In this document: positions 1 through 64,000 of the stretch, in pieces
How positions within the stretch are numbered: the first letter of the stretch is position 1
Layout of the letters: every line of letters starts with the position of its first letter
Source: Archangium lipolyticum
Lineage (GTDB): Bacteria; Myxococcota; Myxococcia; Myxococcales; Myxococcaceae
Length of the DNA stretch: 64,000 nucleotides
Reading direction: 5' to 3'
Assembly (NCBI RefSeq): GCF_024623785.1
Contig: NZ_JANKBZ010000010.1
Coordinates: 1-64,000 of the forward strand
Notes under the pieces: model-generated
Told to the model about the DNA's origin: nothing
Database searches by the model: none
The model's input: only the letters and a program-made list of their open reading frames with translations
Made by a program: the position numbers and the translations under genes

Positions 1-2
1 TC

Positions 3-146
3 GGCCGCCGCGCTGCTTCCAACCACTCAGGCTCCGTCTTCGTCGTCGCTGTGTTCGTCGTCATCGCGCCGCGCACTCTGCGGCTCCTCGAGTTCCTCCA
101 CTACCTGGGCTGGAGCGGAGGCTTACGAAGCGCGGCCCATGCCTGA
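3..146 (+). CDS. C-terminal end of an unidentified gene (cut by window edge)
   Basis: This reading frame is open from the window edge to a TGA at 144-146 and gives about 47 residues, with a hydrophobic stretch (SVFVVAVFVVIAP) and an amphipathic end (RTLRLLEFLHYLGW). Its third codon positions are mostly G or C, much more so than in the other two forward frames here, which is the main argument that it is coding. The stop lies inside the Imm52 gene, an 8-base overlap with its ATG at 139 that suggests translational coupling. From context it could be the cognate toxin gene, but nothing in this fragment identifies a toxin fold. Confidence 0.45.
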   Translation, partial: GRRAASNHSGSVFVVAVFVVIAPRTLRLLEFLHYLGWSGGLRSAAHA

Positions 147-858
147 AACGTTCAAGAGAATCGATTCGTACTACGCCGGTGCGTATTGGGGCCCCAGAAA
201 GGAGACGCCGGAGGAGTGCGCCCGGCGCGCGGAAGCGTTCCTGGCCGCCATCGCGAAGATCGATCCGGCCTTCTCTCGGTGGTTCGAGCTGGGACGGTCG
301 CGCAAGGACGCACTGAAGCGCCCTATCGAGCCCTCCGGCGAGGCCCTCGAGAAGCGGGTCCAGCGAGGCAGGGATCGGCAGTTCGAGGACATTGGCTACT
401 CTGTCTGGGCGCGGAATGGCGAGCCCGACGCCTACGATTCGTGCGGCTTCAATTTCAACTGTGGTGGCTATAGCGAAGGGCTGTTCAATCGCTGTGTGGT
501 CAATTTGCCAGCCCGGGGGCCGAATGCGGAGCGGGTGCTGAGCGTGCCCGTTCTCACCGGGCTGGTACGGAGCATGGCGCTGGCCTGGGAGCCCGACTCT
601 GCCCTCGCCACCTCAACCATGCACCGTGATGCGGTGACACCTGATGGCAACGCGGGGACATTCGTAGGCTGGATTATGTACTTCCCGCATAGCCAGGGCA
701 GGGTTCCGCCGTTACCCGCGCCTGTGCGTGTCGAGCCGGTGGAGGACAAGGGAACGCTCATCGTCCTCACGCCCGAGCGACTCACCGCCGAGAATCCTGA
801 GCACGTCGAGCTCGGCCGGCGTGTACACGAGTTGCTGAACAGGGCCGGCCTCCTGTGA
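139..858 (+). CDS. Imm52-family immunity protein
   Basis: A 239-residue cytoplasmic protein with no signal peptide. The N-terminal block GAYWGPRKETPEECARR, followed by a Trp/Gly-rich segment (SRWFELGRSRKDALKRP), matches what I know of the Imm52 family of polymorphic-toxin immunity proteins, which are commonly encoded beside nuclease toxins of the Tox-REase-5 type. The likely role is to neutralise the effector encoded immediately upstream. The ATG at 139 overlaps the end of the preceding frame, as is usual for toxin-immunity pairs. The frame stays open upstream to the window edge, but family start and codon bias favour this ATG. The toxin is outside the window, so its identity is inferred. Confidence 0.8.
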   Translation: MPETFKRIDSYYAGAYWGPRKETPEECARRAEAFLAAIAKIDPAFSRWFELGRSRKDALKRPIEPSGEALEKRVQRGRDRQFEDIGYSVWARNGEPDAYDSCGFNFNCGGYSEGLFNRCVVNLPARGPNAERVLSVPVLTGLVRSMALAWEPDSALATSTMHRDAVTPDGNAGTFVGWIMYFPHSQGRVPPLPAPVRVEPVEDKGTLIVLTPERLTAENPEHVELGRRVHELLNRAGLL

Positions 859-940
859 CCCGAGGTTTCCTGAAGGGCCCCATCGACTGCATGGTGCGGT
901 GCGGTTCAACTCGGCGAATGCAATGCGGTCGCCCCGCATC

Positions 941-1480
941 TCAGAGCTTGCCGCGCACGAGCACGGAGCGGTGTCCCAGCACCTTGGTCACCTCGCGCAC
1001 GAAACTCGCGGACAGGGGTGGCCAGTTCCAAAAGGTAAGGCCCAGGTTGCCGAAGCCCCATGGGAACTCGCCGCCCCAATCGACGAGTCGCTCCGGCTGT
1101 CCACACTTGGGACAAGGAAAGGTGACGGTATCGTCACCCTCGTACCAGGCATCCACAGCATCACTCCACCCTTCTCCGGGCTCGAAGCGGTGCCCGCAGG
1201 CTCGACACGTCAGGTCCTCGAAGTTGGTCCAGAAGACGGTCCGCCCCACCTGGAACTGGACGCCGTTGGTCTCCGCGTCCCCTGCATTCGACGAGGGATT
1301 CTCCAGGACGGTGGTATGCGCGGGTCCCGGTCTATGTCCTGGCTCACTCAAGGCCGAATCGGAGAGCTCGGGCTCGATGATGAGGCGCGACACAAGCCAC
1401 TCCCGAACCCGCTCCGCGAGCTGCGGAGCCTGGTCCTCGGAAACATCCGCGTCCACGATGGTTTGGAAGTAGTCGCCCAT
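941..1480 (-). CDS. Zinc-ribbon protein of unknown function
   Basis: A 179-residue soluble protein starting MGDYFQTIVDADVSEDQAP. The centre has two CxxC pairs (CRACGH and CPKCGQ) about 38 residues apart, arranged as a zinc ribbon. The C-terminal part is rich in Trp and Phe (FPWGFGNLGLTFWNWPPL) and ends with LGHRSVLVRGKL. I recognise this layout from hypothetical proteins of myxobacteria and actinobacteria but know no function. The frame is open far upstream, but the ATG at 1480 is where coding character begins. The gene stands alone: 82 bases from the Imm52 stop (convergent) and about 240 bases from the next minus-strand gene. Confidence 0.7.
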   Translation of the reverse strand: MGDYFQTIVDADVSEDQAPQLAERVREWLVSRLIIEPELSDSALSEPGHRPGPAHTTVLENPSSNAGDAETNGVQFQVGRTVFWTNFEDLTCRACGHRFEPGEGWSDAVDAWYEGDDTVTFPCPKCGQPERLVDWGGEFPWGFGNLGLTFWNWPPLSASFVREVTKVLGHRSVLVRGKL

Positions 1481-1721
1481 GGGACCACCGTACCGAATGC
1501 TCGCGCGAGTGGACAACGGCGCCGAGCGGTCAGTGCGGCTCAGGGGTGAGCCCCCTTGCACCCCCACGACGACGCGAGACGCAGCGCGGTCTTGCGGGGC
1601 CGTCCGGTTCAAGGCCGCTGACGCGCCGCTACCGCGGTGCCCTCCGGGCAGCCGTTGAGCCGTCAGCCTCCGGTCCAGCCCAGGCAGCGATAGGCTTGTC
1701 GACGCGCCGTCCATCACGCGC

Positions 1722-2381
1722 TCAGTAATCCCCCATGTACTCGGCCGCGATTTCGTGACGGCCGAACTGCGCGATGACGAGCCGGCGCCGGCGCCCGGAC
1801 GTGTTGAGTGAGCCGGCGTGCCAGATGTGGGAGCTGAAGACGATGACGTCTCCCGCACTGGCCTCCAGCACGCGCTCTTCGGGGTGGACACTCTGGGGCT
1901 GTGCGTACGCTCCGCGCGGGACGCGTGCCCACCGGTGACTCCCGGGCACGATGCGTGTGGCTCCATTGTCCAGCGCCATGTCGTCGAGCACCCAGAATGC
2001 ATTGACGAGGATCTGTCGCTCGGGAGGAGTCGGACCCTTCCAGTCGACATGGAGCCCCTGACGCCCGTGGCCTCGCGGAGGTGCGCGGCCTACGACCCGG
2101 AGCACGTGGACGTCGTCATCGAGGAACACGCTCACCGCGGCGAGGACGCGAGGATGCGCCTGGCAGATCGCGAAGGCCGGCTCCGCGCCGAGGTCCGGTC
2201 CCCAGTTGTTGCCCGCGCTGTCGTTCGGCGATGCAGCGGCGAGCCGATCCCAGGCCGCGTGCATCTCCGCGAGCTCCTTCCCGGACAGCACGCGCGGGAA
2301 TCGCAGCCATCCCTCGGACTCGAGCTGCCGCAGCTCGGTGGGTGAGAGCGGGATGGAAATGTTCAGGGCCTGATTGTCCAT
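1722..2381 (-). CDS. Phytanoyl-CoA dioxygenase (PhyH) family protein
   Basis: A 219-residue Fe(II)/2-oxoglutarate-dependent dioxygenase-like protein. The metal-binding HxD motif is His111-Val-Asp113 (GLHVDW). The usual PGSHR segment is at residues 146-150, and the distal ligand region is HAGSLNTSGRRRR, with His188 the likely third iron ligand and a downstream Arg for 2-oxoglutarate. Family members hydroxylate lipids or small secondary metabolites, and the substrate here cannot be told from sequence. Length is near the short end of the family. It is divergent from the TPR gene at 2501 across a 119-base gap that must hold both promoters. Confidence 0.8.
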   Translation of the reverse strand: MDNQALNISIPLSPTELRQLESEGWLRFPRVLSGKELAEMHAAWDRLAAASPNDSAGNNWGPDLGAEPAFAICQAHPRVLAAVSVFLDDDVHVLRVVGRAPPRGHGRQGLHVDWKGPTPPERQILVNAFWVLDDMALDNGATRIVPGSHRWARVPRGAYAQPQSVHPEERVLEASAGDVIVFSSHIWHAGSLNTSGRRRRLVIAQFGRHEIAAEYMGDY

Positions 2382-2500
2382 GCCACGCAGGATGCACCCT
2401 CACGCGGCGTGAGGGTCAATCGGGTGCTTCCTGGATGAGAATTTCCGCCCGAGTGGCAACTCGTCCGGCGGTCGCCTGGCTGGATTACGATGGGCGCACC

Positions 2501-3151
2501 ATGCTCTTCGGAAAGAAAGCACCGCCCACGCGCTCGGAGCTCATCACCGAAGCCGATCGTGCCCGGTCCAAGGGCAAGCTCAAGAAGGCCGTGGCCGGGT
2601 ATCGCAAGGCGTTGGAGTTGGAGCCGAAGGATCCCGCCGTGCACGTGAAGCTCGCGCCGTTGCTGGCGCGGACGAACGAGCACGATGCGGCGCTTCAGAG
2701 CTTCCGGACCGCGGCCCAGAGCCACCTGGACAAGGGTTTCGCGGACAAGGCACTGGCCGTCTACACGCAGGCGGCGGAGACGTTCCCGGCCCAGGTGGCC
2801 CTCTGGCAGCAGGTGGCGCAGATGAACCTCTCCCGGGGGCGCCGTGCAGACGCGGTGAGGGTGTTCCTGCGCGGCCGGCTGTACCTGCGCCGGAAGGTCG
2901 AGCGGCCGGTCGCCATCATCCTCTTGAAGGAGGCGCTCGCGCTGGACTCCACGCTCTTCACTCCCAGGTTGGACCTGGCACGGCTGCTCGCCAGCCAGGG
3001 TCAGAAGGCCGAGGCGATGGCCCTGCTCGACCCGATGGAGAAGACATTGGAGGGCGTGCAACTCCGGCAGGTGCGCTGGGCGATGCTGTGTGTCACCCCG
3101 AGTCTGGGTGCCGGGTGGCGGTGGCTGCGCGCCGCGCTGACGGGGCGTTGA
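2501..3151 (+). CDS. TPR-repeat protein
   Basis: A 216-residue soluble protein beginning MLFGKKAPPTRSELITEADR. Helical repeats with TPR spacing run from about residue 15 to 190, for example KKAVAGYRKALELEPKDPAV and FADKALAVYTQAAETFPAQV. The Lys-rich start and lack of a signal peptide suggest a cytoplasmic scaffold or adaptor. No catalytic domain is visible. An upstream in-frame ATG near 2432 exists, but it would run into the divergent PhyH promoter region, so 2501 is preferred. It ends about 40 bases before the Dus gene and may be co-transcribed with it. Confidence 0.7.
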   Translation: MLFGKKAPPTRSELITEADRARSKGKLKKAVAGYRKALELEPKDPAVHVKLAPLLARTNEHDAALQSFRTAAQSHLDKGFADKALAVYTQAAETFPAQVALWQQVAQMNLSRGRRADAVRVFLRGRLYLRRKVERPVAIILLKEALALDSTLFTPRLDLARLLASQGQKAEAMALLDPMEKTLEGVQLRQVRWAMLCVTPSLGAGWRWLRAALTGR

Positions 3152-3191
3152 GGGCCGGGCGCGTTCCCGGTAGTAGCATGGGGTGTTCCCC

Positions 3192-4184
3192 ATGCCGTCC
3201 GACGCCTTCTCCACGCTCTTCGCCGCACAGCCCGTCATGCTCGCTCCCATGGAGGACGTGAGCGATGCCGTCTTCCGGCGCATCTGCCGCCGGCTGGGCG
3301 CGGACGTGTGCTTCACCGAGTTCGTCAACGTGGACTCCCTGCTGCTGGGGTGTTCCCGCAACGAGCGCAAGCTGCGGCTGACGGAGGACGACCAGCCCAC
3401 CGCCATCCAGATCTACGGAGCGGATCCGGCGAAGCTGGTGGAGGCGGCGCGCATCGCCGAGGCGGCGCGGCCCGCTTTCATCGACATCAACTGTGGTTGC
3501 TGGGTGCCTCGCATCGCCCGGCGGGGCGCGGGCGCGGGCTGGCTGAGGGATCCGGAGGCCATGGTGGCCATGGCGGAGCGGGTGGTGCGCGCGGTGTCAT
3601 TGCCCGTGACGGTGAAGACACGCATCGGCCTGGGGCCGGAGGACCAGATGCCCATCGTGGAGCTGGCCAGCCGACTGGAGGCGGTGGGCGTGCGTGCCCT
3701 GACGGTGCACTGCCGTACCGCGAAGATGGGTTACACGGGCACCGCGGACTGGCGCTGGGCGGGCCTGGCCCAGGCGCAGGTGCGCATGCCCGTCGTCGTC
3801 AACGGGGACATCCGCACCGCGGCGGACGTGCGGCGCGCACTCGCGGAGACGGGCTGCGCGGGCGCGATGCTGGGGCGGGGCGCCATCGAGCACCCGTGGG
3901 TGTTCCGCGAGGTGAAGGCCCTGCGCGCGGGTCTCACTCCCGTTCCCCCGACACCCGCCGAGCGCCTGGGCCTGCTGCGCGAACACCTGCTCGCCAACGT
4001 GGCCGTGCGCGGCAAGGGCTGGGGCGTGCCGTACACGCGCCGCTACCTCGCGGGCTACCTGCGTGACGTGGAGGGCGGCGCGGAGTTGCGCGCGTACCTC
4101 AACACTTCCACGGATCTCGACGACTGGCTGGATCGCATCTCCTCACTGGAAGCTCGCGCGGTCGTCTCGCACGCCGTGCAGTGA
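3192..4184 (+). CDS. tRNA-dihydrouridine synthase (Dus family)
   Basis: A 330-residue FMN-dependent enzyme that reduces uridine to dihydrouridine in tRNA loops. It starts with the family signature VMLAPMEDVSDAVFRR. The catalytic cysteine is Cys103 in DINCGCWVPRIARRGAGAG, and VKTRIGLG (Lys142) and the late VVNGDIRT and GAMLGRGAIEHPW segments belong to the TIM-barrel FMN/phosphate-binding regions. The normally conserved Pro after the catalytic Cys is Trp104. A GTG at 3183 gives three more residues, but the ATG at 3192 is favoured. Which of DusA, B or C it corresponds to is not settled; overall it is closest in feel to DusB. Confidence 0.88.
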   Translation: MPSDAFSTLFAAQPVMLAPMEDVSDAVFRRICRRLGADVCFTEFVNVDSLLLGCSRNERKLRLTEDDQPTAIQIYGADPAKLVEAARIAEAARPAFIDINCGCWVPRIARRGAGAGWLRDPEAMVAMAERVVRAVSLPVTVKTRIGLGPEDQMPIVELASRLEAVGVRALTVHCRTAKMGYTGTADWRWAGLAQAQVRMPVVVNGDIRTAADVRRALAETGCAGAMLGRGAIEHPWVFREVKALRAGLTPVPPTPAERLGLLREHLLANVAVRGKGWGVPYTRRYLAGYLRDVEGGAELRAYLNTSTDLDDWLDRISSLEARAVVSHAVQ

Positions 4185-4239
4185 GCGGCCCGGGTGGCTT
4201 CTCATCCGCACGGCGGTGGGACATGCTTCACGGACTTCC

Positions 4240-5211
4240 ATGCCCCTGCCTCGTTCCGTCCCCGTCCTGTCCCTGCTCGTCCTCCTCTCGCTCGTCGCCT
4301 GCAGCAAGAGTGACACCCCGAGCCCCGCCCAACCGGGTCAGAAGAAGGCCGAGACCTTCGTGGAGCTGCGCAAGGGTTTCAAGACGCAGCTCAAGGACAC
4401 GCCCTCGGAGCATGAGCCAGCCCCCCAGCCGCCGAAGGGAGTCTTCGAGAAGGTGACGTACCCCGCGCCACTCGGAAGCAACGTGGCCTACGTCACCCCG
4501 GTCCGCGAGGGCGCGCGGCGGCCCGCCGTGCTGTGGATCCAGGGTGGTTTCAACTGGGGCATCGACGAGAGCGCCTGGGAGGTGAGTCCGCGCGACAACG
4601 ACCAGAGTGCTCGCGCGTTTCGTGAGGCGGGGCTGGTGCTGATGATGCCCGCGCTGCGCGGGTGCAACGAGAACCCCGGCTCCCGCGAGTACTTCCTCGG
4701 CGAGGTGGACGACGTGCTCGCGGCGCTCGACTTCCTGGCGCGCCGCCCCGATGTGGACCCCGAGCGCATCTATCTCGGCGGCCATAGCACCGGCGGGACG
4801 ATGGCCCTGCTCGTCGCGGCCAGCGAGCCCCGCGTGCGCGGCGTCTTCGCCTTCGGCCCCGTCGCCGTCCCCAATTATGGGGAGACCGGTACCGCGCTGG
4901 ACCGCGCCAAGGGAAAGGAGCTGGCGATTCGCAGCCCGGTCGTCTTCATGTCGCTCATCCGCGTGCCGACGCTGGTCATCGAGGGGGCGGACGAGGGCAA
5001 CACCTTCGCCTTCGACTCGTTGCGCAAGGCCGCGAAGGACGCGCCCGTGCGGTTCGTCTCAGTGCCCGGTGGCACGCACTTCAACATCCTGGCGCCGCTC
5101 ACCGAGCTGCTGGCCCAACGGATTCTCCGAGGCACTCCCGGGGAGCTTCCCACGGACCTGTCCGAGCAGGACGCGGTCCTGGCGATGCGGGCGGAGGCCT
5201 CCGCGCACTGA
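4240..5211 (+). CDS. Alpha/beta-hydrolase lipoprotein (S9 peptidase/dienelactone hydrolase-like)
   Basis: A 323-residue exported lipoprotein with signal MPLPRSVPVLSLLVLLSLVAC and lipobox LVAC. The mature part is a single alpha/beta-hydrolase domain. The oxyanion region is LWIQGGFNWG, the nucleophile Ser lies in GGHSTGGTMA, the acid is probably in IEGADEGNTF and the catalytic His is in PGGTHFNIL. This set is typical of prolyl-oligopeptidase-like or dienelactone-hydrolase-like enzymes, and substrate specificity cannot be assigned. The frame is open upstream into the Dus gene, but the signal peptide fixes the start at 4240. The gene converges on the next one with only 9 bases between stops. Confidence 0.8.
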   Translation: MPLPRSVPVLSLLVLLSLVACSKSDTPSPAQPGQKKAETFVELRKGFKTQLKDTPSEHEPAPQPPKGVFEKVTYPAPLGSNVAYVTPVREGARRPAVLWIQGGFNWGIDESAWEVSPRDNDQSARAFREAGLVLMMPALRGCNENPGSREYFLGEVDDVLAALDFLARRPDVDPERIYLGGHSTGGTMALLVAASEPRVRGVFAFGPVAVPNYGETGTALDRAKGKELAIRSPVVFMSLIRVPTLVIEGADEGNTFAFDSLRKAAKDAPVRFVSVPGGTHFNILAPLTELLAQRILRGTPGELPTDLSEQDAVLAMRAEASAH

Positions 5212-5220
5212 TGTGGAATG

Positions 5221-6768
5221 TCAACGGGGGTGCGCCGTCAGCGTGACCTCCGGGTAGTCCCCCGAGCCGCCCTGGAGGAGGGGAGACTCGCCGCTGCCCT
5301 TCACCCGCTCCTCCGCGAAGGCGAGCACCCAGGCGCGGGTGATGGCCGCGGCTCGCTCCGCCGGCTCCAGCGTCCCCGTGTCGAGGCTCTCGGCCGTCAC
5401 CTTCGAATCATGGGTCTTCACCAGCTCCAGGAGGAGCGGCAGGTCCGAGAAGGTGAGGTGCCCGGACTGGGAGACCGCGACCTCGTAGACCGTGGCGCGC
5501 CTGTCCTTGATGAAGGAGCGATGGGTGCCATCGTCGGATGCCTGGGTGTGCATCACGAGGAAGGGCTGGGAGACCCCCTTCTTCCAGGAGCCCTGGAAGG
5601 TGCCGTCGATGTTGGCGCAGGCTCGCACGCCGGGCTCCGTCTGGCAGACGATGGCCGACGCGGCGCCACCGATGGAGTGGCCGAAGACGCCCACGCGCTC
5701 CAGGTCGAGCCTCCCGGTGAAGCGCCCCTGGGTGTCCCCCGTGTCGAGCGCCCGCACCCGCGAAAGGACGAAGCGCAGATCCGCCACCGTCACGTCGAAG
5801 AAGGGCGTGCCGAAGAGTCCGCCGGGCTCCTCGGTGGTGGGGGCGTAGCGGCCGTCGGGGAAGATGACGGCCCCGGTGGTGTACGTGTGGGAGGTAGCGG
5901 CCACCACGTAGCCGTGGCTGGCGAGCTCCTCCAGCAGCGACGTGTAGAAGGTGGGTGGGACGCCAGCCCCGGGCGAGAAGAGGATGACGGGGAAGCGGGT
6001 GTCATCCGCCGGGAGCGGCGCCTCGGCCACCGCGTGCGCATGGACGAAATCCAGCAGGCGGGCGGGTGTGTCGAGTCCATCTTCCTTCAGCTGTGCGATG
6101 CCCTCGCGGCGCACGAGGAAGTAGGGCGCGGGCTGGGCCCGGGGAACTGGCGAGGCGGGGTACCACACGCGCACCCTCAGCTCGCGCTTGTCCTTCTTGG
6201 CGTCGGTGAACGTCTCGTCGCGCGAGGTGTCCACCCAGTCGAAGGTGGTGGTGCCCACGGCGTACGGACCGGTGGGGGCGGGCAGTCTGCGGAGGAGGTG
6301 GTCCGATGCATGTGCCCGGTCACAGCCGCTCACCTCCGTGCCGGAACGGGTCCTCGCGTCCAGCTTCAGGCGGCTCACCTCCGCATGGAGGACGCCCTGG
6401 CCCACCAGCGAGGGGAGCGGGAAGCGCAGCACGGCGTCCGGTTGGCCATCTTCGTTCACGTCCTCCTCGCGGAGCAGGGCTTCGGCGGAGACGCTCGGGG
6501 CGGAGCCGTCCGGGTCGGACAGCGAGGCGGTGGCGGGGTCCAGCGTGCGCGCGTCGAGCGTGGCGTCTCCGAGGACGGCCACCTCGAGAGCGCCGGTGCC
6601 CGACAGGTCCACGGCATTCGGGTACGTCCCCGGGAGCACGTCGAGCACGGTGGTGCCGGTGCAGACCTCGGTAGGTGGCGCTGGGGGCGACTTGTCGCCG
6701 CCGCATCCGGTGGCGAGCACCGTGACGGCGGCGAGCGATGTGAACAGCTGGGACGGCTTCGGGAGCAC
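5221..6768 (-). CDS. PAF-acetylhydrolase-like lipoprotein
   Basis: A 515-residue lipoprotein with lipobox ATGC (LAAVTVLATGCGGDKSP). Residues about 35-150 form a beta-rich N-terminal domain of unknown function. From about residue 165 the protein resembles the plasma/isoform-II platelet-activating-factor acetylhydrolase family: FPVILFSPGAGVPPTFYTSL, nucleophile elbow FGHSIGGAAS, acid in ANIDGTFQG and His in SQSGHLTFSD. It probably cleaves short acyl esters of phospholipids or related esters at the cell surface. The start is GTG at 6768, with AGGAG seven bases upstream lying inside a perfect stem-loop (6776-6810). It follows the Xaa-Pro aminopeptidase gene by 65 bases. Confidence 0.78.
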   Translation of the reverse strand: MLPKPSQLFTSLAAVTVLATGCGGDKSPPAPPTEVCTGTTVLDVLPGTYPNAVDLSGTGALEVAVLGDATLDARTLDPATASLSDPDGSAPSVSAEALLREEDVNEDGQPDAVLRFPLPSLVGQGVLHAEVSRLKLDARTRSGTEVSGCDRAHASDHLLRRLPAPTGPYAVGTTTFDWVDTSRDETFTDAKKDKRELRVRVWYPASPVPRAQPAPYFLVRREGIAQLKEDGLDTPARLLDFVHAHAVAEAPLPADDTRFPVILFSPGAGVPPTFYTSLLEELASHGYVVAATSHTYTTGAVIFPDGRYAPTTEEPGGLFGTPFFDVTVADLRFVLSRVRALDTGDTQGRFTGRLDLERVGVFGHSIGGAASAIVCQTEPGVRACANIDGTFQGSWKKGVSQPFLVMHTQASDDGTHRSFIKDRRATVYEVAVSQSGHLTFSDLPLLLELVKTHDSKVTAESLDTGTLEPAERAAAITRAWVLAFAEERVKGSGESPLLQGGSGDYPEVTLTAHPR

Positions 6769-6775
6769 GGGGCAT

Positions 6776-6810
6776 CTCCTGGCGTGGCGTCGGGAACGCG
6801 ACGCCAGGAG
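6776..6810 (-). promoter_or_regulatory. Stem-loop enclosing the Shine-Dalgarno of the PAF-AH-like gene
   Basis: Arms CTCCTGGCGT (6776-6785) and ACGCCAGGAG (6801-6810) are perfectly complementary over 10 bases with a 15-base loop. On the minus strand the downstream arm contains AGGAG, seven bases before the GTG start at 6768. The hairpin could end the upstream pepP transcript, hide the ribosome-binding site, or both. It has no T-run, which argues against a simple intrinsic terminator. A second, weaker inverted repeat (AACACC/GGTGTT, 6811-6835) overlaps the pepP stop. Confidence 0.5.
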
Positions 6811-6833
6811 AACACCGTTTGCCCGTACGGGTG

Positions 6834-8387
6834 TTACTTCTTCTCGCTCCAGATCTGCTTCATCCAGGCCTCGACGTCCTTCGTCTCGCGCGGGATGTCC
6901 TCGGACAGCACGCGGCAGCCCGTCTTCGTCACCAGGACGTCGTCCTCGATGCGCACGCCGATGCCCCGGTACTTCGCCGGTACCGTCAGGTCATCCTTCT
7001 GGAAGTACAGGCCCGGCTCCACCGTCAGCACCATGCCCGGCTTCAGCTTGCCGTACTTGTATGCCTCCTGCCGCGCCTGAGCGCAGTCGTGCACGTCCAG
7101 GCCCAGCATGTGGCTGACGTTGTGCAGCGAGTAGCGCTTGTAGAACTGGTTCTCGTCCTTCAGCGCCTCCTCCGGCTTCGTCTTCAGGATGCCCAGCGCG
7201 TACAGGCCCTCGGCCAGCACCCGCATCGCCACCCGGTTCGGCTCCATGAAGTCGTTGCCCGGCTTCACCGCGTCGATGGCCTGTTCCTGCGCCTTCAGCA
7301 CCAGCTCGTAGATTTCGCGCTGCTCCTTGGAGAACTTGCCGGAGATGGGCAGCGTGCGCGTGATGTCCGCCGTGTAGAGGCTGTTACCCTCCACGCCCGC
7401 GTCCAGCAGCAGCAGCTCGCCCTTCTTGATGTCTCCGTCGTTGCGCATCCAGTGCAGCACGCACGCGTGGTGGCCCGCCGCGGCGATGGTGCCGTAGCCC
7501 ACGTCATTGCCCTCCACCCGCGCGCGCAGGTTGAAGACGCCCTCCACCTCGCGCTCGCTCCGGGCCGCCTTCAGCCGGCGGATGACGTCCTCGAAGCCCC
7601 GGTGCGTGGAGTCGATGGCCGCCTCCAGCTCGCGCACCTCCTGCTTGTCCTTGATGAGGCGCATCTCGGACAGCGCCGTGGCCAGCTGCTTGTCGCGCTC
7701 GGCATGCTCGGGCACCACGCCATCCACCTTCGCCGAGTGGCCGCGCAGCACGCGCGAGGGCAGCGCCACCGCGCCCTTCAGGCCCTCCAGGAAGCCCGGG
7801 AGCTCCGGCAGGCCGCGCGCCTCGTGCACGCCGTAGCGCACCTGGCTCTCCTTCACGCCCAGCCGCGGGCCCACCCACAGCTCGCCCTTCACGCGGTCCG
7901 TGAAGAAGGTGGAGTCGGAGCGGCCCGGGTTCGGCTCCACGAAGAGGATGTCCGTGTGGCCGCCGCCCTCCTTGGGCTGGAGCACCAGCACGCAGTCGGG
8001 CTCCATGTTGCCCGTCAGGTAGTAGAAGTCCGTGCCCGGCCGGAAGCGGTAGTAGGTGTCGTTGGCGCGCACCTTCTCGTGGCCGGTGGGAATGACGAGC
8101 GTCTCGCCCGGGAAGAGCTTCGAGAGGGCCCGGCGGCGGGCCTCGAAGGCGTCCGCGTTCTTCAGCTTCGGAGGCGGCTTGCCGCTCTGGGGCTTCCACC
8201 CCTGCATCATGAAGTCGAGCAGCGCGGGCGGCGGCGCCGTGTCGTGGCTGGCGGGCTTCGCCTTCGCCTCCGATTCGGGCGTCACCAGGGGCTGCTGCTC
8301 TGGCGCCTCATCTTGCTGCGGCGCGTTCACTGCGACGGCTTGGGCTCGGGTTCGGGTCGTCTTCGCCATGGGACGACTCTTGAACAT
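6834..8387 (-). CDS. pepP: Xaa-Pro aminopeptidase (M24B)
   Basis: A 517-residue cytoplasmic metallopeptidase that removes N-terminal residues preceding proline. After a low-complexity Ala/Gln/Pro start (about 60 residues), an aminopeptidase-P N-domain covers about residues 75-260 (YYRFRPGTDFYYLTGNMEP). The creatinase/pita-bread catalytic domain follows, with metal ligands in LLLDAGVEGNSLYTADITRT, HNVSHMLGLDVHD, VEPGLYF and RIEDDVLVTKTG. The ATG at 8387 has AAGGAG nine bases upstream. The alternatives are TTG 8405 and ATG 8369. It lies 28 bases after rsmE and probably shares its transcript. The N-terminal extension is longer than in E. coli PepP. Confidence 0.9.
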   Translation of the reverse strand: MFKSRPMAKTTRTRAQAVAVNAPQQDEAPEQQPLVTPESEAKAKPASHDTAPPPALLDFMMQGWKPQSGKPPPKLKNADAFEARRRALSKLFPGETLVIPTGHEKVRANDTYYRFRPGTDFYYLTGNMEPDCVLVLQPKEGGGHTDILFVEPNPGRSDSTFFTDRVKGELWVGPRLGVKESQVRYGVHEARGLPELPGFLEGLKGAVALPSRVLRGHSAKVDGVVPEHAERDKQLATALSEMRLIKDKQEVRELEAAIDSTHRGFEDVIRRLKAARSEREVEGVFNLRARVEGNDVGYGTIAAAGHHACVLHWMRNDGDIKKGELLLLDAGVEGNSLYTADITRTLPISGKFSKEQREIYELVLKAQEQAIDAVKPGNDFMEPNRVAMRVLAEGLYALGILKTKPEEALKDENQFYKRYSLHNVSHMLGLDVHDCAQARQEAYKYGKLKPGMVLTVEPGLYFQKDDLTVPAKYRGIGVRIEDDVLVTKTGCRVLSEDIPRETKDVEAWMKQIWSEKK

Positions 8388-8415
8388 CCCAACGCGCTCC
8401 TTCAAGCCCGATGCA

Positions 8416-9165
8416 CTACGTCGTGCGCGAGGTGTCCTCCCTCAGAAGTGCCAGTTGGCCGAGCAGGACGGGGACGGCCGTCTCCACCCGGAGGATGCGC
8501 GGCCCCAGGGAGAAGGGGTGGAAGCCGTGTGCTTCCAGCAATTCCGTCTCGAAGGGCACCCAACCTCCGTCCGGCCCCACGGCCAGCACCATCCGGGGGG
8601 CCGTCTGCACGCCTACCCGGGTGAGTGGCTGTTTCGCGGGGGGGTGGGGGAGGAGCCGGAGGGCCTCCGTGCCGAAGACGGCATCCAGCTCGTCCTCGAC
8701 GAAGGGGCGGAAGCGCTCGCGGACGAGCACCTCGGGGAGCCGGGTATCCCGGGCCTGCTCCAGTCCCTGGAGGAGGAGCTCCTCGATGAACTCGGGGGCC
8801 AGCACCTTGGAGTCGAAGTAGCTCTTCTCCACCCGGGCGGCGTTGACGAGCACCACCCGGTCCACGCCGAGCTGGGCCACCGCGGGCAGCACCCGCTTGA
8901 GGGCCTTGGGGCGGGGAATGGCGAGCAGCAGGTCCACCCCGGCCCTTGGGGGAGGCGGGTCGGTGAGGGTGACGCGCAGGCGCAGCAGGCCGGGGGTGTT
9001 CTCCAGCACCTCGCCGGTGCCCACGAGCCCGCCGAGCTGCCCGACGCGCAGCGTCTCCCCGGGCTCGGCGCGCAGCACCTCGCGGGCGTGCTGGGCGCGG
9101 CGGCCGGTCATCTGGACGGTGCCGTCCGGGAGGAAATCGGAGTCCTGGAGGAGCAGGAGGTTCAA
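8416..9165 (-). CDS. rsmE: 16S rRNA (uracil-1498-N3)-methyltransferase
   Basis: A 249-residue SPOUT-class methyltransferase that methylates N3 of U1498 in 16S rRNA. Residues about 1-70 form the PUA-like domain (DGTVQMTGRRAQHAREVLR), and the rest is the trefoil-knot domain with the SAM-binding segments LAVGPDGGWVPFE and FSLGPRILRVETAVPVLL. The frame runs upstream to 9291, but the extra residues are Arg/Gly-rich and overlap the desaturase gene. The TTG at 9165 gives LNLLLLQDSDF, matching the family's usual start and length. No clear Shine-Dalgarno is visible, so coupling to the upstream desaturase gene, 44 bases away, is possible. Confidence 0.88.
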   Translation of the reverse strand: MNLLLLQDSDFLPDGTVQMTGRRAQHAREVLRAEPGETLRVGQLGGLVGTGEVLENTPGLLRLRVTLTDPPPPRAGVDLLLAIPRPKALKRVLPAVAQLGVDRVVLVNAARVEKSYFDSKVLAPEFIEELLLQGLEQARDTRLPEVLVRERFRPFVEDELDAVFGTEALRLLPHPPAKQPLTRVGVQTAPRMVLAVGPDGGWVPFETELLEAHGFHPFSLGPRILRVETAVPVLLGQLALLREDTSRTT

Positions 9166-9209
9166 GGCTGGCGGCGGCGCGGAGGCGGAACCTCCGCGGG
9201 GACGGCTCT

Positions 9210-10148
9210 TCAGGTGCCCGCGGGCTCCCGCTGGGCGAGCGCCTCGACCTCCTCGGCGCCCAGCTCCAGCTTCGCCTCGGAACCGCTCCACACGAACGGG
9301 ATGCCCGGCTGACGGTAGAGGTTGGCCGGGATGTTCCGCGCCAGCTTCGCGTGCAGCTCCGGCAGCTTCGACCAGTGCAGCCCTTGCTTGGAGTGGTGCG
9401 CGGTGTGGTAGCCCAGGTTCCCCGTCATCAGGTTATAGCCCCGGTGCAGGATGTTGTACGACGCCTCGTTGTGGTCCTTCGTCTCGAGGCCCACGTGGTG
9501 GAAGTAGGTGGCCCACGCCGTCAGGTAGAGCGACAGGCACATGGGCAGCAGGAAGACGAAGAGCGCGTTGTACCAGTTGTGCCAGAACAGCACGCCGAGC
9601 AGCGCCAGCTGCAGCAGGCCCATGCTCACGAAGATGCGCCGCGCCTGGGGGTACTTCTTCCCCACCTGGAAGGCCCTGGGATAGGCCGTGAGCGCCGTCT
9701 TGAGCGCGTACTCCATCTCACCCATGGTGCTGCCGTCGGGGCGCTTCCACCGCGACTCGTCCAGGTCCTGGTCCAGGTAGTTGAGGTGGTGGCCGACCAC
9801 GTGGTGCAGGAACCACGCGTGCGAGGTCACCCCGGTCTGGAACCCGAAGATGATCTCCAGCAGGCGGTTGGGCAGGGGGTGGCGGAACATCGTCAGGTGC
9901 TGGTGGTGGTGGTTCCACGAGCTGATCCACCCCTTGGGAATCGCCCCCAGCCCCAGATACAGCACTGGCAGCCACCAGCTCTGCGCCGTGAAGTAGACGG
10001 TCAGGTCGAGCGCGAACACGCACACGAACATGAGGACGGGGATGCGATCTTCGGGGTGCCTGAACAAGGTCTCACTCTCTCCGCGACAGGGGCGGTGCAA
10101 GAGTACAGGACCAGGCCGGGTTCTGGTGAGTTCTGAACGAAGTTCCAT
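9210..10148 (-). CDS. Membrane fatty-acid desaturase
   Basis: A 312-residue integral membrane di-iron enzyme. The three histidine clusters of membrane desaturases are present: NHHHQH, HHVVGHH and HTAHH, plus YFHHVGLETKDHNE. Hydrophobic spans lie at about residues 38-75, 180-205 and 205-230. It presumably introduces a double bond into acyl chains, and the position is unknown. The ATG at 10148 has a GGAAGG directly abutting it, which is poorly spaced, and codons before LFRHPEDR are AT-richer. A TTG at 10067 with GGAGAG upstream is a credible alternative start. It heads a likely desaturase-rsmE-pepP transcript. Confidence 0.85.
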   Translation of the reverse strand: MELRSELTRTRPGPVLLHRPCRGESETLFRHPEDRIPVLMFVCVFALDLTVYFTAQSWWLPVLYLGLGAIPKGWISSWNHHHQHLTMFRHPLPNRLLEIIFGFQTGVTSHAWFLHHVVGHHLNYLDQDLDESRWKRPDGSTMGEMEYALKTALTAYPRAFQVGKKYPQARRIFVSMGLLQLALLGVLFWHNWYNALFVFLLPMCLSLYLTAWATYFHHVGLETKDHNEASYNILHRGYNLMTGNLGYHTAHHSKQGLHWSKLPELHAKLARNIPANLYRQPGIPFVWSGSEAKLELGAEEVEALAQREPAGT

Positions 10149-10298
10149 CCTTCCGCGTGCTGGCGGGGGTGGGATTCTGGCGCCAGCTCCCCTGGGGCCG
10201 GGCAGGCGGCCGAGCCAGCGGGGCGACGCGGTGCGGCGGGGGCGACTACAGGCCCCGCGCGTCCCCCCCGGGCGCGCGGAGACCGGTGCTTCGACTTC

Positions 10299-11378
10299 CT
10301 ACGTCGGGTCCGGCTTCGGGGTCTTCGGGCCGCTGGCCGGCAGCTTCGGCTTGGCGATGTAGCTCTTGGGCAGCTCACCGGTGAGCGAGTCCAGGAAGGT
10401 GACGATCGCCTTCGCGTCCTCGTCGGTGATCTGCTTGCCGAACTGGTGCTGGGCCATCAGCTTCACGGCCGTCTGGATCTCCGTGATGGAGCCGTCGTGG
10501 AACCACGGACCCGTCTTCGTCACGTTGCGCAGGGTGGGGACGCGGAAGATCATCCGGTCCGACTCCTGCTTGGTCAGGTCGAAGCGGCCCTGGTCCTTGG
10601 ACTGGAAGGGCACCACGAGACCCAGCTTCTGCAGCGAGCCACCGATGGCCGGGCCGTTGTGGCAGGTCTGGCAGCCCTGCTCGAGGAACTTCTTCAGGCC
10701 GTGCTTCTCCGCCTCGGTGAGCGCCTTCTCGTCACCGGCCAGGTACTTGTCGAAGCGCGAGGGGGTGACGAGCTGGCGCTCGAAGGCGCCAATGGCCTTG
10801 GCCATGTTGTCGTAGGTGACGGCGTCGGCCTGGCCCGGGAAGGCCTTCTGGAAGGCGGTCACGTAGCCCGGGATGGACTTGAGCGTCTCGACGACGCGCG
10901 CCTCGCTGGGCATCGCCATCTCGACGGGGTTGAGGATGGGGCCCTTGGCCTGCTCCTCGAGGTTGGGGGCGCGGCCATCCCAGAACTGCAGGATGTGGCC
11001 ACCGGCGTTGTACACGGTGGGCGAGTTGCGGCCGCCCAGCTGCTTCTTGTGGCCCGGCGAGGTGGGCTTGCCATCCACGCCGTACTTGTTCAGATCGTGG
11101 CAGCTGTTGCAGGACACGTCCTGGTTCTTCGACAGGCGGGTGTCGAAGTACAGCATGCGTCCCAGCTCCACCTTCTCCGGAGTGATGGGGTTCTTGGTGT
11201 CCTCGAAGCGGGCCGGCAGGGCCTTGAACACGCCAAGCAGGGCGCGGTCGATGACGACCTTCTGCTGGGCGGCGGTGGGGGCTGCCGGTGCGGCCGGTTT
11301 GGCCGCCTGAGCAAAGGCCGCGGTGCCAACGGTGGCGGCGGCCAGGATGAGGGGACGAACGAGGCTCTTGAGTTTCAT
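10299..11378 (-). CDS. Di-haem cytochrome c peroxidase/MauG-like protein (copy 1)
   Basis: A 359-residue periplasmic protein with a Sec signal ([25 protein letters not shown]). Two c-type haem sites are visible: CNSCH in the N-terminal domain and CQTCH in the C-terminal domain. Family hallmarks are [49 protein letters not shown] and a late LDSLTGELP. Such proteins reduce hydrogen peroxide with electrons from cytochrome c, or oxidise other substrates (MauG). The start at 11378 is set by the signal peptide. It is closely related to the protein at 13756-14868, down to a shared C-terminal TPKPDPT. Confidence 0.9.
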
Positions 11379-11495
11379 GAGGTCTGCTCTTTCACTGAGC
11401 TCCACGGCCAGAAGACCCGTGAGGGTCGCTGAGTGGGGGGAGGCCGGAAGCCGTCAGGAAATTAGCAGTCTCTGGGGGCCAGGGGGAAACGACAC

Positions 11496-11510
11496 GGGGC
11501 ATCCTGCCCC
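11496..11510 (-). terminator. Stem-loop after the TRL-type lipoprotein gene
   Basis: GGGGCA-TCC-TGCCCC is a perfect 6-base stem with a 3-base loop, 35 bases past the stop of the minus-strand gene ending at 11546. The following minus-strand bases include a short T-run (GTTT). It is weak but well placed as a terminator. Confidence 0.35.
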
Positions 11511-11545
11511 TGCTTCCACCCCGGCATGTGCGTGAAACGCGGTGG

Positions 11546-11881
11546 CTAGTCGCCGTACACCACGACGCAGTACGTGGCGTACACGCCGATGATGTTGGTG
11601 AGCTTCTGGTCGATGTGGGTGACGCGGTTGATGCCCGCCTTCTTGGCCGTCTCGTTCACGCCGGCATCGCCCGTGGTGACGAGGCCGAGGATGGACGTGA
11701 TGCAGCTCTCACCCGACTTCGAGCCCAGCTTGGTCTGCTCGTTGATGAAGCCCTTGCTGGTGGTCTGCGAGTAGAGCCCGGAGGAGCCGGGGGCGCCGGT
11801 GCCGATGAAGGCGAGACCCGCGCAACCCGACAGACCCATGGACAGGACTGCGATAACGGCCAGCTTGCGAAGCAGGTTCAT
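11546..11881 (-). CDS. TRL-like small lipoprotein
   Basis: A 111-residue lipoprotein: MNLLRKLAVIAVLSMGLSGCAG with lipobox LSGC. The mature part (GLYSQTTSKGFINEQTKLGSKSGESC and then NETAKKAGINRVTHIDQKLTNIIGVYATYCVVVYGD) fits the TRL family, known from short lipoproteins encoded near tRNA or in stress loci in spirochaetes and proteobacteria. The function is unknown. It carries two mature cysteines besides the lipidated one, possibly a disulphide. The start at 11881 is set by the signal peptide; upstream codons in the same frame are not coding-like. Confidence 0.75.
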   Translation of the reverse strand: MNLLRKLAVIAVLSMGLSGCAGLAFIGTGAPGSSGLYSQTTSKGFINEQTKLGSKSGESCITSILGLVTTGDAGVNETAKKAGINRVTHIDQKLTNIIGVYATYCVVVYGD

Positions 11882-11975
11882 GGTTCCTCGCTTGGACTGC
11901 CTGTGTGGAAGGAAGCGCCGCGCATCTAGCCTGCGCGGAGCGAGGATGTAAATGCTCTCGAATGTGGACTGCCTG

Positions 11976-13160
11976 TTACGTGCGCTGGCCGGAGCGCAGC
12001 GCCGCGCCGTCGACCGGCACGGGGCGGGCCCGCCACGTCGTGCCGTCCGAGGCGCCGCGGTTTCCGCGCACCATCCGTCCCAGGCGGGCAATGGCGAAGC
12101 ACACCGCGAGCAGTCCGAGGCCCACGCCCAGGGCGGGCACCAGTCCCAGGGTGGGACCCACGCGCCCGGCCAGACCCGCGGTGCCGGCCCAGCCGTACAC
12201 CACCGGCAGGTGCAGCACGTAGATCCACAAGGAGGAGCGTCCCAGTGGCGCGAGGGGCCGCGAGAACAGCTGGGGCAACAGGTTGATGGCGCCCAGCACG
12301 AGGAGTCCCTGGCCGACGCGGAAGGCCACGAGCCAGGCGCTGGTGGGGCTCCAGTCGGCGGGCAGCCGCTGGGTGAGGGCCAGCAGCCCCGCGCCGAGCG
12401 CCACCAGGGCGAGCCCCTGGGGCCAGCCGGGCCGCAGCAGCCGCAGCAGGTGGGCGGCGAGCGCTCCGGCGAAGAAGTAGCCCGCCCACGGGAAGAGCGG
12501 GAAGCGCGCGCCCGGCATGCCCACCGCCTGCTGCAGCTCCACGGGCCAGGCCGTGGCGGCGTTCCACAGGAAGGGACTGGCCAGGGGGATGCCCACGGCG
12601 AGCACGGCGAGCGCCACGGCGCGCGTCCAGGTGCCGCGCGCCAGCACCAGCACCGCGGCGCCCACCAGCAGGCTCACGCCGATGCTCTGTAGCGCATCGA
12701 AGGTGAAGACGAGGGTGCGCAGCTCCACGCCCCAGCCGAGCGCGTGGGCGGTGGCCCAGCCCGGCCAGTGCAGGAAGTAGCCGAGGAAGAGGAGCAGCAG
12801 GGCCCGCCGCGCCCGGCGGAAGAAGGACTCGCCCGCGCTCGCCGGGGAAGTCCCCAGCGCGGCCACCACCGCGAAGCCGGCCACCAGCAGGAAGAGGGGC
12901 GCGGTGATGCCGCGGAACTCCCAGTAGCGCTGCACCCACGGGTGGGCGCGCACCGCGGGCGCGAGCAGCGCGTCCAGCGTGTGCCCCAACACCATCGCCA
13001 CCACGGCCAATCCTCGTGCCCCGTCGAGTCCGGGGTGACGGGTGGAGGGCTTGCCGAGGTCGAAGAGAGAGGTGCCGGGGCGTGTCACGGATTCCAAGCA
13101 TACGTCCATGCGGGCCGCGAGTCTCGAAATCCGACGCGACAGGTTCCCAGGGTCACCCAT
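11976..13160 (-). CDS. Membrane acyltransferase (HGSNAT/DUF1624-like)
   Basis: A 394-residue multi-spanning membrane protein with about ten hydrophobic segments. The N-terminal block HPGLDGARGLAVVAMVLGHTLDAL, with Asp, Arg and His in the first span, and the following FRGITAPLFLLVAGFAV match the heparan-alpha-glucosaminide N-acetyltransferase-like (DUF1624) and acyltransferase-3-like families, which move acyl groups across the membrane onto surface sugars. Late residues SSLWIYVLHLPVVYGW also fit. The ATG at 13160 has GGAGG five bases upstream, better than ATG 13172. It is divergent from the gene at 13198 with a 37-base gap. Confidence 0.75.
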   Translation of the reverse strand: MGDPGNLSRRISRLAARMDVCLESVTRPGTSLFDLGKPSTRHPGLDGARGLAVVAMVLGHTLDALLAPAVRAHPWVQRYWEFRGITAPLFLLVAGFAVVAALGTSPASAGESFFRRARRALLLLFLGYFLHWPGWATAHALGWGVELRTLVFTFDALQSIGVSLLVGAAVLVLARGTWTRAVALAVLAVGIPLASPFLWNAATAWPVELQQAVGMPGARFPLFPWAGYFFAGALAAHLLRLLRPGWPQGLALVALGAGLLALTQRLPADWSPTSAWLVAFRVGQGLLVLGAINLLPQLFSRPLAPLGRSSLWIYVLHLPVVYGWAGTAGLAGRVGPTLGLVPALGVGLGLLAVCFAIARLGRMVRGNRGASDGTTWRARPVPVDGAALRSGQRT

Positions 13161-13197
13161 GGAGTCCTCCATCGGGAGCTGACGTGAGGGCCGGAGG

Positions 13198-13755
13198 ATG
13201 GTGTCATGTCGCATCATGACTGTCCGTGAAAGCCTCCTGGTCCTGTTGTGTCTGTCGTTGCTGTTGCCACTGTCCGCCCGGGGCGCGGAGCCCGGGACAA
13301 CGCCCCGGGATGACTGGTTCGGCCGGGACAAGGCGCTGCACTACGGCGTCAGCGTGGGCCTGGCGGGCGCGGGGTATGCCGGCGGGGCGCTCCTCTTCGA
13401 GGAGCCGGGGGCGCGGTGGCTCACCGGCGCGGGGCTGGCGCTCGGCGCGGGCCTCGGCAAGGAGGTCTACGACGCGTGGCGTGGGAGCGTCTTCTCCTTC
13501 AAGGACCTGGTGTGGGACGTGTTGGGCACGGCCACCGGCCTCGCCCTGTCCTGGGCCATCGACCGGCTCTTCTTCCACCACCCACCGGCGGGGCCCGCCC
13601 GGGTGGCCGCTTTCCAGGAAGGCGGGTCAGGGCTCCCAGGAGGGATGACCCTCACCCTGGCCCCGTTCGGGACAGTGGGGGGGCATCCACAAAGGGCGCC
13701 GGGGGATGGTAGGAACTCCATCCCAGTACTGCTGCTGTTCTCGGGAGGTTGGTAG
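13198..13755 (+). CDS. Exported YfiM/DUF2279-like protein
   Basis: A 185-residue protein with an N-terminal signal or anchor (TVRESLLVLLCLSLLLPLSARGAEP). The core has DKALHYGVSVGLAGAGYAGG, ALGAGLGKEVYDAWR and FSFKDLVWDVLGTATGLAL, which is the pattern of the YfiM/DUF2279 family: short, Gly-rich, membrane-associated proteins of unknown function. About the last 55 residues are Gly/Pro-rich and unlike the core. The ATG at 13198 has GAGGG seven bases upstream; ATG 13216 is the alternative. The stop TAG abuts the ATG of the next gene, so the two are surely translated together. Confidence 0.7.
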   Translation: MVSCRIMTVRESLLVLLCLSLLLPLSARGAEPGTTPRDDWFGRDKALHYGVSVGLAGAGYAGGALLFEEPGARWLTGAGLALGAGLGKEVYDAWRGSVFSFKDLVWDVLGTATGLALSWAIDRLFFHHPPAGPARVAAFQEGGSGLPGGMTLTLAPFGTVGGHPQRAPGDGRNSIPVLLLFSGGW

Positions 13756-14868
13756 ATGTCGCGGAATCGGCTCTTGCTTGGCGTCGGATTGGTGTCCCTG
13801 GGCGCCCTCTCTTCTTCTTGTAGCAAGGAGTCCCCTCCGCCCGCGCAGCCCGCTCCCACAGCGGCGGCCGCCGCTCCCACCCCCGCCGCGCCGCCGGAGC
13901 CGCCGAAGCCGAAGATGAGCCACGAGAAGCTCGTCTCCTTCTTCCGGCTGCCCGCCAAGACGGTCAAGGCGCCGGTGGACACCCCGGAGCAGGTGGCGCT
14001 CGGGCGCATGCTCTTCTTCGAGAAGCGCCTGTCGAAGAACCACGACATCTCGTGCAACAGCTGCCACGACCTGGCCACCTTCGGCGTGGATGGCAAGCCC
14101 ACCTCCGAGGGGCACAGGGGCCAGAAGGGCAGCCGCAACGCGCCCACCGTCTTCCACGCCGCGGGCCATGTCGCCCAGTTCTGGGACGGCCGCGCCGCCA
14201 CGCTGGAGGAGCAGGCCTCGGGCCCGATGATGAACCCGTTGGAGATGGCCATGCCGGGCGAGAAGCACGTGCTGGCGACGCTCAACTCCATACCGGAGTA
14301 CGTGAAGCGCTTCCAGGCGTCCTTCCCTGGCAAGAAGCCGGTGAGCGTGGGCAACGCCGCGCGGGCCATCGCCGCCTTCGAGCGCAAGCTCCTCACCAGC
14401 TCGCGCTTCGACAAGTTCCTGGCCGGTGACGAGAACGCCCTCACCGAGCAGGAGCGGCGCGGGTTGGAGCTCTTCGCCAGCGCGGGCTGCACCACGTGTC
14501 ACAACGGCCCGTCGGTGGGCGGTACCTCCTTCCAGAAGCTGGGCCTCATCGAGGACTTCCCCACCGAGGACAAGGGCCGCTTCGAGGTGACGCAGAACGA
14601 GGAGGACCTGCACAAGTTCCGCGTGCCCACGCTGCGCAACGTGGAGAAGACGGGCCCCTGGTTCCACGACGGCTCCGTCAAGGAGCTGCCCACGGCGGTG
14701 CGCCTCATGGCGAAGCACCAGCTGGGGATGAGCTTCACCGACGCCGAGGTGGATGACATCGTGGCCTTCCTCAAGAGCCTCACCGGCGAGCTGCCCGGTG
14801 ACGACATCCTCTCGGCTCCCGAGCTGCCTCCGAGCACGCGCACCACGCCGAAACCGGATCCGACGTAA
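13756..14868 (+). CDS. Di-haem cytochrome c peroxidase/MauG-like lipoprotein (copy 2)
   Basis: A 370-residue lipoprotein (lipobox SSSC in LVSLGALSSSCSKES), followed by a Pro/Ala-rich linker to about residue 52. Haem sites are CNSCH and CTTCH. The body parallels copy 1 (10299-11378) throughout: [46 protein letters not shown] and the terminal TPKPDPT. Unlike copy 1 it is membrane-tethered by lipid. The ATG directly follows the TAG of the YfiM-like gene, and the small membrane-protein gene at 14910 follows after 41 bases, suggesting a three-gene transcript. Peroxidase activity is the default expectation; a MauG-like oxidation is possible. Confidence 0.9.
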   Translation: MSRNRLLLGVGLVSLGALSSSCSKESPPPAQPAPTAAAAAPTPAAPPEPPKPKMSHEKLVSFFRLPAKTVKAPVDTPEQVALGRMLFFEKRLSKNHDISCNSCHDLATFGVDGKPTSEGHRGQKGSRNAPTVFHAAGHVAQFWDGRAATLEEQASGPMMNPLEMAMPGEKHVLATLNSIPEYVKRFQASFPGKKPVSVGNAARAIAAFERKLLTSSRFDKFLAGDENALTEQERRGLELFASAGCTTCHNGPSVGGTSFQKLGLIEDFPTEDKGRFEVTQNEEDLHKFRVPTLRNVEKTGPWFHDGSVKELPTAVRLMAKHQLGMSFTDAEVDDIVAFLKSLTGELPGDDILSAPELPPSTRTTPKPDPT

Positions 14869-14909
14869 AGGCTCGCCTACCGGCCCGGGGGGCGTTAAAG
14901 GGCGCTGAC

Positions 14910-15314
14910 ATGAGAATGCTCTTCTACGCGCACTCCGGGTTGCGTTACCTCGTCCTCCTGATGGGGCTGGTCGCCGTCGCCTACTTCGCCTTCGGGCTCG
15001 CCACGAAGCGGCCCGTGGACAAGTCGGTCCGCATCATCGGCTCCAGCTTCGCGGGTCTGCTCGACACGCAGATCCTCCTCGGCATCCTCCTGCTGGGCGC
15101 GGGCTGGCCCTTCTACCCGGCCCTCTGGGGCCACCTGGTGATGATGCTGGCGGCGGCGGGCCTGGCCCACGCGCTGCTGGTGATCAACCGCAAGCGCCCC
15201 AACCCCGGCTACCTGCTGCCGCTCATCGGCGTGGGCGGGGCGCTCGTGCTCGTGCTCGGTGGCATCCTGGCCATCGGCCGGAGCGTGATGGGCACCACCT
15301 CCATCGGGGGTTGA
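14910..15314 (+). CDS. Small four-helix membrane protein
   Basis: A 134-residue integral membrane protein with about four spans: GLRYLVLLMGLVAVAYFAFG, LLDTQILLGILLLGAGWPFY, LVMMLAAAGLAHALLVI and PLIGVGGALVLVLGGIL. The start YAHSGLRYLVLL is shared by short proteins sometimes labelled cytochrome-b-like in other bacteria. His8, His125-type positions in spans 1 and 3 (HSG and GLAHALLV) could ligate a haem, but this is not shown. Its position right after a di-haem peroxidase lipoprotein suggests a partner role in electron delivery (inference). No functional assignment is possible from sequence alone. Confidence 0.65.
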   Translation: MRMLFYAHSGLRYLVLLMGLVAVAYFAFGLATKRPVDKSVRIIGSSFAGLLDTQILLGILLLGAGWPFYPALWGHLVMMLAAAGLAHALLVINRKRPNPGYLLPLIGVGGALVLVLGGILAIGRSVMGTTSIGG

Positions 15315-15643
15315 GTCCTCCGGTCCCGAGGGGTGAAGCCTATCGGGCCCGCAGGATGGCGCCCTTCGGGACCAGGCCTGAGCATCTGCACCATGCCGCC
15401 GCGTGGGTTGTTCGGGTCGGCGCCGGTGGCCGCGGGAATGGGGGAGATGCCGAGCCGCTTCATGTTGTTGAGCGTCGTCAGCACGCAGTAGCCTCTGTTC
15501 CCTTTCTCCAGCAGGGAGGTGGCCAGCTTCTTGAGTGTCGGGTGGTTGGTGTCGATCCGGTAGCCATTGCCGAGATCCACCCCGCCGGAGGACGCCGGAT
15601 TCCCGTTGAGCACCACCTTCCCGAGTTGAAGTTCGACCGTCAC
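15209..15643 (-). pseudogene. Gene fragment of unknown function
   Basis: From a GTG at 15643 about 90 codons look genuinely coding (high GC3, ordered residues such as NGYRIDTNHPTLKKLATSL, NRGYCVLTTLNNMKRLG and PAATGADPNNPRGGMVQML). After about 15380 the frame turns into Pro/Arg-rich sequence and runs 106 bases into the end of the convergent gene at 14910-15314 before stopping at 15209. This reads as a truncated or frameshifted remnant rather than an intact gene. The N-terminal side also lacks a proper start and ribosome-binding site. I do not recognise the family; a shift of frame near 15370 would meet a TAG at 15340-15342. Confidence 0.4.
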
Positions 15644-15755
15644 GGACCGCTGTGGACTTCGGGAGTGGAAGCATCTCCTCGAAACCAGACCTGATCGGCC
15701 TCGACAGATAGGGCGGGACGAGCACGGAGCGCGCGGATGGAACCCGCTTCACGGG

Positions 15756-17021
15756 CTAACGAAGGGGCGAGAGCCGCGCGGAATCGTCCCGGAGCCTGCC
15801 CGTTCCGTTCCCCTCCAGCACGGCCCGGGTCACCGGACGCCGCTCGACGAACACCCACAGGCCCGTCCGCCCGGCGGGCTCGGGCGAATAAGCGTGGAAG
15901 CCCTGGGGCATGGGGGGCGGCGCCCAGTCGAACAGCCACGCCGCGTCCTTCACCGACAGGTTGACGCAGCCATGGGTGACCGCGTTGCCGAAGGTGTCGT
16001 GCCAGAAGGCGCCGTGCAGGGCCTGGCCCCGGTGGAAGAAGAGCGAGTGGGGCACCTCCTCGACGACATAGGGGGCGCTCTCGGGGCCGTGCATGGTGTC
16101 GTGCACCACCTTGTGCCAGACGCGGAACAGCCCTTCGCGCGTCGGGGTGGCGGCCTTGCCCGTGGACACGAGCGTCGCCATCACCGGCGTGCCGCCCTCG
16201 TACGCGGTGAGGACCTGCTCCGACACCTCGACGTGCACCCAGCGCTCCCCCGGCTTCACCTGTGATGGGCGCTGGCGGGGGAGGACCAGCCGCACATCCT
16301 GGTGGGGCAGGGCGCCTCCCTCGACGAGCACCCGTCCACCCTTGTCCATTCCCTGCACGGCGAAGCGCTCGTGCTTGTGGGGGGCGAACGGTACTCCTCC
16401 ATCCGGGATGCCCGCGTCACCGGCCATCACGGCCTTCGCGCTCCGGACCACGAAGGCCAGCGGCAGGGTGGGCGAGTGCTCTCCCTCCAAGGCACTGGGC
16501 GTGGCGAGCCGCACGTCGGACACGGAGACGTAGCCACCGGCCAGCCGCTCGAGCCAGCCGCCATCCTGGAGCTCCGGCTCCTCGTGGAAGGCCAACACGT
16601 GCGGCGCCTGCTCACGCTCCACCACCCTGGCGTCGGTCCGGGGCTCCTCGCGCACCACCGCCCCGTTCTTCTTCACCGTCCCATAGACGTAGGGCAGCGC
16701 CACACCCGGAGGCGGCGTGGCCCTCGAGGAGGGATTGAGCTTCAGGTTCGCCAACCGGATGGCGCCGTCCCCGCCCAGCAGGGCCCAGCCGTCTGGTGCG
16801 TCACAGGCGGGCACACAGCCCGTGACCCATAGCTCGTCCTCGCGCACCACCAGCCCCACCACGGGCGACTCGGGGGAGGGCTCCAGGCGGACATAGGCGG
16901 ACTGCGCCAGCACCCAGGCACGGAAGGGCGCCGTGGGAATCGTCTCGCCATCGTCACAAGCCCCCAGTGCTCCCGCGAGCAGCGCGGCGAGCACGCGGAG
17001 CGTCCTCGTTCCACCGGCCAT
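15756..17021 (-). CDS. L,D-transpeptidase (YkuD) lipoprotein
   Basis: A 421-residue lipoprotein with signal MAGGTRTLRVLAALLAGALGAC and lipobox LGAC. Residues about 30-170 contain two SH3-like stretches (AYVRLEPSPESPVVGLV, GAVVREEPRTDARVVE). The YkuD domain follows, from about 270 (WVHVEVSEQVLTAYEGGTPVMATLVSTG), with the catalytic motif HGAFWHDTFGNAVTHGCVNLS containing the active-site Cys. These enzymes cross-link peptidoglycan stems or attach proteins to them. The ATG at 17021 has AAGGAGG eight bases upstream. The open frame upstream to 17735 is spurious. It follows the membrane-protein gene at 17102-17767 by 80 bases. Confidence 0.88.
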   Translation of the reverse strand: MAGGTRTLRVLAALLAGALGACDDGETIPTAPFRAWVLAQSAYVRLEPSPESPVVGLVVREDELWVTGCVPACDAPDGWALLGGDGAIRLANLKLNPSSRATPPPGVALPYVYGTVKKNGAVVREEPRTDARVVEREQAPHVLAFHEEPELQDGGWLERLAGGYVSVSDVRLATPSALEGEHSPTLPLAFVVRSAKAVMAGDAGIPDGGVPFAPHKHERFAVQGMDKGGRVLVEGGALPHQDVRLVLPRQRPSQVKPGERWVHVEVSEQVLTAYEGGTPVMATLVSTGKAATPTREGLFRVWHKVVHDTMHGPESAPYVVEEVPHSLFFHRGQALHGAFWHDTFGNAVTHGCVNLSVKDAAWLFDWAPPPMPQGFHAYSPEPAGRTGLWVFVERRPVTRAVLEGNGTGRLRDDSARLSPLR

Positions 17022-17101
17022 CCTCGCACCCTCCTTCCGGCACACGCTCGAAGGAGAAGCATGCCGTGTACCAGTCCGGATGGTGGTGGGGGGCACCCGC
17101 G

Positions 17102-17767
17102 TCACCGTGGGAGGAGCCGCAGGAGCACGCGCCCGTGGATGGCGCCGACGATGACGCCCGTGACGCCGCACACCAGGTACACCGCGAGCGTCACGAGCAC
17201 GAAGGGGCCGCCCCAGGGCACCACATCCATCCCCATGAAGATGACGGGCATTCCGACGGCCCAGGCCAGTGCGTTGGCCCACAGCCAGCGGCCGGCGCCC
17301 GGCACGACACCGCGCAGCACCGTCCATTGAGCGAGGCCGAGGATGGGACCGGCGACCAACCCCAGCCCCATGGCCAGTCCATACTGGACCAGCGCACCCG
17401 GCTCCTCCGGGGCCGGGCCTGGCGACGCGGTGGAAACGAGCGCCATGACCGTGCTCGGCACCATCCCGAGGAGCCACGCCAGTCCGGCACCGGCGGCGGT
17501 GGCGAGGATCCACGCCCCACGGCGCAGGCCCTGGAGCCGCTGTCGAAGGACGCGCTCCTGTAGCACCCCCACGAGCACTCCCTCGAGCAGCGTGCCCAGG
17601 AGGATCGCGGCGAGTGCTCCCCCGAGGATGGCCGCCACTCCCGTCACCTGGTCGAGGTGCGGTGCGATCAGCCGTCCGGCGACGAAGGTCGTTCCCAACC
17701 CGGCCGCCTCGGCCTGTCCGTTCGCGACGATCCACCGTCGATAGAATCCGGTGTCATTGGAGTGCAT
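17102..17767 (-). CDS. Hypothetical multi-span membrane protein
   Basis: A 221-residue membrane protein starting MHSNDTGFYRRWIVANGQAEAAG. There are about six Gly/Ala-rich spans, including VAAILGGALAAILLGTLLEG, AWILATAAGAGLAWLLGMVP, YGLAMGLGLVAGPILGLAQW and VYLVCGVTGVIVGAIHGRVL. Two glycine-zipper repeats suggest internal duplication. The segment LGLAQWTVLRGVVPGAGRWLWANALAWAVG is a recurring pattern in uncharacterised membrane proteins of cyanobacteria and myxobacteria. ATG 17767 has AGGGAGAG upstream. It is divergent from the ACIII operon and sits upstream of the L,D-transpeptidase gene, possibly on one transcript. No function is known. Confidence 0.65.
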   Translation of the reverse strand: MHSNDTGFYRRWIVANGQAEAAGLGTTFVAGRLIAPHLDQVTGVAAILGGALAAILLGTLLEGVLVGVLQERVLRQRLQGLRRGAWILATAAGAGLAWLLGMVPSTVMALVSTASPGPAPEEPGALVQYGLAMGLGLVAGPILGLAQWTVLRGVVPGAGRWLWANALAWAVGMPVIFMGMDVVPWGGPFVLVTLAVYLVCGVTGVIVGAIHGRVLLRLLPR

Positions 17768-17850
17768 GGTGGCTCTCCCTGGACGGATGAACCTGCACGC
17801 TGGGATCCAACGCCTCGCGGGCTCCCACGAGCCACGGAGGGAGGCGCGCG

Positions 17851-17894
17851 GCAAATGCTGCGCTCCGGGTGTGCGCGAGGCGCAAATGCTGCGC
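17851..17894. repeat. Paired 13-bp direct repeats, candidate operator
   Basis: GCAAATGCTGCGC occurs exactly at 17851-17863 and again at 17882-17894, 31 bases start to start, close to three helical turns. The second copy is flanked to form GCGCA-aatgc-TGCGC, an imperfect palindrome. The pair lies in the 256-base gap between the divergent membrane-protein gene and the ACIII operon, upstream of the sigma-54-like promoter at 17951, so it could bind an activator. No regulator is identified. Confidence 0.4.
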
Positions 17895-17950
17895 ATCTGA
17901 CACTTCGCGCGAAAGAGCCTTTCCACTCGGAGCGGGGCCCGCCCGGCCGC

Positions 17951-17966
17951 TGGCCTTCCAGTTGCA
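17951..17966 (+). promoter_or_regulatory. Sigma-54-type promoter candidate for the ACIII operon
   Basis: TGGCCTTCCAGTTGCA has the invariant GG (17952-17953) and GC (17964-17965) exactly 10 bases apart, with TGGC at -24 and TTGCA at -12. The predicted transcription start is near 17977, leaving a leader of about 46 bases before the first gene at 18024. The bases between (CCTT) depart from the consensus ACG. Sigma-54 promoters are common in myxobacteria, but chance matches are also frequent in GC-rich DNA. Confidence 0.35.
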
Positions 17967-18023
17967 GACCGGCGCGTCGAGCCGGGCGAGGTGCCCGGAC
18001 TTCACGAAGAGGGGCACGCCGTG

Positions 18024-18860
18024 ATGGGTACATACGTCCCGAGCCGACGCCAGAGGCGAGCGCTGGCCGTCACTCCCGCCCTGCCGATGCTGGCGTTGCT
18101 CGCCGCCCTGCCCGCGGCGGCGCAGGGGATTCCCGAGGGGGCGAAGCTCTTCTCGGAGCGGTGCGCGAGCTGCCACACGGTGGGCCAGGGAGACCGGGTG
18201 GGCCCGGACCTGATGGGCGTGCTGACACGCCGCGAGGAGTCCTGGGTCACCACCTTCCTGAAGAGCCCGGGCGCGATGATCGACGGTGGCGATCCGGTGG
18301 CCGGCGAGCTCCTGAAGAAGTTCAACGGCATCCGGATGCCGGACCAGCAGCTGTCCGACGACGAGCGGAAGGGCCTGTTCGCGTTCTTTCGTGACTGCAC
18401 CGAGAAGGGCAGCTGTCAGCCGGGAGCCACCGGGCCGAAGCTGGCGTCGGACGCCACGCCCGAGGAGATGGAGCACGGCCGTCAGCTCTTCGAGGGGGAG
18501 GTGGCGCTGGCCAATGGCGGCCCGGCCTGCATCGGCTGCCATGACGTGCGCGGCATCGGCGTGGTGGGTGGCGGGACGCTGGCGCGCGACCTGACCTTCT
18601 CCTTCGCGCGGCTGGGCGAGCGGAAGATGACGCCCGCCCTGAAGGAGATGTCCTTCCCCTTGATGAAGGAGCTCTACGGGAAGGCGCCGCTGACGGACGC
18701 GGAGCAATTCGAGCTCAAGGCATACCTGGCGAACGTCTCGCGAGACGGCACGCCGCCGCGCAAGGACCGGGACTTCTTCTACCTGGGCTTCGTGGGGCTG
18801 GGCGTCGCACTGGGTTTCATCGGCATCGTCCTGGGCGGCCGTGGCCGCGCGAAGGACTGA
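18024..18860 (+). CDS. Membrane-anchored di-haem cytochrome c (NarC-like)
   Basis: A 278-residue periplasmic cytochrome with an N-terminal signal (RALAVTPALPMLALLAALPAAAQG) and a C-terminal anchor (YLGFVGLGVALGFIGIVLGG). Haem sites are CASCH in a first domain and CIGCH in a second domain. The fold order resembles the NarC cytochrome that accompanies NarI in Thermus-type nitrate-reductase operons. Here it opens an operon with a NarI-like subunit and ActA-F. It probably passes electrons between the b-type cytochrome and ACIII or a soluble carrier (inference). GTG 18021 is an alternative start; AGAGGGG lies six to nine bases upstream. The next gene starts 16 bases past its stop. Confidence 0.8.
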   Translation: MGTYVPSRRQRRALAVTPALPMLALLAALPAAAQGIPEGAKLFSERCASCHTVGQGDRVGPDLMGVLTRREESWVTTFLKSPGAMIDGGDPVAGELLKKFNGIRMPDQQLSDDERKGLFAFFRDCTEKGSCQPGATGPKLASDATPEEMEHGRQLFEGEVALANGGPACIGCHDVRGIGVVGGGTLARDLTFSFARLGERKMTPALKEMSFPLMKELYGKAPLTDAEQFELKAYLANVSRDGTPPRKDRDFFYLGFVGLGVALGFIGIVLGGRGRAKD

Positions 18861-18876
18861 GAGAGCGAGGCGGTAC

Positions 18877-19536
18877 GTGAGCGACACGTTCCTCTACGAT
18901 TTTCTTCCATATGTGGTGCTGGCCCTCGCCCTCGGCGTGCCGGCGTGGCTGCGCAACCGCGCGCGTCTGTCCTCCTGGGTGATGGGGTGGGTGGAGCGCG
19001 AGGGCACGGGCTCGGCGGCCGTGTCCCTGGTGGTGGGCGCCATCATCATGCTGTTGTGGCACGCGGCCTGTTTCCTCCTGCCACACCCGGTGCAGCTCTT
19101 CATCCGCTCGCCCGCGCGCCTCTTCTTCCTGGAGGTGGTGGGCCTCATCGGCGGGATGATGCTGGCCTGGGGCCTGGTGGCGAGCATCGTCCGCAAGCTG
19201 TCGAGCCGCGAGCCCGGTGCGCGGGTGTGGCTGGCCTTCCAGGTGCTGCTGCTGGCCGAGGTGCTCAACGGCCTCTACATCGCGGTGGCGTACCGCTGGG
19301 CCTCCGCCTGGTACGTGAGCGTGGTGGTGCCGTACCTGCGCTCGCTGGTGACGCTCCAGCCGGACGCGACGCTCATCGCCCAGCTGCCGCTGACCGTGCG
19401 CATGCACCTCTTCGGCGTGCTCGCGCTGCTGCTCGCCTGGCCCCTCGCGCGCTGGCTGGCCTCGACGGGGGCCGCGCCCACTCTGGTGTCCACCCGGGAG
19501 GAGCCCGCCAGCCAGCGCGGGATTGTCACCCCATGA
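18877..19536 (+). CDS. NarI-like b-type cytochrome lacking proximal haem ligands
   Basis: A 219-residue membrane protein with five spans, the size and layout of nitrate-reductase gamma subunit NarI. Hand alignment to E. coli NarI is gapless around the haem regions: H62 matches distal-haem ligand H66 (WHAACFLLPH versus GHFFGMLTPH) and H177 matches H187 (RMHLFG versus RLHLVL). The proximal-haem ligands H56 and H205 correspond to V52 and A195, so only one haem b is expected. The GTG at 18877 has GAGG six bases upstream; an upstream ATG at 18841 would overlap the cytochrome gene. Its stop overlaps the actA start (ATGA). No narGHJ genes are present. Confidence 0.78.
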   Translation: MSDTFLYDFLPYVVLALALGVPAWLRNRARLSSWVMGWVEREGTGSAAVSLVVGAIIMLLWHAACFLLPHPVQLFIRSPARLFFLEVVGLIGGMMLAWGLVASIVRKLSSREPGARVWLAFQVLLLAEVLNGLYIAVAYRWASAWYVSVVVPYLRSLVTLQPDATLIAQLPLTVRMHLFGVLALLLAWPLARWLASTGAAPTLVSTREEPASQRGIVTP

Positions 19537-20159
19537 TCGACCCGACCCGAGCCTCGCTGCTCTCCGGTGTGCTGGCCGCCCTCGCGTTGGGGGGCTGTGA
19601 CACCACGCCGATCAACAACAACCAGAACTACATGCCCGCGCAGCCCATCGCGTTCTCCCACGCGGTGCATGCCGGTCACTACGAGATCGACTGTCAGTAC
19701 TGCCACGTGGGCGCGGAGAAGAGCCGGCACGCCGGCATTCCCCACTCGGGCGTGTGCATGAACTGCCACACCCAGGTGAAGACGGACTCGCCGGAGATCC
19801 AGAAGCTCACCCAGGCGGTGAAGCTGAACAAGCCCATCGAGTGGGTGCGCGTGCACCGGCTGCCGGACCACGCGTACTTCAACCACGCGAGCCACGTCAC
19901 CTCCGGGCTGGAGTGCCAGCAGTGCCACGGCCCGGTGCAGGAGATGGTGCGGCTGGAGCAGGTGGAGCCGATGACCATGGGGTGGTGTCTGGACTGCCAC
20001 CGCAAGACGGAGGAGTCGAAGCTCCAGGCGCCGGTGCCGCCGTTGGCATCCGGTGTGCTGAGGACCTCCGCATCGGGAGTGCCCGTGGCCTCCGCGCCCG
20101 TCACCCCCGCGCCGCGCACCCTGAATCCCCCCACCGACTGCTCCGGCTGCCACCGCTGA
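19533..20159 (+). CDS. actA: Alternative complex III subunit A, pentahaem cytochrome c
   Basis: A 208-residue exported lipoprotein-like protein (MIDPTRASLLSGVLAALALGGCDT, lipobox LGGC). Five c-type haem sites are visible: CQYCH, CMNCH, CQQCH, CLDCH and CSGCH. This count and order match ActA, which carries electrons from the iron-sulphur subunit towards ActE. The motif FSHAVHAGHYEIDCQYCH is typical. The ATG overlaps the stop of the NarI-like gene by four bases. Between haems four and five is a Ser/Ala/Val-rich insert (about 35 residues) not needed for haem binding. Confidence 0.92.
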   Translation: MIDPTRASLLSGVLAALALGGCDTTPINNNQNYMPAQPIAFSHAVHAGHYEIDCQYCHVGAEKSRHAGIPHSGVCMNCHTQVKTDSPEIQKLTQAVKLNKPIEWVRVHRLPDHAYFNHASHVTSGLECQQCHGPVQEMVRLEQVEPMTMGWCLDCHRKTEESKLQAPVPPLASGVLRTSASGVPVASAPVTPAPRTLNPPTDCSGCHR

Positions 20160-20171
20160 GGAACGCGCACC

Positions 20172-23147
20172 ATGTCCGAGACGACACCCAAGTACTGGCA
20201 GAGCCTGGCCGCGCGAGCCGGAGACCCGGCGCTGCTCGAGAAGGCCCGCGACGAGTTCGCCGAGGAGCTCCCCGTGGGCGTGGCGGCCCAGGCGCCGGAT
20301 CAGAGCTCGCGCCGTGACTTCTTCAAGGTGATGGGCCTGAGCGCCGCGGCGGCCATGGTGGCCTGCCAGCGCGCCCCGGTGCAGAAGGCGGTGCCCTTCA
20401 TCGCCAGGCCGGACGAGGTGACCCCGGGCCTCGCCCTCTGGTACGCGTCCACCTGCGGTGCGTGCAGCGCCAACTGCGGCGTCCTGCTGAAGACGCGCGA
20501 TGGCCGCCCCATCAAGGTGGAGGGCAACGAGGATCATCCGGTGTCGCGCGGCGGTGTGTGCGCCACGGGCCAGGCCTCCGTGCTGTCCCTCTATGACGCC
20601 AACCGCTCGCGCTGGCCGTCGGTGGGCGGGACGAAGGCCTCCTGGGGCGACCTGGACAAGGCGGTGACGGAGGGGCTGCGAAAGCTGGTGGGGGAGGGGA
20701 AGCCCATCCGGCTCGTCCTCCCGTGGGTGCTGGGGCCCACCGCCGAGGCCGCCGTGGTGCGCTTCCTGGCCGCCTTCCCCACCGCGCGCACGGTGCGCTT
20801 CGACGCCACGGGGGAACTGGAGACCATCGCCGAGGCCCACCGCCTCACGCATGGCGTGCGCGCGGTGCCGGACTACCGCTTCGACCAGGCGAAGGTCATC
20901 GCCAGCTTCGGCGCGGACTTCCTGGGCACCTGGGTGTCCCCGGTGGCCTTCACCCGCCAGTACACCGAGGCCCGTGACGCGGCCGGCAAGAAGGAGATGT
21001 CGCGGCACTGGCAGCTCGAGCCGTTGATGACGCTGACGGGCGCGAGCGCCGACAAGCGCGTGCCGGTGGCGCCCTCGGACGTGGTGCCCGCGCTGGCGGG
21101 GCTGGTGAGGCGGCTGGCGGAGAAGGCCGGCCGGACCGTGGAGGGACTCGAGAGATTCCTCACGAAGCAGGTGGCCGCCGACGTGCTGGAGGTGCTGGCC
21201 GGCGAGCTGTGGGCCGCGAGGGCGAAGGCCCTGGTGGTGTGCGGGAGCGACGAGCTCGCGGCCCAGGTACTGGCCAACGTGGCCAACGAGCTGCTCGGCA
21301 ACGAGGGCACCACCGTCTCCCTGACGGGGGGCCTCGCGCTGGACGCGGGGGCGATGACCTTCGGCGAGCTGTTCTCCGAGCTGGAGGCGAAGCAGGTGGG
21401 CGCCGTCCTCTTCCACGGCGTCAACCCCGCCTACGCCCACCCGAGGGGCGAGGCGCTGGCGGGCCTGCTGAAGGACGTGGCGCTGACGGTGGCCACGAGC
21501 GACCGGCTCGACGAGACGGCCTCGCTGGTGCGCTTCCACGCGCCGGACCACACCTCGCTGGAGTCCTGGGGGGATGCCGAGCCGCGGCGCGGCGTGCTGA
21601 GCCTGCGCCAGCCGGTGGTGGCTCCACTGCACGACACGCGCGGCGCGGTGGAGTCGCTGCTGAAGTGGGTGGGGGTGGAGCAGTCGCACTACGACTTCCT
21701 GCGGGCCCGCTGGGAGGCGGAGGTCTTCCCGCGCGCGAACGTGGCCACGGGCTTCCAGCCCTTCTGGGACGAGGCGGTGCGCCAGGGCGTGGTGGTGGTG
21801 CTGCCGCCCTCGGCCTCCGAGGCGCCCGCGTTCCGCGCCGAGAGCGTGGCGGCGGCGCTGGCCGGTGCCTCCTCGGCGGAGGGGGAGTACGAGCTGGTTC
21901 TGTATCAAAAGGTGGCCTTGAGGGACGGCGCGCTGGCCAACAATGGCTGGCTGCAGGAGATGCCGGATCCGATCTCCAAGGCGACCTGGGGCAACTACCT
22001 CTGTGTGGCGCCTTCCACCGCGACGAAGCTGGGTATCAGCGACGGGCAGGTGGTGAAGGTGAGCGCCGGGGGGAAGACGCTCGCGGTGCCGGCGCTGGTG
22101 CAGCCGGGCACGCATCCGCGGGCGCTGGGCCTCGCCATGGGTTACGGCCGGACGAAGGTGGGACGTATCGGGAACGAAGTGGGGGAGAACGCCTTCGGCC
22201 TGGCCTCTTTTACGAACGGGAAGGTGCGCCGCACGGCGCCCGGGGTGGGAGTGCAGGTGACGCCCGAGCACCAGCCGCTCGCCCAATCCCAGACACACGC
22301 CTCCATGGAGGGCCGCGCGCTGGTGCGCGAGGCCGAGCTGGCGGCGTTCCTCGCCAACCCGCGCGCGGGCAACGAGGAGGCGGGCGGGCACGGCGGTGGC
22401 CACCCGCTCTCCATCTGGTCCGGCCACGAGTACAAGGGCCACCGCTGGGCCATGGCGGTGGACCTGAGCGCCTGCACGGGCTGCTCGGCGTGCGTGGTGT
22501 CCTGCCAGGCGGAGAACAACATCCCCATCGTGGGCGAGGACGAGGCACGCCGGCAGCGCGAGATGCACTGGATGCGCATCGACCGGTACTACGAGGGCGA
22601 GCCGGACGCGCCGCGCGTGGTGCACCAGCCGATGATGTGCCAGCACTGCGAGAACGCCCCGTGCGAGACGGTGTGCCCGGTGCTCGCCACGGTGCACTCG
22701 ACCGAGGGCCTCAACCAGCAGGTCTACAACCGCTGCGTGGGCACGCGCTACTGCGCCAACAACTGCCCCACGAAGGTCCGCCGGTTCAACTGGTTCGACT
22801 ACAAGCACGACGAGCCCCTCGAGCGCATGGTGCTCAACCCGGACGTGGTGGTGCGCACCCGCGGCGTGATGGAGAAGTGCTCGCTGTGCGTGCAGCGCAT
22901 CCAGGAGGGCAAGGCCTCGGCGAAGCGCGAGGGGCGCGAGGTGCGTGACGGGGAAATCCGCACCGCGTGCCAGCAGAGCTGCCCGGCGCGGGCCATCCAC
23001 TTCGGCGACCTGAATGATCCGAACAGCGACGTGGCGAAGCTGGCGAAGAGCGGGCGCGCCTACCGGCTGCTGGAGGAACTCAACATCGGTCCGGCCGTGA
23101 CGTACCTCACCAAGGTTCGCAACACCGGAGACGGGAGCGCGGAATGA
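20172..23147 (+). CDS. actB: Alternative complex III subunit B (molybdopterin-like plus iron-sulphur fusion)
   Basis: A 991-residue fusion. Residues 47-65 resemble a twin-arginine signal ([17 protein letters not shown]) ending at Cys65, possibly lipidated. Residues about 85-740 form the molybdopterin-oxidoreductase-like domain, with Cys95, Cys98, Cys102 and Cys130 near its start; ACIII members of this family have no bound molybdenum cofactor. From about residue 750 a HybA/NrfC-type ferredoxin domain holds several Cys clusters, such as [24 protein letters not shown] and CSLC, for the clusters that lead electrons to ActA. It is central to quinol oxidation by ACIII. It starts 12 bases after actA, and its stop overlaps the actC start. 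Confidence 0.93.
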
Positions 23148-24631
23148 GCAACCAGCACACATCCTCCCTGCGGGTGCCGCTCGTCGGCGAGGAGCGCACC
23201 CTCGGCCAGCTCACGGGGGAGATTTGCGCCCCCATGGAGCGCAAGCCCACCGGCAAGTGGTGGGTGGCCTTCGCGCTGGCGGTCGCCACGCTCGCGGTGG
23301 GCGTGGGCATGGTCTCCTACGAGGTGGCCACCGGTATCGGCGTGTGGGGCCTCAACAAGACGATCGGCTGGGCCTTCGACATCACCAACTTCGTGTTCTG
23401 GGTGGGGATCGGCCACGCCGGCACGCTCATCTCCGCCATCCTCTTCCTCTTCCGGCAGAAGTGGCGCACGAGCATCAACCGCGCGGCCGAGGCGATGACG
23501 CTCTTCGCGGTCATGTGCGCGGCCATCTTCCCGGTCATCCACATGGGCCGGCCGTGGAACGCCTTCTGGGTGCTGCCGTATCCGAACGACCGCGGCTCGC
23601 TCTGGGTGAACTTCCGCTCGCCGCTGCTGTGGGACGTGTTCGCGATCAGCACGTACTTCACCATCTCGGCGGTGTTCTGGTACTTCGGCCTCATCCCGGA
23701 CCTGGCCACGGTGCGTGACAGGGCGAAGGGGCTGAAGAAGGCCATCTTCAAGGCGCTGTCGTTCGGGTGGAACGGCTCGTCGCGTACCTGGCACCGCTAC
23801 GAGACGGTGTACCTGCTGCTGGCGGGCCTGGCGACGCCGCTGGTGCTCAGCGTGCACACCATCGTGTCGTTCGACTTCGCGACCTCGGTCATCCCCGGCT
23901 GGCACACCACCATCTTCCCGCCGTACTTCGTCGCGGGCGCGGTGTTCAGCGGCTTCGCCATGGTGCTGACGCTGATGATCATCACCCGCACGGTGCTGGG
24001 CTTCGAGCACCTCATCACCATCCGCCACCTGGAGAACATGACGAAGGTCATCATCGTCACGGGTGGCATCGTGTCGCTGGCGTACGGGACGGAGTTCTTC
24101 ATTGCCTGGTACTCGGGCAACCCGTACGAGAAGTTCACGTTCATGAACCGGGCGTTCGGCCCGTACGCGTGGGCGTACTGGACGATGGTGACGTGCAACG
24201 TGGTGTCGCCGCACCTGTTCTGGTTCAAGAAGGTGCGCACGTCTCCGGCGGCCATCTTCGTGCTGTCGCTGGTCATCAACGTGGGCATGTGGTTCGAGCG
24301 CTTCGTCATCATCGTGACGTCGCTGCACCGGGACTTCCTGCCCTCGAGCTGGTCCATGTACACGCCCACGGTGGTGGAGGTGGGCACGTTCGTGGGCACC
24401 TTCGGCCTCTTCTTCACGCTGTTCCTGCTGTTCACCCGGGTGCTGCCCATCATCTCCATCGGCGAGGTGAAGAGTGTGGCGGCGTTCGCGCGTGGCACAC
24501 ATGCCCCGGCGCATGCCAGCCACCCGGCCCACGGCCCCGAGACGCCGCACGAGCATCCGGCCGAGGCGCCGGAGCCCCTGCCCACCCCGGCCCTGGCGGC
24601 GGTGGCGGTGAGAAAGGACATGCCGGTATGA
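23144..24631 (+). CDS. actC: Alternative complex III subunit C (NrfD-like quinol-binding subunit)
   Basis: A 495-residue polytopic protein of the NrfD/PsrC family with about ten spans. It contains quinol-site-like segments near [20 protein letters not shown] and [14 protein letters not shown], and [13 protein letters not shown] in the second half. It anchors the complex and oxidises menaquinol or ubiquinol on the periplasmic side. The C-terminal 45 residues are a His/Pro-rich tail ([20 protein letters not shown]) not found in the membrane core. The ATG overlaps the actB stop (ATGA), and its stop overlaps the actD ATG in the same way. Confidence 0.93.
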
Positions 24632-25146
24632 GCCCGTCCCAATCCGTCCTGCTCAGCTACTTCGACAGCGAGGAGCACGTCCTCGACGCCACCCGGGCCG
24701 TCCGCGAGGCGGGCTACGCGGTGCATGACGTCTACACGCCCTACGCCATCCACGGAATGGACGAGGCGATGGGGCTGAAGTCCTCGCGCCTGACCTGGGT
24801 GTGCTTCGGGGCGGGGCTGTTGGGCACCACGTCGGCCCTGGCGCTCCAGTACTACACGTCGGTGGTGAGCTGGCCGCTCAACGTGGGAGGCAAGCCCTTC
24901 AACTCCTTCCCGGCCTTCATCCCGGTGGCCTTCGAGCTCACCGTGTTGTTCGCGGGCCTCATCACCGTGGCGGCCTTCCTGTTGCGCACGAAGACCTTCC
25001 CCGGGAGCAAGCGCGAGGCGCTGCCCCGGGTGACGGATGACCGCTTCGTGCTGGCGCTGCGCGCGGACGAGTCGGACGCGAAGCTGCGGCAGATGCTCGA
25101 GCGTCACGGTGCGCTCGAGGTGGAGCAGATGGAGGTGGCGTCGTGA
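24628..25146 (+). CDS. actD: Alternative complex III subunit D (DUF3341)
   Basis: A 172-residue protein of the DUF3341 family. Residues about 1-55 are a small cytoplasmic domain ([29 protein letters not shown]), followed by two spans ([39 protein letters not shown]). The segment [18 protein letters not shown] forms the C-terminal soluble part. It holds ActC and ActF together. ATG 24628 overlaps the actC stop by four bases, and its own stop overlaps the actE GTG. The upstream open frame to 23767 is a shadow of actC. Confidence 0.92.
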
Positions 25147-25715
25147 AGCGGCTCCTCGCCGGAATCGGTGTGCTCGCCGCGGCCCTTCAGGTGGGCTGTG
25201 AGCGGGACGTATCCCAGCCCAACCTCGAGTACGCGCCGGACATGTATGGCTCCGTGCCGTATGACAGCTACGCGCCCAACCCCAACACGCGCGATGGCAA
25301 GACGCTGATGGCGCCCGCGCCAGGCAGCATTCCCCGGGGCTACTCGCCGCTGCACTACGGCCCGAGCCCCGAGGAGGCCACGCGCGCCTCCACGGAGCTG
25401 AAGAATCCCTTCGAGGCCTCGGAGCCGGTGCTGACGCGCGGCAAGGTGGCCTTCAACCGCTATTGCTCGCACTGCCACGGCACGGGCGGGCTCGGGGATG
25501 GCCTGGTGGCCGCGCGCTTCCCCCGGCCTCCGTCGCTGCTGGCCGAGCACGCCCTCGGCCTGGCCGACGGGCAGCTCTTCCACATCATCACCCACGGACA
25601 GGGATTGATGCCGGCCCACGGCTCGCAGGTGGCCCAGGAGGATCGCTGGAAGATCGTCCACTACATCCGGTCGCTGCAGACGCCGACGCGGACCGCGCGG
25701 AAGGACACGCCATGA
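25143..25715 (+). CDS. actE: Alternative complex III subunit E, mono-haem cytochrome c lipoprotein
   Basis: A 190-residue lipoprotein with lipobox VGC (LAAALQVGCERDVSQ). Its single haem site is CSHCH at about residue 108, with the axial Met probably in HGQGLMPAHGSQV. In ACIII it receives electrons from ActA and delivers them to the terminal oxidase. The start is GTG 25143, overlapping the actD stop. Its end overlaps the actF ATG, so all six act genes form an unbroken translationally coupled series. Confidence 0.9.
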   Translation: MKRLLAGIGVLAAALQVGCERDVSQPNLEYAPDMYGSVPYDSYAPNPNTRDGKTLMAPAPGSIPRGYSPLHYGPSPEEATRASTELKNPFEASEPVLTRGKVAFNRYCSHCHGTGGLGDGLVAARFPRPPSLLAEHALGLADGQLFHIITHGQGLMPAHGSQVAQEDRWKIVHYIRSLQTPTRTARKDTP

Positions 25716-26878
25716 GCTCCTCGGGAATCGTCGTCAGCCCCAACCTCCGGCGGGCCAGCATGGCGCTGGCGGTGCTCGGACTGCTCGGTCTGGCCGCGGG
25801 CCTGGCCCTGGAGCCGACCCGTGGCTTCTCCAGCCTGCTGCTCAACGGCTTCTTCTTCCTGACGCTCGCGCTGGGGGGGGCGGTGTTCCTGGCGCTCAAC
25901 TCGGTGGCGAACGCGGGCTGGTACACCGTCTTCAAGCGCATCCCCGAGGCCTTCGCCTCCTACGTGCCGGTGGGCGCGGCGAGCCTGCTGGTGGTGCTCG
26001 CGGGCCTGCCCTCGCTGTACCTGTGGGCGCGTCCCGGGGTGATGGAGACGGACCACCTGCTGCACAAGAAGGTGGCCTTCCTCAACGCGCCGGGCTTCGC
26101 CATCCGCATGGCGGTGATGCTGGCGCTCTGGGCCTTCCTCACGTGGAGGCTGCGGAAGAACTCACTGGAGCAGGACGCGGAGCCCTCGGCCGAGCCGACG
26201 AAGCGCAACGTGGCCACCTCGGCCATCTTCCTGGTGCTGTTCGCGCTGTCGTTCTGCCTGGCGAGCTTCGACTGGCTGATGAGCCTGGAGCCGCACTGGT
26301 TCAGCACCATCTACGGGCTGTACAACGTGGCGGGGCTGCTGGAGTCGAGCCTGGCGGCGATCACCGTGGCGGTGGTGCTGATGAAGCGCTCGGGGCTGAT
26401 GAAGGAGATCAACACCAGCCACCTGCACGACCTGGGGAAGCTGATGTTCGGCTTCGCCACGCTGTGGGCCTACCTGTGGTTCTCGCAATTCCTGCTCATC
26501 TGGTACGCGAACATCCCGGAGGAGACGGTCTACTTCATCAACAGGATGCACGGGGGCTGGGGGGGGCCGTTCTACCTGAACGTGGTGCTCAACTGGGCGC
26601 TGCCGTTCGTGCTGCTGCTGCCGAAGCCGGCCAAGCGCAACGCGACGCACCTGTGCCTGGTGGCGGGCATCATGCTGGCGGGGCGGTGGTTGGATCTGCA
26701 CCTGATGATCGCGCCGTCGAACATGCCCGAGTACGGGGGCATCAACGTCTGGGATGTGGCGGGGCTGGTGGGGCTGGGTGCGCTGTTCGTGCTGGCGGTG
26801 ACGCGGACGGTGGTGTCGGTGCCGCTGATTTCCCGAAACGATCCGTACCTGGTGGAGAGCCTGCATCACCATACGTGA
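25712..26878 (+). CDS. actF: Alternative complex III subunit F (NrfD-like)
   Basis: A 388-residue polytopic membrane protein, the second NrfD-type subunit. Spans include LLLNGFFFLTLALGGAVFLAL, TSAIFLVLFALSFCLASFDW, LWAYLWFSQFLLIWYANIP and VVLNWALPFVLLLP. Family landmarks are the first-half DWLMSLEPHWFSTIYG and PAKRNATHLCLVAG. It pairs with ActC through ActD. The ATG at 25712 overlaps the actE stop. The gene ends the ACIII operon; a REP-like element begins three bases after its stop, followed by a terminator. Confidence 0.92.
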   Translation: MSSSGIVVSPNLRRASMALAVLGLLGLAAGLALEPTRGFSSLLLNGFFFLTLALGGAVFLALNSVANAGWYTVFKRIPEAFASYVPVGAASLLVVLAGLPSLYLWARPGVMETDHLLHKKVAFLNAPGFAIRMAVMLALWAFLTWRLRKNSLEQDAEPSAEPTKRNVATSAIFLVLFALSFCLASFDWLMSLEPHWFSTIYGLYNVAGLLESSLAAITVAVVLMKRSGLMKEINTSHLHDLGKLMFGFATLWAYLWFSQFLLIWYANIPEETVYFINRMHGGWGGPFYLNVVLNWALPFVLLLPKPAKRNATHLCLVAGIMLAGRWLDLHLMIAPSNMPEYGGINVWDVAGLVGLGALFVLAVTRTVVSVPLISRNDPYLVESLHHHT

Positions 26879-26881
26879 CCG

Positions 26882-26930
26882 TGAATGCGCCCCCTCTCCC
26901 TCCGGGAGAGGGCTGGGGTGAGGGCATTCA
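26882..26930. repeat. REP-like nested palindrome after actF
   Basis: The outer arms TGAATGC (26882-26888) and GCATTCA (26924-26930) enclose a perfect inner hairpin CCCTCTCCC-tcc-GGGAGAGGG (26892-26912) and the tail CTGGGGTGAGG. The inner core plus GGGGTGAGG is a known widespread intergenic repeat of proteobacteria. It may protect the act transcript's end or be a mobile REP unit. Only one copy occurs in this window. Confidence 0.6.
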
Positions 26931-27000
26931 GTTCACCAGTCAACAATAGAAGTGCCCGAAAGAAGTGCCCCGCGCGCATCCTGGGCGCGAGGCCCATGGG

Positions 27001-27045
27001 CCAAGGCCACCGTCCTCCTCCGGTGGCCTTGGCCTGTTGTCTTTT
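27001..27045 (+). terminator. Rho-independent terminator of the ACIII operon
   Basis: CCAAGGCCACCG (27001-27012) and CGGTGGCCTTGG (27021-27032) form a perfect 12-base stem with an 8-base loop. CCTGTTGTCTTTT follows and supplies a T-rich run. It lies 123 bases past the actF stop and before the divergently regulated kinase gene. Confidence 0.75.
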
Positions 27046-27153
27046 GGAGGGAGTTCTTCGACTACCGGGGGAATGTGACGTGCCTCATAGCTGTAAGTAG
27101 CCCGCCTGCTTTAGCTTGAGCCCCAGGCATTCTGATGGGGGGGTTACCGAGTC

Positions 27154-29976
27154 ATGGAACGCGAGTTGCTCGAGGGGACACAGAGCACGACCACCCTGAC
27201 ACGTGGTGGTGCCGAGTCCGAGCGGGTTCCCGCGTATCCGAGAGCTTCCAATGAGCGTGCGTTCTTCGCGGGGGATGTGGTCGCCAGGCGCTACCGGGTG
27301 GCGTGCTTCATCGCCAGTGGCGGTATGGGCGAGGTGTACGCGGCGGAGGACCTGACGTTGCACGAGCCCGTGGCGCTCAAGACCCTCAGGCCGGAGCTGG
27401 CCGCCAGTCCGGAGGCTCTCCCGCGTTTCAAGCGTGAGCTTCGCCTGGCTCGCCGTGTGACGCATCCCAATGTGTGCCGGGTCTTCGACCTCGGGGAGCA
27501 CGAGGTCGAGCAGGCCGCGGCGGGGGACTCGCCGGAGAGGATCGTCTTCCTCTCCATGGAGCTGCTCGCGGGGTGGACGCTCCACGTCCACCTCCAGCGC
27601 AACGGGCGGATGCCACCGCGTCAGGTGTTGCTCCTGGCCGAACAGATGGCGGCGGCGCTCGACGCGGCGCACGCCGCGCGGATCATCCATCGGGACTTCA
27701 AGAGCAGCAATGTGATGTTGGTGCCCGTGCCCTCCGTGCCGGGTGGCCAGAGAGCGGTGGTGACCGACTTCGGCCTGGCCGGCGGTGGGATCCTCGAAGG
27801 AGAGGCGTCCTTCGGGGAGGGTCCCATCATGGGCAGTCCCGCGTACATGTCCCCGGAGCAGGTGGAGGGCAGACCGCTGTCTCCCGCCTCCGACATCTAT
27901 TCCTTCGGGGTGGTGCTCTTCGAGATGGTGACGGGACGGCGGCCCTTCGTGGGGGACACGGCGACGTCCACCGCCCTGATGCGCCTGAGTACGCCACCCC
28001 CCTCGCCGCGCGAGCTGGTGCCGGAGCTGGAGCCCGTCTGGGAGGAGGTGCTCCTGCGCTGCCTGGCGCCACGTCCGTGTGCCCGTTTCGCCACCGCGAC
28101 CGAGGTGGTGGCCACGCTGCGGGGGAGGGCGCCGGCTCCGAAGCGGAGGAGCCGTTCGGGGTTGCCCTCGATCTCCGCCGTGAGGCGGGTGGCGAGCGCC
28201 GCGCGCGTGGCGAGGGAGCGGTTGGAATCGGGGCCGAGGGTCCCCGAACAGCCCCAGGGGGGGCGTGGCGCGATGCCCGCCGAGGCGGAGGCGGCGCGGC
28301 TCTACGCCGAGGGGCTCGTCGCCCTGCGGCACCATGACGCGGCGACCGCCGCCGATCGTTTCGAGCGCGTGGTGGAGCGCGTCCCGGACTTCGCGCCCGC
28401 GCACTCGGCACTGGCCGCCGCTCGTCAGTCCCTCCAGCAAGAGGAGCCCGCCATGGAGGCCTCGCGCCGGGCGCTCGAGCTGGCCGGGCACCTGTCCCGG
28501 GAGGAGCGCCTCCTGGTGGCCGCCCGCAACCATGAGCTCCAGGCCGAGTGGGCACAGGCCATCGAGGCCTACCGGACCCTCTTCGAGTTCTTCCCCCACA
28601 ACGTGGAGTACGGCACCTCGCTGGTGCACGTGCTGGTGAACGCGGGGCAGTCGCGAGAGGCCCGGGCCACCCTGGACACGTTGCGGCAGCTCCCTTCTTG
28701 CCTGGCAGAGGATGCACGCATCGACCTGGCCGCGGCGGTGACCGCGAGCGCCACCGCCGATTTCCTCGAGTCCCGGCGGCATGCCGCGGCCGCCGTGTCC
28801 CGGGCGATGAGGGAGGGCCAGGGGCAGCTCGCCGCCTCCGCGCTCATCATCGAGGCCTATGCCGCGCGCAACCTCGCCGAGCCCCGGCGGGCCATCGGGT
28901 TGCTGGAGGAGTCGGAGCAGCTGTTCCTGGAGGGAGGGGATTGGGGTGGCGTGGCGCGTGCGATGCACGTGCGTGCCATGACGCTCATCGACATGGCACG
29001 GCTGCGCGAGGCCGAGTACGTCCTCGTCTCCGCCATCCGCGTGGCCCAGCGGCTCCAGGGCGCCTCGCTCGAGGCGGAGCTGCTCCTGAGCGCCGGTGTG
29101 TTGAACCGCCATCTGGGCAATCTCACCGAGGCCCTGTTGCGGGGCCAGGGGGCCCTGGAGCTGTTCCAGGTGCGCGGCCGGCTGCACGACGCGAGCTCCT
29201 GCGTCGTCCTGTTGGGCTCGGTGCGGCGGTTGCTGGGAGAGCTGGACGAGTCCCGGCGCCTGCTGGAGGAGGGGATTCACGCGGCCCAGGTCACCTATGG
29301 GGACGACTACCTGGAGGCCTGGGCCCGCCACGAGCTGGGCTTGCTCCTGATGGACATGGGGGAGCTGGCGCGGGCGCGGCGGGAGTTGGAGCGTGCGCTG
29401 GCGCTGCGGCGCGCGCGGGGCCTGTGGGTCTTCGTGGCCGAGACGGAGCTCGCGCTGGCGTGCCTCGCCCTGGAGGAGGGGCACCCGGAGGAAGCGCTCG
29501 TGGTGGCGGAGTGGGCGCTGGCGAGCCACGCGGCGTTGCGGAGCCCGGACCGGGAAGGGCTCTCGTACATGGTGAAGGTGCGAGCACTGCTTGCCCTGGG
29601 GCATTCCCTGGGAGCACGTGAGGCGATGGCGCGGGCCCGGACACTCGCGGGTCACAGCGAGGACTTCTTCATCGAGGCGGAGCTCCTGTTCACGGAGGCT
29701 CTGCTGGTCCGGAGGTTGGGCGGGGGAGGCTCGGAGCGGGAGGGGGTCGCACGGCAACTCCAATCGCTCGCGGCGCGTGCGGCTCGCGCTGGCGCGCGCC
29801 GGGTGGCGCTCGAGGCGCGGCTCGTCATGGCGGAGTCGCGGGGGAGCGGGTGCGAGGGGGAGGTGGCCGGGGAGTTGTGGTCGATACGGCAGGAAGCGAG
29901 CCGGCTCGGCTATCGCGGGCTGCTCCAGAGGGCCCGTGCCTTGGAATCCGGGACGGATGCAATGGCTCCCTCATGA
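27154..29976 (+). CDS. Ser/Thr protein kinase with TPR-rich C-terminal region
   Basis: A 940-residue Hanks-type kinase. Its catalytic domain spans about residues 45-320: glycine loop ASGGMGEVY, the VALK lysine near residue 74, catalytic loop HRDFKSSNVML (His179, Asp181), DFGLA (Asp205) and SPAYMSPEQVEG. A basic linker follows, then about 550 residues of TPR-like helical repeats (for example AARLYAEGLVALRHHDAATA and ARRELERALALRRARGLWVF). No transmembrane span separates the parts, so it is cytosolic. Such kinase-TPR proteins are frequent in myxobacterial signalling; the ligand or target is unknown. A G-run lies about ten bases before ATG 27154. Confidence 0.9.
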   Translation: MERELLEGTQSTTTLTRGGAESERVPAYPRASNERAFFAGDVVARRYRVACFIASGGMGEVYAAEDLTLHEPVALKTLRPELAASPEALPRFKRELRLARRVTHPNVCRVFDLGEHEVEQAAAGDSPERIVFLSMELLAGWTLHVHLQRNGRMPPRQVLLLAEQMAAALDAAHAARIIHRDFKSSNVMLVPVPSVPGGQRAVVTDFGLAGGGILEGEASFGEGPIMGSPAYMSPEQVEGRPLSPASDIYSFGVVLFEMVTGRRPFVGDTATSTALMRLSTPPPSPRELVPELEPVWEEVLLRCLAPRPCARFATATEVVATLRGRAPAPKRRSRSGLPSISAVRRVASAARVARERLESGPRVPEQPQGGRGAMPAEAEAARLYAEGLVALRHHDAATAADRFERVVERVPDFAPAHSALAAARQSLQQEEPAMEASRRALELAGHLSREERLLVAARNHELQAEWAQAIEAYRTLFEFFPHNVEYGTSLVHVLVNAGQSREARATLDTLRQLPSCLAEDARIDLAAAVTASATADFLESRRHAAAAVSRAMREGQGQLAASALIIEAYAARNLAEPRRAIGLLEESEQLFLEGGDWGGVARAMHVRAMTLIDMARLREAEYVLVSAIRVAQRLQGASLEAELLLSAGVLNRHLGNLTEALLRGQGALELFQVRGRLHDASSCVVLLGSVRRLLGELDESRRLLEEGIHAAQVTYGDDYLEAWARHELGLLLMDMGELARARRELERALALRRARGLWVFVAETELALACLALEEGHPEEALVVAEWALASHAALRSPDREGLSYMVKVRALLALGHSLGAREAMARARTLAGHSEDFFIEAELLFTEALLVRRLGGGGSEREGVARQLQSLAARAARAGARRVALEARLVMAESRGSGCEGEVAGELWSIRQEASRLGYRGLLQRARALESGTDAMAPS

Positions 29977-30198
29977 AGGGAAATGTCCGGGGGATGGCTC
30001 ATCGGCTGCGTGGATGTGGTTTCTCCGGATTCTGATTCCTTGGAGATTCCGCCGGAAGAGAATGGATGACGCACGAAGCCATTCATTTCCGGGAGGATGT
30101 CTTTTTTCAATTAGATTACTCTATCGTCCTCTTTACACCCTTGGCGGGCCTTCCTGGCCCGCGTGGGCAAAGCAGGGCCGAGAGAGGGAGGGACACGC

Positions 30199-32883
30199 AT
30201 GAAGACGAGAACCAGAGGCTGGAAGTGGGGGCGCACGGGCGTTCCAGGTGCCTTGAAGGGCTCGGCGGTGGTTGCGCTGACCGCGCTGTCTGCTTGCAGT
30301 GAGGTGCGGAACGAGGAGCAGTCGAGGCAGACGCCGCAGTCCGTGGCGGCCATCAACGGAGTTGCCGCGGAGCAGGGCCCGACGCCCATCGCCGCCAGCG
30401 AGCCCACCGTGGACGGCACGTCCCCCGTCGCCAGCGCGCCCGCGGCCCCCAGCGCGCCGCCCGCCGCCGCCAGCCTTCAGGTGGCGCAGCAGTGGGCGTG
30501 GACGGGCAGCGAGACGCTGTCCGCGTACAAGCAGGTGATGATGCAGCCGGTGGTGGTGGACGTGAACCGGGACGGCACGCCGGACATCGTCTTCTCCGCC
30601 TTCGATGGCGAGTTCTACAACGCGAAGGCCCGGGCGGGTGAGAACGCCAACGTCAATGGTGTGCTCCGCGCCATCAGCGGCAAGACCGGGACCGAGCTGT
30701 GGGCCGTGGCGAACGCGGAGTACCGGGTGAAGCCGGCCGCCAGCATCGCCGCCGGTGACATCGACGGCGACGGCGCGGTGGAGATCTGCGGCATTCCGGA
30801 GAACGGCCGCGGCATCATCTGCTTCGAGAACGATGGTGCCTTCAAGTTCCGCTCGGCCCCGGATGCGTACGACTACAACGAGTGGGGCGGCCCCTCGCTG
30901 GCGGATCTGGACGGCGATGGCAAGGTGGAGATCCTCGACGGCAACCGCGTCTATACGAACACGGGCGCGCTGAAGTGGGTGGGCTCGCAGGGCATGGACG
31001 GCGCCCTGTACACCGGCCCCGTCTCCTTCGCGGCGGACATCGACCAGGACGGCAAGCAGGAGGTCATCAACGGCCGCTCCGTCTACCGTCACGATGGCTC
31101 GCTCAAGTGCACCAACACGCAGATCCCGGGCGGCTTCTCCGGCGTGGCCAACTTCGATGCCGACGCGGCCGGTGAGATCGTCGTGGCGGGTCATGGCCAG
31201 GTGAGCCTGCTCGACGACGACTGCTCGCTGCTGTGGACCCGGGACGTGCACTACACGGATCCCGGCCAGTCGTTCCCCACCGGCCGTGGCCACGGTGGCG
31301 CGCCCAACATCGCGGACTTCGATGGCGACGGGCAGCTGGAGATCGGCCTGGCGGGTGACTGGAACTACACCGTCTACGGCACCGATGGCGCCGTGAAGTG
31401 GACCTTCCCCATCCAGGAGTACAGCTCGGGCAAGACGACCTCCACCACCTTCGACTTCGAGGGTGATGGCAGGACCGAGGTCATCTACGCCGACGAGCTG
31501 CGCGTGCGCATCTTCGACGGTGTGACGGGCGGGCTGCGTTGGGAGACCACGCACAGCTCCGGCACCACGCACGAGTACCCCATCGTCGCGGACGTGGATG
31601 GCGACGGTGCCGCGGAGATCGTCGTGACGGAGAACAACCACGCGGCGCCGGGCTTCAACGGCATCCGTGTGTTCGGCGATGACAGCTGGGTGGGCACGCG
31701 CCGCATCTGGAACCAGCACGCGTACGCGGTGACCAACGTCAACGACGACGGCACCATCCCCGCCCGCCCGGCGACCAACTGGCTCACCCCGGGCCTCAAC
31801 AACTTCCGCTCCAATGCCCCGGGCACGCGCGCGGACGTCTGCCAGGTGAAGGGCACGTGGAAGGCCACGGGCAGCCTCGCGCTGCAGCGGATCCACCACA
31901 CGACCACGCTGCTCAAGGACGGCCGCCAAGTGCTGACGGCGGGTGGCTTCAACACCACCTCCGAGCTGTATGACGTGGCCTCCGGTACCTGGAAGCAAAC
32001 CGGTGACACGCTGGCCACGCACCGCTACCACACGATGACGCTGCTGCCGGATGGGCGGGTGCTGATCGCCGGCGGCGGGGCGTGCGACATCAGCGGCGCC
32101 TCCTCCGAGCTGTACTACCCGGAGCTCGGCCGCTGGAAGACCACGGGCAGCCTGGTGGTGTTCCGCTCGCACCACACGGCGACGCTGCTGCCCAATGGCA
32201 AGGTGCTGGTGACGGGTGGCGAGAACGCCTCGGGCAGCGCGCTGTCCTCGGTGGAGCTGTACGACCCGGCCACGGGCACCTGGTCGCTCGCCGGCAACAT
32301 GGGCGCGGCCCGCCGTGACCACACGGCGACGCTGCTGCCCAATGGCAAGGTGCTGGTCGCGGGCGGCAGTGACAACGTGAGCGAGCTGCTGACCTCCGCG
32401 GAGCTGTACGATCCCGAGAGCGGCACCTGGACGCCGGTGGGCGCCATGGGCACGCCGCGCAGCTTCCACTCGGCCACGCTGCTGCCCAACGGCAAGGTGC
32501 TGGCGGCCGGTGGTGGCAGCTGGGACATCGCCAGCGGCTCCTCGGCCGAGCTGTTCGATCCGGCCACGGGCCGCTGGACGGCCACGGGCAGCATGGTCAC
32601 GCCGCGCCGCTTCCACACGGCCACGCTGCTGCCCAATGGCAAGCTGCTGGCGGTGGGTGGCTACCACCAGGCCACCGGCATCCTGACCGCGGCGGAGTTC
32701 TACGATCCGTCGACCGGCACCTGGTGCTCGGCGGGCAGCTTGAACGTGGACCGCTACGGCCACACCGCCACGCTGCTGCCGGACGGCCGCGTGCTGGCGA
32801 CCGCGGGTGTCAGCAGCAAGGATCAGCCCATCACCCAGGCCTCCGCCGAGCTGTTCGGCCTTGGCGGCATCAGCGGCAAGTAG
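30199..32883 (+). CDS. FG-GAP/kelch double beta-propeller lipoprotein
   Basis: An 894-residue lipoprotein (VVALTALSACSEVRNEE, lipobox LSAC) with an Ala/Pro linker to about residue 95. About eight FG-GAP/VCBS repeats follow, each with a calcium-type DxDGDG loop (ADLDGDGKVEIL, ADFDGDGQLEIG and so on), enough for a propeller, to about residue 540. Then come seven kelch repeats built on HTATLLPNGKVLVAGG, which should close a second, seven-bladed propeller. It is probably an outer-surface binding protein; no catalytic site is seen. The ATG at 30199 has GGAGGG six bases upstream. DNA of the kelch units is nearly identical between repeats. Confidence 0.8.
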   Translation: MKTRTRGWKWGRTGVPGALKGSAVVALTALSACSEVRNEEQSRQTPQSVAAINGVAAEQGPTPIAASEPTVDGTSPVASAPAAPSAPPAAASLQVAQQWAWTGSETLSAYKQVMMQPVVVDVNRDGTPDIVFSAFDGEFYNAKARAGENANVNGVLRAISGKTGTELWAVANAEYRVKPAASIAAGDIDGDGAVEICGIPENGRGIICFENDGAFKFRSAPDAYDYNEWGGPSLADLDGDGKVEILDGNRVYTNTGALKWVGSQGMDGALYTGPVSFAADIDQDGKQEVINGRSVYRHDGSLKCTNTQIPGGFSGVANFDADAAGEIVVAGHGQVSLLDDDCSLLWTRDVHYTDPGQSFPTGRGHGGAPNIADFDGDGQLEIGLAGDWNYTVYGTDGAVKWTFPIQEYSSGKTTSTTFDFEGDGRTEVIYADELRVRIFDGVTGGLRWETTHSSGTTHEYPIVADVDGDGAAEIVVTENNHAAPGFNGIRVFGDDSWVGTRRIWNQHAYAVTNVNDDGTIPARPATNWLTPGLNNFRSNAPGTRADVCQVKGTWKATGSLALQRIHHTTTLLKDGRQVLTAGGFNTTSELYDVASGTWKQTGDTLATHRYHTMTLLPDGRVLIAGGGACDISGASSELYYPELGRWKTTGSLVVFRSHHTATLLPNGKVLVTGGENASGSALSSVELYDPATGTWSLAGNMGAARRDHTATLLPNGKVLVAGGSDNVSELLTSAELYDPESGTWTPVGAMGTPRSFHSATLLPNGKVLAAGGGSWDIASGSSAELFDPATGRWTATGSMVTPRRFHTATLLPNGKLLAVGGYHQATGILTAAEFYDPSTGTWCSAGSLNVDRYGHTATLLPDGRVLATAGVSSKDQPITQASAELFGLGGISGK

Positions 32884-32907
32884 TCGCGGTTCCAAGCAGT
32901 AGCGGCT

Positions 32908-32937
32908 CCGGGCCGGCGCATCGTGCGCCGCGCCCGG
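32908..32937 (+). terminator. Stem-loop after the kelch lipoprotein gene
   Basis: A strong inverted repeat CCGGG...GGCGCA-tcg-TGCGCC...CCCGG occurs 25 bases after the stop. There is no T-run after it, so it may be a Rho-dependent or processing signal rather than a classic terminator. Confidence 0.35.
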
Positions 32938-33279
32938 GGCGCAGTGCCCCCTTCGCATGACACGCGTTTCGAGCCCCGGCTGCTGGTGGCCCCGTGTCCC
33001 TGCGAGCGAAGTCGAAGGCCTGGAGACCCGGCGAGGGTCCGGCCCGAAGCGAAAAGCTTGAACCGCAAGCGGTTGGTTTGAGTTGATAGCGAAAAGCTTG
33101 AGCTTCAATCAAAGACAACCAGGCTCGATTCTTGAGAAATGCTTGATGCGCGCTTGAGAGGCGTGTGTTGGCATTGATTACCGGGCCGTGGTAAATCCTC
33201 AGGCTCAGCGGCGAGTGGTGGGTGGGCGGCTCCGATTTCCCGGAGGCGCACCGCACGCGTCGCTCACGAGGGCAAATAC
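32938..33279. other. Intergenic region with regulatory-looking repeats
   Basis: This gap of about 340 bases between the kelch gene and the subtilase is less GC-rich than its surroundings and holds no convincing ORF. It contains the 14-base direct repeat AGCGAAAAGCTTGA at 33048-33061 and 33088-33101 (40 bases apart), an inverted repeat AACCGC-aa-GCGGTT between them (33061-33074) and several CTTGA words. The region reads as the control region of the subtilase gene. Confidence 0.5.
33168..33197 (+). promoter_or_regulatory. Sigma-70-like promoter candidate for the subtilase
   Basis: TTGGCA (33168-33173) and TAAATC (33192-33197) are separated by 18 bases. The -35 box matches five of six consensus positions; the -10 match is weak. 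It lies 83 bases upstream of the ATG at 33280, in a locally AT-richer stretch. Confidence 0.25.
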
Positions 33280-36200
33280 ATGAAGGAATCGGCGTACCGG
33301 CTGGCCGGTATGCGCGCTCGCGGTCTGTCCGCGAGGGCGCTCGGTCTGGCAGGGCTCGTTGCGACGTTGGCGTGCGGGGGCTCGGGGAATGAGCCAGGGT
33401 CTTCGCGGTCCGAGGGCTCCCACTCGAAGCCTTCCCTGCACAAGGTCCAGCTCGGTGTGGAGAAGGCCGCCGAGCTCGAGAAGCAGGGCGCCAGGGTCCT
33501 GGGGGACTACGGTTCCTTCAAGCTGTTGCAGGTGGATGACGCCACGCTCGAGTCGCTGTCGGAGGCGCCGGGCGTGGAGGTGCGTGATGACTACAACCGC
33601 ATCTTGTTGAACGCGGGGGAGATCGACACCGCCTCCACGAAGGTGATGTCCCTGCGCGGGATGAAGAAGACGGTGACCAGCAAGGGCCTGCACATCGTGC
33701 ACTTCGCTGGCCCGGTGCGGCCCGAGTGGTACGAGGCGCTGAAGGCCACGGGCGTCAGGGTGGTGACGTACCTCCCCAACAACGCCTACCTCGTGTACGG
33801 CGGCCCCACCGCCATGGGGACCTTGCAGCGGCACATCACCGCGTCCCCGGTCATCCAATGGGATGGCGAGTACCTGGACGCGTACAAGCTGGCCCCGTCC
33901 ATCCAGACGGTCGTGACGCCCACCTACGCCATCCAGCTCATCAAGGACGAGGAGACGAACGGCGCGACGCTGGAGCTCATCCGTTCGCTGCAGTCCCAGG
34001 AGGCCACCATCCGGGAGGCCCTGGGCTACGTGAACGTGGTGGCCTGGCTGGACCGGAAGGCGCTCGACGAGGTGGCGCGGCGCCCGGACGTCGTGTCCAT
34101 CCAGCCGCGCCCCGAGCCGAGGAAGTTCGACGAGAGGCAGGACATGATCCTCGCCGGGCAGATCACCGGGACGGGTCCGACGGGGCCGGGTTACCTGACG
34201 TGGTTGGCCTCCAAGGGCTTCACCCAGGCGCAGTTCACCGCGTCCGGCTTCGGCGTGGACGTGAGCGACAGCGGCCTCGACAACGGCTCGGCGGCGCCCA
34301 ACCACTTCGGCCTGTACGTCAACGGGGACGTCACCGGCACCAGCCGCGTCGTCTACAGCCGCCTGGAGGGAAAGGCGAACACCGGGAGCACCATCCAGGG
34401 CTGTGATGGCCACGGCACCCTGAACACGCACATCGTCGCGGGCTACGTCAACCAGACCGGGGCGCCCTATCGGGACGCGAGCGGCTTCTCCTATGGACTG
34501 GGTGTGGCGCCCTTCGTGAAGGTGGGCGCGTCGGTGGTGTTCGATCCGTCGAAATTCACCAACCCCAACTACGCGGACCTGCAGGCGCGTGCGTACCGCG
34601 ACGGCATGCGCATCAGCTCCAACAGCTGGGGCGCCGACTTCAACGAGTACGACGAGGACGCGCAGATCTACGACGCGCTGGTGCGTGACGCGCAGCCCAC
34701 GGGGTCCGCGGTGGCCAACGCGGGCAACCAGGAGATGGTCATCGTCTTCGCGGCGGGTAACGCGGGCCCGGACGTGAACACCGTGGGCTCTCCGGGTACG
34801 GCGAAGAACGTCATCACCGTGGGCGCCTCGGAGAACGTCCAGGCCTTCGGGGGTGAGGACAACTGCGAGACTCCCGACTCCGAGGCGAACAGCCTGTACG
34901 ACGTGGCTTCCTTCTCCAGTCGGGGTCCCACCGCGGACGGCCGCAAGAAGCCGGACATCATGGCGCCCGGCACGCACGTGTCGGGTGGCGTGGCCCAGGT
35001 GGACGGCCAGCGCGCCGCCACGCCGGCCAACCCCGTGGGCCAGGCGCTCTCCTGCTTCGATGGCACTGGCGTCTGCGGCGGGGTCGCGCCCAGCAACTAC
35101 TTCCCGGCGGGCCAGCAGTGGTACTCGGCCTCCTCGGGGACCAGCCATGCCACTCCCGCGGTGGCGGGGGCGGCGGCGCTGGTGCGCCAGTACTTCATCA
35201 ACCAGGGCAGCACCCCGCCCAGCCCGGCGATGACGAAGGCCTTCCTGATGAGCTCGACCCGCTACATGACGGGCACGGGGGCCGGTGACTCGCTCTACTC
35301 CAACAACCAGGGCACGGGCCTGATGGACCTCGGCATGGCGTTCGACGGTGCCCCGCGCCTGCTGGAGGACCAGAACCCGGCCCACCTCTTCGTCTCCACG
35401 GGCGACACCCGGACCTTCCTGGGCAAGGTGGTGGATCCGGGCAAGCCCTTCCGCGTGACGCTCGCGTGGACGGACGCGCCGGGCTCCACCGTCGCCAGCG
35501 CCTGGAAGAACGATCTGGACCTCACCGTGACGGTGGGGGGCAACACGTACAAGGGCAACGTCTTCACGGGCGCCCACTCCGTGACCGGAGGCACCGCGGA
35601 CAGCCGGAACAACGTGGAGAACGTCTTCCTGCCGGCCGGCACCAACGGCTTCGTCTCCGTGACGGTGAAGGCGAGCAACATCAACTCGGACGGCGTGCCG
35701 GACAACGCCACGTCGCTGGATCAGGACTTCGCGCTCGTCGCCTACAACATCTGCACGGACGCTCCCTCGGGTGCGCCCACCGGCGTGACGGCCACCGGAA
35801 GTGGTGACGGCCGCATCGACATCGGCTGGGTTCCCAACGGCGCGACCTCGTACAACATCTACCGGGCCACCCGCGCCGGAGGGCCGTACACCCTGGCGGG
35901 CACCGCGGCGGCGCCGCCGTTCGTGGACACCGGCGTGTCGGGCGGCACGACCTACTTCTACGTGGTGCGCGCGGCGGTGTGCGCGGAGTCCCCCGACTCC
36001 AACGAGGTCTCCGCGGTGACCACGGGCGTGTGCACACTGCCTCCCTCCTTCGCGGGTCTCGCCTCCGTCAACAACGGTGCCGCCAGCACCTGCTCCAACA
36101 CCCTGACCTGGTCCGCGGCCACGCCCCTGTGCGGCGGCACCCTGGGCTACTCGGTGTACCGGAGCACCACGCCGGGTTTCACCCCCTCGGCGGCCAACCG

Positions 36201-39200
36201 GATCGCCACCGGGCTGACCGGCACCACGTTCTCGGATGACCTGAACCTGTCGTCCGGCGGCACGTACTACTACGTGGTTCGCGCCACCGAGACGAGCACG
36301 GCGATCCTCGAGGAGACGAACCTGGTCCAGAAGGCGGCCACGCCCACCGGCCCGGTTGCGCCGGGGGTCCGCTACTTCGATGACTTCGACGCCAACAGGC
36401 CGGCCAATGCCTCCGCGTATTGGATTCCAACGGCGCAGTCTGGCAACGCGAGCGCCATCAACATCGTCACCGGCTGCCGCTACCAGTCGGCCACGAATGC
36501 GTACCGGATTGGCGCGGCCAACAAGAGCTGTGGTGGCACCTACCCCGCGAGCCAGCAGCTCACGCTGGTGCTGGGAGGCGACGGCTCGGTGTCCGGCATC
36601 AATGGTTTCGCCCTCCCGGCCAATGCGACCAACCCCCAGATGACGTTCAACGTCTGGTACAACCTCGAGAGCAAGTTCGACGGCGTCTACCTCGTCTACA
36701 GCACCACGGGTGCGAGCGGGACGTGGACCCCGGTGTCCGATGCGGTGTCCTCGTCGCAGCCGTACATCTCGGCGGGTGGCTACGACAATGCGCTCAACAG
36801 CAACGCGAGCATCCGCATCTGGACCAACCAGGCCACCAACGCGAATGGTTCGCTCAAGCCGGTCACCGTCAACCTGGGGGCGCTGGCGGGCCAGACGGTG
36901 TGGTTCGGGTTCCGCTTCTACAGCGACTCGAGCAGTCACTACGAAGGCTTCTACGTGGACGATGTCCGCATCACGGCGGAGCAGGTGGTCGCCTGCTCCA
37001 CCCGTACGCCGCCGCCAGGGCCCGTGACGGGCTTCAAGATGACCGGGCTTCCGGCCTCCGTGGCGGTGGGTACGCAGTCGTCCATCACCCTCACCGCGGT
37101 GGATGCGGCGGGCGTGGTGAATCCCAGCTACAACAGGAGCGTGTCCCTCACCAGCACGGACACCGCGGCGGTGCTGCCGTCCACCGTGGCCTTCTCCGGA
37201 GGCGCGGCGAACCTGCCCGTCACCTTCTTCACCCTGGGCACGCAGTCCGTCACCGCGACGGATCCGGCGAATCCGGGCATGAGCGTCGGTGCCAGCACCA
37301 CCGTCACTCCCGCTCCCGCGACCCGGCTGGTCTTCTCCGTCCAGCCTTCCAACGCGGTGGCGGGTGCCTCCATCTCTCCGGCGGTGAAGGTGGGCCTGTT
37401 GGACGCCTACGGCAACGCGGTGACGACGGGCTCGAACAGCGTCACCCTCGCCATCGGCAACAACGCGGGCAGTGGCACGCTGTCCGGCACCGCGACGGTG
37501 AACATGACCAACGGTGTCGCCACCTTCAGCGGCCTGTCCATCAACAAGATAGGGATTGGCTACACGCTGACGGCCTCCTCCAACGGCCTCACCAGCGCCA
37601 CCAGCCCGGCCTTCAACATCACCCCGGCCGCGGCATCGAAGCTGGCCTTCGTGACCCAGCCCTCCAACACCCCGGCGGGCTCGGCCATCACACCGGCGGT
37701 GCGGGTGGCCATCGTGGACACGTACGGGAACATGACCACCTCCTCGGCCAACGTCACCCTCGTGCTGGCCACCAACCCGGCGAGCGCCACGCTCAGCGGC
37801 ACCACCACGGTAGCGGCCGTCAGTGGCGTGGCCACCTTCGGCAACCTGTCCCTCAGCAAGCTGGGGACGGGTTTCACGCTGAGGGCGACCTCGACGGGCC
37901 TCACCAGCATCGTCAGCAGTGCGTTCGATGTGACGCCGGGCGTGCCGTACCGGGCGATCATCACCCGGCAGCCCACCAACGTGGCGGCTGGCGCGCCCAT
38001 CACCCCGGCCGTCCAGGTCTCCCTCCATGACCAGTTCGGCAACCTGTCGACGCAGGCCACCACTCCGGTGGTGCTGTCGCTGGGCAACAACCCGGCTGGC
38101 GCCACCCTCGGCGGCACCACCACCGTCAACGCGGTGAATGGCGTGGCCACCTTCGATTCCCTCTCGGTGGGACGCGTGGGTTCCAACTACACCCTGGTGG
38201 CCGGTGCGAGCGGTCTCCACTCGGACACCAGCGTCGGCTTCGACGTGCGCGCGGGTGCTCCGGCCCGGCTCGTCTTCGTCACCCCTCCCGCGTCCAGCGC
38301 GGCCGTGGGCGAGGCCTTCACGGTGAAGGTGGCGGTGTTGGATGCCCAGGGCAACACGATGACGTCCTCCAATGCGAGCATCACGCTGGCTCTGAAAGAC
38401 AACCCCAGGGGCGGCGTGCTGAGTGGCACCGTGACGGTGGCGGCGGTCAATGGCGTGGCCACCTTCGCGGATCTGTCGCTCGACCGTGCCGCCCGGGGCT
38501 ACACGCTCCAGGCGAGCGCGGACGCGCTGACGCCGGTGACGAGCGCGGCGTTCGACATCACCACCGGTTCCCCGGCGCGCCTGGTCTTCCGCGGTGCTCC
38601 GGGCCGTCTCGTGGCGGGCACGTCGTTCGCTCCGATCGAGGTGGAGGTGCAGGACGCGCAGGGCAACGTGCTTTCCGACAGCGCGGCCCTGGTGACGCTG
38701 AGCCTGGGCGCGAACCCGGAGGCCGGTACGCTGCTCGGCGCGGCTCCGGTGTCCGCGGTGAAGGGCGTGGCCCGGTTCGAGGGGCTCTCCCTTCGCGAGG
38801 CCGGCAAGGGTTACACGCTGGTGGCGAGCGCCCAGGGCTTCGCGAGCGCGACGAGCGCGGCGTTCGAAGTGACGCCGGGCCCGGCGGCCAGCTACGCGCT
38901 GGCGCTCCCCGCGAGCCTCACCGCGGGCCAGGAGGTCACCCTGTCCGCCACGGCGTATGACGCCTACGGCAACGTGGCCACCACCTACTCCGGCCCGGTC
39001 CAGGTGACGAGCTCGGATGCGGCGGCGGTCCTCCCGGCCAACGCGGCCTTCACGGAGGGCGTGCTCGCGAGCCTGAAGGTGACGTTCATGTCGACGGGCC
39101 TGATGACGCTCACCCTGACGGATGCCGCGCAGGCGCACCTGACCGGCGCGGCGCGGACCAACGTCACGCCGTTCGCACAGCCCACGGTGTCGGTGACGGA

Positions 39201-39567
39201 GCCGGCGGGCGGCACGCTGGTGTCCGGCGAGGTGCGGATCTCCGCCACGGGCGCGGTGGCCGCTGGTACCACGCTGAGCCAGCTCTCCATCCTGGTCGAT
39301 GGTGTGGTGATCGCCACCGGCACGGACGCGACGCTGACCGCGACGTGGGACAGCTCCGAGGCGGTGGAAGGCTCGTCGCACACCATCACGGCCGTCATCT
39401 CCGACAGCGCGGGCAACGTGGCGAGCTCCGCCCCGGTCGGCTTCAGCGTGAAGAGCGGGAGCTGCGGTTGTGGTGCCACCTCGGGGACGGATGCGAGCAT
39501 CTACCTGGGTCTGTTCGTGCTGGCCCGGCAGGTGCTCGCCCGGCGGCGCCAGGTGAAGGTGGCCTGA
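33280..39567 (+). CDS. Large subtilisin-like (S8) protease with Ig-like repeats and a MYXO-CTERM-like tail
   Basis: A 2095-residue exported protein. The N-terminus has a lipobox-like LATLAC (residues about 27-32). A propeptide-like region leads to the S8 domain with Asp330 (VSDSGLD), His378 (CDGHGTLNTH), oxyanion Asn494 (AAGNAG) and Ser622 (SSGTSHATP). After it come a beta-rich domain, two fibronectin-type modules (about 830-1030), a concanavalin-like domain (about 1030-1245), an Ig-like domain, five tandem repeats of about 104 residues (about 1348-1868) and further Ig domains. The end is GSCGCG, a hydrophobic stretch and RRR, resembling a MYXO-CTERM sorting signal. GAGGG precedes ATG 33280. 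Confidence 0.9.
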   Translation: MKESAYRLAGMRARGLSARALGLAGLVATLACGGSGNEPGSSRSEGSHSKPSLHKVQLGVEKAAELEKQGARVLGDYGSFKLLQVDDATLESLSEAPGVEVRDDYNRILLNAGEIDTASTKVMSLRGMKKTVTSKGLHIVHFAGPVRPEWYEALKATGVRVVTYLPNNAYLVYGGPTAMGTLQRHITASPVIQWDGEYLDAYKLAPSIQTVVTPTYAIQLIKDEETNGATLELIRSLQSQEATIREALGYVNVVAWLDRKALDEVARRPDVVSIQPRPEPRKFDERQDMILAGQITGTGPTGPGYLTWLASKGFTQAQFTASGFGVDVSDSGLDNGSAAPNHFGLYVNGDVTGTSRVVYSRLEGKANTGSTIQGCDGHGTLNTHIVAGYVNQTGAPYRDASGFSYGLGVAPFVKVGASVVFDPSKFTNPNYADLQARAYRDGMRISSNSWGADFNEYDEDAQIYDALVRDAQPTGSAVANAGNQEMVIVFAAGNAGPDVNTVGSPGTAKNVITVGASENVQAFGGEDNCETPDSEANSLYDVASFSSRGPTADGRKKPDIMAPGTHVSGGVAQVDGQRAATPANPVGQALSCFDGTGVCGGVAPSNYFPAGQQWYSASSGTSHATPAVAGAAALVRQYFINQGSTPPSPAMTKAFLMSSTRYMTGTGAGDSLYSNNQGTGLMDLGMAFDGAPRLLEDQNPAHLFVSTGDTRTFLGKVVDPGKPFRVTLAWTDAPGSTVASAWKNDLDLTVTVGGNTYKGNVFTGAHSVTGGTADSRNNVENVFLPAGTNGFVSVTVKASNINSDGVPDNATSLDQDFALVAYNICTDAPSGAPTGVTATGSGDGRIDIGWVPNGATSYNIYRATRAGGPYTLAGTAAAPPFVDTGVSGGTTYFYVVRAAVCAESPDSNEVSAVTTGVCTLPPSFAGLASVNNGAASTCSNTLTWSAATPLCGGTLGYSVYRSTTPGFTPSAANRIATGLTGTTFSDDLNLSSGGTYYYVVRATETSTAILEETNLVQKAATPTGPVAPGVRYFDDFDANRPANASAYWIPTAQSGNASAINIVTGCRYQSATNAYRIGAANKSCGGTYPASQQLTLVLGGDGSVSGINGFALPANATNPQMTFNVWYNLESKFDGVYLVYSTTGASGTWTPVSDAVSSSQPYISAGGYDNALNSNASIRIWTNQATNANGSLKPVTVNLGALAGQTVWFGFRFYSDSSSHYEGFYVDDVRITAEQVVACSTRTPPPGPVTGFKMTGLPASVAVGTQSSITLTAVDAAGVVNPSYNRSVSLTSTDTAAVLPSTVAFSGGAANLPVTFFTLGTQSVTATDPANPGMSVGASTTVTPAPATRLVFSVQPSNAVAGASISPAVKVGLLDAYGNAVTTGSNSVTLAIGNNAGSGTLSGTATVNMTNGVATFSGLSINKIGIGYTLTASSNGLTSATSPAFNITPAAASKLAFVTQPSNTPAGSAITPAVRVAIVDTYGNMTTSSANVTLVLATNPASATLSGTTTVAAVSGVATFGNLSLSKLGTGFTLRATSTGLTSIVSSAFDVTPGVPYRAIITRQPTNVAAGAPITPAVQVSLHDQFGNLSTQATTPVVLSLGNNPAGATLGGTTTVNAVNGVATFDSLSVGRVGSNYTLVAGASGLHSDTSVGFDVRAGAPARLVFVTPPASSAAVGEAFTVKVAVLDAQGNTMTSSNASITLALKDNPRGGVLSGTVTVAAVNGVATFADLSLDRAARGYTLQASADALTPVTSAAFDITTGSPARLVFRGAPGRLVAGTSFAPIEVEVQDAQGNVLSDSAALVTLSLGANPEAGTLLGAAPVSAVKGVARFEGLSLREAGKGYTLVASAQGFASATSAAFEVTPGPAASYALALPASLTAGQEVTLSATAYDAYGNVATTYSGPVQVTSSDAAAVLPANAAFTEGVLASLKVTFMSTGLMTLTLTDAAQAHLTGAARTNVTPFAQPTVSVTEPAGGTLVSGEVRISATGAVAAGTTLSQLSILVDGVVIATGTDATLTATWDSSEAVEGSSHTITAVISDSAGNVASSAPVGFSVKSGSCGCGATSGTDASIYLGLFVLARQVLARRRQVKVA
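37320..38880 (+). repeat. Five tandem ~312-bp coding repeats (Ig-like modules)
   Basis: Five consecutive segments of about 312 bases encode the same module: RLVFxxxPSN..., VxLxDAYGNxxT, ATLSGTTTV, NGVATFxxLS and GYTLxAS, ending in AFDVTPG. They are similar but diverged at DNA level and probably arose by internal duplication in the subtilase gene. Confidence 0.75.
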
Positions 39568-39591
39568 CGCGGAGGCGAGCGGATGGATGAG

Positions 39592-39636
39592 AACGCGCTG
39601 GCGAGGGGCTCACCTCCCGCCAGCGCGTTTTCTTTT
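39592..39636 (+). terminator. Rho-independent terminator after the subtilase
   Basis: AACGCGCTGGCG (39592-39603) pairs perfectly with CGCCAGCGCGTT (39618-39629), followed by TTTCTTTTC. It is a classical GC-rich stem with a T-run, 25 bases past the stop, and separates the subtilase from the small secreted protein gene. Confidence 0.8.
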
Positions 39637-39658
39637 CGGACGGACAAGGAGGCACGGC

Positions 39659-40042
39659 ATGAGGTTTCGGATGGGCTGGAGGAGTGCATGGGCGGTGGCT
39701 TTGCTGATGGCGGCGGGCGGAGCCTGGGCCGCGAGCGGCTCGAAGCTGAAACAGCGGGCCGACAAGCTCGCGAGCGAGGCGCGAGCCCTGGCGAACCCGC
39801 GGGGCTGCGAGCAGGTGGCGGAGTGCGCGGTGGCGGGGTTCGGCCACAAGGCCTGCGGCGGCCCGCGCGAGTACATCGGCTACTGCACGCGGACGACGGA
39901 TGTGAAGGCGCTTCGGTCCAAGCTCGACGCGCTCGAGAAGGCCGAGCGGGCGTGGCAACGGGAGGCGGGTATCAAGTCCAACTGCGGTCTGACGCGCAAG
40001 CCAGTGCCCCGGTTGGAGGAGGGTGTGTGCCTCGCTCGGTGA
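39659..40042 (+). CDS. Small secreted cysteine-containing protein
   Basis: A 127-residue protein with a Sec signal (GWRSAWAVALLMAAGGAWAASG). The mature part has six Cys: PRGCEQVAECAVAGFGHKACGGP, REYIGYCTRTTD, KSNCGL and GVCLAR. A coiled-coil-like helix (KALRSKLDALEKAERAWQRE) sits between them. The CGGP-x-Y and late GxxSxC pattern recurs in short periplasmic proteins of many proteobacteria with no known role. ATG 39659 has AAGGAGG six bases upstream, deciding the start over upstream in-frame codons at 39587. Disulphide bonding and a periplasmic location are inferred. Confidence 0.65.
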   Translation: MRFRMGWRSAWAVALLMAAGGAWAASGSKLKQRADKLASEARALANPRGCEQVAECAVAGFGHKACGGPREYIGYCTRTTDVKALRSKLDALEKAERAWQREAGIKSNCGLTRKPVPRLEEGVCLAR

Positions 40043-40102
40043 ATGAACGATTGTTCCGCACTGTGGGATGTTGCATCTACAACCTTTCCGGGCACGACTG
40101 AA

Positions 40103-40121
40103 GACTCCCGCGAGGGGAGTC
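40103..40121. terminator. Small stem-loop before the MopE-like gene
   Basis: GACTCCC (40103-40109) and GGGAGTC (40115-40121) form a 7-base stem with a GCGAG loop, 61 bases after the small secreted protein gene and 34 bases before the next ATG. It could end the upstream transcript or lie in the downstream leader; there is no T-run. Confidence 0.3.
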
Positions 40122-40154
40122 ACCGTCCCGAAAGGCACAGGTCACACCAGAATC

Positions 40155-43046
40155 ATGAGCAACTCCGGTACTCCGGTCTCCACCCGCGTAGGCACGCGGC
40201 GGGACAGGACCTCTCTCCATCCCATCAAGACACGCACTCTCGTCCTGATGGTGGCACTCGCTTTCACCGGTCTCACCGCTTGTGGCTCCCCGGAGCCGGA
40301 TGATCCGGACTCCGGAACACCTGCCACCCAGGTGGATGCCGGTCAGCCCGGTGGTGGCGATGGTGGCTCCGACGCGGGAGCCCCGGACGGAGGCCGCTGC
40401 GAGCCCGCTGCCGCCGAGCTGTGCAACCACATCGACGATGACTGCGATGGTGAAGTGGATGAGGGCTTCGTACTCGGGACGCCCTGCGATGGACCGGACA
40501 GCGACCGGTGCACGGAGGGGCAGGTGGTGTGCGGCGCCAATGGTGGCACGGTCTGTAGCGATACCACCGCGGACTCGGTGGAGCGCTGCAACCTGAGTGA
40601 CGACGACTGTGACGGAGAGGTGGACGAGGGCTTCCATGTCGGAGAGTCCTGCGATGGCCAGGACTCGGACATGTGCGCCGAGGGCGAGTTCGTCTGCAAC
40701 GCCTCGGGCGGAGCGGTGTGCAGCGATACCACGAGCAGCACCGTGGAGCGTTGCAACGGTCAGGATGACGACTGCGACGGCACGGTGGACGAGGACTTCG
40801 ACCTGCGGACGGATCCGGCCCACTGCGGCAGATGTGACAGGTCCTGCGGCGCGTCGGAGACGTGCGTCAATGGTTCCTGCCAGCTGCCCGCGGAGCAGGC
40901 TTGTGACAATGGCATCGATGACGATGGTGATGGACGCCTGGACTGTGCGGACTCGGATTGCGCGAGCCGAGCGTGCGGCACGGGCTGCATCTGCCAGGGC
41001 GGCGCCAGGACCGAAGCCGCGTGCACCGACCATGTGGACAACGATAGCGATGGGACGGTCGATTGCCTCGATCCGGATTGCGAGGGCTCGTCGTGCGCGG
41101 CCCTGCGCTCGCTCACGCTCTCGCCTGACAACGTCCAGCTCGCCATCCAGGGGAGCACGAGGGCCGTGCAGACGTTCACCGTCACGGGGACCTATTCGGA
41201 TGGGCACACCGAGGACGTGACGGGCCAGGCGGCCTTCAGCATCGACGACACGCGGCTGGGCTTCTTCTCGGGGGCTACCTTCAACTCGAGCACCTCGGTG
41301 GCTGGCTCCAGCACCGTGCGCGCCCGGGTGGGCACCGTGTCCGCCTCTGCTGCCATCACGGTGAAGCTCGAACAGAGGATCCCAGATTCCAGCTCCGTCT
41401 CCCTGCCTTCGCGGCCGGAGACGAGGTTCGACGGAACGGTGGATGCCACGCGCAGTCCACGGATCGTCCATCCCAGCAGCGGGGTCATGGTCCCACCCAA
41501 CCTGGGGCAGATGGAGATCCACTTCCTGCCGGGGGACAGCTCCAACACCTTGTTCGAGCTGTCCTTCCGAAACGGCATCACGGACGTGCGCGTCTACCTG
41601 CGCTGCTACCTGCCGAGCGGCTTCTCTCTGCCCTCGGGAGTGACCCGCGGCTGCATCTATACGCCTTCCGAGGAGGTCTGGCGGTTCGTGGCCGAGAGCA
41701 ACCGTGGGGGCCAGCCCGTGCAACTCGCCGTTCGCGGTACGGATGACTCGGGCGCCGGCACGGTGGGCGTCTCCGAGCCCATCACCCTCCAGATCTCCGG
41801 TTCCACGGTGGCGGGCTCGCTCTACTACTTCACGACCTGGAACGGCATGGCGATCCTGCGCCAGGACTTCTCCGCGAGCGGCACGTCGAACCCCTCCGTC
41901 GTGATGAAGGCAAGCAACATCAATGGTTCCAGCGTGCAATGCGTGGGCTGTCACGCGGTGAGCCGCAATGGCAAGAAGATGGTGGCGGGGGTCAACGGGC
42001 AGCACGATGGGCGGATCGCCCTGGTGGATCTGTCCAGCTTCTACCCCACGACCCGGGTCCCCCTCGTGCAGAACGGCGCGAGGCTGAGCACCTTCGAATC
42101 GTGGAACCCTGAAGGCAGCAGGTTCGTCGGCGTCTACGGAGACCAGAACGCCACGCGTTTCAACCTGATGCTCTTCGACGGGAGCACCGGTGACTTGCTG
42201 GGAGAGATCTCCAACACCGGCACTCCAACCAATCCCGCCAGCCATCCGGACTGGAGCGCGGACGGGAAGACGATCGCCTTCGCTTCCGTTGGCATCAAGA
42301 ATACGCTCCAGCGCTTCTACAAGGGTTCCATCCAGGTGGTGTCGGAGCAGCCGGGTGGGAGCTGGAGCGACCCGGTGGTCGTGGCTCCGTCTCAGAGCGG
42401 GAAGAACCGTTATGCCCCGGCCATCGCGCCCGACTCGTCCTTCCTCGTCTACAACGAGTCCTCCTGCCCCAGCGGCGCGGGGGACTCGAACATGAACTGC
42501 GATTCGGAGAGTGATCCCTCCGCGAGGATATGGGCCGCGAGGCTGCACGCCAGTGCGGCCCCCGTGGAGCTGGCTCGCGCCAACGCACCTGGTGTCATGG
42601 ACGGCAGCTCGGTGGACCTGTCCAACGGCTACCCCAAGTGGCATCCCAGCGTGTCGCGAGGCGCGGCGGGCAGTCCTCGGTTGATGTGGGTGGCGTTCGC
42701 CTCCTCCCGCATGTATGGCCTGCGCAAACCCCCCGACAGTATTGGAGGGCAGAATGTAACGGGGTCCTTGTTGTGGATGGCGGCGGTGGACCCGGACAAG
42801 CTGGCGGCAGGGGAGGATCCTTCCTTCGCGGCCTTCCCGCTGCCCATGCAGAACCTCTCCGGCTCCAATCACCTCCCGCAGTGGGTGGCGTACCCCGTGA
42901 GCAACGGCTGCTCCACGGTGGGAGAGGCGTGTGGTTCGTCCGGTGGCACCTGCTGCGATGGAACGCAATGCGTGCGGAGCGACAAGGACCCACCGCAGCC
43001 CTGTGATGTGTCAGGCGCCTGCGTGTGCCAGGCCATCCCCCAATGA
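40155..43046 (+). CDS. MopE-like repeat lipoprotein with one c-type haem site
   Basis: A 963-residue lipoprotein (LMVALAFTGLTACGSPEPDD, lipobox LTAC) with an Asp/Gly/Ala linker. Residues about 80-310 hold repeats of the MopE-type putative metal-binding motif (CNHIDDDCDGEVDEGF, CNLSDDDCDGEVDEGF, CNGQDDDCDGTVDEDF) and two looser copies. A bacterial Ig domain follows (about 315-410). Near residue 596 is a single c-type haem motif CVGCH, and the C-terminal half resembles a TolB/WD-type propeller (for example HPDWSADGKTIAFAS). The very end is Cys-rich. It probably binds metal and one haem at the cell surface. The Shine-Dalgarno is weak. It converges on the di-haem oxidoreductase gene. Confidence 0.8.
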   Translation: MSNSGTPVSTRVGTRRDRTSLHPIKTRTLVLMVALAFTGLTACGSPEPDDPDSGTPATQVDAGQPGGGDGGSDAGAPDGGRCEPAAAELCNHIDDDCDGEVDEGFVLGTPCDGPDSDRCTEGQVVCGANGGTVCSDTTADSVERCNLSDDDCDGEVDEGFHVGESCDGQDSDMCAEGEFVCNASGGAVCSDTTSSTVERCNGQDDDCDGTVDEDFDLRTDPAHCGRCDRSCGASETCVNGSCQLPAEQACDNGIDDDGDGRLDCADSDCASRACGTGCICQGGARTEAACTDHVDNDSDGTVDCLDPDCEGSSCAALRSLTLSPDNVQLAIQGSTRAVQTFTVTGTYSDGHTEDVTGQAAFSIDDTRLGFFSGATFNSSTSVAGSSTVRARVGTVSASAAITVKLEQRIPDSSSVSLPSRPETRFDGTVDATRSPRIVHPSSGVMVPPNLGQMEIHFLPGDSSNTLFELSFRNGITDVRVYLRCYLPSGFSLPSGVTRGCIYTPSEEVWRFVAESNRGGQPVQLAVRGTDDSGAGTVGVSEPITLQISGSTVAGSLYYFTTWNGMAILRQDFSASGTSNPSVVMKASNINGSSVQCVGCHAVSRNGKKMVAGVNGQHDGRIALVDLSSFYPTTRVPLVQNGARLSTFESWNPEGSRFVGVYGDQNATRFNLMLFDGSTGDLLGEISNTGTPTNPASHPDWSADGKTIAFASVGIKNTLQRFYKGSIQVVSEQPGGSWSDPVVVAPSQSGKNRYAPAIAPDSSFLVYNESSCPSGAGDSNMNCDSESDPSARIWAARLHASAAPVELARANAPGVMDGSSVDLSNGYPKWHPSVSRGAAGSPRLMWVAFASSRMYGLRKPPDSIGGQNVTGSLLWMAAVDPDKLAAGEDPSFAAFPLPMQNLSGSNHLPQWVAYPVSNGCSTVGEACGSSGGTCCDGTQCVRSDKDPPQPCDVSGACVCQAIPQ

Positions 43047-43074
43047 GTGCCAGGGAACCCGGCATGTGAATGAA

Positions 43075-43102
43075 ACGGGGGCCGCGGCAGCGCGGCCCCC
43101 GT
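43075..43102. terminator. Bidirectional terminator between convergent genes
   Basis: ACGGGGGCCGC (43075-43085) and GCGGCCCCCGT (43092-43102) form a perfect 11-base stem with a 6-base loop, in the 76 bases between the convergent stops at 43046 and 43123. T-rich sequence follows only weakly on either strand. Confidence 0.65.
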
Positions 43103-43122
43103 GTGTTGAGATGGGGCCTTGA

Positions 43123-45408
43123 TCAGAGGGACTTCAGGAACCGGATCAAGGCATCCCTGTCGGAGGCGGGCATCTTGACGAAGGCCTGTTTGGAGGATTC
43201 CGCCTCACCTCCATGCCAGAGGATGGCCTCGGACAGGGTGCGCGCGCGGCCGTCATGCAGGTAGGCCTCGCCGCCGCTGACGCCGGCCGTCAGGCCAATG
43301 CCCCACAGCGGCGGGGTGCGCCACTCCGAACCCGAGGCGTTACCCTCCGGGAGGTTGTCGGCCAGGCCCGTCCCCATGTCATGCAGCAGCAGGTCGGTGT
43401 AGGGGTGGATCGTCTGGCCGCGCAGCTCCGCGTTCGGGTGATGGGGGCTCGTGGTCAGGGTGGCCTTGTGGCAGCTGCCGCACCCCGCGCTCTGGAAGAG
43501 CGACTCACCGCGCAGGGCCTGGGCGTCGTTCAGATCGCGGCGGGCCGGGACACCCAGCAGGGCGACATACCGGACGAGCTTGTCGAGGTCCTGATCGCTC
43601 AGCTCCGTGCTGGAGCCCGCGCAGCCCGCCTGCGCGGAGCCACAGTCCAGGGTCTTGAAGACGGAGGTCGTGACGCCCATGTCGCCGTTGAAGGCGTCGG
43701 CGACCTGGTGCCGCAGACGCGCCATGCTCGCCTTCCAGCCGAAGCGGCCCAGGCGGGTCTCGCCGGTCTGGGGATCCGTCACGGTCCGCGCGCGCCCGGA
43801 GATGCCGTCCCCGTTGCTGTCATTCGGATCGGCCAGGGCGATGACAGCGCTTTCAGAAATGGCCTCCAAAAGGCCCATACCCACCAGCTGAGGGGTGCTC
43901 CGCGCCGAGTAGTGGGTGGGAATGACGTTGAGGAAGCTGTAGGCCGGCTTGCGCAGCTGATAGGCGGTGCCGTCGCTGAACTGGCCGCTGGTCGTGGTCC
44001 ACCCGGAGATGCGGACATCCGCCTCGGGAGTCCCGCTGGTGCTGAACGGCTGCAGCTTGGCGCCGAGCTGCGGATCCGCGGTGACCGTGGTGCCGTTGAC
44101 CCGTCCCACCTTGACGATGATGTTGCTCAACGTGGTGTTGGTGGTGGCGGGGGGCAGGCCCCGGCCGTTGTTCTTGTGGCAGGCGACGCAGGAGCGCGCG
44201 ATGTAGTTCGGTCCCAGCTTGTTCTGCTGCTCCGTGAAGATGGGGTTGCCCGATTCGGAGTGGCTGCCATTGCCGAAGTCGGTGTGATGGATGCGCCGGC
44301 CCTCGACGAACGTCTGAGTGTTCACGGGCGCCATGTTCAACGCCATCTGCATGAAGCGCTCGGCGGGCTCGTTCGAGAACGGCTGGTTCAGCGTGGTCCG
44401 GCCACCGCTCCATCCGGCCTCGGGCATGGGGTAGGAGTCCCGGGTGGCGCCGACGCCCTCGAACGGCACGATGCCGCCGCTGCCCACCATGTACAGCCAG
44501 GCGCGGGAGTAATAGTTGAAGCGGCCTTCCACCGGCTGCTTCAGGAAGACGCCCACCTCCATCTCCATGCGATCGCCGATCCGGATCGCCCGGCCTTCCT
44601 TGGCGTTGTAGCCGACGCTGGCGGTGTAGAGGTAGTCATTCACCCGGCTGAAGGTGCCGTTGTGCCAGTACTCGGCCTCCGTGTTGATGCCTCTGAAGAA
44701 CGCGCGGAAGTTCGTGCCGTCGTGGGGATAGACGGTGTGGAGATTGACGACGATCTGGTTTCCACCCTTGGCGACCTGGTCGATGATTTCGACGTAGAAG
44801 GTCCGGTTCACGAAATACAGCGAGAGGAAGTGATCGTACGCCTGGAATTGGTTCTCACGTGCGTGGCGGTCACGCACACGTTCACCGACGCGGGTGATGA
44901 TGGCCTGGGACGTCTCTTCCACCAGGGCCGGCTCCAGAGGCGTGCCGCTGTTGAACAGGGGAACGATGTTGGCGGTGCCCGCGTCCGTGGAGGTGCCCGA
45001 ATCAGGGATGCCGCCGTCGGTGCCCGCGTCCGTGGAGGTGCCCGAATCCGGGATGCCGCCGTCGGTGCCCGCGTCCGTGGAGGTGCCGCCGTGCGTGTAG
45101 CGGGCCGCGGGCGTATCGCGAGCACAGTTACAGGACGTGTCCCAGTAGGTGAAGTTGTAATCGATGGTGTTCCCGCTCACCAGATTGCTCACCGTGTACT
45201 GGTTCCTTCCATTGGTGACAGTCATCCGGACGTTGAGCTGCCCCCCGTTGTTGAGGCGGTAGTGGATGTCCGCCCACGATGTGGTGTCGACGTAGAAGAT
45301 GGCGGAGGAGCCGGAGCCCTGCACGCCGTAGGTGGCCGCGAGCCCCTCGCCAGCCCACAAACAGGCAACGAGTAATGCGACGGCCATTCCGGTTGTCTTG
45401 TTGAACAT
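43123..45408 (-). CDS. Di-haem oxidoreductase with N-terminal carbohydrate-binding-like domain
   Basis: A 761-residue secreted protein with signal MFNKTTGMAVALLVACLWAGEGLA. Residues about 25-115 form a small beta domain (FYVDTTSWADIHYRLNNGGQ, NVRMTVTNGRNQYTV) that resembles carbohydrate-binding modules of bacterial beta-1,3-glucanases (CBM56-like, tentative). A Ser/Thr/Asp/Gly linker with 15-residue repeats (STDAGTDGGIPDSGT) leads to the di-haem (DHOR/MauG-related) domain, with c-type haem sites CVACH and CGSCH and the late LHDGRARTLSEAILWHGGEA. Substrate unknown; peroxidase-like or oxidase chemistry is likely. ATG 45408 is fixed by the signal. It faces the MopE-like gene across a terminator. 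Confidence 0.85.
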   Translation of the reverse strand: MFNKTTGMAVALLVACLWAGEGLAATYGVQGSGSSAIFYVDTTSWADIHYRLNNGGQLNVRMTVTNGRNQYTVSNLVSGNTIDYNFTYWDTSCNCARDTPAARYTHGGTSTDAGTDGGIPDSGTSTDAGTDGGIPDSGTSTDAGTANIVPLFNSGTPLEPALVEETSQAIITRVGERVRDRHARENQFQAYDHFLSLYFVNRTFYVEIIDQVAKGGNQIVVNLHTVYPHDGTNFRAFFRGINTEAEYWHNGTFSRVNDYLYTASVGYNAKEGRAIRIGDRMEMEVGVFLKQPVEGRFNYYSRAWLYMVGSGGIVPFEGVGATRDSYPMPEAGWSGGRTTLNQPFSNEPAERFMQMALNMAPVNTQTFVEGRRIHHTDFGNGSHSESGNPIFTEQQNKLGPNYIARSCVACHKNNGRGLPPATTNTTLSNIIVKVGRVNGTTVTADPQLGAKLQPFSTSGTPEADVRISGWTTTSGQFSDGTAYQLRKPAYSFLNVIPTHYSARSTPQLVGMGLLEAISESAVIALADPNDSNGDGISGRARTVTDPQTGETRLGRFGWKASMARLRHQVADAFNGDMGVTTSVFKTLDCGSAQAGCAGSSTELSDQDLDKLVRYVALLGVPARRDLNDAQALRGESLFQSAGCGSCHKATLTTSPHHPNAELRGQTIHPYTDLLLHDMGTGLADNLPEGNASGSEWRTPPLWGIGLTAGVSGGEAYLHDGRARTLSEAILWHGGEAESSKQAFVKMPASDRDALIRFLKSL
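44974..45087 (-). repeat. 45-bp tandem repeat encoding the DAGTDGGIPDSGTST linker
   Basis: The block beginning GGTGCCCGCGTCCGTGGAGG recurs at 44974, 45019 and 45064, an exact 45-base period with one or two substitutions. It encodes the hinge between the carbohydrate-binding-like and di-haem domains, so copy number changes would only vary linker length. Confidence 0.8.
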
Positions 45409-45496
45409 GGTGTCTCTTCACTTTCCTTTCGAGCAGCACCCGCACCGGCCCTTTCGGGCCAGGGCGGATAGTGAAGAGAAAATGGACTAATGAGTA

Positions 45497-45502
45497 AGTC
45501 AA
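45497..45502 (-). promoter_or_regulatory. Possible -35 box for the di-haem oxidoreductase gene
   Basis: On the minus strand TTGACT stands in an unusually AT-rich stretch (about 45470-45505), 89 bases upstream of the ATG at 45408. A -10 element at the right spacing is poor (TCTCTT), so this is only a candidate. Confidence 0.2.
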
Positions 45503-45589
45503 GCTGATAGGATGTCGGGTGCGCGACTGTTCAGGTCGGGCACCCGGTCAGCCTGAAGAGGCCTCGCGGCCCCCGAGCGGAGCAGGCGC

Positions 45590-46015
45590 TCAGCGGTTGC
45601 AGCAGACGCGGTTGCTCGCGATGTAGGGAGGGGCCTCCGCGTTCAGCAGACACGCGGGGGCCTGGCTTTTGACACCGCCATAGGATGAGCAGTACGCGAT
45701 CCCCTGGGCGATGGCCGAGTCACACGCATCGTCGTAGGACACATCCGAGGTGCTGGTGAACAACCGGCAGTTGCTCGTCGGAGTCGTGGAGCAGTACTTG
45801 TAGGTGCCATCGCATTGCACGTAGGAACCATTGCTGGCGGAGCACGACTCTCCGCTACATGAGATGGTGGTGCCGTTCGAGCACGTCGACGAACAGGTGA
45901 CCAGGGCGCTCGACGTGCTGCCGGGAGCCTCGGTGTCCACCTCTGCCTCTGTACCTCCACATCCCACGAGTGCCGCGCCCGCGAGGGCAACGGCTGCGAG
46001 CCAACCACGCATCAT
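45590..46015 (-). CDS. Small cysteine-rich lipoprotein
   Basis: A 141-residue lipoprotein (MMRGWLAAVALAGAALVGCGGTEAEVD, lipobox LVGC). After a short acidic linker the mature domain has many Cys in pairs: TCSSTCSNGTTISCSGESC, VQCDGTYKYC, NCRLF, DDAC, AYC, PAC and CC, ending VCCNR. This suggests a small disulphide-rich fold. Similar short lipoproteins are abundant in myxobacteria and lack known functions. The gene reads in the same direction as the di-haem oxidoreductase gene but with a gap of about 180 bases, so it probably has its own transcript. Confidence 0.65.
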   Translation of the reverse strand: MMRGWLAAVALAGAALVGCGGTEAEVDTEAPGSTSSALVTCSSTCSNGTTISCSGESCSASNGSYVQCDGTYKYCSTTPTSNCRLFTSTSDVSYDDACDSAIAQGIAYCSSYGGVKSQAPACLLNAEAPPYIASNRVCCNR

Positions 46016-46084
46016 GATGGCGTCCTTTCGGAATCGGGTTCGCGCGGAGCCTAGCGCGACGAATGGCCGCCATTCATGGGGTTC

Positions 46085-46804
46085 TCAGTGGCAGCCAGGC
46101 TGGCCCGAGGAGACTCCCACGGCCCGGTAGATGAGCACCGCCGCGGCCACCAGGGGCACGGCGCGCTTCAACACGAACGCCGCCACGCGCGGCTGCCGCT
46201 GCCACAGGCCCGTTTGTAGCTGTGCGCCCAACAGCGCCGGCAGCCCCCCCAGCGCGAACGCCCCCAGCAGCAACGCTCCTCCTCCAGCGGAGCCGCTCGT
46301 CAGCGCCGCCGCGTACACCCCGTAGAGCAGGCCGCACGGCAGGAGCGGGGTCACCGCACCCATTGCGCCCGATCTGCTCAAAAGCGAAAACTTTGCGCCC
46401 GCCCGGGTGATGGCGCCCGCCAGGTGGGACAGCCCCGGTAGCGGGCGCAACCGCTTCCCCAGCTCCAGCGCCGAGGCCACCAGCGCCGCCGCCATCACCC
46501 AGGGCAGCCAGGGCCGCGTCGACACCGCGAGCGCGCGTGTCACCCCTCCGCCCAGCGCCCCCAGCAGCCCTCCCATCAGCGCGTACGCCCCCACGCGCGC
46601 ACTCTGATAGGCGAGCACCGCGCGCCACCTCTCCGGGCCCTTCACCTGCGGCAATCCCGCGCAGGCCAGCGGCCCGCACATGAGGAGGCAGTGCATGCTG
46701 CCGGTGACGCCCACCATCCATGCGCCCGCGGCGCCCGCCGCCACCACGGGGGCCGGAAGGAGCTGTCCGAAGAGGCTCTGGAGAACGGGAAGGACCGAGG
46801 TCAT
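46085..46804 (-). CDS. SafE/TauE-like membrane protein of the cbb3 locus
   Basis: A 239-residue protein with about six spans. The motif GVTGSMHCLLMCGPLACAGLP, with a Cys-containing HCLxMCGPL core, is characteristic of the SafE-type branch found beside ccoS/ccoI genes, which is thought to help copper or cytochrome-oxidase maturation. The second half repeats the pattern (AVTPLLPCGLLYGVYAAALTSGS). It is divergent from ccoI. Start candidates are ATG 46804, 46816 and 46828, none with a good Shine-Dalgarno; 46804 is chosen to avoid crowding the 25-48 base divergent promoter. A typical ccoH gene was not found in the cluster. Confidence 0.72.
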   Translation of the reverse strand: MTSVLPVLQSLFGQLLPAPVVAAGAAGAWMVGVTGSMHCLLMCGPLACAGLPQVKGPERWRAVLAYQSARVGAYALMGGLLGALGGGVTRALAVSTRPWLPWVMAAALVASALELGKRLRPLPGLSHLAGAITRAGAKFSLLSRSGAMGAVTPLLPCGLLYGVYAAALTSGSAGGGALLLGAFALGGLPALLGAQLQTGLWQRQPRVAAFVLKRAVPLVAAAVLIYRAVGVSSGQPGCH

Positions 46805-46852
46805 GCCCCGGTCCATCGCAATGGGCATGCCGTTCGCAAGGGGGCCGAGCCG

Positions 46853-49267
46853 ATGCCGGCTTCCCCGCCAGTCGAGCGCCTCTCGGCCTCTTGTCGTCAC
46901 TGTGGCAGCCCCGTTCCCGAGGGCTCGCCGCTGAAGGACTTCTGCTGCGCGGGCTGCGAGGCCGTGCACCGGCTCCTCGTGGACCAGGGTCTCACCCGGT
47001 ACTACTCGCTGGCCGATGGCAAGACGGCTCCGGCGCCCGAGCCCCGGCAGGACCGGGGCTTCGCCTGGCTGGAGCCGCTCGTGGCCCGCGCCGAGGCCAC
47101 CACCGGCCCCGTGTGCGCGCTCGAGCTGGACGTGCAGGGAATCCACTGCGCCGCATGCGTCTGGCTGATGAACGAGCTCTTCCGCCGCCAGCCCGGTGGG
47201 GCCTCGCTCACCGTCAATCCGGCGCTCGGCAAGGCGCGGCTCGCCTGGCGCAGGGGGGCCTTCGACGTGGCCGGCTTCCTCCGCGCCGTCGAGGGCTTCG
47301 GCTACCTCTTCGGACCCGGCCGCAAGAGCTCCGAGTCCGCTTCGCACGACCTGCCCATCCGGCTCGGCATCTGCGCCGCCATCACGATGAACGTGATGCT
47401 CTTCTCGGTGAGCTTCTACGTGGGGCTCACCCCGGCCGACGGCGAGGTCTTCTCCCTCTTCAGCCAGCTCAGCCTGTGGCTCTCCACCGCCGTGGTGCTG
47501 GTGGGCGGCTGGCCCTTCTTCCGCTCCGCCTGGAAGGGGCTGCGCAGCGGCGTCCTCCACCTGGACCTTCCCATCGCCCTGGGCATCCTGCTCGTCTTCT
47601 CCACCTCCCTGGTGAAGGCGCGCGACGGCCGGGGGGACCTCGCCTACTTCGACACGCTCAACACCTTCGTCACCCTGATGCTGGTGGGGCGCTGGTTGCA
47701 GCAGCGCGTCCTCGAGCGCAACCGCCGCTTCCTCCTGGAGGATGATGGCGCGGAGGGACTCTTCGCCCGCCGGCAGGAAGGGGACAGGCTCGTCACCGTG
47801 CGCGCCGCCGAGCTGCGCGCGGGCGACGTGCTCGTCATCGCCCCGGGCGAGCTGGTGCCCGTGGACGCCGAGCTGCTGGACGCGCGCGCCAGCTTCTCCA
47901 CCGACTGGGTGACGGGCGAGCCGGACGTGCGCGCGGTGGAGCAGGGTGGGGAAGTGCCCGCCGGTGCCTTCAACGCGGCCCGGGGGGCCGCCCACGTGCG
48001 GGCCCGGACGGACTTCCAGGACTCGCCGCTGGTGGCCCTGCTACGCCAGACGCCCTCGGTGCCCGGCCGCGTGCCCGCTCATACGCGCTTCTGGAACGCG
48101 GTGTCCCGCCGCTGGGTGCTCTCCGTGCTGCTCGTCTCCTCGCTGGGGCTCGCCCTCTGGCTCCCCCAGGGCCAGGACAAGGCGCTCGAGGTGGCCGTGG
48201 CCCTCCTCGTGGTGACGTGCCCGTGCGCCATCGGCATCGCCGTGCCCCTCGCGTACGAGCTCACCCAGACGCGGCTGCGCAGGCTCGGCCTCTTCGTGCG
48301 CAGCCAGGATCTGCTGGACCGGCTCCCCCGCGTGCACAAGGTGCTCTTCGACAAGACGGGCACGCTGACACTCGGCCGGATGGAGCTGGTGGACCGCGAG
48401 GCCGTGGACGCGCTCGCGCCCGCGCTCCGCGACGTGGCCTTCGACCTGGCCGCGCGCAGCAACCACCCGGTGAGCCGGTGTCTCGCCGCGGCCCTTTCTC
48501 GCGCCGGTGCGCGTTTCTCCACCGGCGCTCAGGTGACGGAGCACCCCGGGCAGGGCCTGGAGCTGCTTCGGGCGGACGGTACGTGGCGGCTGGGTGCCCC
48601 GGCATGGGCGGCTCCTGGCGCCACGGGGCTGGAGGGAACCGTCCTCTCGCGTGATGGCCAGCCCCTGGCCTCCTTCGCCCTCCGGGAGTCCGTGCGCGCC
48701 GACGCGCGCCGGGAGATCCAGACGCTGCGCGAGGCCGGTCACGAGGTGTGGCTCATCTCCGGCGACGCGCCCGCGCGGGTGCGCGCCATGGCCGAGGCGC
48801 TGGACGTGCCGGTGGAGCACGCGCTCGGCGGCCAGCGGCCCGAGGACAAGGCGGAGGCGGTGGCGCGCATCGACCAGTCGGACACGCTCTACCTGGGGGA
48901 CGGCGTCAACGACAGCCTCGCCTTCGAGCGCGCCTTCTGCGCGGGCACGCCCGCCATCGACCGGCCGGTGCTGCCGGGCAAGTCCGATTTCTTCCTCATG
49001 GGCGAGGGCCTCTCGGCCATCCGCGAGGCGCTGGTGCTCTCCCTCCGTCTGCGTCAGGTGGTGCGGCGGGTCATCGGCATCTCGCTCGCGTACAACGTGG
49101 TGACGGTGGCGGTGTGCCTCGCCGGGCTGATGACGCCCCTGCGCGCGGCCGTGGTCATGCCGCTCAGCTCCCTGTCCCTCATCCTCTTCACCCTCGCGAG
49201 CCTGTCGGCCCGCCGCTCGCGTGCGGCCGGTGAGGCGCCGAGGGCCTTGAAGGAGGTGCCCGCGTGA
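46853..49267 (+). CDS. ccoI: Cbb3-type copper P1B-ATPase CcoI/FixI
   Basis: An 804-residue copper-transporting P-type ATPase needed to assemble cbb3 oxidase. The N-terminus has a Cys-rich start (CRHCGSP and FCCAGCEAVH) and an HMA domain with GIHCAACVW. The membrane copper site TCPCAIG is at residues 456-458. The phosphorylation motif LFDKTGTLTLG contains Asp500, HP is in SNHPVSR, and GDGVNDS lies near the end. It pumps copper out of the cytoplasm for the CcoN site. AAGGGGG lies eight bases before ATG 46853. The next gene overlaps its stop by four bases. Confidence 0.92.
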   Translation: MPASPPVERLSASCRHCGSPVPEGSPLKDFCCAGCEAVHRLLVDQGLTRYYSLADGKTAPAPEPRQDRGFAWLEPLVARAEATTGPVCALELDVQGIHCAACVWLMNELFRRQPGGASLTVNPALGKARLAWRRGAFDVAGFLRAVEGFGYLFGPGRKSSESASHDLPIRLGICAAITMNVMLFSVSFYVGLTPADGEVFSLFSQLSLWLSTAVVLVGGWPFFRSAWKGLRSGVLHLDLPIALGILLVFSTSLVKARDGRGDLAYFDTLNTFVTLMLVGRWLQQRVLERNRRFLLEDDGAEGLFARRQEGDRLVTVRAAELRAGDVLVIAPGELVPVDAELLDARASFSTDWVTGEPDVRAVEQGGEVPAGAFNAARGAAHVRARTDFQDSPLVALLRQTPSVPGRVPAHTRFWNAVSRRWVLSVLLVSSLGLALWLPQGQDKALEVAVALLVVTCPCAIGIAVPLAYELTQTRLRRLGLFVRSQDLLDRLPRVHKVLFDKTGTLTLGRMELVDREAVDALAPALRDVAFDLAARSNHPVSRCLAAALSRAGARFSTGAQVTEHPGQGLELLRADGTWRLGAPAWAAPGATGLEGTVLSRDGQPLASFALRESVRADARREIQTLREAGHEVWLISGDAPARVRAMAEALDVPVEHALGGQRPEDKAEAVARIDQSDTLYLGDGVNDSLAFERAFCAGTPAIDRPVLPGKSDFFLMGEGLSAIREALVLSLRLRQVVRRVIGISLAYNVVTVAVCLAGLMTPLRAAVVMPLSSLSLILFTLASLSARRSRAAGEAPRALKEVPA

Positions 49268-49449
49268 ACGTCATCGTCCTCCAGGTCTTCGTCAGCCTCA
49301 TGCTCGTGGCGGGCTCGGTGCTGCTCTACGCCTTCAGCGTGCGGCACCGCGACTCCGAGCACGCCGACCGCCTGTCCCTGATTCCGCTCGAGGACGACAC
49401 CGCCCGCCCCAAGCCGGCCGTGTCCTCCGAGCCCAACCCGCGGCAGTGA
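49264..49449 (+). CDS. ccoS: Cbb3 oxidase maturation protein CcoS
   Basis: A 61-residue, single-span protein (MNVIVLQVFVSLMLVAGSVLLYAFSVRHRDSEHADRLSLIPLEDD). The acidic, His/Asp-containing segment after the span is typical of CcoS, which is needed to insert cofactors (haem and copper) into cbb3 oxidase. GTG 49264 overlaps the ccoI stop. It ends 19 bases before the fused ccoNO. Confidence 0.88.
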   Translation: MNVIVLQVFVSLMLVAGSVLLYAFSVRHRDSEHADRLSLIPLEDDTARPKPAVSSEPNPRQ

Positions 49450-49468
49450 ATTTCCCCGAGGTGCTTTC

Positions 49469-51811
49469 GTGCAACAGCAACGCATCGTCTATGACGACAC
49501 CACCACCCGGCGGTTCATCGCCGCCTCGCTGCTCTTCGGCGTGGTGGGCATGCTGGTGGGCTGCATCGCCGCCGCCCAGCTCGCCTGGTGGCAGCTCAAC
49601 TTCGGCGTCCCGTACCTGACCTTCTCCCGCCTGCGCCCGCTGCACACCAACGCGGTCATCTTCGCGTTCGTGGGCAACATGATGTTCGCCGGCGTCTACT
49701 ACTCCACCCAGCGCCTGTTGAAGACGCGGATGGCGTCGGACCTGCTCTCGAAGATCCACTTCTGGGGCTGGCAGGCCATCATCGTCGCGGCGGCCATCAC
49801 GCTGCCGCTCGGCATCTCCACCTCCAAGGAGTACGCCGAGCTCGAGTGGCCCATCGACATCGCCATCACGCTGGTCTGGGTGGTGTTCGCCATCAACTTC
49901 TTCTGGACACTGGCGAAGCGCAACGAGAAGAACCTCTATGTCGCCATCTGGTTCTACATCGCCACCATCATCACCGTGGCGGTGCTGCACATCGTCAACA
50001 GCCTGGCGCTGCCGCTCAGCCCGCTGAAGAGCTACTCCGTCTTCGCCGGTGTGCAGGATGCCCTGGTGCAGTGGTGGTACGGCCACAACGCGGTCGCCTT
50101 CTTCCTGACCACGCCCATCCTGGGCATCATGTATTACTTCCTGCCCAAGGCGGCCGAGCGCCCGGTCTACTCGTACCGGCTGTCCATCATCCACTTCTGG
50201 GCCCTGGTGTTCATGTACATCTGGGCCGGCCCGCACCACCTGCTCTACACCGCGCTGCCGGACTGGGCGCAGTCGCTGGGCATGGTGTTCAGCGTGGCGC
50301 TGTGGGCCCCGTCCTGGGGCGGCATGCTCAACGGCCTGCTCACCGTGCGCGGCGCCTGGCACAAGCTGCGTGAGGACCCCGTCATCAAGTTCCTCATCGC
50401 GGGCCTCACCTTCTACGGCATGGCCACCTTCGAGGGGCCGCTGCTCTCCATCAAGTCGGTGAGCGCGCTCGGCCACTACACGGATTGGATCATCGGTCAC
50501 GTGCACGGCGGTGCCCTGGGCTGGAACGGCCTCATGGCGGCCGGCATGTTCTACTGGCTGGTGCCCCGGCTGTACGGCACGAAGCTGCACTCGGTGAAGG
50601 CGGCCGACCTGCACTTCTGGACGAGCACGGTGGGCATCCTGCTCTACATGGTCGCGATGTGGGCCTCGGGCATCAACCAGGGCCTCATGTGGCGCGCCAC
50701 CAACCCGGACGGGACGCTGCTCTACCCGAGCTTCGTGGAGACGCTCATCGCCATCCGGCCCATGTACATCGTCCGCTTCCTGGGCGGCTCGCTCTACCTG
50801 GCCGGCTTCATCCTGATGGTGTGGAACCTCTGGAAGACGGCCCGCTCCGGCAAGGCCGTGGATGGCGAGACCACCGTGGTGATGGAGGAGCTGGCCCCCG
50901 TGCCCGTGGTGCCCGGCAAGCCGGCCTGGGTGGCCGTGGTCACCGGTTGGCCGCTCCTGTTCGCGCTGGCCATCATCGGCCTGAGCATCTTCCTGGGCTG
51001 GTCGGGTCCCGTGCGCGCCATCGCCATCATGGGCGCCATGGTGGCCCTGGGCGAGTTCGCTTGGATCGTCGCCCGGCGCAACCGCGAGGCGGGCGGGCCC
51101 ACCTGGTTCGCCCTCATCGAGGGCCGTCCGCTGGCCTTCACCGTGTTCACGCTGCTGGCCATCCTCATCGGTGGTGTGGCGGAGCTGTTGCCCACCATCC
51201 TCATCAAGCAGGCGGTGCCGGCGCACGGCGAAGCCCAGCAGCCGTACTCCCCGCTGGAGCTCCAGGGGCGTGACCTGTACGTGCGCGAGGGCTGCTACGT
51301 CTGCCACTCGCAGATGATCCGCCCGTTCCTCGCCGAGGCGCAGCGCTACGGCGACGTGTCCCGCGCCGAGGAGTTCATCTACGACCACCCGTTCCAGTGG
51401 GGCAGCAAGCGCACGGGGCCGGATCTGCACCGCGAGGGCGGCAAGTACCCCAACCTCTGGCACTACACGCACCTGATGGATCCGCGCGCCACCAGCCCCG
51501 GCTCCAACATGCCTCCGTACCAGTGGCTCGCGGAGAACAAGCTGAACGTGAAGCTGGCACCCAAGAAGCTGGCGCTGATGCAGAAGCTCGGCGTGCCCTA
51601 CACCAACGCCGACGTCGACGCGGCCGAGGCCCGCCAGAAGGCCCAGGCCGAGGCCATCACCGCGGACCTGGCCAGCCAGGGCGTCCAGGTGGCGTGGGAC
51701 TCGGAGATGGTGGCCATCATCTCCTACCTGCAGCGGCTCGGCCGCGGGCCCCAGGACATCGCGCCCGCTCCGGGTGGACTCGAGACGGCCTCGGCCGGAG
51801 GGACTCCCTGA
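49469..51811 (+). CDS. ccoNO: Fused cbb3 cytochrome c oxidase subunits I and II (CcoNO)
   Basis: A 780-residue fusion. Residues about 1-470 are CcoN: twelve spans and conserved histidines in LRPLHTNAVIF, WWYGHNAVAFF, AGPHHLLYTALPDW and GHVHGGALGWNG, which bind haem b, the haem b3-CuB centre and the redox-active site. A linker and extra spans (about 475-590) lead to the CcoO part (from about 590), with one c-type haem, CYVCH, and the CcoO signature WHYTHLMDPRATSPGSNMP. Separate ccoN and ccoO genes are the rule in proteobacteria. GTG 49469 has GAGG seven bases upstream. Its stop overlaps the ccoQ ATG by one base (TGATG). Confidence 0.93.
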   Translation: MQQQRIVYDDTTTRRFIAASLLFGVVGMLVGCIAAAQLAWWQLNFGVPYLTFSRLRPLHTNAVIFAFVGNMMFAGVYYSTQRLLKTRMASDLLSKIHFWGWQAIIVAAAITLPLGISTSKEYAELEWPIDIAITLVWVVFAINFFWTLAKRNEKNLYVAIWFYIATIITVAVLHIVNSLALPLSPLKSYSVFAGVQDALVQWWYGHNAVAFFLTTPILGIMYYFLPKAAERPVYSYRLSIIHFWALVFMYIWAGPHHLLYTALPDWAQSLGMVFSVALWAPSWGGMLNGLLTVRGAWHKLREDPVIKFLIAGLTFYGMATFEGPLLSIKSVSALGHYTDWIIGHVHGGALGWNGLMAAGMFYWLVPRLYGTKLHSVKAADLHFWTSTVGILLYMVAMWASGINQGLMWRATNPDGTLLYPSFVETLIAIRPMYIVRFLGGSLYLAGFILMVWNLWKTARSGKAVDGETTVVMEELAPVPVVPGKPAWVAVVTGWPLLFALAIIGLSIFLGWSGPVRAIAIMGAMVALGEFAWIVARRNREAGGPTWFALIEGRPLAFTVFTLLAILIGGVAELLPTILIKQAVPAHGEAQQPYSPLELQGRDLYVREGCYVCHSQMIRPFLAEAQRYGDVSRAEEFIYDHPFQWGSKRTGPDLHREGGKYPNLWHYTHLMDPRATSPGSNMPPYQWLAENKLNVKLAPKKLALMQKLGVPYTNADVDAAEARQKAQAEAITADLASQGVQVAWDSEMVAIISYLQRLGRGPQDIAPAPGGLETASAGGTP

Positions 51812-52023
51812 TGTGGAAACAATTCTACGAGGGGATGGACCTCGTCCATCTCCCGCTCTTCACCCTGCTTCTCTTCTTCGCTGTGTTCCTCGGCGTGGCC
51901 GCCTGGGTGTTCCTCGGGCGGAGGGGCCGGGACTACGACGCGCTGGCCCGGCTGCCGCTGGCCGAGTCGGGCGCGGTGACTTCCGACCCCCGCGGCGCGA
52001 GGACCCACCATGAGCTCGAATGA
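51811..52023 (+). CDS. ccoQ: Cbb3 oxidase subunit CcoQ
   Basis: A 70-residue protein with one span (LFTLLLFFAVFLGVAAWVFLG) and the CcoQ/FixQ pattern, followed by RRGRDYDALARLPLAES. It stabilises the oxidase by binding CcoP. The ATG overlaps the ccoNO stop by one base, and its end overlaps the ccoP start by 14 bases. Confidence 0.88.
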   Translation: MWKQFYEGMDLVHLPLFTLLLFFAVFLGVAAWVFLGRRGRDYDALARLPLAESGAVTSDPRGARTHHELE

Positions 52024-52558
52024 CAAATCGGGCGTTCTCCACGTCTACGACGGCATCGAGGAGATGGACAACCACCTGCCCCGGTGGTGGTTGTTCATCC
52101 TCTGGGCCACCCTCATCTTCGGCTTCGGCTATTGGTACTACTACCACGTGACGGGCATGGGCCCGGGCTCGCTGGAGGTGTACAAGGCCGAGGCCGCCGA
52201 GGCCGCGCGCCTCGCGGCCTCCAACAAGCCCGTGTCCGACGACACGCTGCTCGCGCTGATGCAGGACTCCCAGTCGGTGGACCTGGGCAAGGCGCAGTTC
52301 CAGCAGCAGTGCGCCTCCTGCCACGGTCAGAAGGGCGAGGGCCTCATCGGTCCCAACCTCACGGACACCTTCTGGCTGCATGGCGGCAAGCCGGTGGCCA
52401 TCCACAAGACGGTGTCCGAGGGCGTGGTGACCAAGGGTATGCCCGCCTGGGAACGCACCCTGGGCGCCGAACGCGTGCGCGCCATCGTCGCGTACGTGCT
52501 GACGCTCAAGAACACGAACGTGGCTGGCAAGGCTCCCCAGGGCGAGCCAGAGCAGTAG
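52010..52558 (+). CDS. ccoP: Single-haem CcoP subunit of cbb3 oxidase
   Basis: A 182-residue protein. The N-terminal CcoP domain (HVYDGIEEMDNHLPRWWLF and a span) is followed by only one cytochrome c domain with haem site CASCH and axial Met in KGMPAWE. Typical proteobacterial CcoP has about 300 residues and two haem domains, so this is a short form. The ATG lies seven bases after GAGG, inside the ccoQ gene. The final segment KNTNVAGKAPQGEPEQ is polar. It delivers electrons from cytochrome c or ACIII to the oxidase core. Confidence 0.9.
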   Translation: MSSNDKSGVLHVYDGIEEMDNHLPRWWLFILWATLIFGFGYWYYYHVTGMGPGSLEVYKAEAAEAARLAASNKPVSDDTLLALMQDSQSVDLGKAQFQQQCASCHGQKGEGLIGPNLTDTFWLHGGKPVAIHKTVSEGVVTKGMPAWERTLGAERVRAIVAYVLTLKNTNVAGKAPQGEPEQ

Positions 52559-52568
52559 GGGAGGACCT

Positions 52569-53981
52569 ATGCAGCCACGAGCTCCAGGGCAGGACACCGG
52601 GCATCTCTCCTCCATCCGGCCGGATGGCTCGCGCGTGGCCATCCATCCCTCGGATGTGCGTGGCCGCTTCGTCACCCGGCGCCGCATCGTCTACGCGGGG
52701 CTGATCGCCTTCTATGCCGTGCTGCCCTTCCTCCGGATGGGAGGCCACCCCGCCGTCCACCTGGACGTGGCCGCGCGCCGCTTCTACCTCTTCGGGAGCA
52801 CCTTCAACGCGCAGGACTTCTGGCTCGTCCTCTTCCTGCTCACCACCGCGGGCTTCTCCCTGCTCTTCGCCACCGCGTGGCTGGGGCGCGTGTGGTGCGG
52901 CTGGGCCTGCCCCCAGACGGTGTTCCTCGAGGGCGTGTACCGGCGGCTCGAACGGTGGATCGACGGCCCTCGCGAGCGCCGGTTGAAGATGGCCGCCGGG
53001 CCGTGGACGCCGGACCGAGTGCTGCGCGCGGTGACGAAGCATGGCGCCTTCCTGGGTGTGTCGTGGCTGCTGGCTCACGTGGCGCTGGCGCTCTTCGTCT
53101 CCGTCGAGGATCTGGAGACCATGGTGAGGGAGGGCCCGGGCGGGCACGGCGTGCCCTTCACCTGGGCCATGGCCGTCACGGGCGCGCTGTACTTCAACTT
53201 CGCCTGGTTCCGCGAGCAGATGTGCGTGGTGGTCTGCCCCTACGGGCGCCTGCAGTCGGCCATGCAGGACAGGGACTCGCTCATCGTCGGCTACGACGCC
53301 ACCCGCGGCGAGCCCCGGGGCCGGCTGATGAAGGCGAGGCTGGCGGCTCCCGATGCCCCCCGTCAGGGCGACTGCGTGGACTGCCGCAAGTGCGTCACCG
53401 CCTGCCCCACCGGCATCGACATCCGCAACGGGTTGCAGATGGACTGCATCGCCTGCACGCAGTGCGTGGACGCCTGTGACGAGGTGATGGAGAAGCTGCG
53501 GCGGCCCAAGGGCCTCATCCGCTACGACTCGCTCAACGGCCTGGCGGGCCAGCCGCGCCGCGTCATCCGGCCGCGCCTGTTCATGTATGGCGGGCTCCTG
53601 GCGATCTCCGCCATCGCGCTCACGGTGAGCCTGGTGGGCCGTACGCCCTTCGAGGCCAACGTGCTGCGCTTCCCGGGCCTGCCCTACATCCTGGAGGGCT
53701 CCACGGTGCGCAACCAGCTGGAGCTGCACCTGGTGAACAAGAATCCCACCGAGTCCACCTTCACCGTGCGGGTCGACAGCCCGGTGCCCGCCTCGGTGGT
53801 GCTGCCCCAGCCCCAGGTGAGGCTCGGCTCCCTGGAGGGCCAGCGCGTGCCCGTCTTCCTCACCGTGGAGCGCAACCAGCGCCTCCCCTTCACCTTCCAC
53901 ATCGAGGTCTCCGACCAGGCGTCCGGGCAGGTGAAGCGGCTGGAGGCCCGCTTCCTGGGGCCTCCCTCCCCGGGGCGGTAG
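52569..53981 (+). CDS. ccoG: Cbb3 oxidase accessory protein CcoG (RdxA/FixG)
   Basis: A 470-residue iron-sulphur membrane protein that reduces copper for cbb3 assembly. There are about five spans, a polyferredoxin-like CGWACPQTVF near the start of the core, and the cluster motifs CVDCRKCVTACPTG and CIACTQCVDAC in the cytoplasmic loop. The C-terminal periplasmic Ig-like domain (RNQLELHLVNKNPTESTF) matches FixG. It starts 10 bases after ccoP, with GGAGG before the ATG, and ends the cco transcript. Confidence 0.92.
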   Translation: MQPRAPGQDTGHLSSIRPDGSRVAIHPSDVRGRFVTRRRIVYAGLIAFYAVLPFLRMGGHPAVHLDVAARRFYLFGSTFNAQDFWLVLFLLTTAGFSLLFATAWLGRVWCGWACPQTVFLEGVYRRLERWIDGPRERRLKMAAGPWTPDRVLRAVTKHGAFLGVSWLLAHVALALFVSVEDLETMVREGPGGHGVPFTWAMAVTGALYFNFAWFREQMCVVVCPYGRLQSAMQDRDSLIVGYDATRGEPRGRLMKARLAAPDAPRQGDCVDCRKCVTACPTGIDIRNGLQMDCIACTQCVDACDEVMEKLRRPKGLIRYDSLNGLAGQPRRVIRPRLFMYGGLLAISAIALTVSLVGRTPFEANVLRFPGLPYILEGSTVRNQLELHLVNKNPTESTFTVRVDSPVPASVVLPQPQVRLGSLEGQRVPVFLTVERNQRLPFTFHIEVSDQASGQVKRLEARFLGPPSPGR

Positions 53982-54011
53982 TGGGGCCGATGGGTCCCTG
54001 AAGCGCAACCA

Positions 54012-54042
54012 TTGCGTCCGGACGCAGCCCTTGCGCCCGGAA
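54012..54042. promoter_or_regulatory. Repeated TTGCG(T/C)CCGGA words upstream of hemN
   Basis: TTGCGTCCGGA starts at 54012 and TTGCGCCCGGA at 54031, 19 bases apart. The first is part of a perfect 14-base palindrome TGCGTCCGGACGCA (54013-54026). They lie about 70-100 bases upstream of the hemN ATG and could be an operator pair. Confidence 0.3.
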
Positions 54043-54110
54043 ACGCTGTCGGGACAGGGGTTTCCGAGGGCTCGGCGCTGGCACGGTGCTTGGAATGGCA
54101 TGGAGCACCG

Positions 54111-55481
54111 ATGCGCTCGTCCCTGGAAATCCCCACGCCTTCCGAAGAGCTGATGCGGCGTTACGACGTCGCCGGCCCCCGCTACACCAGCTATCCCACC
54201 GCCCCGGAGTGGAAGCAGGACTTCGGTACCGAGCACTACGCGGAGCGGCTCGATGTGGCCGGAACTGCTGGCGCCGATGAGCCTCTCTCCCTGTACGTGC
54301 ACCTGCCCTTCTGCCGCAGCCTCTGCTGGTACTGCGGGTGCAACGTGGTCATCTCCCAGGACCGGAGCGCGGCGGACACCTACATCGACCATGTCCTCCA
54401 GGAGCTGGCCCGGGTGGTGGAGCGGCTGGGCCACCGGCGCAAGCTGTCGCAGGTGCACTGGGGCGGTGGCACGCCCACCTTCCTCTCCGAGCGGCAGCTC
54501 GAGCGCCTGTGGAGTGGCATCACCCAGCACCTCTCTCCGCTGCCGGACGCGGAGGTGGCCATCGAGGTGCACCCGGCCGTCACCACGCCGGAGCAGCTCT
54601 CCCTGCTGAGGGAGCTCGGCTTCAACCGCGTCTCCATGGGGTTGCAGGACTTCGATCCGAAGGTGCAGGAGGTGACCAACCGCCACCAGCCCTTCGAGCA
54701 GACGCGGGCCCTGCTGGAGCACGCGCGGAACCTGGGCTTCTCCGGGGTGAACTTCGATCTCATCTACGGGCTGCCGTACCAGAACCCGGAGGGCTGGGAG
54801 CGCACGCTGCGGCAGGTGCTGGAGCTGCGGCCGGACCGGCTCGCCGTCTACTCCTTCGCCTTCATCCCGGACGTGCTCAAGCACCAGCGGCGCATGCCGG
54901 CCGAGGCCCTGCCGGACGCGCGCACCAAGCTGGGGCTGTTCCGCTCGGCGTGGGCCGCCTTCGTGGAGGCGGGCTACCGGCCCATCGGCATGGACCACTT
55001 CGCCGTCCCCGAGGACGAGCTGGCCCGCGCCCAGGAGCGGCGCGCGCTGGGGCGCAACTTCCAGGGCTACACGGTGAAGGCGGCCTCGGACGTGGTGGCG
55101 CTCGGCTCCACCGGCATCAGCGACGTGGGCGGGGCCTATGCGCAGAACGTCCGCGCCCTGCCGTACTACTACGAGCGCGTCCGCGAGGGCCGCTTCGCCA
55201 CCGAGCGTGGCATCCAGCTCACCGAGGACGACCGGCGCCGCCGCGCGCTCATCACCCAGCTCATGTGCAACTTCTGGGTGGACCTGGGCGAGGACGGCAC
55301 GCGCGACTTCGCGCTGGAATTGGAGCGGCTCCGGCCGCTGGAAGACGATGGGCTGGTGCGCCGGGACGGGAGCCAGCTCGAGGTGACCCCCCTGGGCCGG
55401 CTGTTCGTGCGCAACGTGGCGATGGTGTTCGACGCCTACCTGCGCCGGGCCGAGCGGCCCCGCTTCTCCCGGACGGTATGA
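54111..55481 (+). CDS. hemN: Oxygen-independent coproporphyrinogen III oxidase
   Basis: A 456-residue radical-SAM enzyme that converts coproporphyrinogen III to protoporphyrinogen IX without oxygen, matching the micro-oxic setting. The cluster motif is Cys68-Cys72-Cys75 (CRSLCWYCGC). Family landmarks include YDVAGPRYTSYPTAPEW, VHWGGGTPTFL, RVSMGLQDFDP, FDLIYGLPYQ and GMDHFAVPEDELA. Length and start match HemN rather than the HemW-like family. ATG 54111 has GGAG six bases upstream. Its stop overlaps the start of the hemerythrin gene. Confidence 0.92.
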   Translation: MRSSLEIPTPSEELMRRYDVAGPRYTSYPTAPEWKQDFGTEHYAERLDVAGTAGADEPLSLYVHLPFCRSLCWYCGCNVVISQDRSAADTYIDHVLQELARVVERLGHRRKLSQVHWGGGTPTFLSERQLERLWSGITQHLSPLPDAEVAIEVHPAVTTPEQLSLLRELGFNRVSMGLQDFDPKVQEVTNRHQPFEQTRALLEHARNLGFSGVNFDLIYGLPYQNPEGWERTLRQVLELRPDRLAVYSFAFIPDVLKHQRRMPAEALPDARTKLGLFRSAWAAFVEAGYRPIGMDHFAVPEDELARAQERRALGRNFQGYTVKAASDVVALGSTGISDVGGAYAQNVRALPYYYERVREGRFATERGIQLTEDDRRRRALITQLMCNFWVDLGEDGTRDFALELERLRPLEDDGLVRRDGSQLEVTPLGRLFVRNVAMVFDAYLRRAERPRFSRTV

Positions 55482-56071
55482 ACATGGACGCCATCGACAT
55501 CCTGATGAACGAGCATCGCCACATCGAACGCGTCCTGGACGTGCTCGAGCGGGCCGTGGTGCACGGGCGTGGCGGAGGCGATGTCTCCCCGGTGCTCTTC
55601 GAGCGGGCCGCGCAATTCCTCCTCACCTTCGTGGATGGCAGCCATGACGCGAAGGAGGGCGAGGTCTTCCAGGCCATCACCTCGCGCGGGTTGCCGCTGG
55701 GCGAGGGCGTGATGGCGGCGCTCTCCGCGCAGCACGCCGTGGGGCGCGAGCTGGCCGAGGAGCTGCGCGAGACGGCGCGGGCCGTGACTCGGGGCGAGAA
55801 GGAGCCCGAGGACATCTACGTGCTCGCGGATCGCTACGTGCGCCTGGAGCGGGGCCACACGGAGGCGGAGGAGGGGCGGTTCTTTCCGATCGTCCGGCGG
55901 CTGCTGCCGGTGGACATGATGGAGCGGGTGCGGGCGAAGTTCGCGCGCATCGAGGCCGCGCACGGGCCGCTGGCCGACGCGGCGGATGCCCTGGAGCTGG
56001 CCTTTCCCCTGCCGGCCACCCCCATGCGCCGGATGGGGGGTGGACGCCCACAACCGTGGGGCGGGCGGTGA
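55478..56071 (+). CDS. Hemerythrin-domain protein
   Basis: A 197-residue soluble protein of the hemerythrin HHE fold, with the iron ligands expected in four helices: DILMNEHRHIERVL, GSHDAKEGEVFQAI, SAQHAVGRELAEEL and RGHTEAEEGRFFPIV. The C-terminus is Pro/Gly-rich. It probably binds oxygen or NO or stores iron, consistent with its position beside hemN and the cbb3 cluster. The ATG overlaps the hemN stop (ATGA); an ATG six bases later is also possible. It is translationally coupled to the response regulator that follows. Confidence 0.85.
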   Translation: MNMDAIDILMNEHRHIERVLDVLERAVVHGRGGGDVSPVLFERAAQFLLTFVDGSHDAKEGEVFQAITSRGLPLGEGVMAALSAQHAVGRELAEELRETARAVTRGEKEPEDIYVLADRYVRLERGHTEAEEGRFFPIVRRLLPVDMMERVRAKFARIEAAHGPLADAADALELAFPLPATPMRRMGGGRPQPWGGR

Positions 56072-56076
56072 GTGCC

Positions 56077-56439
56077 ATGAAGCGCATCCTGGTGGTGGAT
56101 GGGGAGCCGGTGGCCGCCGGAGCGCTGTGCGACCTCTTGTTGATGGATGGCTACTCCGCGGTGGGCCTGTGCGAGAGCAAGGAGGCCCTCGAGCGCCTTC
56201 GGAACGAGGTCTTCGACGCGATCATCACCGACGTGGAGCTGCCCGGAGGCAATGGGCTGGACGTGGTGCGCACCGCCCGCGAGTCCCGGCCGGACGTGCC
56301 GGTGCTGGTGGTGACGGGGCTCGTGAGCTCGCTGGCCTCCACGGCCGCCCTTTCATTGGGCGTGTACCGGGTGCTGGGCAAGCCCCTGCGCTACGAGACG
56401 CTCATCTCCGAGCTGCGGACCTGCATCCAGGGCCGTTGA
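56077..56439 (+). CDS. Single-domain response regulator
   Basis: A 120-residue receiver domain with no output domain. The phospho-acceptor is Asp52 (IITDVELPG), the switch Thr is at about 80 (VVTGLV) and Lys102 is in GKPLRYE. The acidic pair near the start is reduced to Asp8-Gly-Glu10. ATG 56077 follows the hemerythrin stop by five bases; GTG 56068 overlapping that stop is the alternative. Proteins like this act as phosphate relays or by binding partners. No kinase is adjacent, though a hybrid kinase is encoded further right. Confidence 0.85.
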   Translation: MKRILVVDGEPVAAGALCDLLLMDGYSAVGLCESKEALERLRNEVFDAIITDVELPGGNGLDVVRTARESRPDVPVLVVTGLVSSLASTAALSLGVYRVLGKPLRYETLISELRTCIQGR

Positions 56440-56587
56440 GGGCTCGTCCATTCGAGATCTTGGTCTCTAGGAGTGTGAGAGCATCGCGAGGCCGAGCGTC
56501 TCCCGCTCCAAAGACAGCCGGTAAGTCAGAGGTCGCATGTAATGTTCCGCGATGGAGGGGGGGACGGACCCCCGAGTTCGTGGACAT

Positions 56588-59500
56588 ATGACTTCTTCTC
56601 TTCGTTTTCTGGCGGCTTCCCTTTTGGGGAGCGCTCTCTGTACTGCGGGATGTGGAGTGGCTTTGCCACCGGACGACGGTGGTGCTCAACCCGAGAGTGT
56701 GTCCCTGCTGGGACCCGATTCGGGAATCCCAAGTGACTTCGACCTGGACTGCGATGGCTTGTCGGACGAGGAGGAGTATCTCCTGGTCCTCGCGGGCGGG
56801 CTGAAGACGCACCCGGGCATGCAGGACACGGATCAGGACGGCATCACGGACGGCGTCGAGATGGGACGCACCTCGAGCGTCGACCCGCGCTGCATCTTCG
56901 TGACATTGGCGGATGCGGACCCTTCCACCCAGACCCACCCGGCGGTGGCGGACACGGATGGTGATGGGCGGAAGGAGGGGCAGGAGGACATCAATCGCAA
57001 CGGTCGTGTGGACCCGGGCGAGACGGACCCGAACGACGCCAACGATTACGGCCAGGTGCCAGATGCCGGCACCCAGCAGGATGGTGGGAGCCAGGTGCCG
57101 CCCGACGCGGGCACGGTGCCGGACGCGGGCACGGTGCCGGACGCGGGCACGGTGCCGGACGCGGGCACGGTGCCGGACGCGGGCAATCCAGATGATCCGA
57201 GAGCCCCGGGGCGGGACCTGGACTGCGATGGTCTGTCCAATGGGCAGGAGTACTCCAATCTCTACCTGGGTGGGCTGAAGACGCACCCGGTCTCGCGCGA
57301 CACGGATCAGGACGGTATTCCGGACGGTGTCGAGGTGGGCATCACGGCGAGTGTCGACCCGCGTTGTGCCTCGGTGCCGGCGGACCTGGACCCCGCGAGC
57401 CACACGCACCCGGTGGTGGCGGACACGGATGGTGATGGACTGAAGGACGGGCAGGAGGACACCAACCACAACGGCCGGCAGGACCCGGGCGAGACCGATC
57501 CCCAGGCGATGGACACGGATGGTGATGGCCTCTCCGACAGGCTCGAGCTCGAGGTCACCCATACCAACCCGCTCACTCGGGACTCCGACGGTGACACCTG
57601 CGCGGACGGCGCGGAAGACGCCGACCGCGACGGCAGGGTGGATCCGGGCGAGACGAACCCGAACGATGCCAGCGATTGCGGCCCGAACAGGTACCCCGAT
57701 GCGGACCTCGACGGGGTGCCGGATTTCATCGAGGACGCCACGGGGACGAACAAGCTGAACCCGGACACGGATGGCGATGGGCTGAAGGACGGTCTCGAGG
57801 ATCGCAATCACGATGGACGCGTGGGCCCCAACGAGACGGATCCGCGCAAGAAGGACTCCGATTGTGACGGCCTCCTGGACGGTGCGGATCAGGGTGCCTT
57901 CCGCGGTGAGGACCTGAACGCCAACGGCACGCGTGAGCCGGCCGTGGAGACGGACCCGACCCGCCCGGATACGGACCTGGACGGCATCCTCGATGGCGTG
58001 GAGCGCGGCATTCCCGCCGGGGCGGCGCCCGACTCCACCTGCGGCTACCCCGGTGATGCGGACCCCTCCATCACCACGGACCCCACCAACGCCGACACCG
58101 ATGCCGATGGCATCCCGGATGGGGCCGAGGACACCAACCAGAATGGCCGCGAGGACCTGGGCGAGCTGGACCCGCGTGACGGCAGCGACGGCGCGTCCAA
58201 CACGCTGCCCGGTCAGGCCTGTGCGCCCCAGAACCTGCGGCAGGTGACCTTCAAGGATGACAATGGCGGTGATCTCCGCCTGGCGCTCCGGCCCTCCTTC
58301 CAGGAGGTGCGGCAGCTCCTCGTGGGCGGCAACGGCCGCGGCTTCATCGGCTATGACGACACCCACAAGGTGGCCTTCATCGCCTACAAGCGTGGGCAGG
58401 CGGGTACCTCGACGACGGCGGTGGGGGACGAGGCGTACGTGCGCGGCCAGCTCAGCCCGGCCGTGACGTCGTCCACCGTCACCACCCAGACCTTCACCAC
58501 CTGGGATGGTCATCCGGCGGTGCTGGCCAACTATGACCAGCTCGCGACCACCAACCTGCGCGACTACGCCAACGCCGTGGCCAACACGCTCGTCGGCTCG
58601 GGGGCGGGGGTTCTGTCGGGTGGGGCGGGCGTGAACGGGCCGTACAAGATCCAGGCGCAGTACGTCCACCGTTCCAACCAGAGCGTCGTGGTGGTGCTGG
58701 CCATCACCCCCGCCAACCGCTTCGTGGAGCCGGGGCTCTTCGTCATGGGTGACACCGCGAAGGGCTCGGCACTGGCCCAGTTCGGTGACACGGATGCGCA
58801 GCAGTGCGAGGTCTTCACCTCGGGCAACGGCGTGACCGACTTCCTCTTCGTGGTGGACGACAGCGGCTCCATGGAGGCGTCCCAGAGCTCGCTGGGTGAA
58901 GCCGCCACGGCCGTGGCCAACCGGCTGGCCAACTCCCAGCTCGACTGGCGCATTGGCATGGTGACCACGTCCTACACCCAGACCGGCTATGGCATCCCCA
59001 ACGCTGGAGTGTTCCGCGGCTTCACCCGCGACATCAATCAATTCAAGGCGTGGCTGCAGAGGAACGCGCCCTGCCCGGACACCACGGCGCTGTGTTGGGT
59101 TGGCGTCAGCGGCTCCTCCGACGAGAAGACGCTGGCCAGTGCGCGCGGCGCGGTGGACTACATGGCCAACGCCAGCACCCCCACGGACAAGAAGTATCGT
59201 CCGGGTGCGAAGCTGGTGGTCATCATCCTCACCGACGTGCGTGACACGAACGACCTCACCCCCGTCAGCACGTACATCAACTACTTCAAGGGCGCCAACC
59301 CCACCGGCCAGCTCATCCAGATGCACGGCATCGTCTGCGACGCGGCCGGTGGCGAGTGCTACCCGGGAGAGCCCGTCAACGACCAGCGGCACGTGGAGGT
59401 CATCCAGGCCACGGGCGGCATCATGGGCAGCATCCGCAACAGCACGTCCCTCCAGGCCACCATCAACGCCATCTTCGACAGCGTGATCGCCGCCTCGGGC

Positions 59501-60256
59501 CACCGCACGCTCAAGGCGCCCATTGGCGCCTCGGTGCGGGTGGCGTTGGAGTCGGTGTTGGATCCCTCGCTGTGCAACGCGAGCGACCTGCCGCGCAGCC
59601 GCGTGAACGGCTTCGACGTGGACGGTCTCAGCCGGGCGCTGTCCTTCTATGGCGCGTGCCGTCCCGCCGTGGTGGGCACGACGAAGGGCGCCATTTCCTA
59701 CCGGTACTGGACCGACCGCACGCCGAACAAGGATGGCTCGCCGCCGCCGTGCTCGACGGACATGGCCTATTACGACCCGAGGGAGCCGGACTTCTGCCGG
59801 GGCAGGCTGGCGTGCGACCTGGCGTCGGGCCAGTGCGCGTGCCCCTCCGACTGCGGGGGAGGTGGCTCGCCCGGCAAGGTGTGCAACACCGACCCTGCCG
59901 TGTGTGACTTCACCTGTCCCTCGGACTGCAATGGGCAATGCGGCCGCTTCGAGGAGTGCAATCCCAACACGTGTGCCTGTCAGTGCGTGCAGAGCGCCAC
60001 CTGCCAGCCGGGCATGCGGTTCGACCCGGCGGTGTGCGGCTGTGTCTGTGACACCGCGGCGCTCGGGTGCGGGCCGACGTACCAGGCGGACCCGAACCTG
60101 TGCGCCTGTGTCTGCAAGCCGGACTGTGGTGGCTGCGGGACGGGTCAGCAGTGCAACGCGGACTTCTGCCGGTGCGAGGACACGGGTGCCTCCGCCGCGG
60201 ACGCGAGCGCGTTGACGTGTCTGGACCCGCTCGCCGCCTCCCCGGTGGGGCGGTAG
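56588..60256 (+). CDS. VWA-domain lipoprotein with calcium-type repeats
   Basis: A 1222-residue lipoprotein (LAASLLGSALCTAGCGV, lipobox TAGC). Residues about 45-550 carry many thrombospondin-3/EF-hand-like repeats (DTDQDGITDGVE, DTDGDGLKDG and so on) that should bind calcium, interrupted by a tandem PDAGTV linker (about 172-200). A von Willebrand A domain begins near residue 750 with a MIDAS motif, FLFVVDDSGSMEAS. The last 150 residues are Cys-rich (CPSDCNGQCGRFEECN, CGCVCDTAALGCG), probably disulphide-linked EGF-like modules. It likely works as an adhesin or surface scaffold. The start at 56588 is fixed by the signal peptide; no strong Shine-Dalgarno. Confidence 0.82.
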   Translation: MTSSLRFLAASLLGSALCTAGCGVALPPDDGGAQPESVSLLGPDSGIPSDFDLDCDGLSDEEEYLLVLAGGLKTHPGMQDTDQDGITDGVEMGRTSSVDPRCIFVTLADADPSTQTHPAVADTDGDGRKEGQEDINRNGRVDPGETDPNDANDYGQVPDAGTQQDGGSQVPPDAGTVPDAGTVPDAGTVPDAGTVPDAGNPDDPRAPGRDLDCDGLSNGQEYSNLYLGGLKTHPVSRDTDQDGIPDGVEVGITASVDPRCASVPADLDPASHTHPVVADTDGDGLKDGQEDTNHNGRQDPGETDPQAMDTDGDGLSDRLELEVTHTNPLTRDSDGDTCADGAEDADRDGRVDPGETNPNDASDCGPNRYPDADLDGVPDFIEDATGTNKLNPDTDGDGLKDGLEDRNHDGRVGPNETDPRKKDSDCDGLLDGADQGAFRGEDLNANGTREPAVETDPTRPDTDLDGILDGVERGIPAGAAPDSTCGYPGDADPSITTDPTNADTDADGIPDGAEDTNQNGREDLGELDPRDGSDGASNTLPGQACAPQNLRQVTFKDDNGGDLRLALRPSFQEVRQLLVGGNGRGFIGYDDTHKVAFIAYKRGQAGTSTTAVGDEAYVRGQLSPAVTSSTVTTQTFTTWDGHPAVLANYDQLATTNLRDYANAVANTLVGSGAGVLSGGAGVNGPYKIQAQYVHRSNQSVVVVLAITPANRFVEPGLFVMGDTAKGSALAQFGDTDAQQCEVFTSGNGVTDFLFVVDDSGSMEASQSSLGEAATAVANRLANSQLDWRIGMVTTSYTQTGYGIPNAGVFRGFTRDINQFKAWLQRNAPCPDTTALCWVGVSGSSDEKTLASARGAVDYMANASTPTDKKYRPGAKLVVIILTDVRDTNDLTPVSTYINYFKGANPTGQLIQMHGIVCDAAGGECYPGEPVNDQRHVEVIQATGGIMGSIRNSTSLQATINAIFDSVIAASGHRTLKAPIGASVRVALESVLDPSLCNASDLPRSRVNGFDVDGLSRALSFYGACRPAVVGTTKGAISYRYWTDRTPNKDGSPPPCSTDMAYYDPREPDFCRGRLACDLASGQCACPSDCGGGGSPGKVCNTDPAVCDFTCPSDCNGQCGRFEECNPNTCACQCVQSATCQPGMRFDPAVCGCVCDTAALGCGPTYQADPNLCACVCKPDCGGCGTGQQCNADFCRCEDTGASAADASALTCLDPLAASPVGR
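57104..57185 (+). repeat. 18-bp tandem repeat encoding PDAGTV
   Basis: GACGCGGGCACGGTGCCG is repeated at 57104, 57122, 57140 and 57158, then a partial copy at 57176. It is in frame, encodes PDAGTV units, and forms a flexible linker. Perfect copies suggest recent slippage or ongoing length change. Confidence 0.85.
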
Positions 60257-60268
60257 GGAGCGGGTAGG

Positions 60269-60299
60269 GGCGCCGGAGGCTCTGTTCACCTCCGGCGCC
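60269..60299 (+). terminator. Stem-loop after the VWA lipoprotein gene
   Basis: GGCGCCGGAGG (60269-60279) pairs perfectly with CCTCCGGCGCC (60289-60299), with a 9-base loop. It lies 13 bases past the stop. The following TTCGGG has no real T-run, so termination may be moderate. Confidence 0.5.
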
Positions 60300-60387
60300 T
60301 TCGGGCCGTGCGGCGCACTCCGCGCGACGCCTTCGCTGGTGGCATCCGAACCCCTGCGCTAAGCCTCCGCGCCAGGGGAGGGTGTTC

Positions 60388-61149
60388 ATGACGGAGATGC
60401 CTTATCGGACGGCGCTGGTGACGGGCGCCTCCAGCGGTCTGGGCCGGGGTCTGGCGTTGTGGTTCGGCAAGCGCGGCGTGAAGGTGTTCGCCGCCGCGCG
60501 GCGCCTCGACAACCTCGAGGCCCTGGCCCGGGAAGCCCGGGTGTCCGGCGCCGACATCGAGCCCGTGGCGCTGGATGTCTCCGAGGCGGAGGCCACGCTC
60601 GAGCGCGTCCGTGAGCTGGACGACGCCTGCGGCGGGTTGGATCTGGTGGTGGCCAACGCGGGCGTGGGGGGACAGACCGACGCCCGGAACTTCCCCTGGG
60701 AGCACGCGAAGCGGATCATCGACGTGAACGTCACCGGGGCCGTGGCCACGTTGTCCGCGGTGCTGCCGCGGATGGTGGAGCGCAACCGCGGACACCTGGT
60801 GGGCGTCTCCAGCCTGGCGAGCTGCCGGGGCCTGCCCCAGAACGCGGCCTATTCGGCCTCCAAGGCCTTCCTCAATACCTTCCTGGAGAGCCTGCGGGTG
60901 GATCTCCAGGGCACCCGGGTGCGCGTCACCTGCATCAAGCCCGGCTTCGTGAAGACGGAGATGACGGCGGGCATCCGGCACTTCATGCCCTTCCTCCTGG
61001 AGTCGGAGCCGGCCGTGGAGTTGATGGGGCGGGCCATCTCGCGCGGAGCCGCCGAGTATGGCTTTCCCTGGCCCATGGACCGTGCCGTCGGCCTGGCGAA
61101 GCTGGTGCCCAACTTCCTCTTCGACGCCGTCGCGAGCCGGGTGCTCTGA
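60388..61149 (+). CDS. Short-chain dehydrogenase/reductase
   Basis: A 253-residue Rossmann-fold oxidoreductase. The cofactor loop is TGASSGLG near residue 13; VANAGVG is at about 90, and the catalytic Ser and Tyr-xxx-Lys are in GVSSLASC and YSASK. The family commonly reduces or oxidises hydroxyl or keto groups on lipids or secondary metabolites; the substrate is not predictable. ATG 60388 has GGAGG six bases upstream, favoured over GTG 60382. The gene stands alone, convergent with the UPF0303 gene (8 bases between the stops at 61149 and 61158). Confidence 0.88.
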   Translation: MTEMPYRTALVTGASSGLGRGLALWFGKRGVKVFAAARRLDNLEALAREARVSGADIEPVALDVSEAEATLERVRELDDACGGLDLVVANAGVGGQTDARNFPWEHAKRIIDVNVTGAVATLSAVLPRMVERNRGHLVGVSSLASCRGLPQNAAYSASKAFLNTFLESLRVDLQGTRVRVTCIKPGFVKTEMTAGIRHFMPFLLESEPAVELMGRAISRGAAEYGFPWPMDRAVGLAKLVPNFLFDAVASRVL

Positions 61150-61157
61150 GGCGGGCG

Positions 61158-61637
61158 CTACGTGTCCCGGCGGGGCTGGCCCGCCAACCACTCGCGGAGC
61201 ACGCCCACCACCAACGCGTGGTCCTCCTCCTGCGGCAGCCCCGACACGGTGATGCTGCCGATGCAGCCCGTCCCCCGCAGCAGCAGGGGGAAGCTGCCCC
61301 CGTGGTCCGCGTATTCAGCGGGGTCCAGATGGGGTTTGCCGGCCAGGCTCGTTCCCTTGCTGGCGTAGTAACGGCCCATGTAATACGAGCTGTGCCAGAA
61401 GCGGGTCACCATGTTCCGCTTGCGCCGCACCCAGTCGTGGTTGTCGGGGCGGCTGCCGGGGAGCGCGCATTGCAGCACGCAGAGCCCGGCGAGCGTCACG
61501 TCCACCACCACGGGAAGGCGCTCGCGCCGCGCGCGCTCGAGCAGCCGCAGTCCCAGGGCGAGCGCGTCCTCGTGGCCCAGGTGGTCGAACTGCAACGCCT
61601 CCTCCTCTTCCAACAACTGCTCCAGCAGTCCAGTCAT
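61158..61637 (-). CDS. UPF0303-family (HbpS/YBR137W-like) protein
   Basis: A 159-residue soluble protein of the UPF0303 family, related to the HbpS/GlcG-like haem-binding fold. Markers are NMVTRFWHSSYYMGRYYASKG, HLDPAEYADHGGSFPLLL and GCIGSITVSGLPQEEDHALV. The family has been linked to haem binding or degradation and to protein quality control, but its role is unproven. ATG 61637 is four bases after the hybrid kinase stop on the same strand, so the two genes are co-transcribed, kinase first. This pairing suggests a signalling output or sensor role (inference). Confidence 0.72.
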   Translation of the reverse strand: MTGLLEQLLEEEEALQFDHLGHEDALALGLRLLERARRERLPVVVDVTLAGLCVLQCALPGSRPDNHDWVRRKRNMVTRFWHSSYYMGRYYASKGTSLAGKPHLDPAEYADHGGSFPLLLRGTGCIGSITVSGLPQEEDHALVVGVLREWLAGQPRRDT

Positions 61638-61641
61638 GTCC

Positions 61642-63591
61642 CTACTCCTTCCGCGCTTCCTCCAACGCCCTGATCATCGCATCCAGCTCGCCGTGGATGG
61701 TGTGAAGGGTGGCATGGATGCTGTCCGGCGCGCGCTCCTTCTCCGCGAGGAGCTTCTTGCCCTGTTGCAGGGCCGCCTTCAACGCATGGGCCTGCATCAG
61801 CTCCAGGGTCACCTTGATTTTATGGGCATGGAAGGCGAACTTCTCCAGGTTGCCCGTCTCGAGCGCCTCCTGGAACTCGCGCTTGTAGACCTTGTAGCTC
61901 TCGAGGGTGATGGTGCTCAGCTCCACCAGGGCCTGACGGTCGCCCGCGGTCAACCGCCTGAACTTCTCGAGGCTGAAACCCGGCGGGGGACGCACCGGGT
62001 CCACGGCTTGTTCCTGCTGCTCCTCATCGGAGCGGCTGGCCGCGGTGGTTGACGAGGGCCGGAAGCCGTACAAGGTGATTTTCGTGAAGAGCTCCTCCGG
62101 CTTGAAGGGCTTCCCGATGAAGTCGGTGAAGCCCGCGGACGCGAGCCGGTCTCCCAGGCTGATCCTGGCGGAAGCGGAGAGCGCGAGGATGGGCAGCCGC
62201 TTGAGCCGCTCGGAGGGAAGACTCCGGATGAGCCGGGTGGCTTCGAAGCCATCCAACCCGGGCATCTGCAGGTCCATCAGCACCAGGTCGTAATCGCGCC
62301 CGGTGATCTTCTCCAGGGCTTGCCGGCCATCTCCCACCACGTCGAATTCGATGCCCCACTTCCGGAGGAAGCGCGAGAGGACGAACACGTTCACTTCATT
62401 GTCTTCCGCCACCAGGATCCTGCGGCCCTGGAGCGACCGTTCGTCCGGAGGGGTCTCCGCCGTGAGCCTCGCTTCCCCTGGTTCCTCTCCAATCATCAGA
62501 CGCAAGCGGAAGGAGAAGGACGAGCCCCTTCCCGGTGTGCTCTCCACGACCATCCGGGTGCCATACAGCTCCAGCAGCTTCTGGCTGATGGTGAGCCCCA
62601 GGCCGGTGCCCCCGTATTTCAGATTGATGTCGTAGCTGGCCTGTGTGAATTCCTCGAAGATGTGGGGCAGGCGCTCGCGCGCGATGCCGATGCCCGTGTC
62701 GGTGACCCGGAACTCGAGGGCGGCGGAGTCGGGGAACAGCTCGCCCAGCCGCAGCTCCACCGTGACGGCTCCCTTCTCCGTGAACTTGATGGCGTTGCTC
62801 ACCAGGTTGGTGAGGATCTGCCCGAGCTTGAGTGGATCTCCGACGACGTAGGCCGGCACCTGCTCGTCGATCTCCACCCGGAGGGGCAGGTTCTTCTCCT
62901 CGGCCTTGAGCCCGAGGCCGTAGACGGTGTCGTAGAGCAGCTGGCGGACATCGAAGCTCCGCTCCTCCAGCGTCACCTTGCCCGCGTCCATCTTGTTGAA
63001 GTCCAGGACGTTGTTGATCAGGTTCAGCAGGCTCGCGGAAGAGAAGCCCAGGATGCGGACATACTCTTCCTGTTGGGGCGAGAGTTGGGTGTCCCCCAGG
63101 AGGTTCGAGATCCCCATGATGGCGTTCAGGGGAGTGCGGATCTCGTGGCTGATCATGGACACGAAATCCGTCTTGGTCTTGATGGCCTCCTCGGCCTTCC
63201 GGCGGGCCAGCAGCAACTCCCGCTCGTACTTCTTGCGGTCGACGAGATGGAAGAGGGCGGTCCGGTTCAAGAGGGGTCTGCCGTCCGCGTCCTTCTTCTG
63301 GATGGAATTGAGCAGGAACGACAGGGAATGGCCGTCCCTGTGTTTCAGCTCGAGGTTGATTTCATTGACGAAACCCTGCATCCGCAGCAGGGGGGCGTAA
63401 TACGTCTCGTAGAAGATCTTGCACCCGACGGTCAGCAGATCCTGGAACCGTTTGCCGGAGAGGAGCTCCTCGCGCGAGTAGCCCGTCCAGGTCAGGAATG
63501 TCTGGTTGAACCTGATGAAGGTTCCATCTGGACGCGTGGAGACATGACCACAAGGCGCGCTCTCATAAAGCTCCTCGGCGCTCTCCTCCAT
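61642..63591 (-). CDS. PAS-hybrid histidine kinase with receiver and HPt domains
   Basis: A 649-residue cytoplasmic hybrid kinase. Residues about 1-118 are a PAS domain (SAPCGHVSTRPDGTFIRFNQ, TFLTWTGYSREELL) of the sort that partners RsbQ-like hydrolases. The DHp motif SHEIRTPLNA has phospho-His149, and the ATPase boxes are NLVSNAIKF, DTGIGI and GTGLGL. The receiver has Asp440 in LMDLQMPG and Lys494 in GKPF. The C-terminus is an HPt domain with His590 (AHKIK). Phosphate flows His149-Asp440-His590. ATG 63591 has GAGGG five bases upstream. The gene is preceded by a collapsed hydrolase gene and followed by the UPF0303 gene. Confidence 0.9.
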   Translation of the reverse strand: MEESAEELYESAPCGHVSTRPDGTFIRFNQTFLTWTGYSREELLSGKRFQDLLTVGCKIFYETYYAPLLRMQGFVNEINLELKHRDGHSLSFLLNSIQKKDADGRPLLNRTALFHLVDRKKYERELLLARRKAEEAIKTKTDFVSMISHEIRTPLNAIMGISNLLGDTQLSPQQEEYVRILGFSSASLLNLINNVLDFNKMDAGKVTLEERSFDVRQLLYDTVYGLGLKAEEKNLPLRVEIDEQVPAYVVGDPLKLGQILTNLVSNAIKFTEKGAVTVELRLGELFPDSAALEFRVTDTGIGIARERLPHIFEEFTQASYDINLKYGGTGLGLTISQKLLELYGTRMVVESTPGRGSSFSFRLRLMIGEEPGEARLTAETPPDERSLQGRRILVAEDNEVNVFVLSRFLRKWGIEFDVVGDGRQALEKITGRDYDLVLMDLQMPGLDGFEATRLIRSLPSERLKRLPILALSASARISLGDRLASAGFTDFIGKPFKPEELFTKITLYGFRPSSTTAASRSDEEQQEQAVDPVRPPPGFSLEKFRRLTAGDRQALVELSTITLESYKVYKREFQEALETGNLEKFAFHAHKIKVTLELMQAHALKAALQQGKKLLAEKERAPDSIHATLHTIHGELDAMIRALEEARKE

Positions 63592-63598
63592 CAGGCCC

Positions 63599-63716
63599 TC
63601 ACAGGAAGGCCCGCATGGCGGAGATGGTGCTGATCGCAGCCGTAACCATGGGCGAAGATCAGCGCCTTCCTACCTTTTCCGAGGAGCTTGACGTTGTTCT
63701 TCTCGAGGGCGCTCAT
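63599..63716 (-). pseudogene. Remnant of an RsbQ-like alpha/beta-hydrolase gene (internal deletion)
   Basis: On the minus strand, ATG 63716 opens 29 codons, ending NVKLLGKGRKALIFAHGYGCDQ, the start and oxyanion-loop region of RsbQ-type hydrolases (HGxGxDQ). In the next frame, about ten codons reading TISAMRAFL then TGA (63601-63599) look like the usual C-terminus of such an enzyme. So an internal stretch of about 230 codons is missing, with the joint near 63630 out of frame. As it stands, the first frame ends at TGA 63593-63591, overlapping the kinase ATG. This is either a genuine deletion or, less likely, a sequence artefact. Confidence 0.6.
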
Positions 63717-63979
63717 GTATCCGAGGGTCTAGTTCCCAGGTACCATTGCGTGGCTGGGAAAACTCTTGGAGAATACCCGGTTCGCGGTGGCGGCTGATGC
63801 GGGTGCCGCGCGCGAGTGGGGGCATTGTCCCAAACTGGGCTTTCATCGCCTGGGTCGAAGTCCTCCACGCCCGTTTCCGGGGTGGGGGAGGGGGCGGCCT
63901 CCTGTCCCTTGTGCCCCCCGGTGGGCACATCGGCGTTGCGCGGCGCCCCCCTCGGAGCGTAGGGAGTCGCATCTCCCAT
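63713..63979 (-). other. Doubtful small ORF upstream of the hydrolase remnant
   Basis: An 88-codon frame (MGDATPYAPRGAPRNADVPT...) ends with a TGA overlapping the remnant's ATG (ATGA). Its first half has coding-like GC3, but the second half does not, and no Shine-Dalgarno precedes the ATG. It could be a real small gene, or the leader of the kinase transcript. The rest of the 63717-64000 segment shows nothing else recognisable. Confidence 0.2.
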
Positions 63980-64000
63980 GTCCGCGACCGCTCAGCTGCT

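Follow-up and report, generated by a model that had tools for sequence, protein, structure and literature searches.

A NarI-like cytochrome b keeping only its distal haem ligands in a myxobacterial alternative complex III operon: a probable remnant of a Thermus-type nitrate reductase

In the window, i.e. the whole 64,000-nucleotide stretch of Archangium lipolyticum DNA analysed here, a NarI-like membrane protein is encoded within an operon for alternative complex III (ACIII), and no narG, narH or narJ gene is found around it. The locus raises the question of where such a protein comes from, and what it may do next to ACIII. The gene, hereafter narI' (18877-19536, forward strand), has a GTG start and encodes a membrane protein of 219 amino acids. 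Its product matches PF02665 with an E value of 1.3e-19 and 71.1 bits, against a Pfam cut-off of 22.9, which places it in the NarI sequence family; with TIGR00351, the NCBI equivalog model for narI, it scores 35.4 bits, under the cut-off of 105.55.

Haem ligand positions were set by alignment to residues 7-221 of E. coli NarI (PDB 1q16, chain C). H62 (codon 19060-19062) and H177 (codon 19405-19407) fall on the distal ligands H66 and H187, and V52 (codon 19030-19032) and A195 (codon 19459-19461) replace the proximal ligands H56 and H205, in agreement with the assignment made in the initial annotation. Two of the four histidines that hold the two b haems of NarI are thus present, and the product is a cytochrome b of the NarI family in which only the distal pair of ligands remains. 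No gap occurs at 56-66 or at 187-205, so that slippage of the alignment is excluded, as had also been claimed. When compared with the PDB, a profile of 19 family members matched the E. coli NarI chains and nothing else, and the window protein as a lone query had no match; the predicted structure (window NarI' plus the Archangium violaceum homologue) had a mean pLDDT of 54.9, too low for haem geometry.

The operon runs on the forward strand from a narC-like dihaem cytochrome c gene (18024-18860; PF00034, E 2.8e-12; two CxxCH motifs) through narI' to actA-actB-actC-actD-actE-actF, ending at 26878, with 4-base overlaps at five junctions. The narC-like product, whose start codon is uncertain, has a hydrophobic segment at its C terminus, interpreted as a membrane anchor. 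A Pfam/NCBIfam scan identified actA (19533-20159), for a multihaem cytochrome c with five CxxCH motifs counted by eye, and actB (20172-23147), for a molybdopterin-oxidoreductase-like plus Fe-S protein; these are followed by actC, of the NrfD family (23144-24631; PF03916, E 1.6e-23), actD (24628-25146; PF11821, E 7.8e-57), actE, for a cytochrome c (25143-25715; PF13442, E 8.4e-15), and actF (25712-26878), for a second NrfD-like membrane protein. The last has no match in Pfam or NCBIfam, and owes its name to its location, to being conserved alongside the rest of the act set and to a weak similarity to actC (E 1e-7); with actF assigned by place and conservation, the series actA to actF is complete and in order.

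Upstream, on the same strand, lie a dihaem cytochrome c peroxidase gene (13756-14868; PF03150, E 9.9e-57) and a gene for a small membrane protein of 134 amino acids with no Pfam match (14910-15314), conserved upstream of narC. A second peroxidase gene is found farther upstream, on the reverse strand (10299-11405). An L,D-transpeptidase gene (YkuD; 15756-16850, reverse strand) stands between the small membrane protein gene and narC, in the window only among the 36 loci described below.

Homologues were surveyed across the Myxococcota. Within the order Myxococcales, matches were found in 50 of 145 genomes, 36 with a protein of the window type (collectively NarI', n=36) and 14 with a two-haem NarI; a contig scan with the window protein alone retrieved a single locus, in Archangium violaceum (L032). 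The order narC cytochrome-narI'-actA is the same at every one of the 36 loci (that of the window plus L062-L096), so that membership of the ACIII operon, already claimed for the window gene, holds throughout. The operon runs on through actF in 33 of them, the sequence at L063, L077 and L093 stopping earlier. Of the 36 loci, 28 have the peroxidase gene and 29 the small membrane protein gene upstream of narC and in its orientation; both are absent at L066, L075, L076, L077, L080, L083 and L090, and the peroxidase gene alone at L064.

The locus is linked to one type of ACIII. At least 41 genomes of the order encode an ActC that shares 75% identity or more with that of the window, other places among the matches listed reaching 66% at most. 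These 41 genomes comprise 36 with NarI', two (G084, G089) with a full nar set and three (G125-G127) with narC and a divergent NarI relative. The source genome (12.6 Mb, 75 contigs) also carries two complete-looking act clusters of other ACIII types, at G000:C2:282149-283459 (L097) and G000:C16:178108-179412 (L151), whose ActC proteins are 62% and 53% identical to that of the window.

The ligand pattern is almost uniform. At E. coli positions 56, 66, 187 and 205, histidine is found in 0, 35, 36 and 0 of the 36 NarI', against 19 of 19 at all four positions in two-haem NarI (17 proteins from the phylum, plus those of Thermus and E. coli). This count excludes PF02665 matches that are partial or belong to other subfamilies (for example L053 and L058), as well as the additional copies in G015 and G016. 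The absence of both proximal ligands, which the initial annotation had suggested checking in act-linked homologues, is therefore not a mixture of His and non-His residues, and a search for other histidines at the proximal site, which revealed none within 4 columns on either side of the two positions 56 and 205 across the 36 proteins, leads to rejection of that possibility. Position 65, beside the distal ligand, is bulky in NarI' and Gly or Ala in most two-haem NarI, so that quinol binding may differ.

The single exception at position 66 is the protein of G113 (L031), where one base (CAC to CTC) turns the residue corresponding to His62 into Leu, by either a real change or a sequencing error; the dN/dS of this gene is ordinary. 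The divergent NarI-like proteins of G125-G127 (L146, L147, L148), encoded between narC and actA and kept outside the count of 36, have retained His at 66, but carry Cys at 187 and lack His at both 56 and 205. They were detected by a profile of the 55 sequences of the ligand table, run against those three alone (E 8e-12 to 2.7e-10, 27.6-32.6 bits), and none of their genomes is among the 70 of 195 with a PF02665 match. Their sequences may point either to ligand loss having gone one step further or to ligation by His and Cys.

The persistence of the gene with a distal ligand gone, in G113 and G125-G127, speaks for a structural role, whether additional or older, which makes a serious rival of the following reading, unlikely as we judge it: NarI' would mainly be a membrane anchor or assembly partner for NarC on or near ACIII, NarC would be fed by the ACIII haem wire, and the b haem would be a stabilising leftover or a minor branch. 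A role of this kind would have precedents, since NarG of Thermus requires NarC and NarI in order to mature and to attach to the membrane, according to excerpts of PMC7694296 and PMC10609526, and since known ACIII, in the portion of PMC5928083 consulted, carries its cofactors in periplasmic subunits and accepts extra subunits, such as ActG and ActH. It does not readily account for the retention of the distal histidines in 35 and 36 of the 36 proteins, whose overall identity between genera is only about 36-49%.

Could NarI' still serve a nitrate reductase encoded elsewhere? The initial annotation had noted the lack of narGHJ nearby, and this lack extends to the whole source genome, in which the only PF02665 place is that of the window and the best narG match has an E value of 1.4e-6, below the model cut-off, leaving NarI' with no NarGH partner by these searches. 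Over the order, 13 of 145 genomes score above the cut-off of the narG model, and not one of the 36 with NarI' is among them. Since the NarH-facing motifs of the protein are also gone (see below), this explanation is rejected for the source genome, and its probability is considered negligible.

The origin of the protein is illuminated by clusters in which nar and act genes are joined. In G154 (L101/L103) and G084 (L104/L105), an unbroken series narC-narGHJI-narK-narK-actABCDEF is found, on one strand and in the same order, with a four-His NarI and a whole nitrate reductase. In G089, narC-narGHJI-narK and actB-actF are carried by two contigs, the junction being outside the sequence. The actB gene of G154 (L103, 11722-14429) and the narG gene of G089 (L106, 3215-6798) each match in two nearby pieces, which may reflect a frameshift or an assembly error. 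The peroxidase and small membrane protein genes are not found upstream in G084 (6.8 kb covered), in G154 (only 0.6 kb covered) or in G125-G127.

The dihaem cytochrome adjoining narI', whose kinship to NarC the initial annotation had missed, provides both a likely electron partner and a clue to the origin of NarI'. It is 49% identical to NarC of G154 (E 3.5e-86) and 32% identical to NarC of Thermus (E under 1e-6), the two having also been aligned with each other; G154 NarC is in turn 35% identical to Thermus NarC over 214 residues (E 1e-16). The two CxxCH motifs, the identity and the tree mark the window cytochrome as a relative of the Thermus-type NarC. On the Thermus plasmid the order is the same: cytochrome, nitrate reductase alpha subunit, narH, a TorD-family chaperone, narI and two transporters. 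On the grounds of the G154 and G084 clusters, the kinship of NarC to Thermus and the Thermus gene order, the window operon is best read, from its sequence, as a nar-act cluster minus narGHJ and narKK.

Phylogenetic trees are in line with this reading. NarI' form one clade (support 95/94). NarC of 11 NarI' clusters form another (96/93), which joins NarC of G154, G084 and G089 at 82/98. ActC of nine NarI' clusters, together with those of G154 and G084, form a clade (100/99) apart from 21 other myxobacterial ACIII, a second ACIII of the source genome being among these 21, and the concatenation of the six act proteins gives 100/100 for 13 rows. The rows were chosen, with nine NarI' clusters in the ActC tree and 11 in the NarC tree and in the act concatenation. 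Within the act clade, the act data set G123 and G008 apart from the others (one-clade test, p-AU 0.041), whereas the NarI and NarC trees keep them together; one loss of narGHJ and two losses are both possible. Overall, the origin of NarI' from a nar-act cluster is strongly supported.

In order to establish which side of NarI had been eroded, residues common to at least 75% of two-haem NarI were selected, and the share of them kept in NarI' was averaged over stretches. This share is about 6% for the 10 positions between 39 and 60 and about 1% for the 9 from 203 onward; it rises to about 83% for the 9 at 66-91 and to 95% for the 10 at 149-187. In E. coli, the first two stretches are those that we take to face NarH and the cytoplasm, and the other two the periplasm. 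The cut is not a clean one: R111, R112 and R202, on the cytoplasmic side, are kept, and positions 69 and 93 (P-side or mid-membrane), 122 and 126 are lost. NarI' may hence be regarded as a natural dissection of NarI, in which the cytoplasmic partner has gone, together with the haem ligands and surface serving it, and the periplasmic ligands and NarC have stayed.

Loss of two of the four ligands, fast divergence and the further loss in G125-G127 would also be expected of a decaying relic without function. Identity across genera is about 36-49% for NarI', as compared with about 83-86% for ActC, narI' evolving faster than its neighbours. However, the dN/dS of narI', 0.10-0.36 in 10 pairs, indicates purifying selection and makes a decaying pseudogene unlikely; the gene is moreover present in all 36 loci with the operon kept, and the distal histidines are conserved. 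A functionless relic is accordingly held to be very improbable.

The reading that we favour, and regard as probable, is that NarI' is left over from a nitrate reductase of the Thermus type, whose operon had been joined to that of ACIII, and now forms with NarC a branch from quinol through haem bD to NarC. A Thermus-type nar operon would have been joined to the ACIII operon, giving narC-narGHJI-narKK-actABCDEF; narGHJ and narKK would have been lost in the NarI' lineage, with narC, narI and act retained; haem bP would then have disappeared together with the NarH-facing loop and the C-terminal tail, and the bD ligands (H62/H177) would have been retained with the periplasmic half around the quinol site. 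Haem bP of NarI passes electrons to NarH, and would be dispensable for a path from quinol to bD, NarC and the periplasm. The available text of PMC10609526 locates bP at the NarGH-NarI interface and reports it absent in an E. coli narJ mutant, so that the two NarI haems are separable.

In present-day cells, NarI' would oxidise menaquinol at its quinol site on the periplasmic side; oxidation of quinol by NarI on the P side is described in part of PMC6303296. From bD the electron would then reach the dihaem NarC and, beyond it, acceptors in the periplasm: the ACIII cytochromes, a soluble cytochrome c and perhaps the neighbouring cytochrome c peroxidase, whose frequent presence upstream makes peroxide a possible sink. 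As far as PMC7694296 could be consulted, NarC of Thermus is an interaction partner of NarI; maturation of NarG requires it, and respiration of nitrite and NO depends on it under repression of complex III. The outcome would be a short electroneutral quinol:cytochrome c branch, beside ACIII or docked on it, and such a periplasm-side route through NarI' and NarC is considered the most likely. For NarI', a bound haem, oxidation of quinol, the direction of electron flow and contact with ACIII are predictions drawn from its sequence; NarC and NarI' are tied to each other and to ACIII by gene linkage, in 36 of 36 loci, and are putative partners on that basis.

The opposite direction may also be conceived, with electrons passing from ACIII or a periplasmic cytochrome c to NarC, bD and the quinone, in a return or balancing branch. 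The Thermus-like cluster of Nitrobacter is described, in the same excerpt of PMC7694296, as oxidising, with electrons leaving through NarI and NarC, so that the NarC-NarI link is not tied to one use. Transfer from a high-potential cytochrome c to menaquinone would, however, be uphill and devoid of a driving force, no transmembrane haem pair apparently being left, and this direction is deemed improbable.

The branch running from quinol to NarC agrees in part with the initial annotation, which had proposed a subunit repurposed as a one-haem interface: repurposing is borne out by the G154/G084 clusters and the trees, and the one-haem interface is weakened by the loss of a distal ligand in G113 and in the three divergent homologues. 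More specifically, and tentatively, NarC-NarI' might constitute a minimal quinol:cytochrome c oxidoreductase of two subunits and three haems (one b, two c) on the periplasmic side, derived from a stripped nitrate reductase and joined to ACIII, which would thereby gain another entry point for quinol, equipped with a b haem, the peroxidase encoded nearby being one outlet. Whether NarC-NarI passes quinol electrons to periplasmic cytochromes without NarGH can be tested in culturable myxobacteria. The joint operon ties ACIII to nitrate respiration, and NarI' is a candidate b-haem addition to ACIII, whose forms described in the consulted part of PMC5928083 hold all cofactors in periplasmic subunits; no description of a joint nar-act operon or of a b-haem addition to ACIII was found in searches of the open-licence part of PubMed Central. 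Nitrospina NxrC, which appears in the accessible text of PMC3578206 with a "bd-like oxidase as alternative complex III", was considered and set aside as a gamma subunit of a different kind.

Four known systems are closest to the window operon. DsrMKJOP combines in one set a NarI-family cytochrome b, a periplasmic cytochrome c, an NrfD-type subunit and an Fe-S protein, and the likeness of the window operon to it lies in the layout; no DsrK-type cytoplasmic Fe-S partner was found among the operon proteins scanned with Pfam and NCBIfam. ACIII (ActA-F) is represented in the window by all six genes in order, with two genes added in front, and ACIII as described in the available portion of PMC5928083 has no membrane subunit with a b haem. 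With Thermus NarCGHI (operon narCGHJIKT), the window shares a membrane-bound dihaem cytochrome c and a NarI-family cytochrome b, in the same order at both ends of the nar set; unlike it, it lacks NarG, NarH, NarJ and the transporters, and NarI' lacks both proximal ligands. The G154 and G084 nar-act clusters differ from the window in their whole nitrate reductase and four-His NarI, and have narC and act genes of the same types, in the same order.
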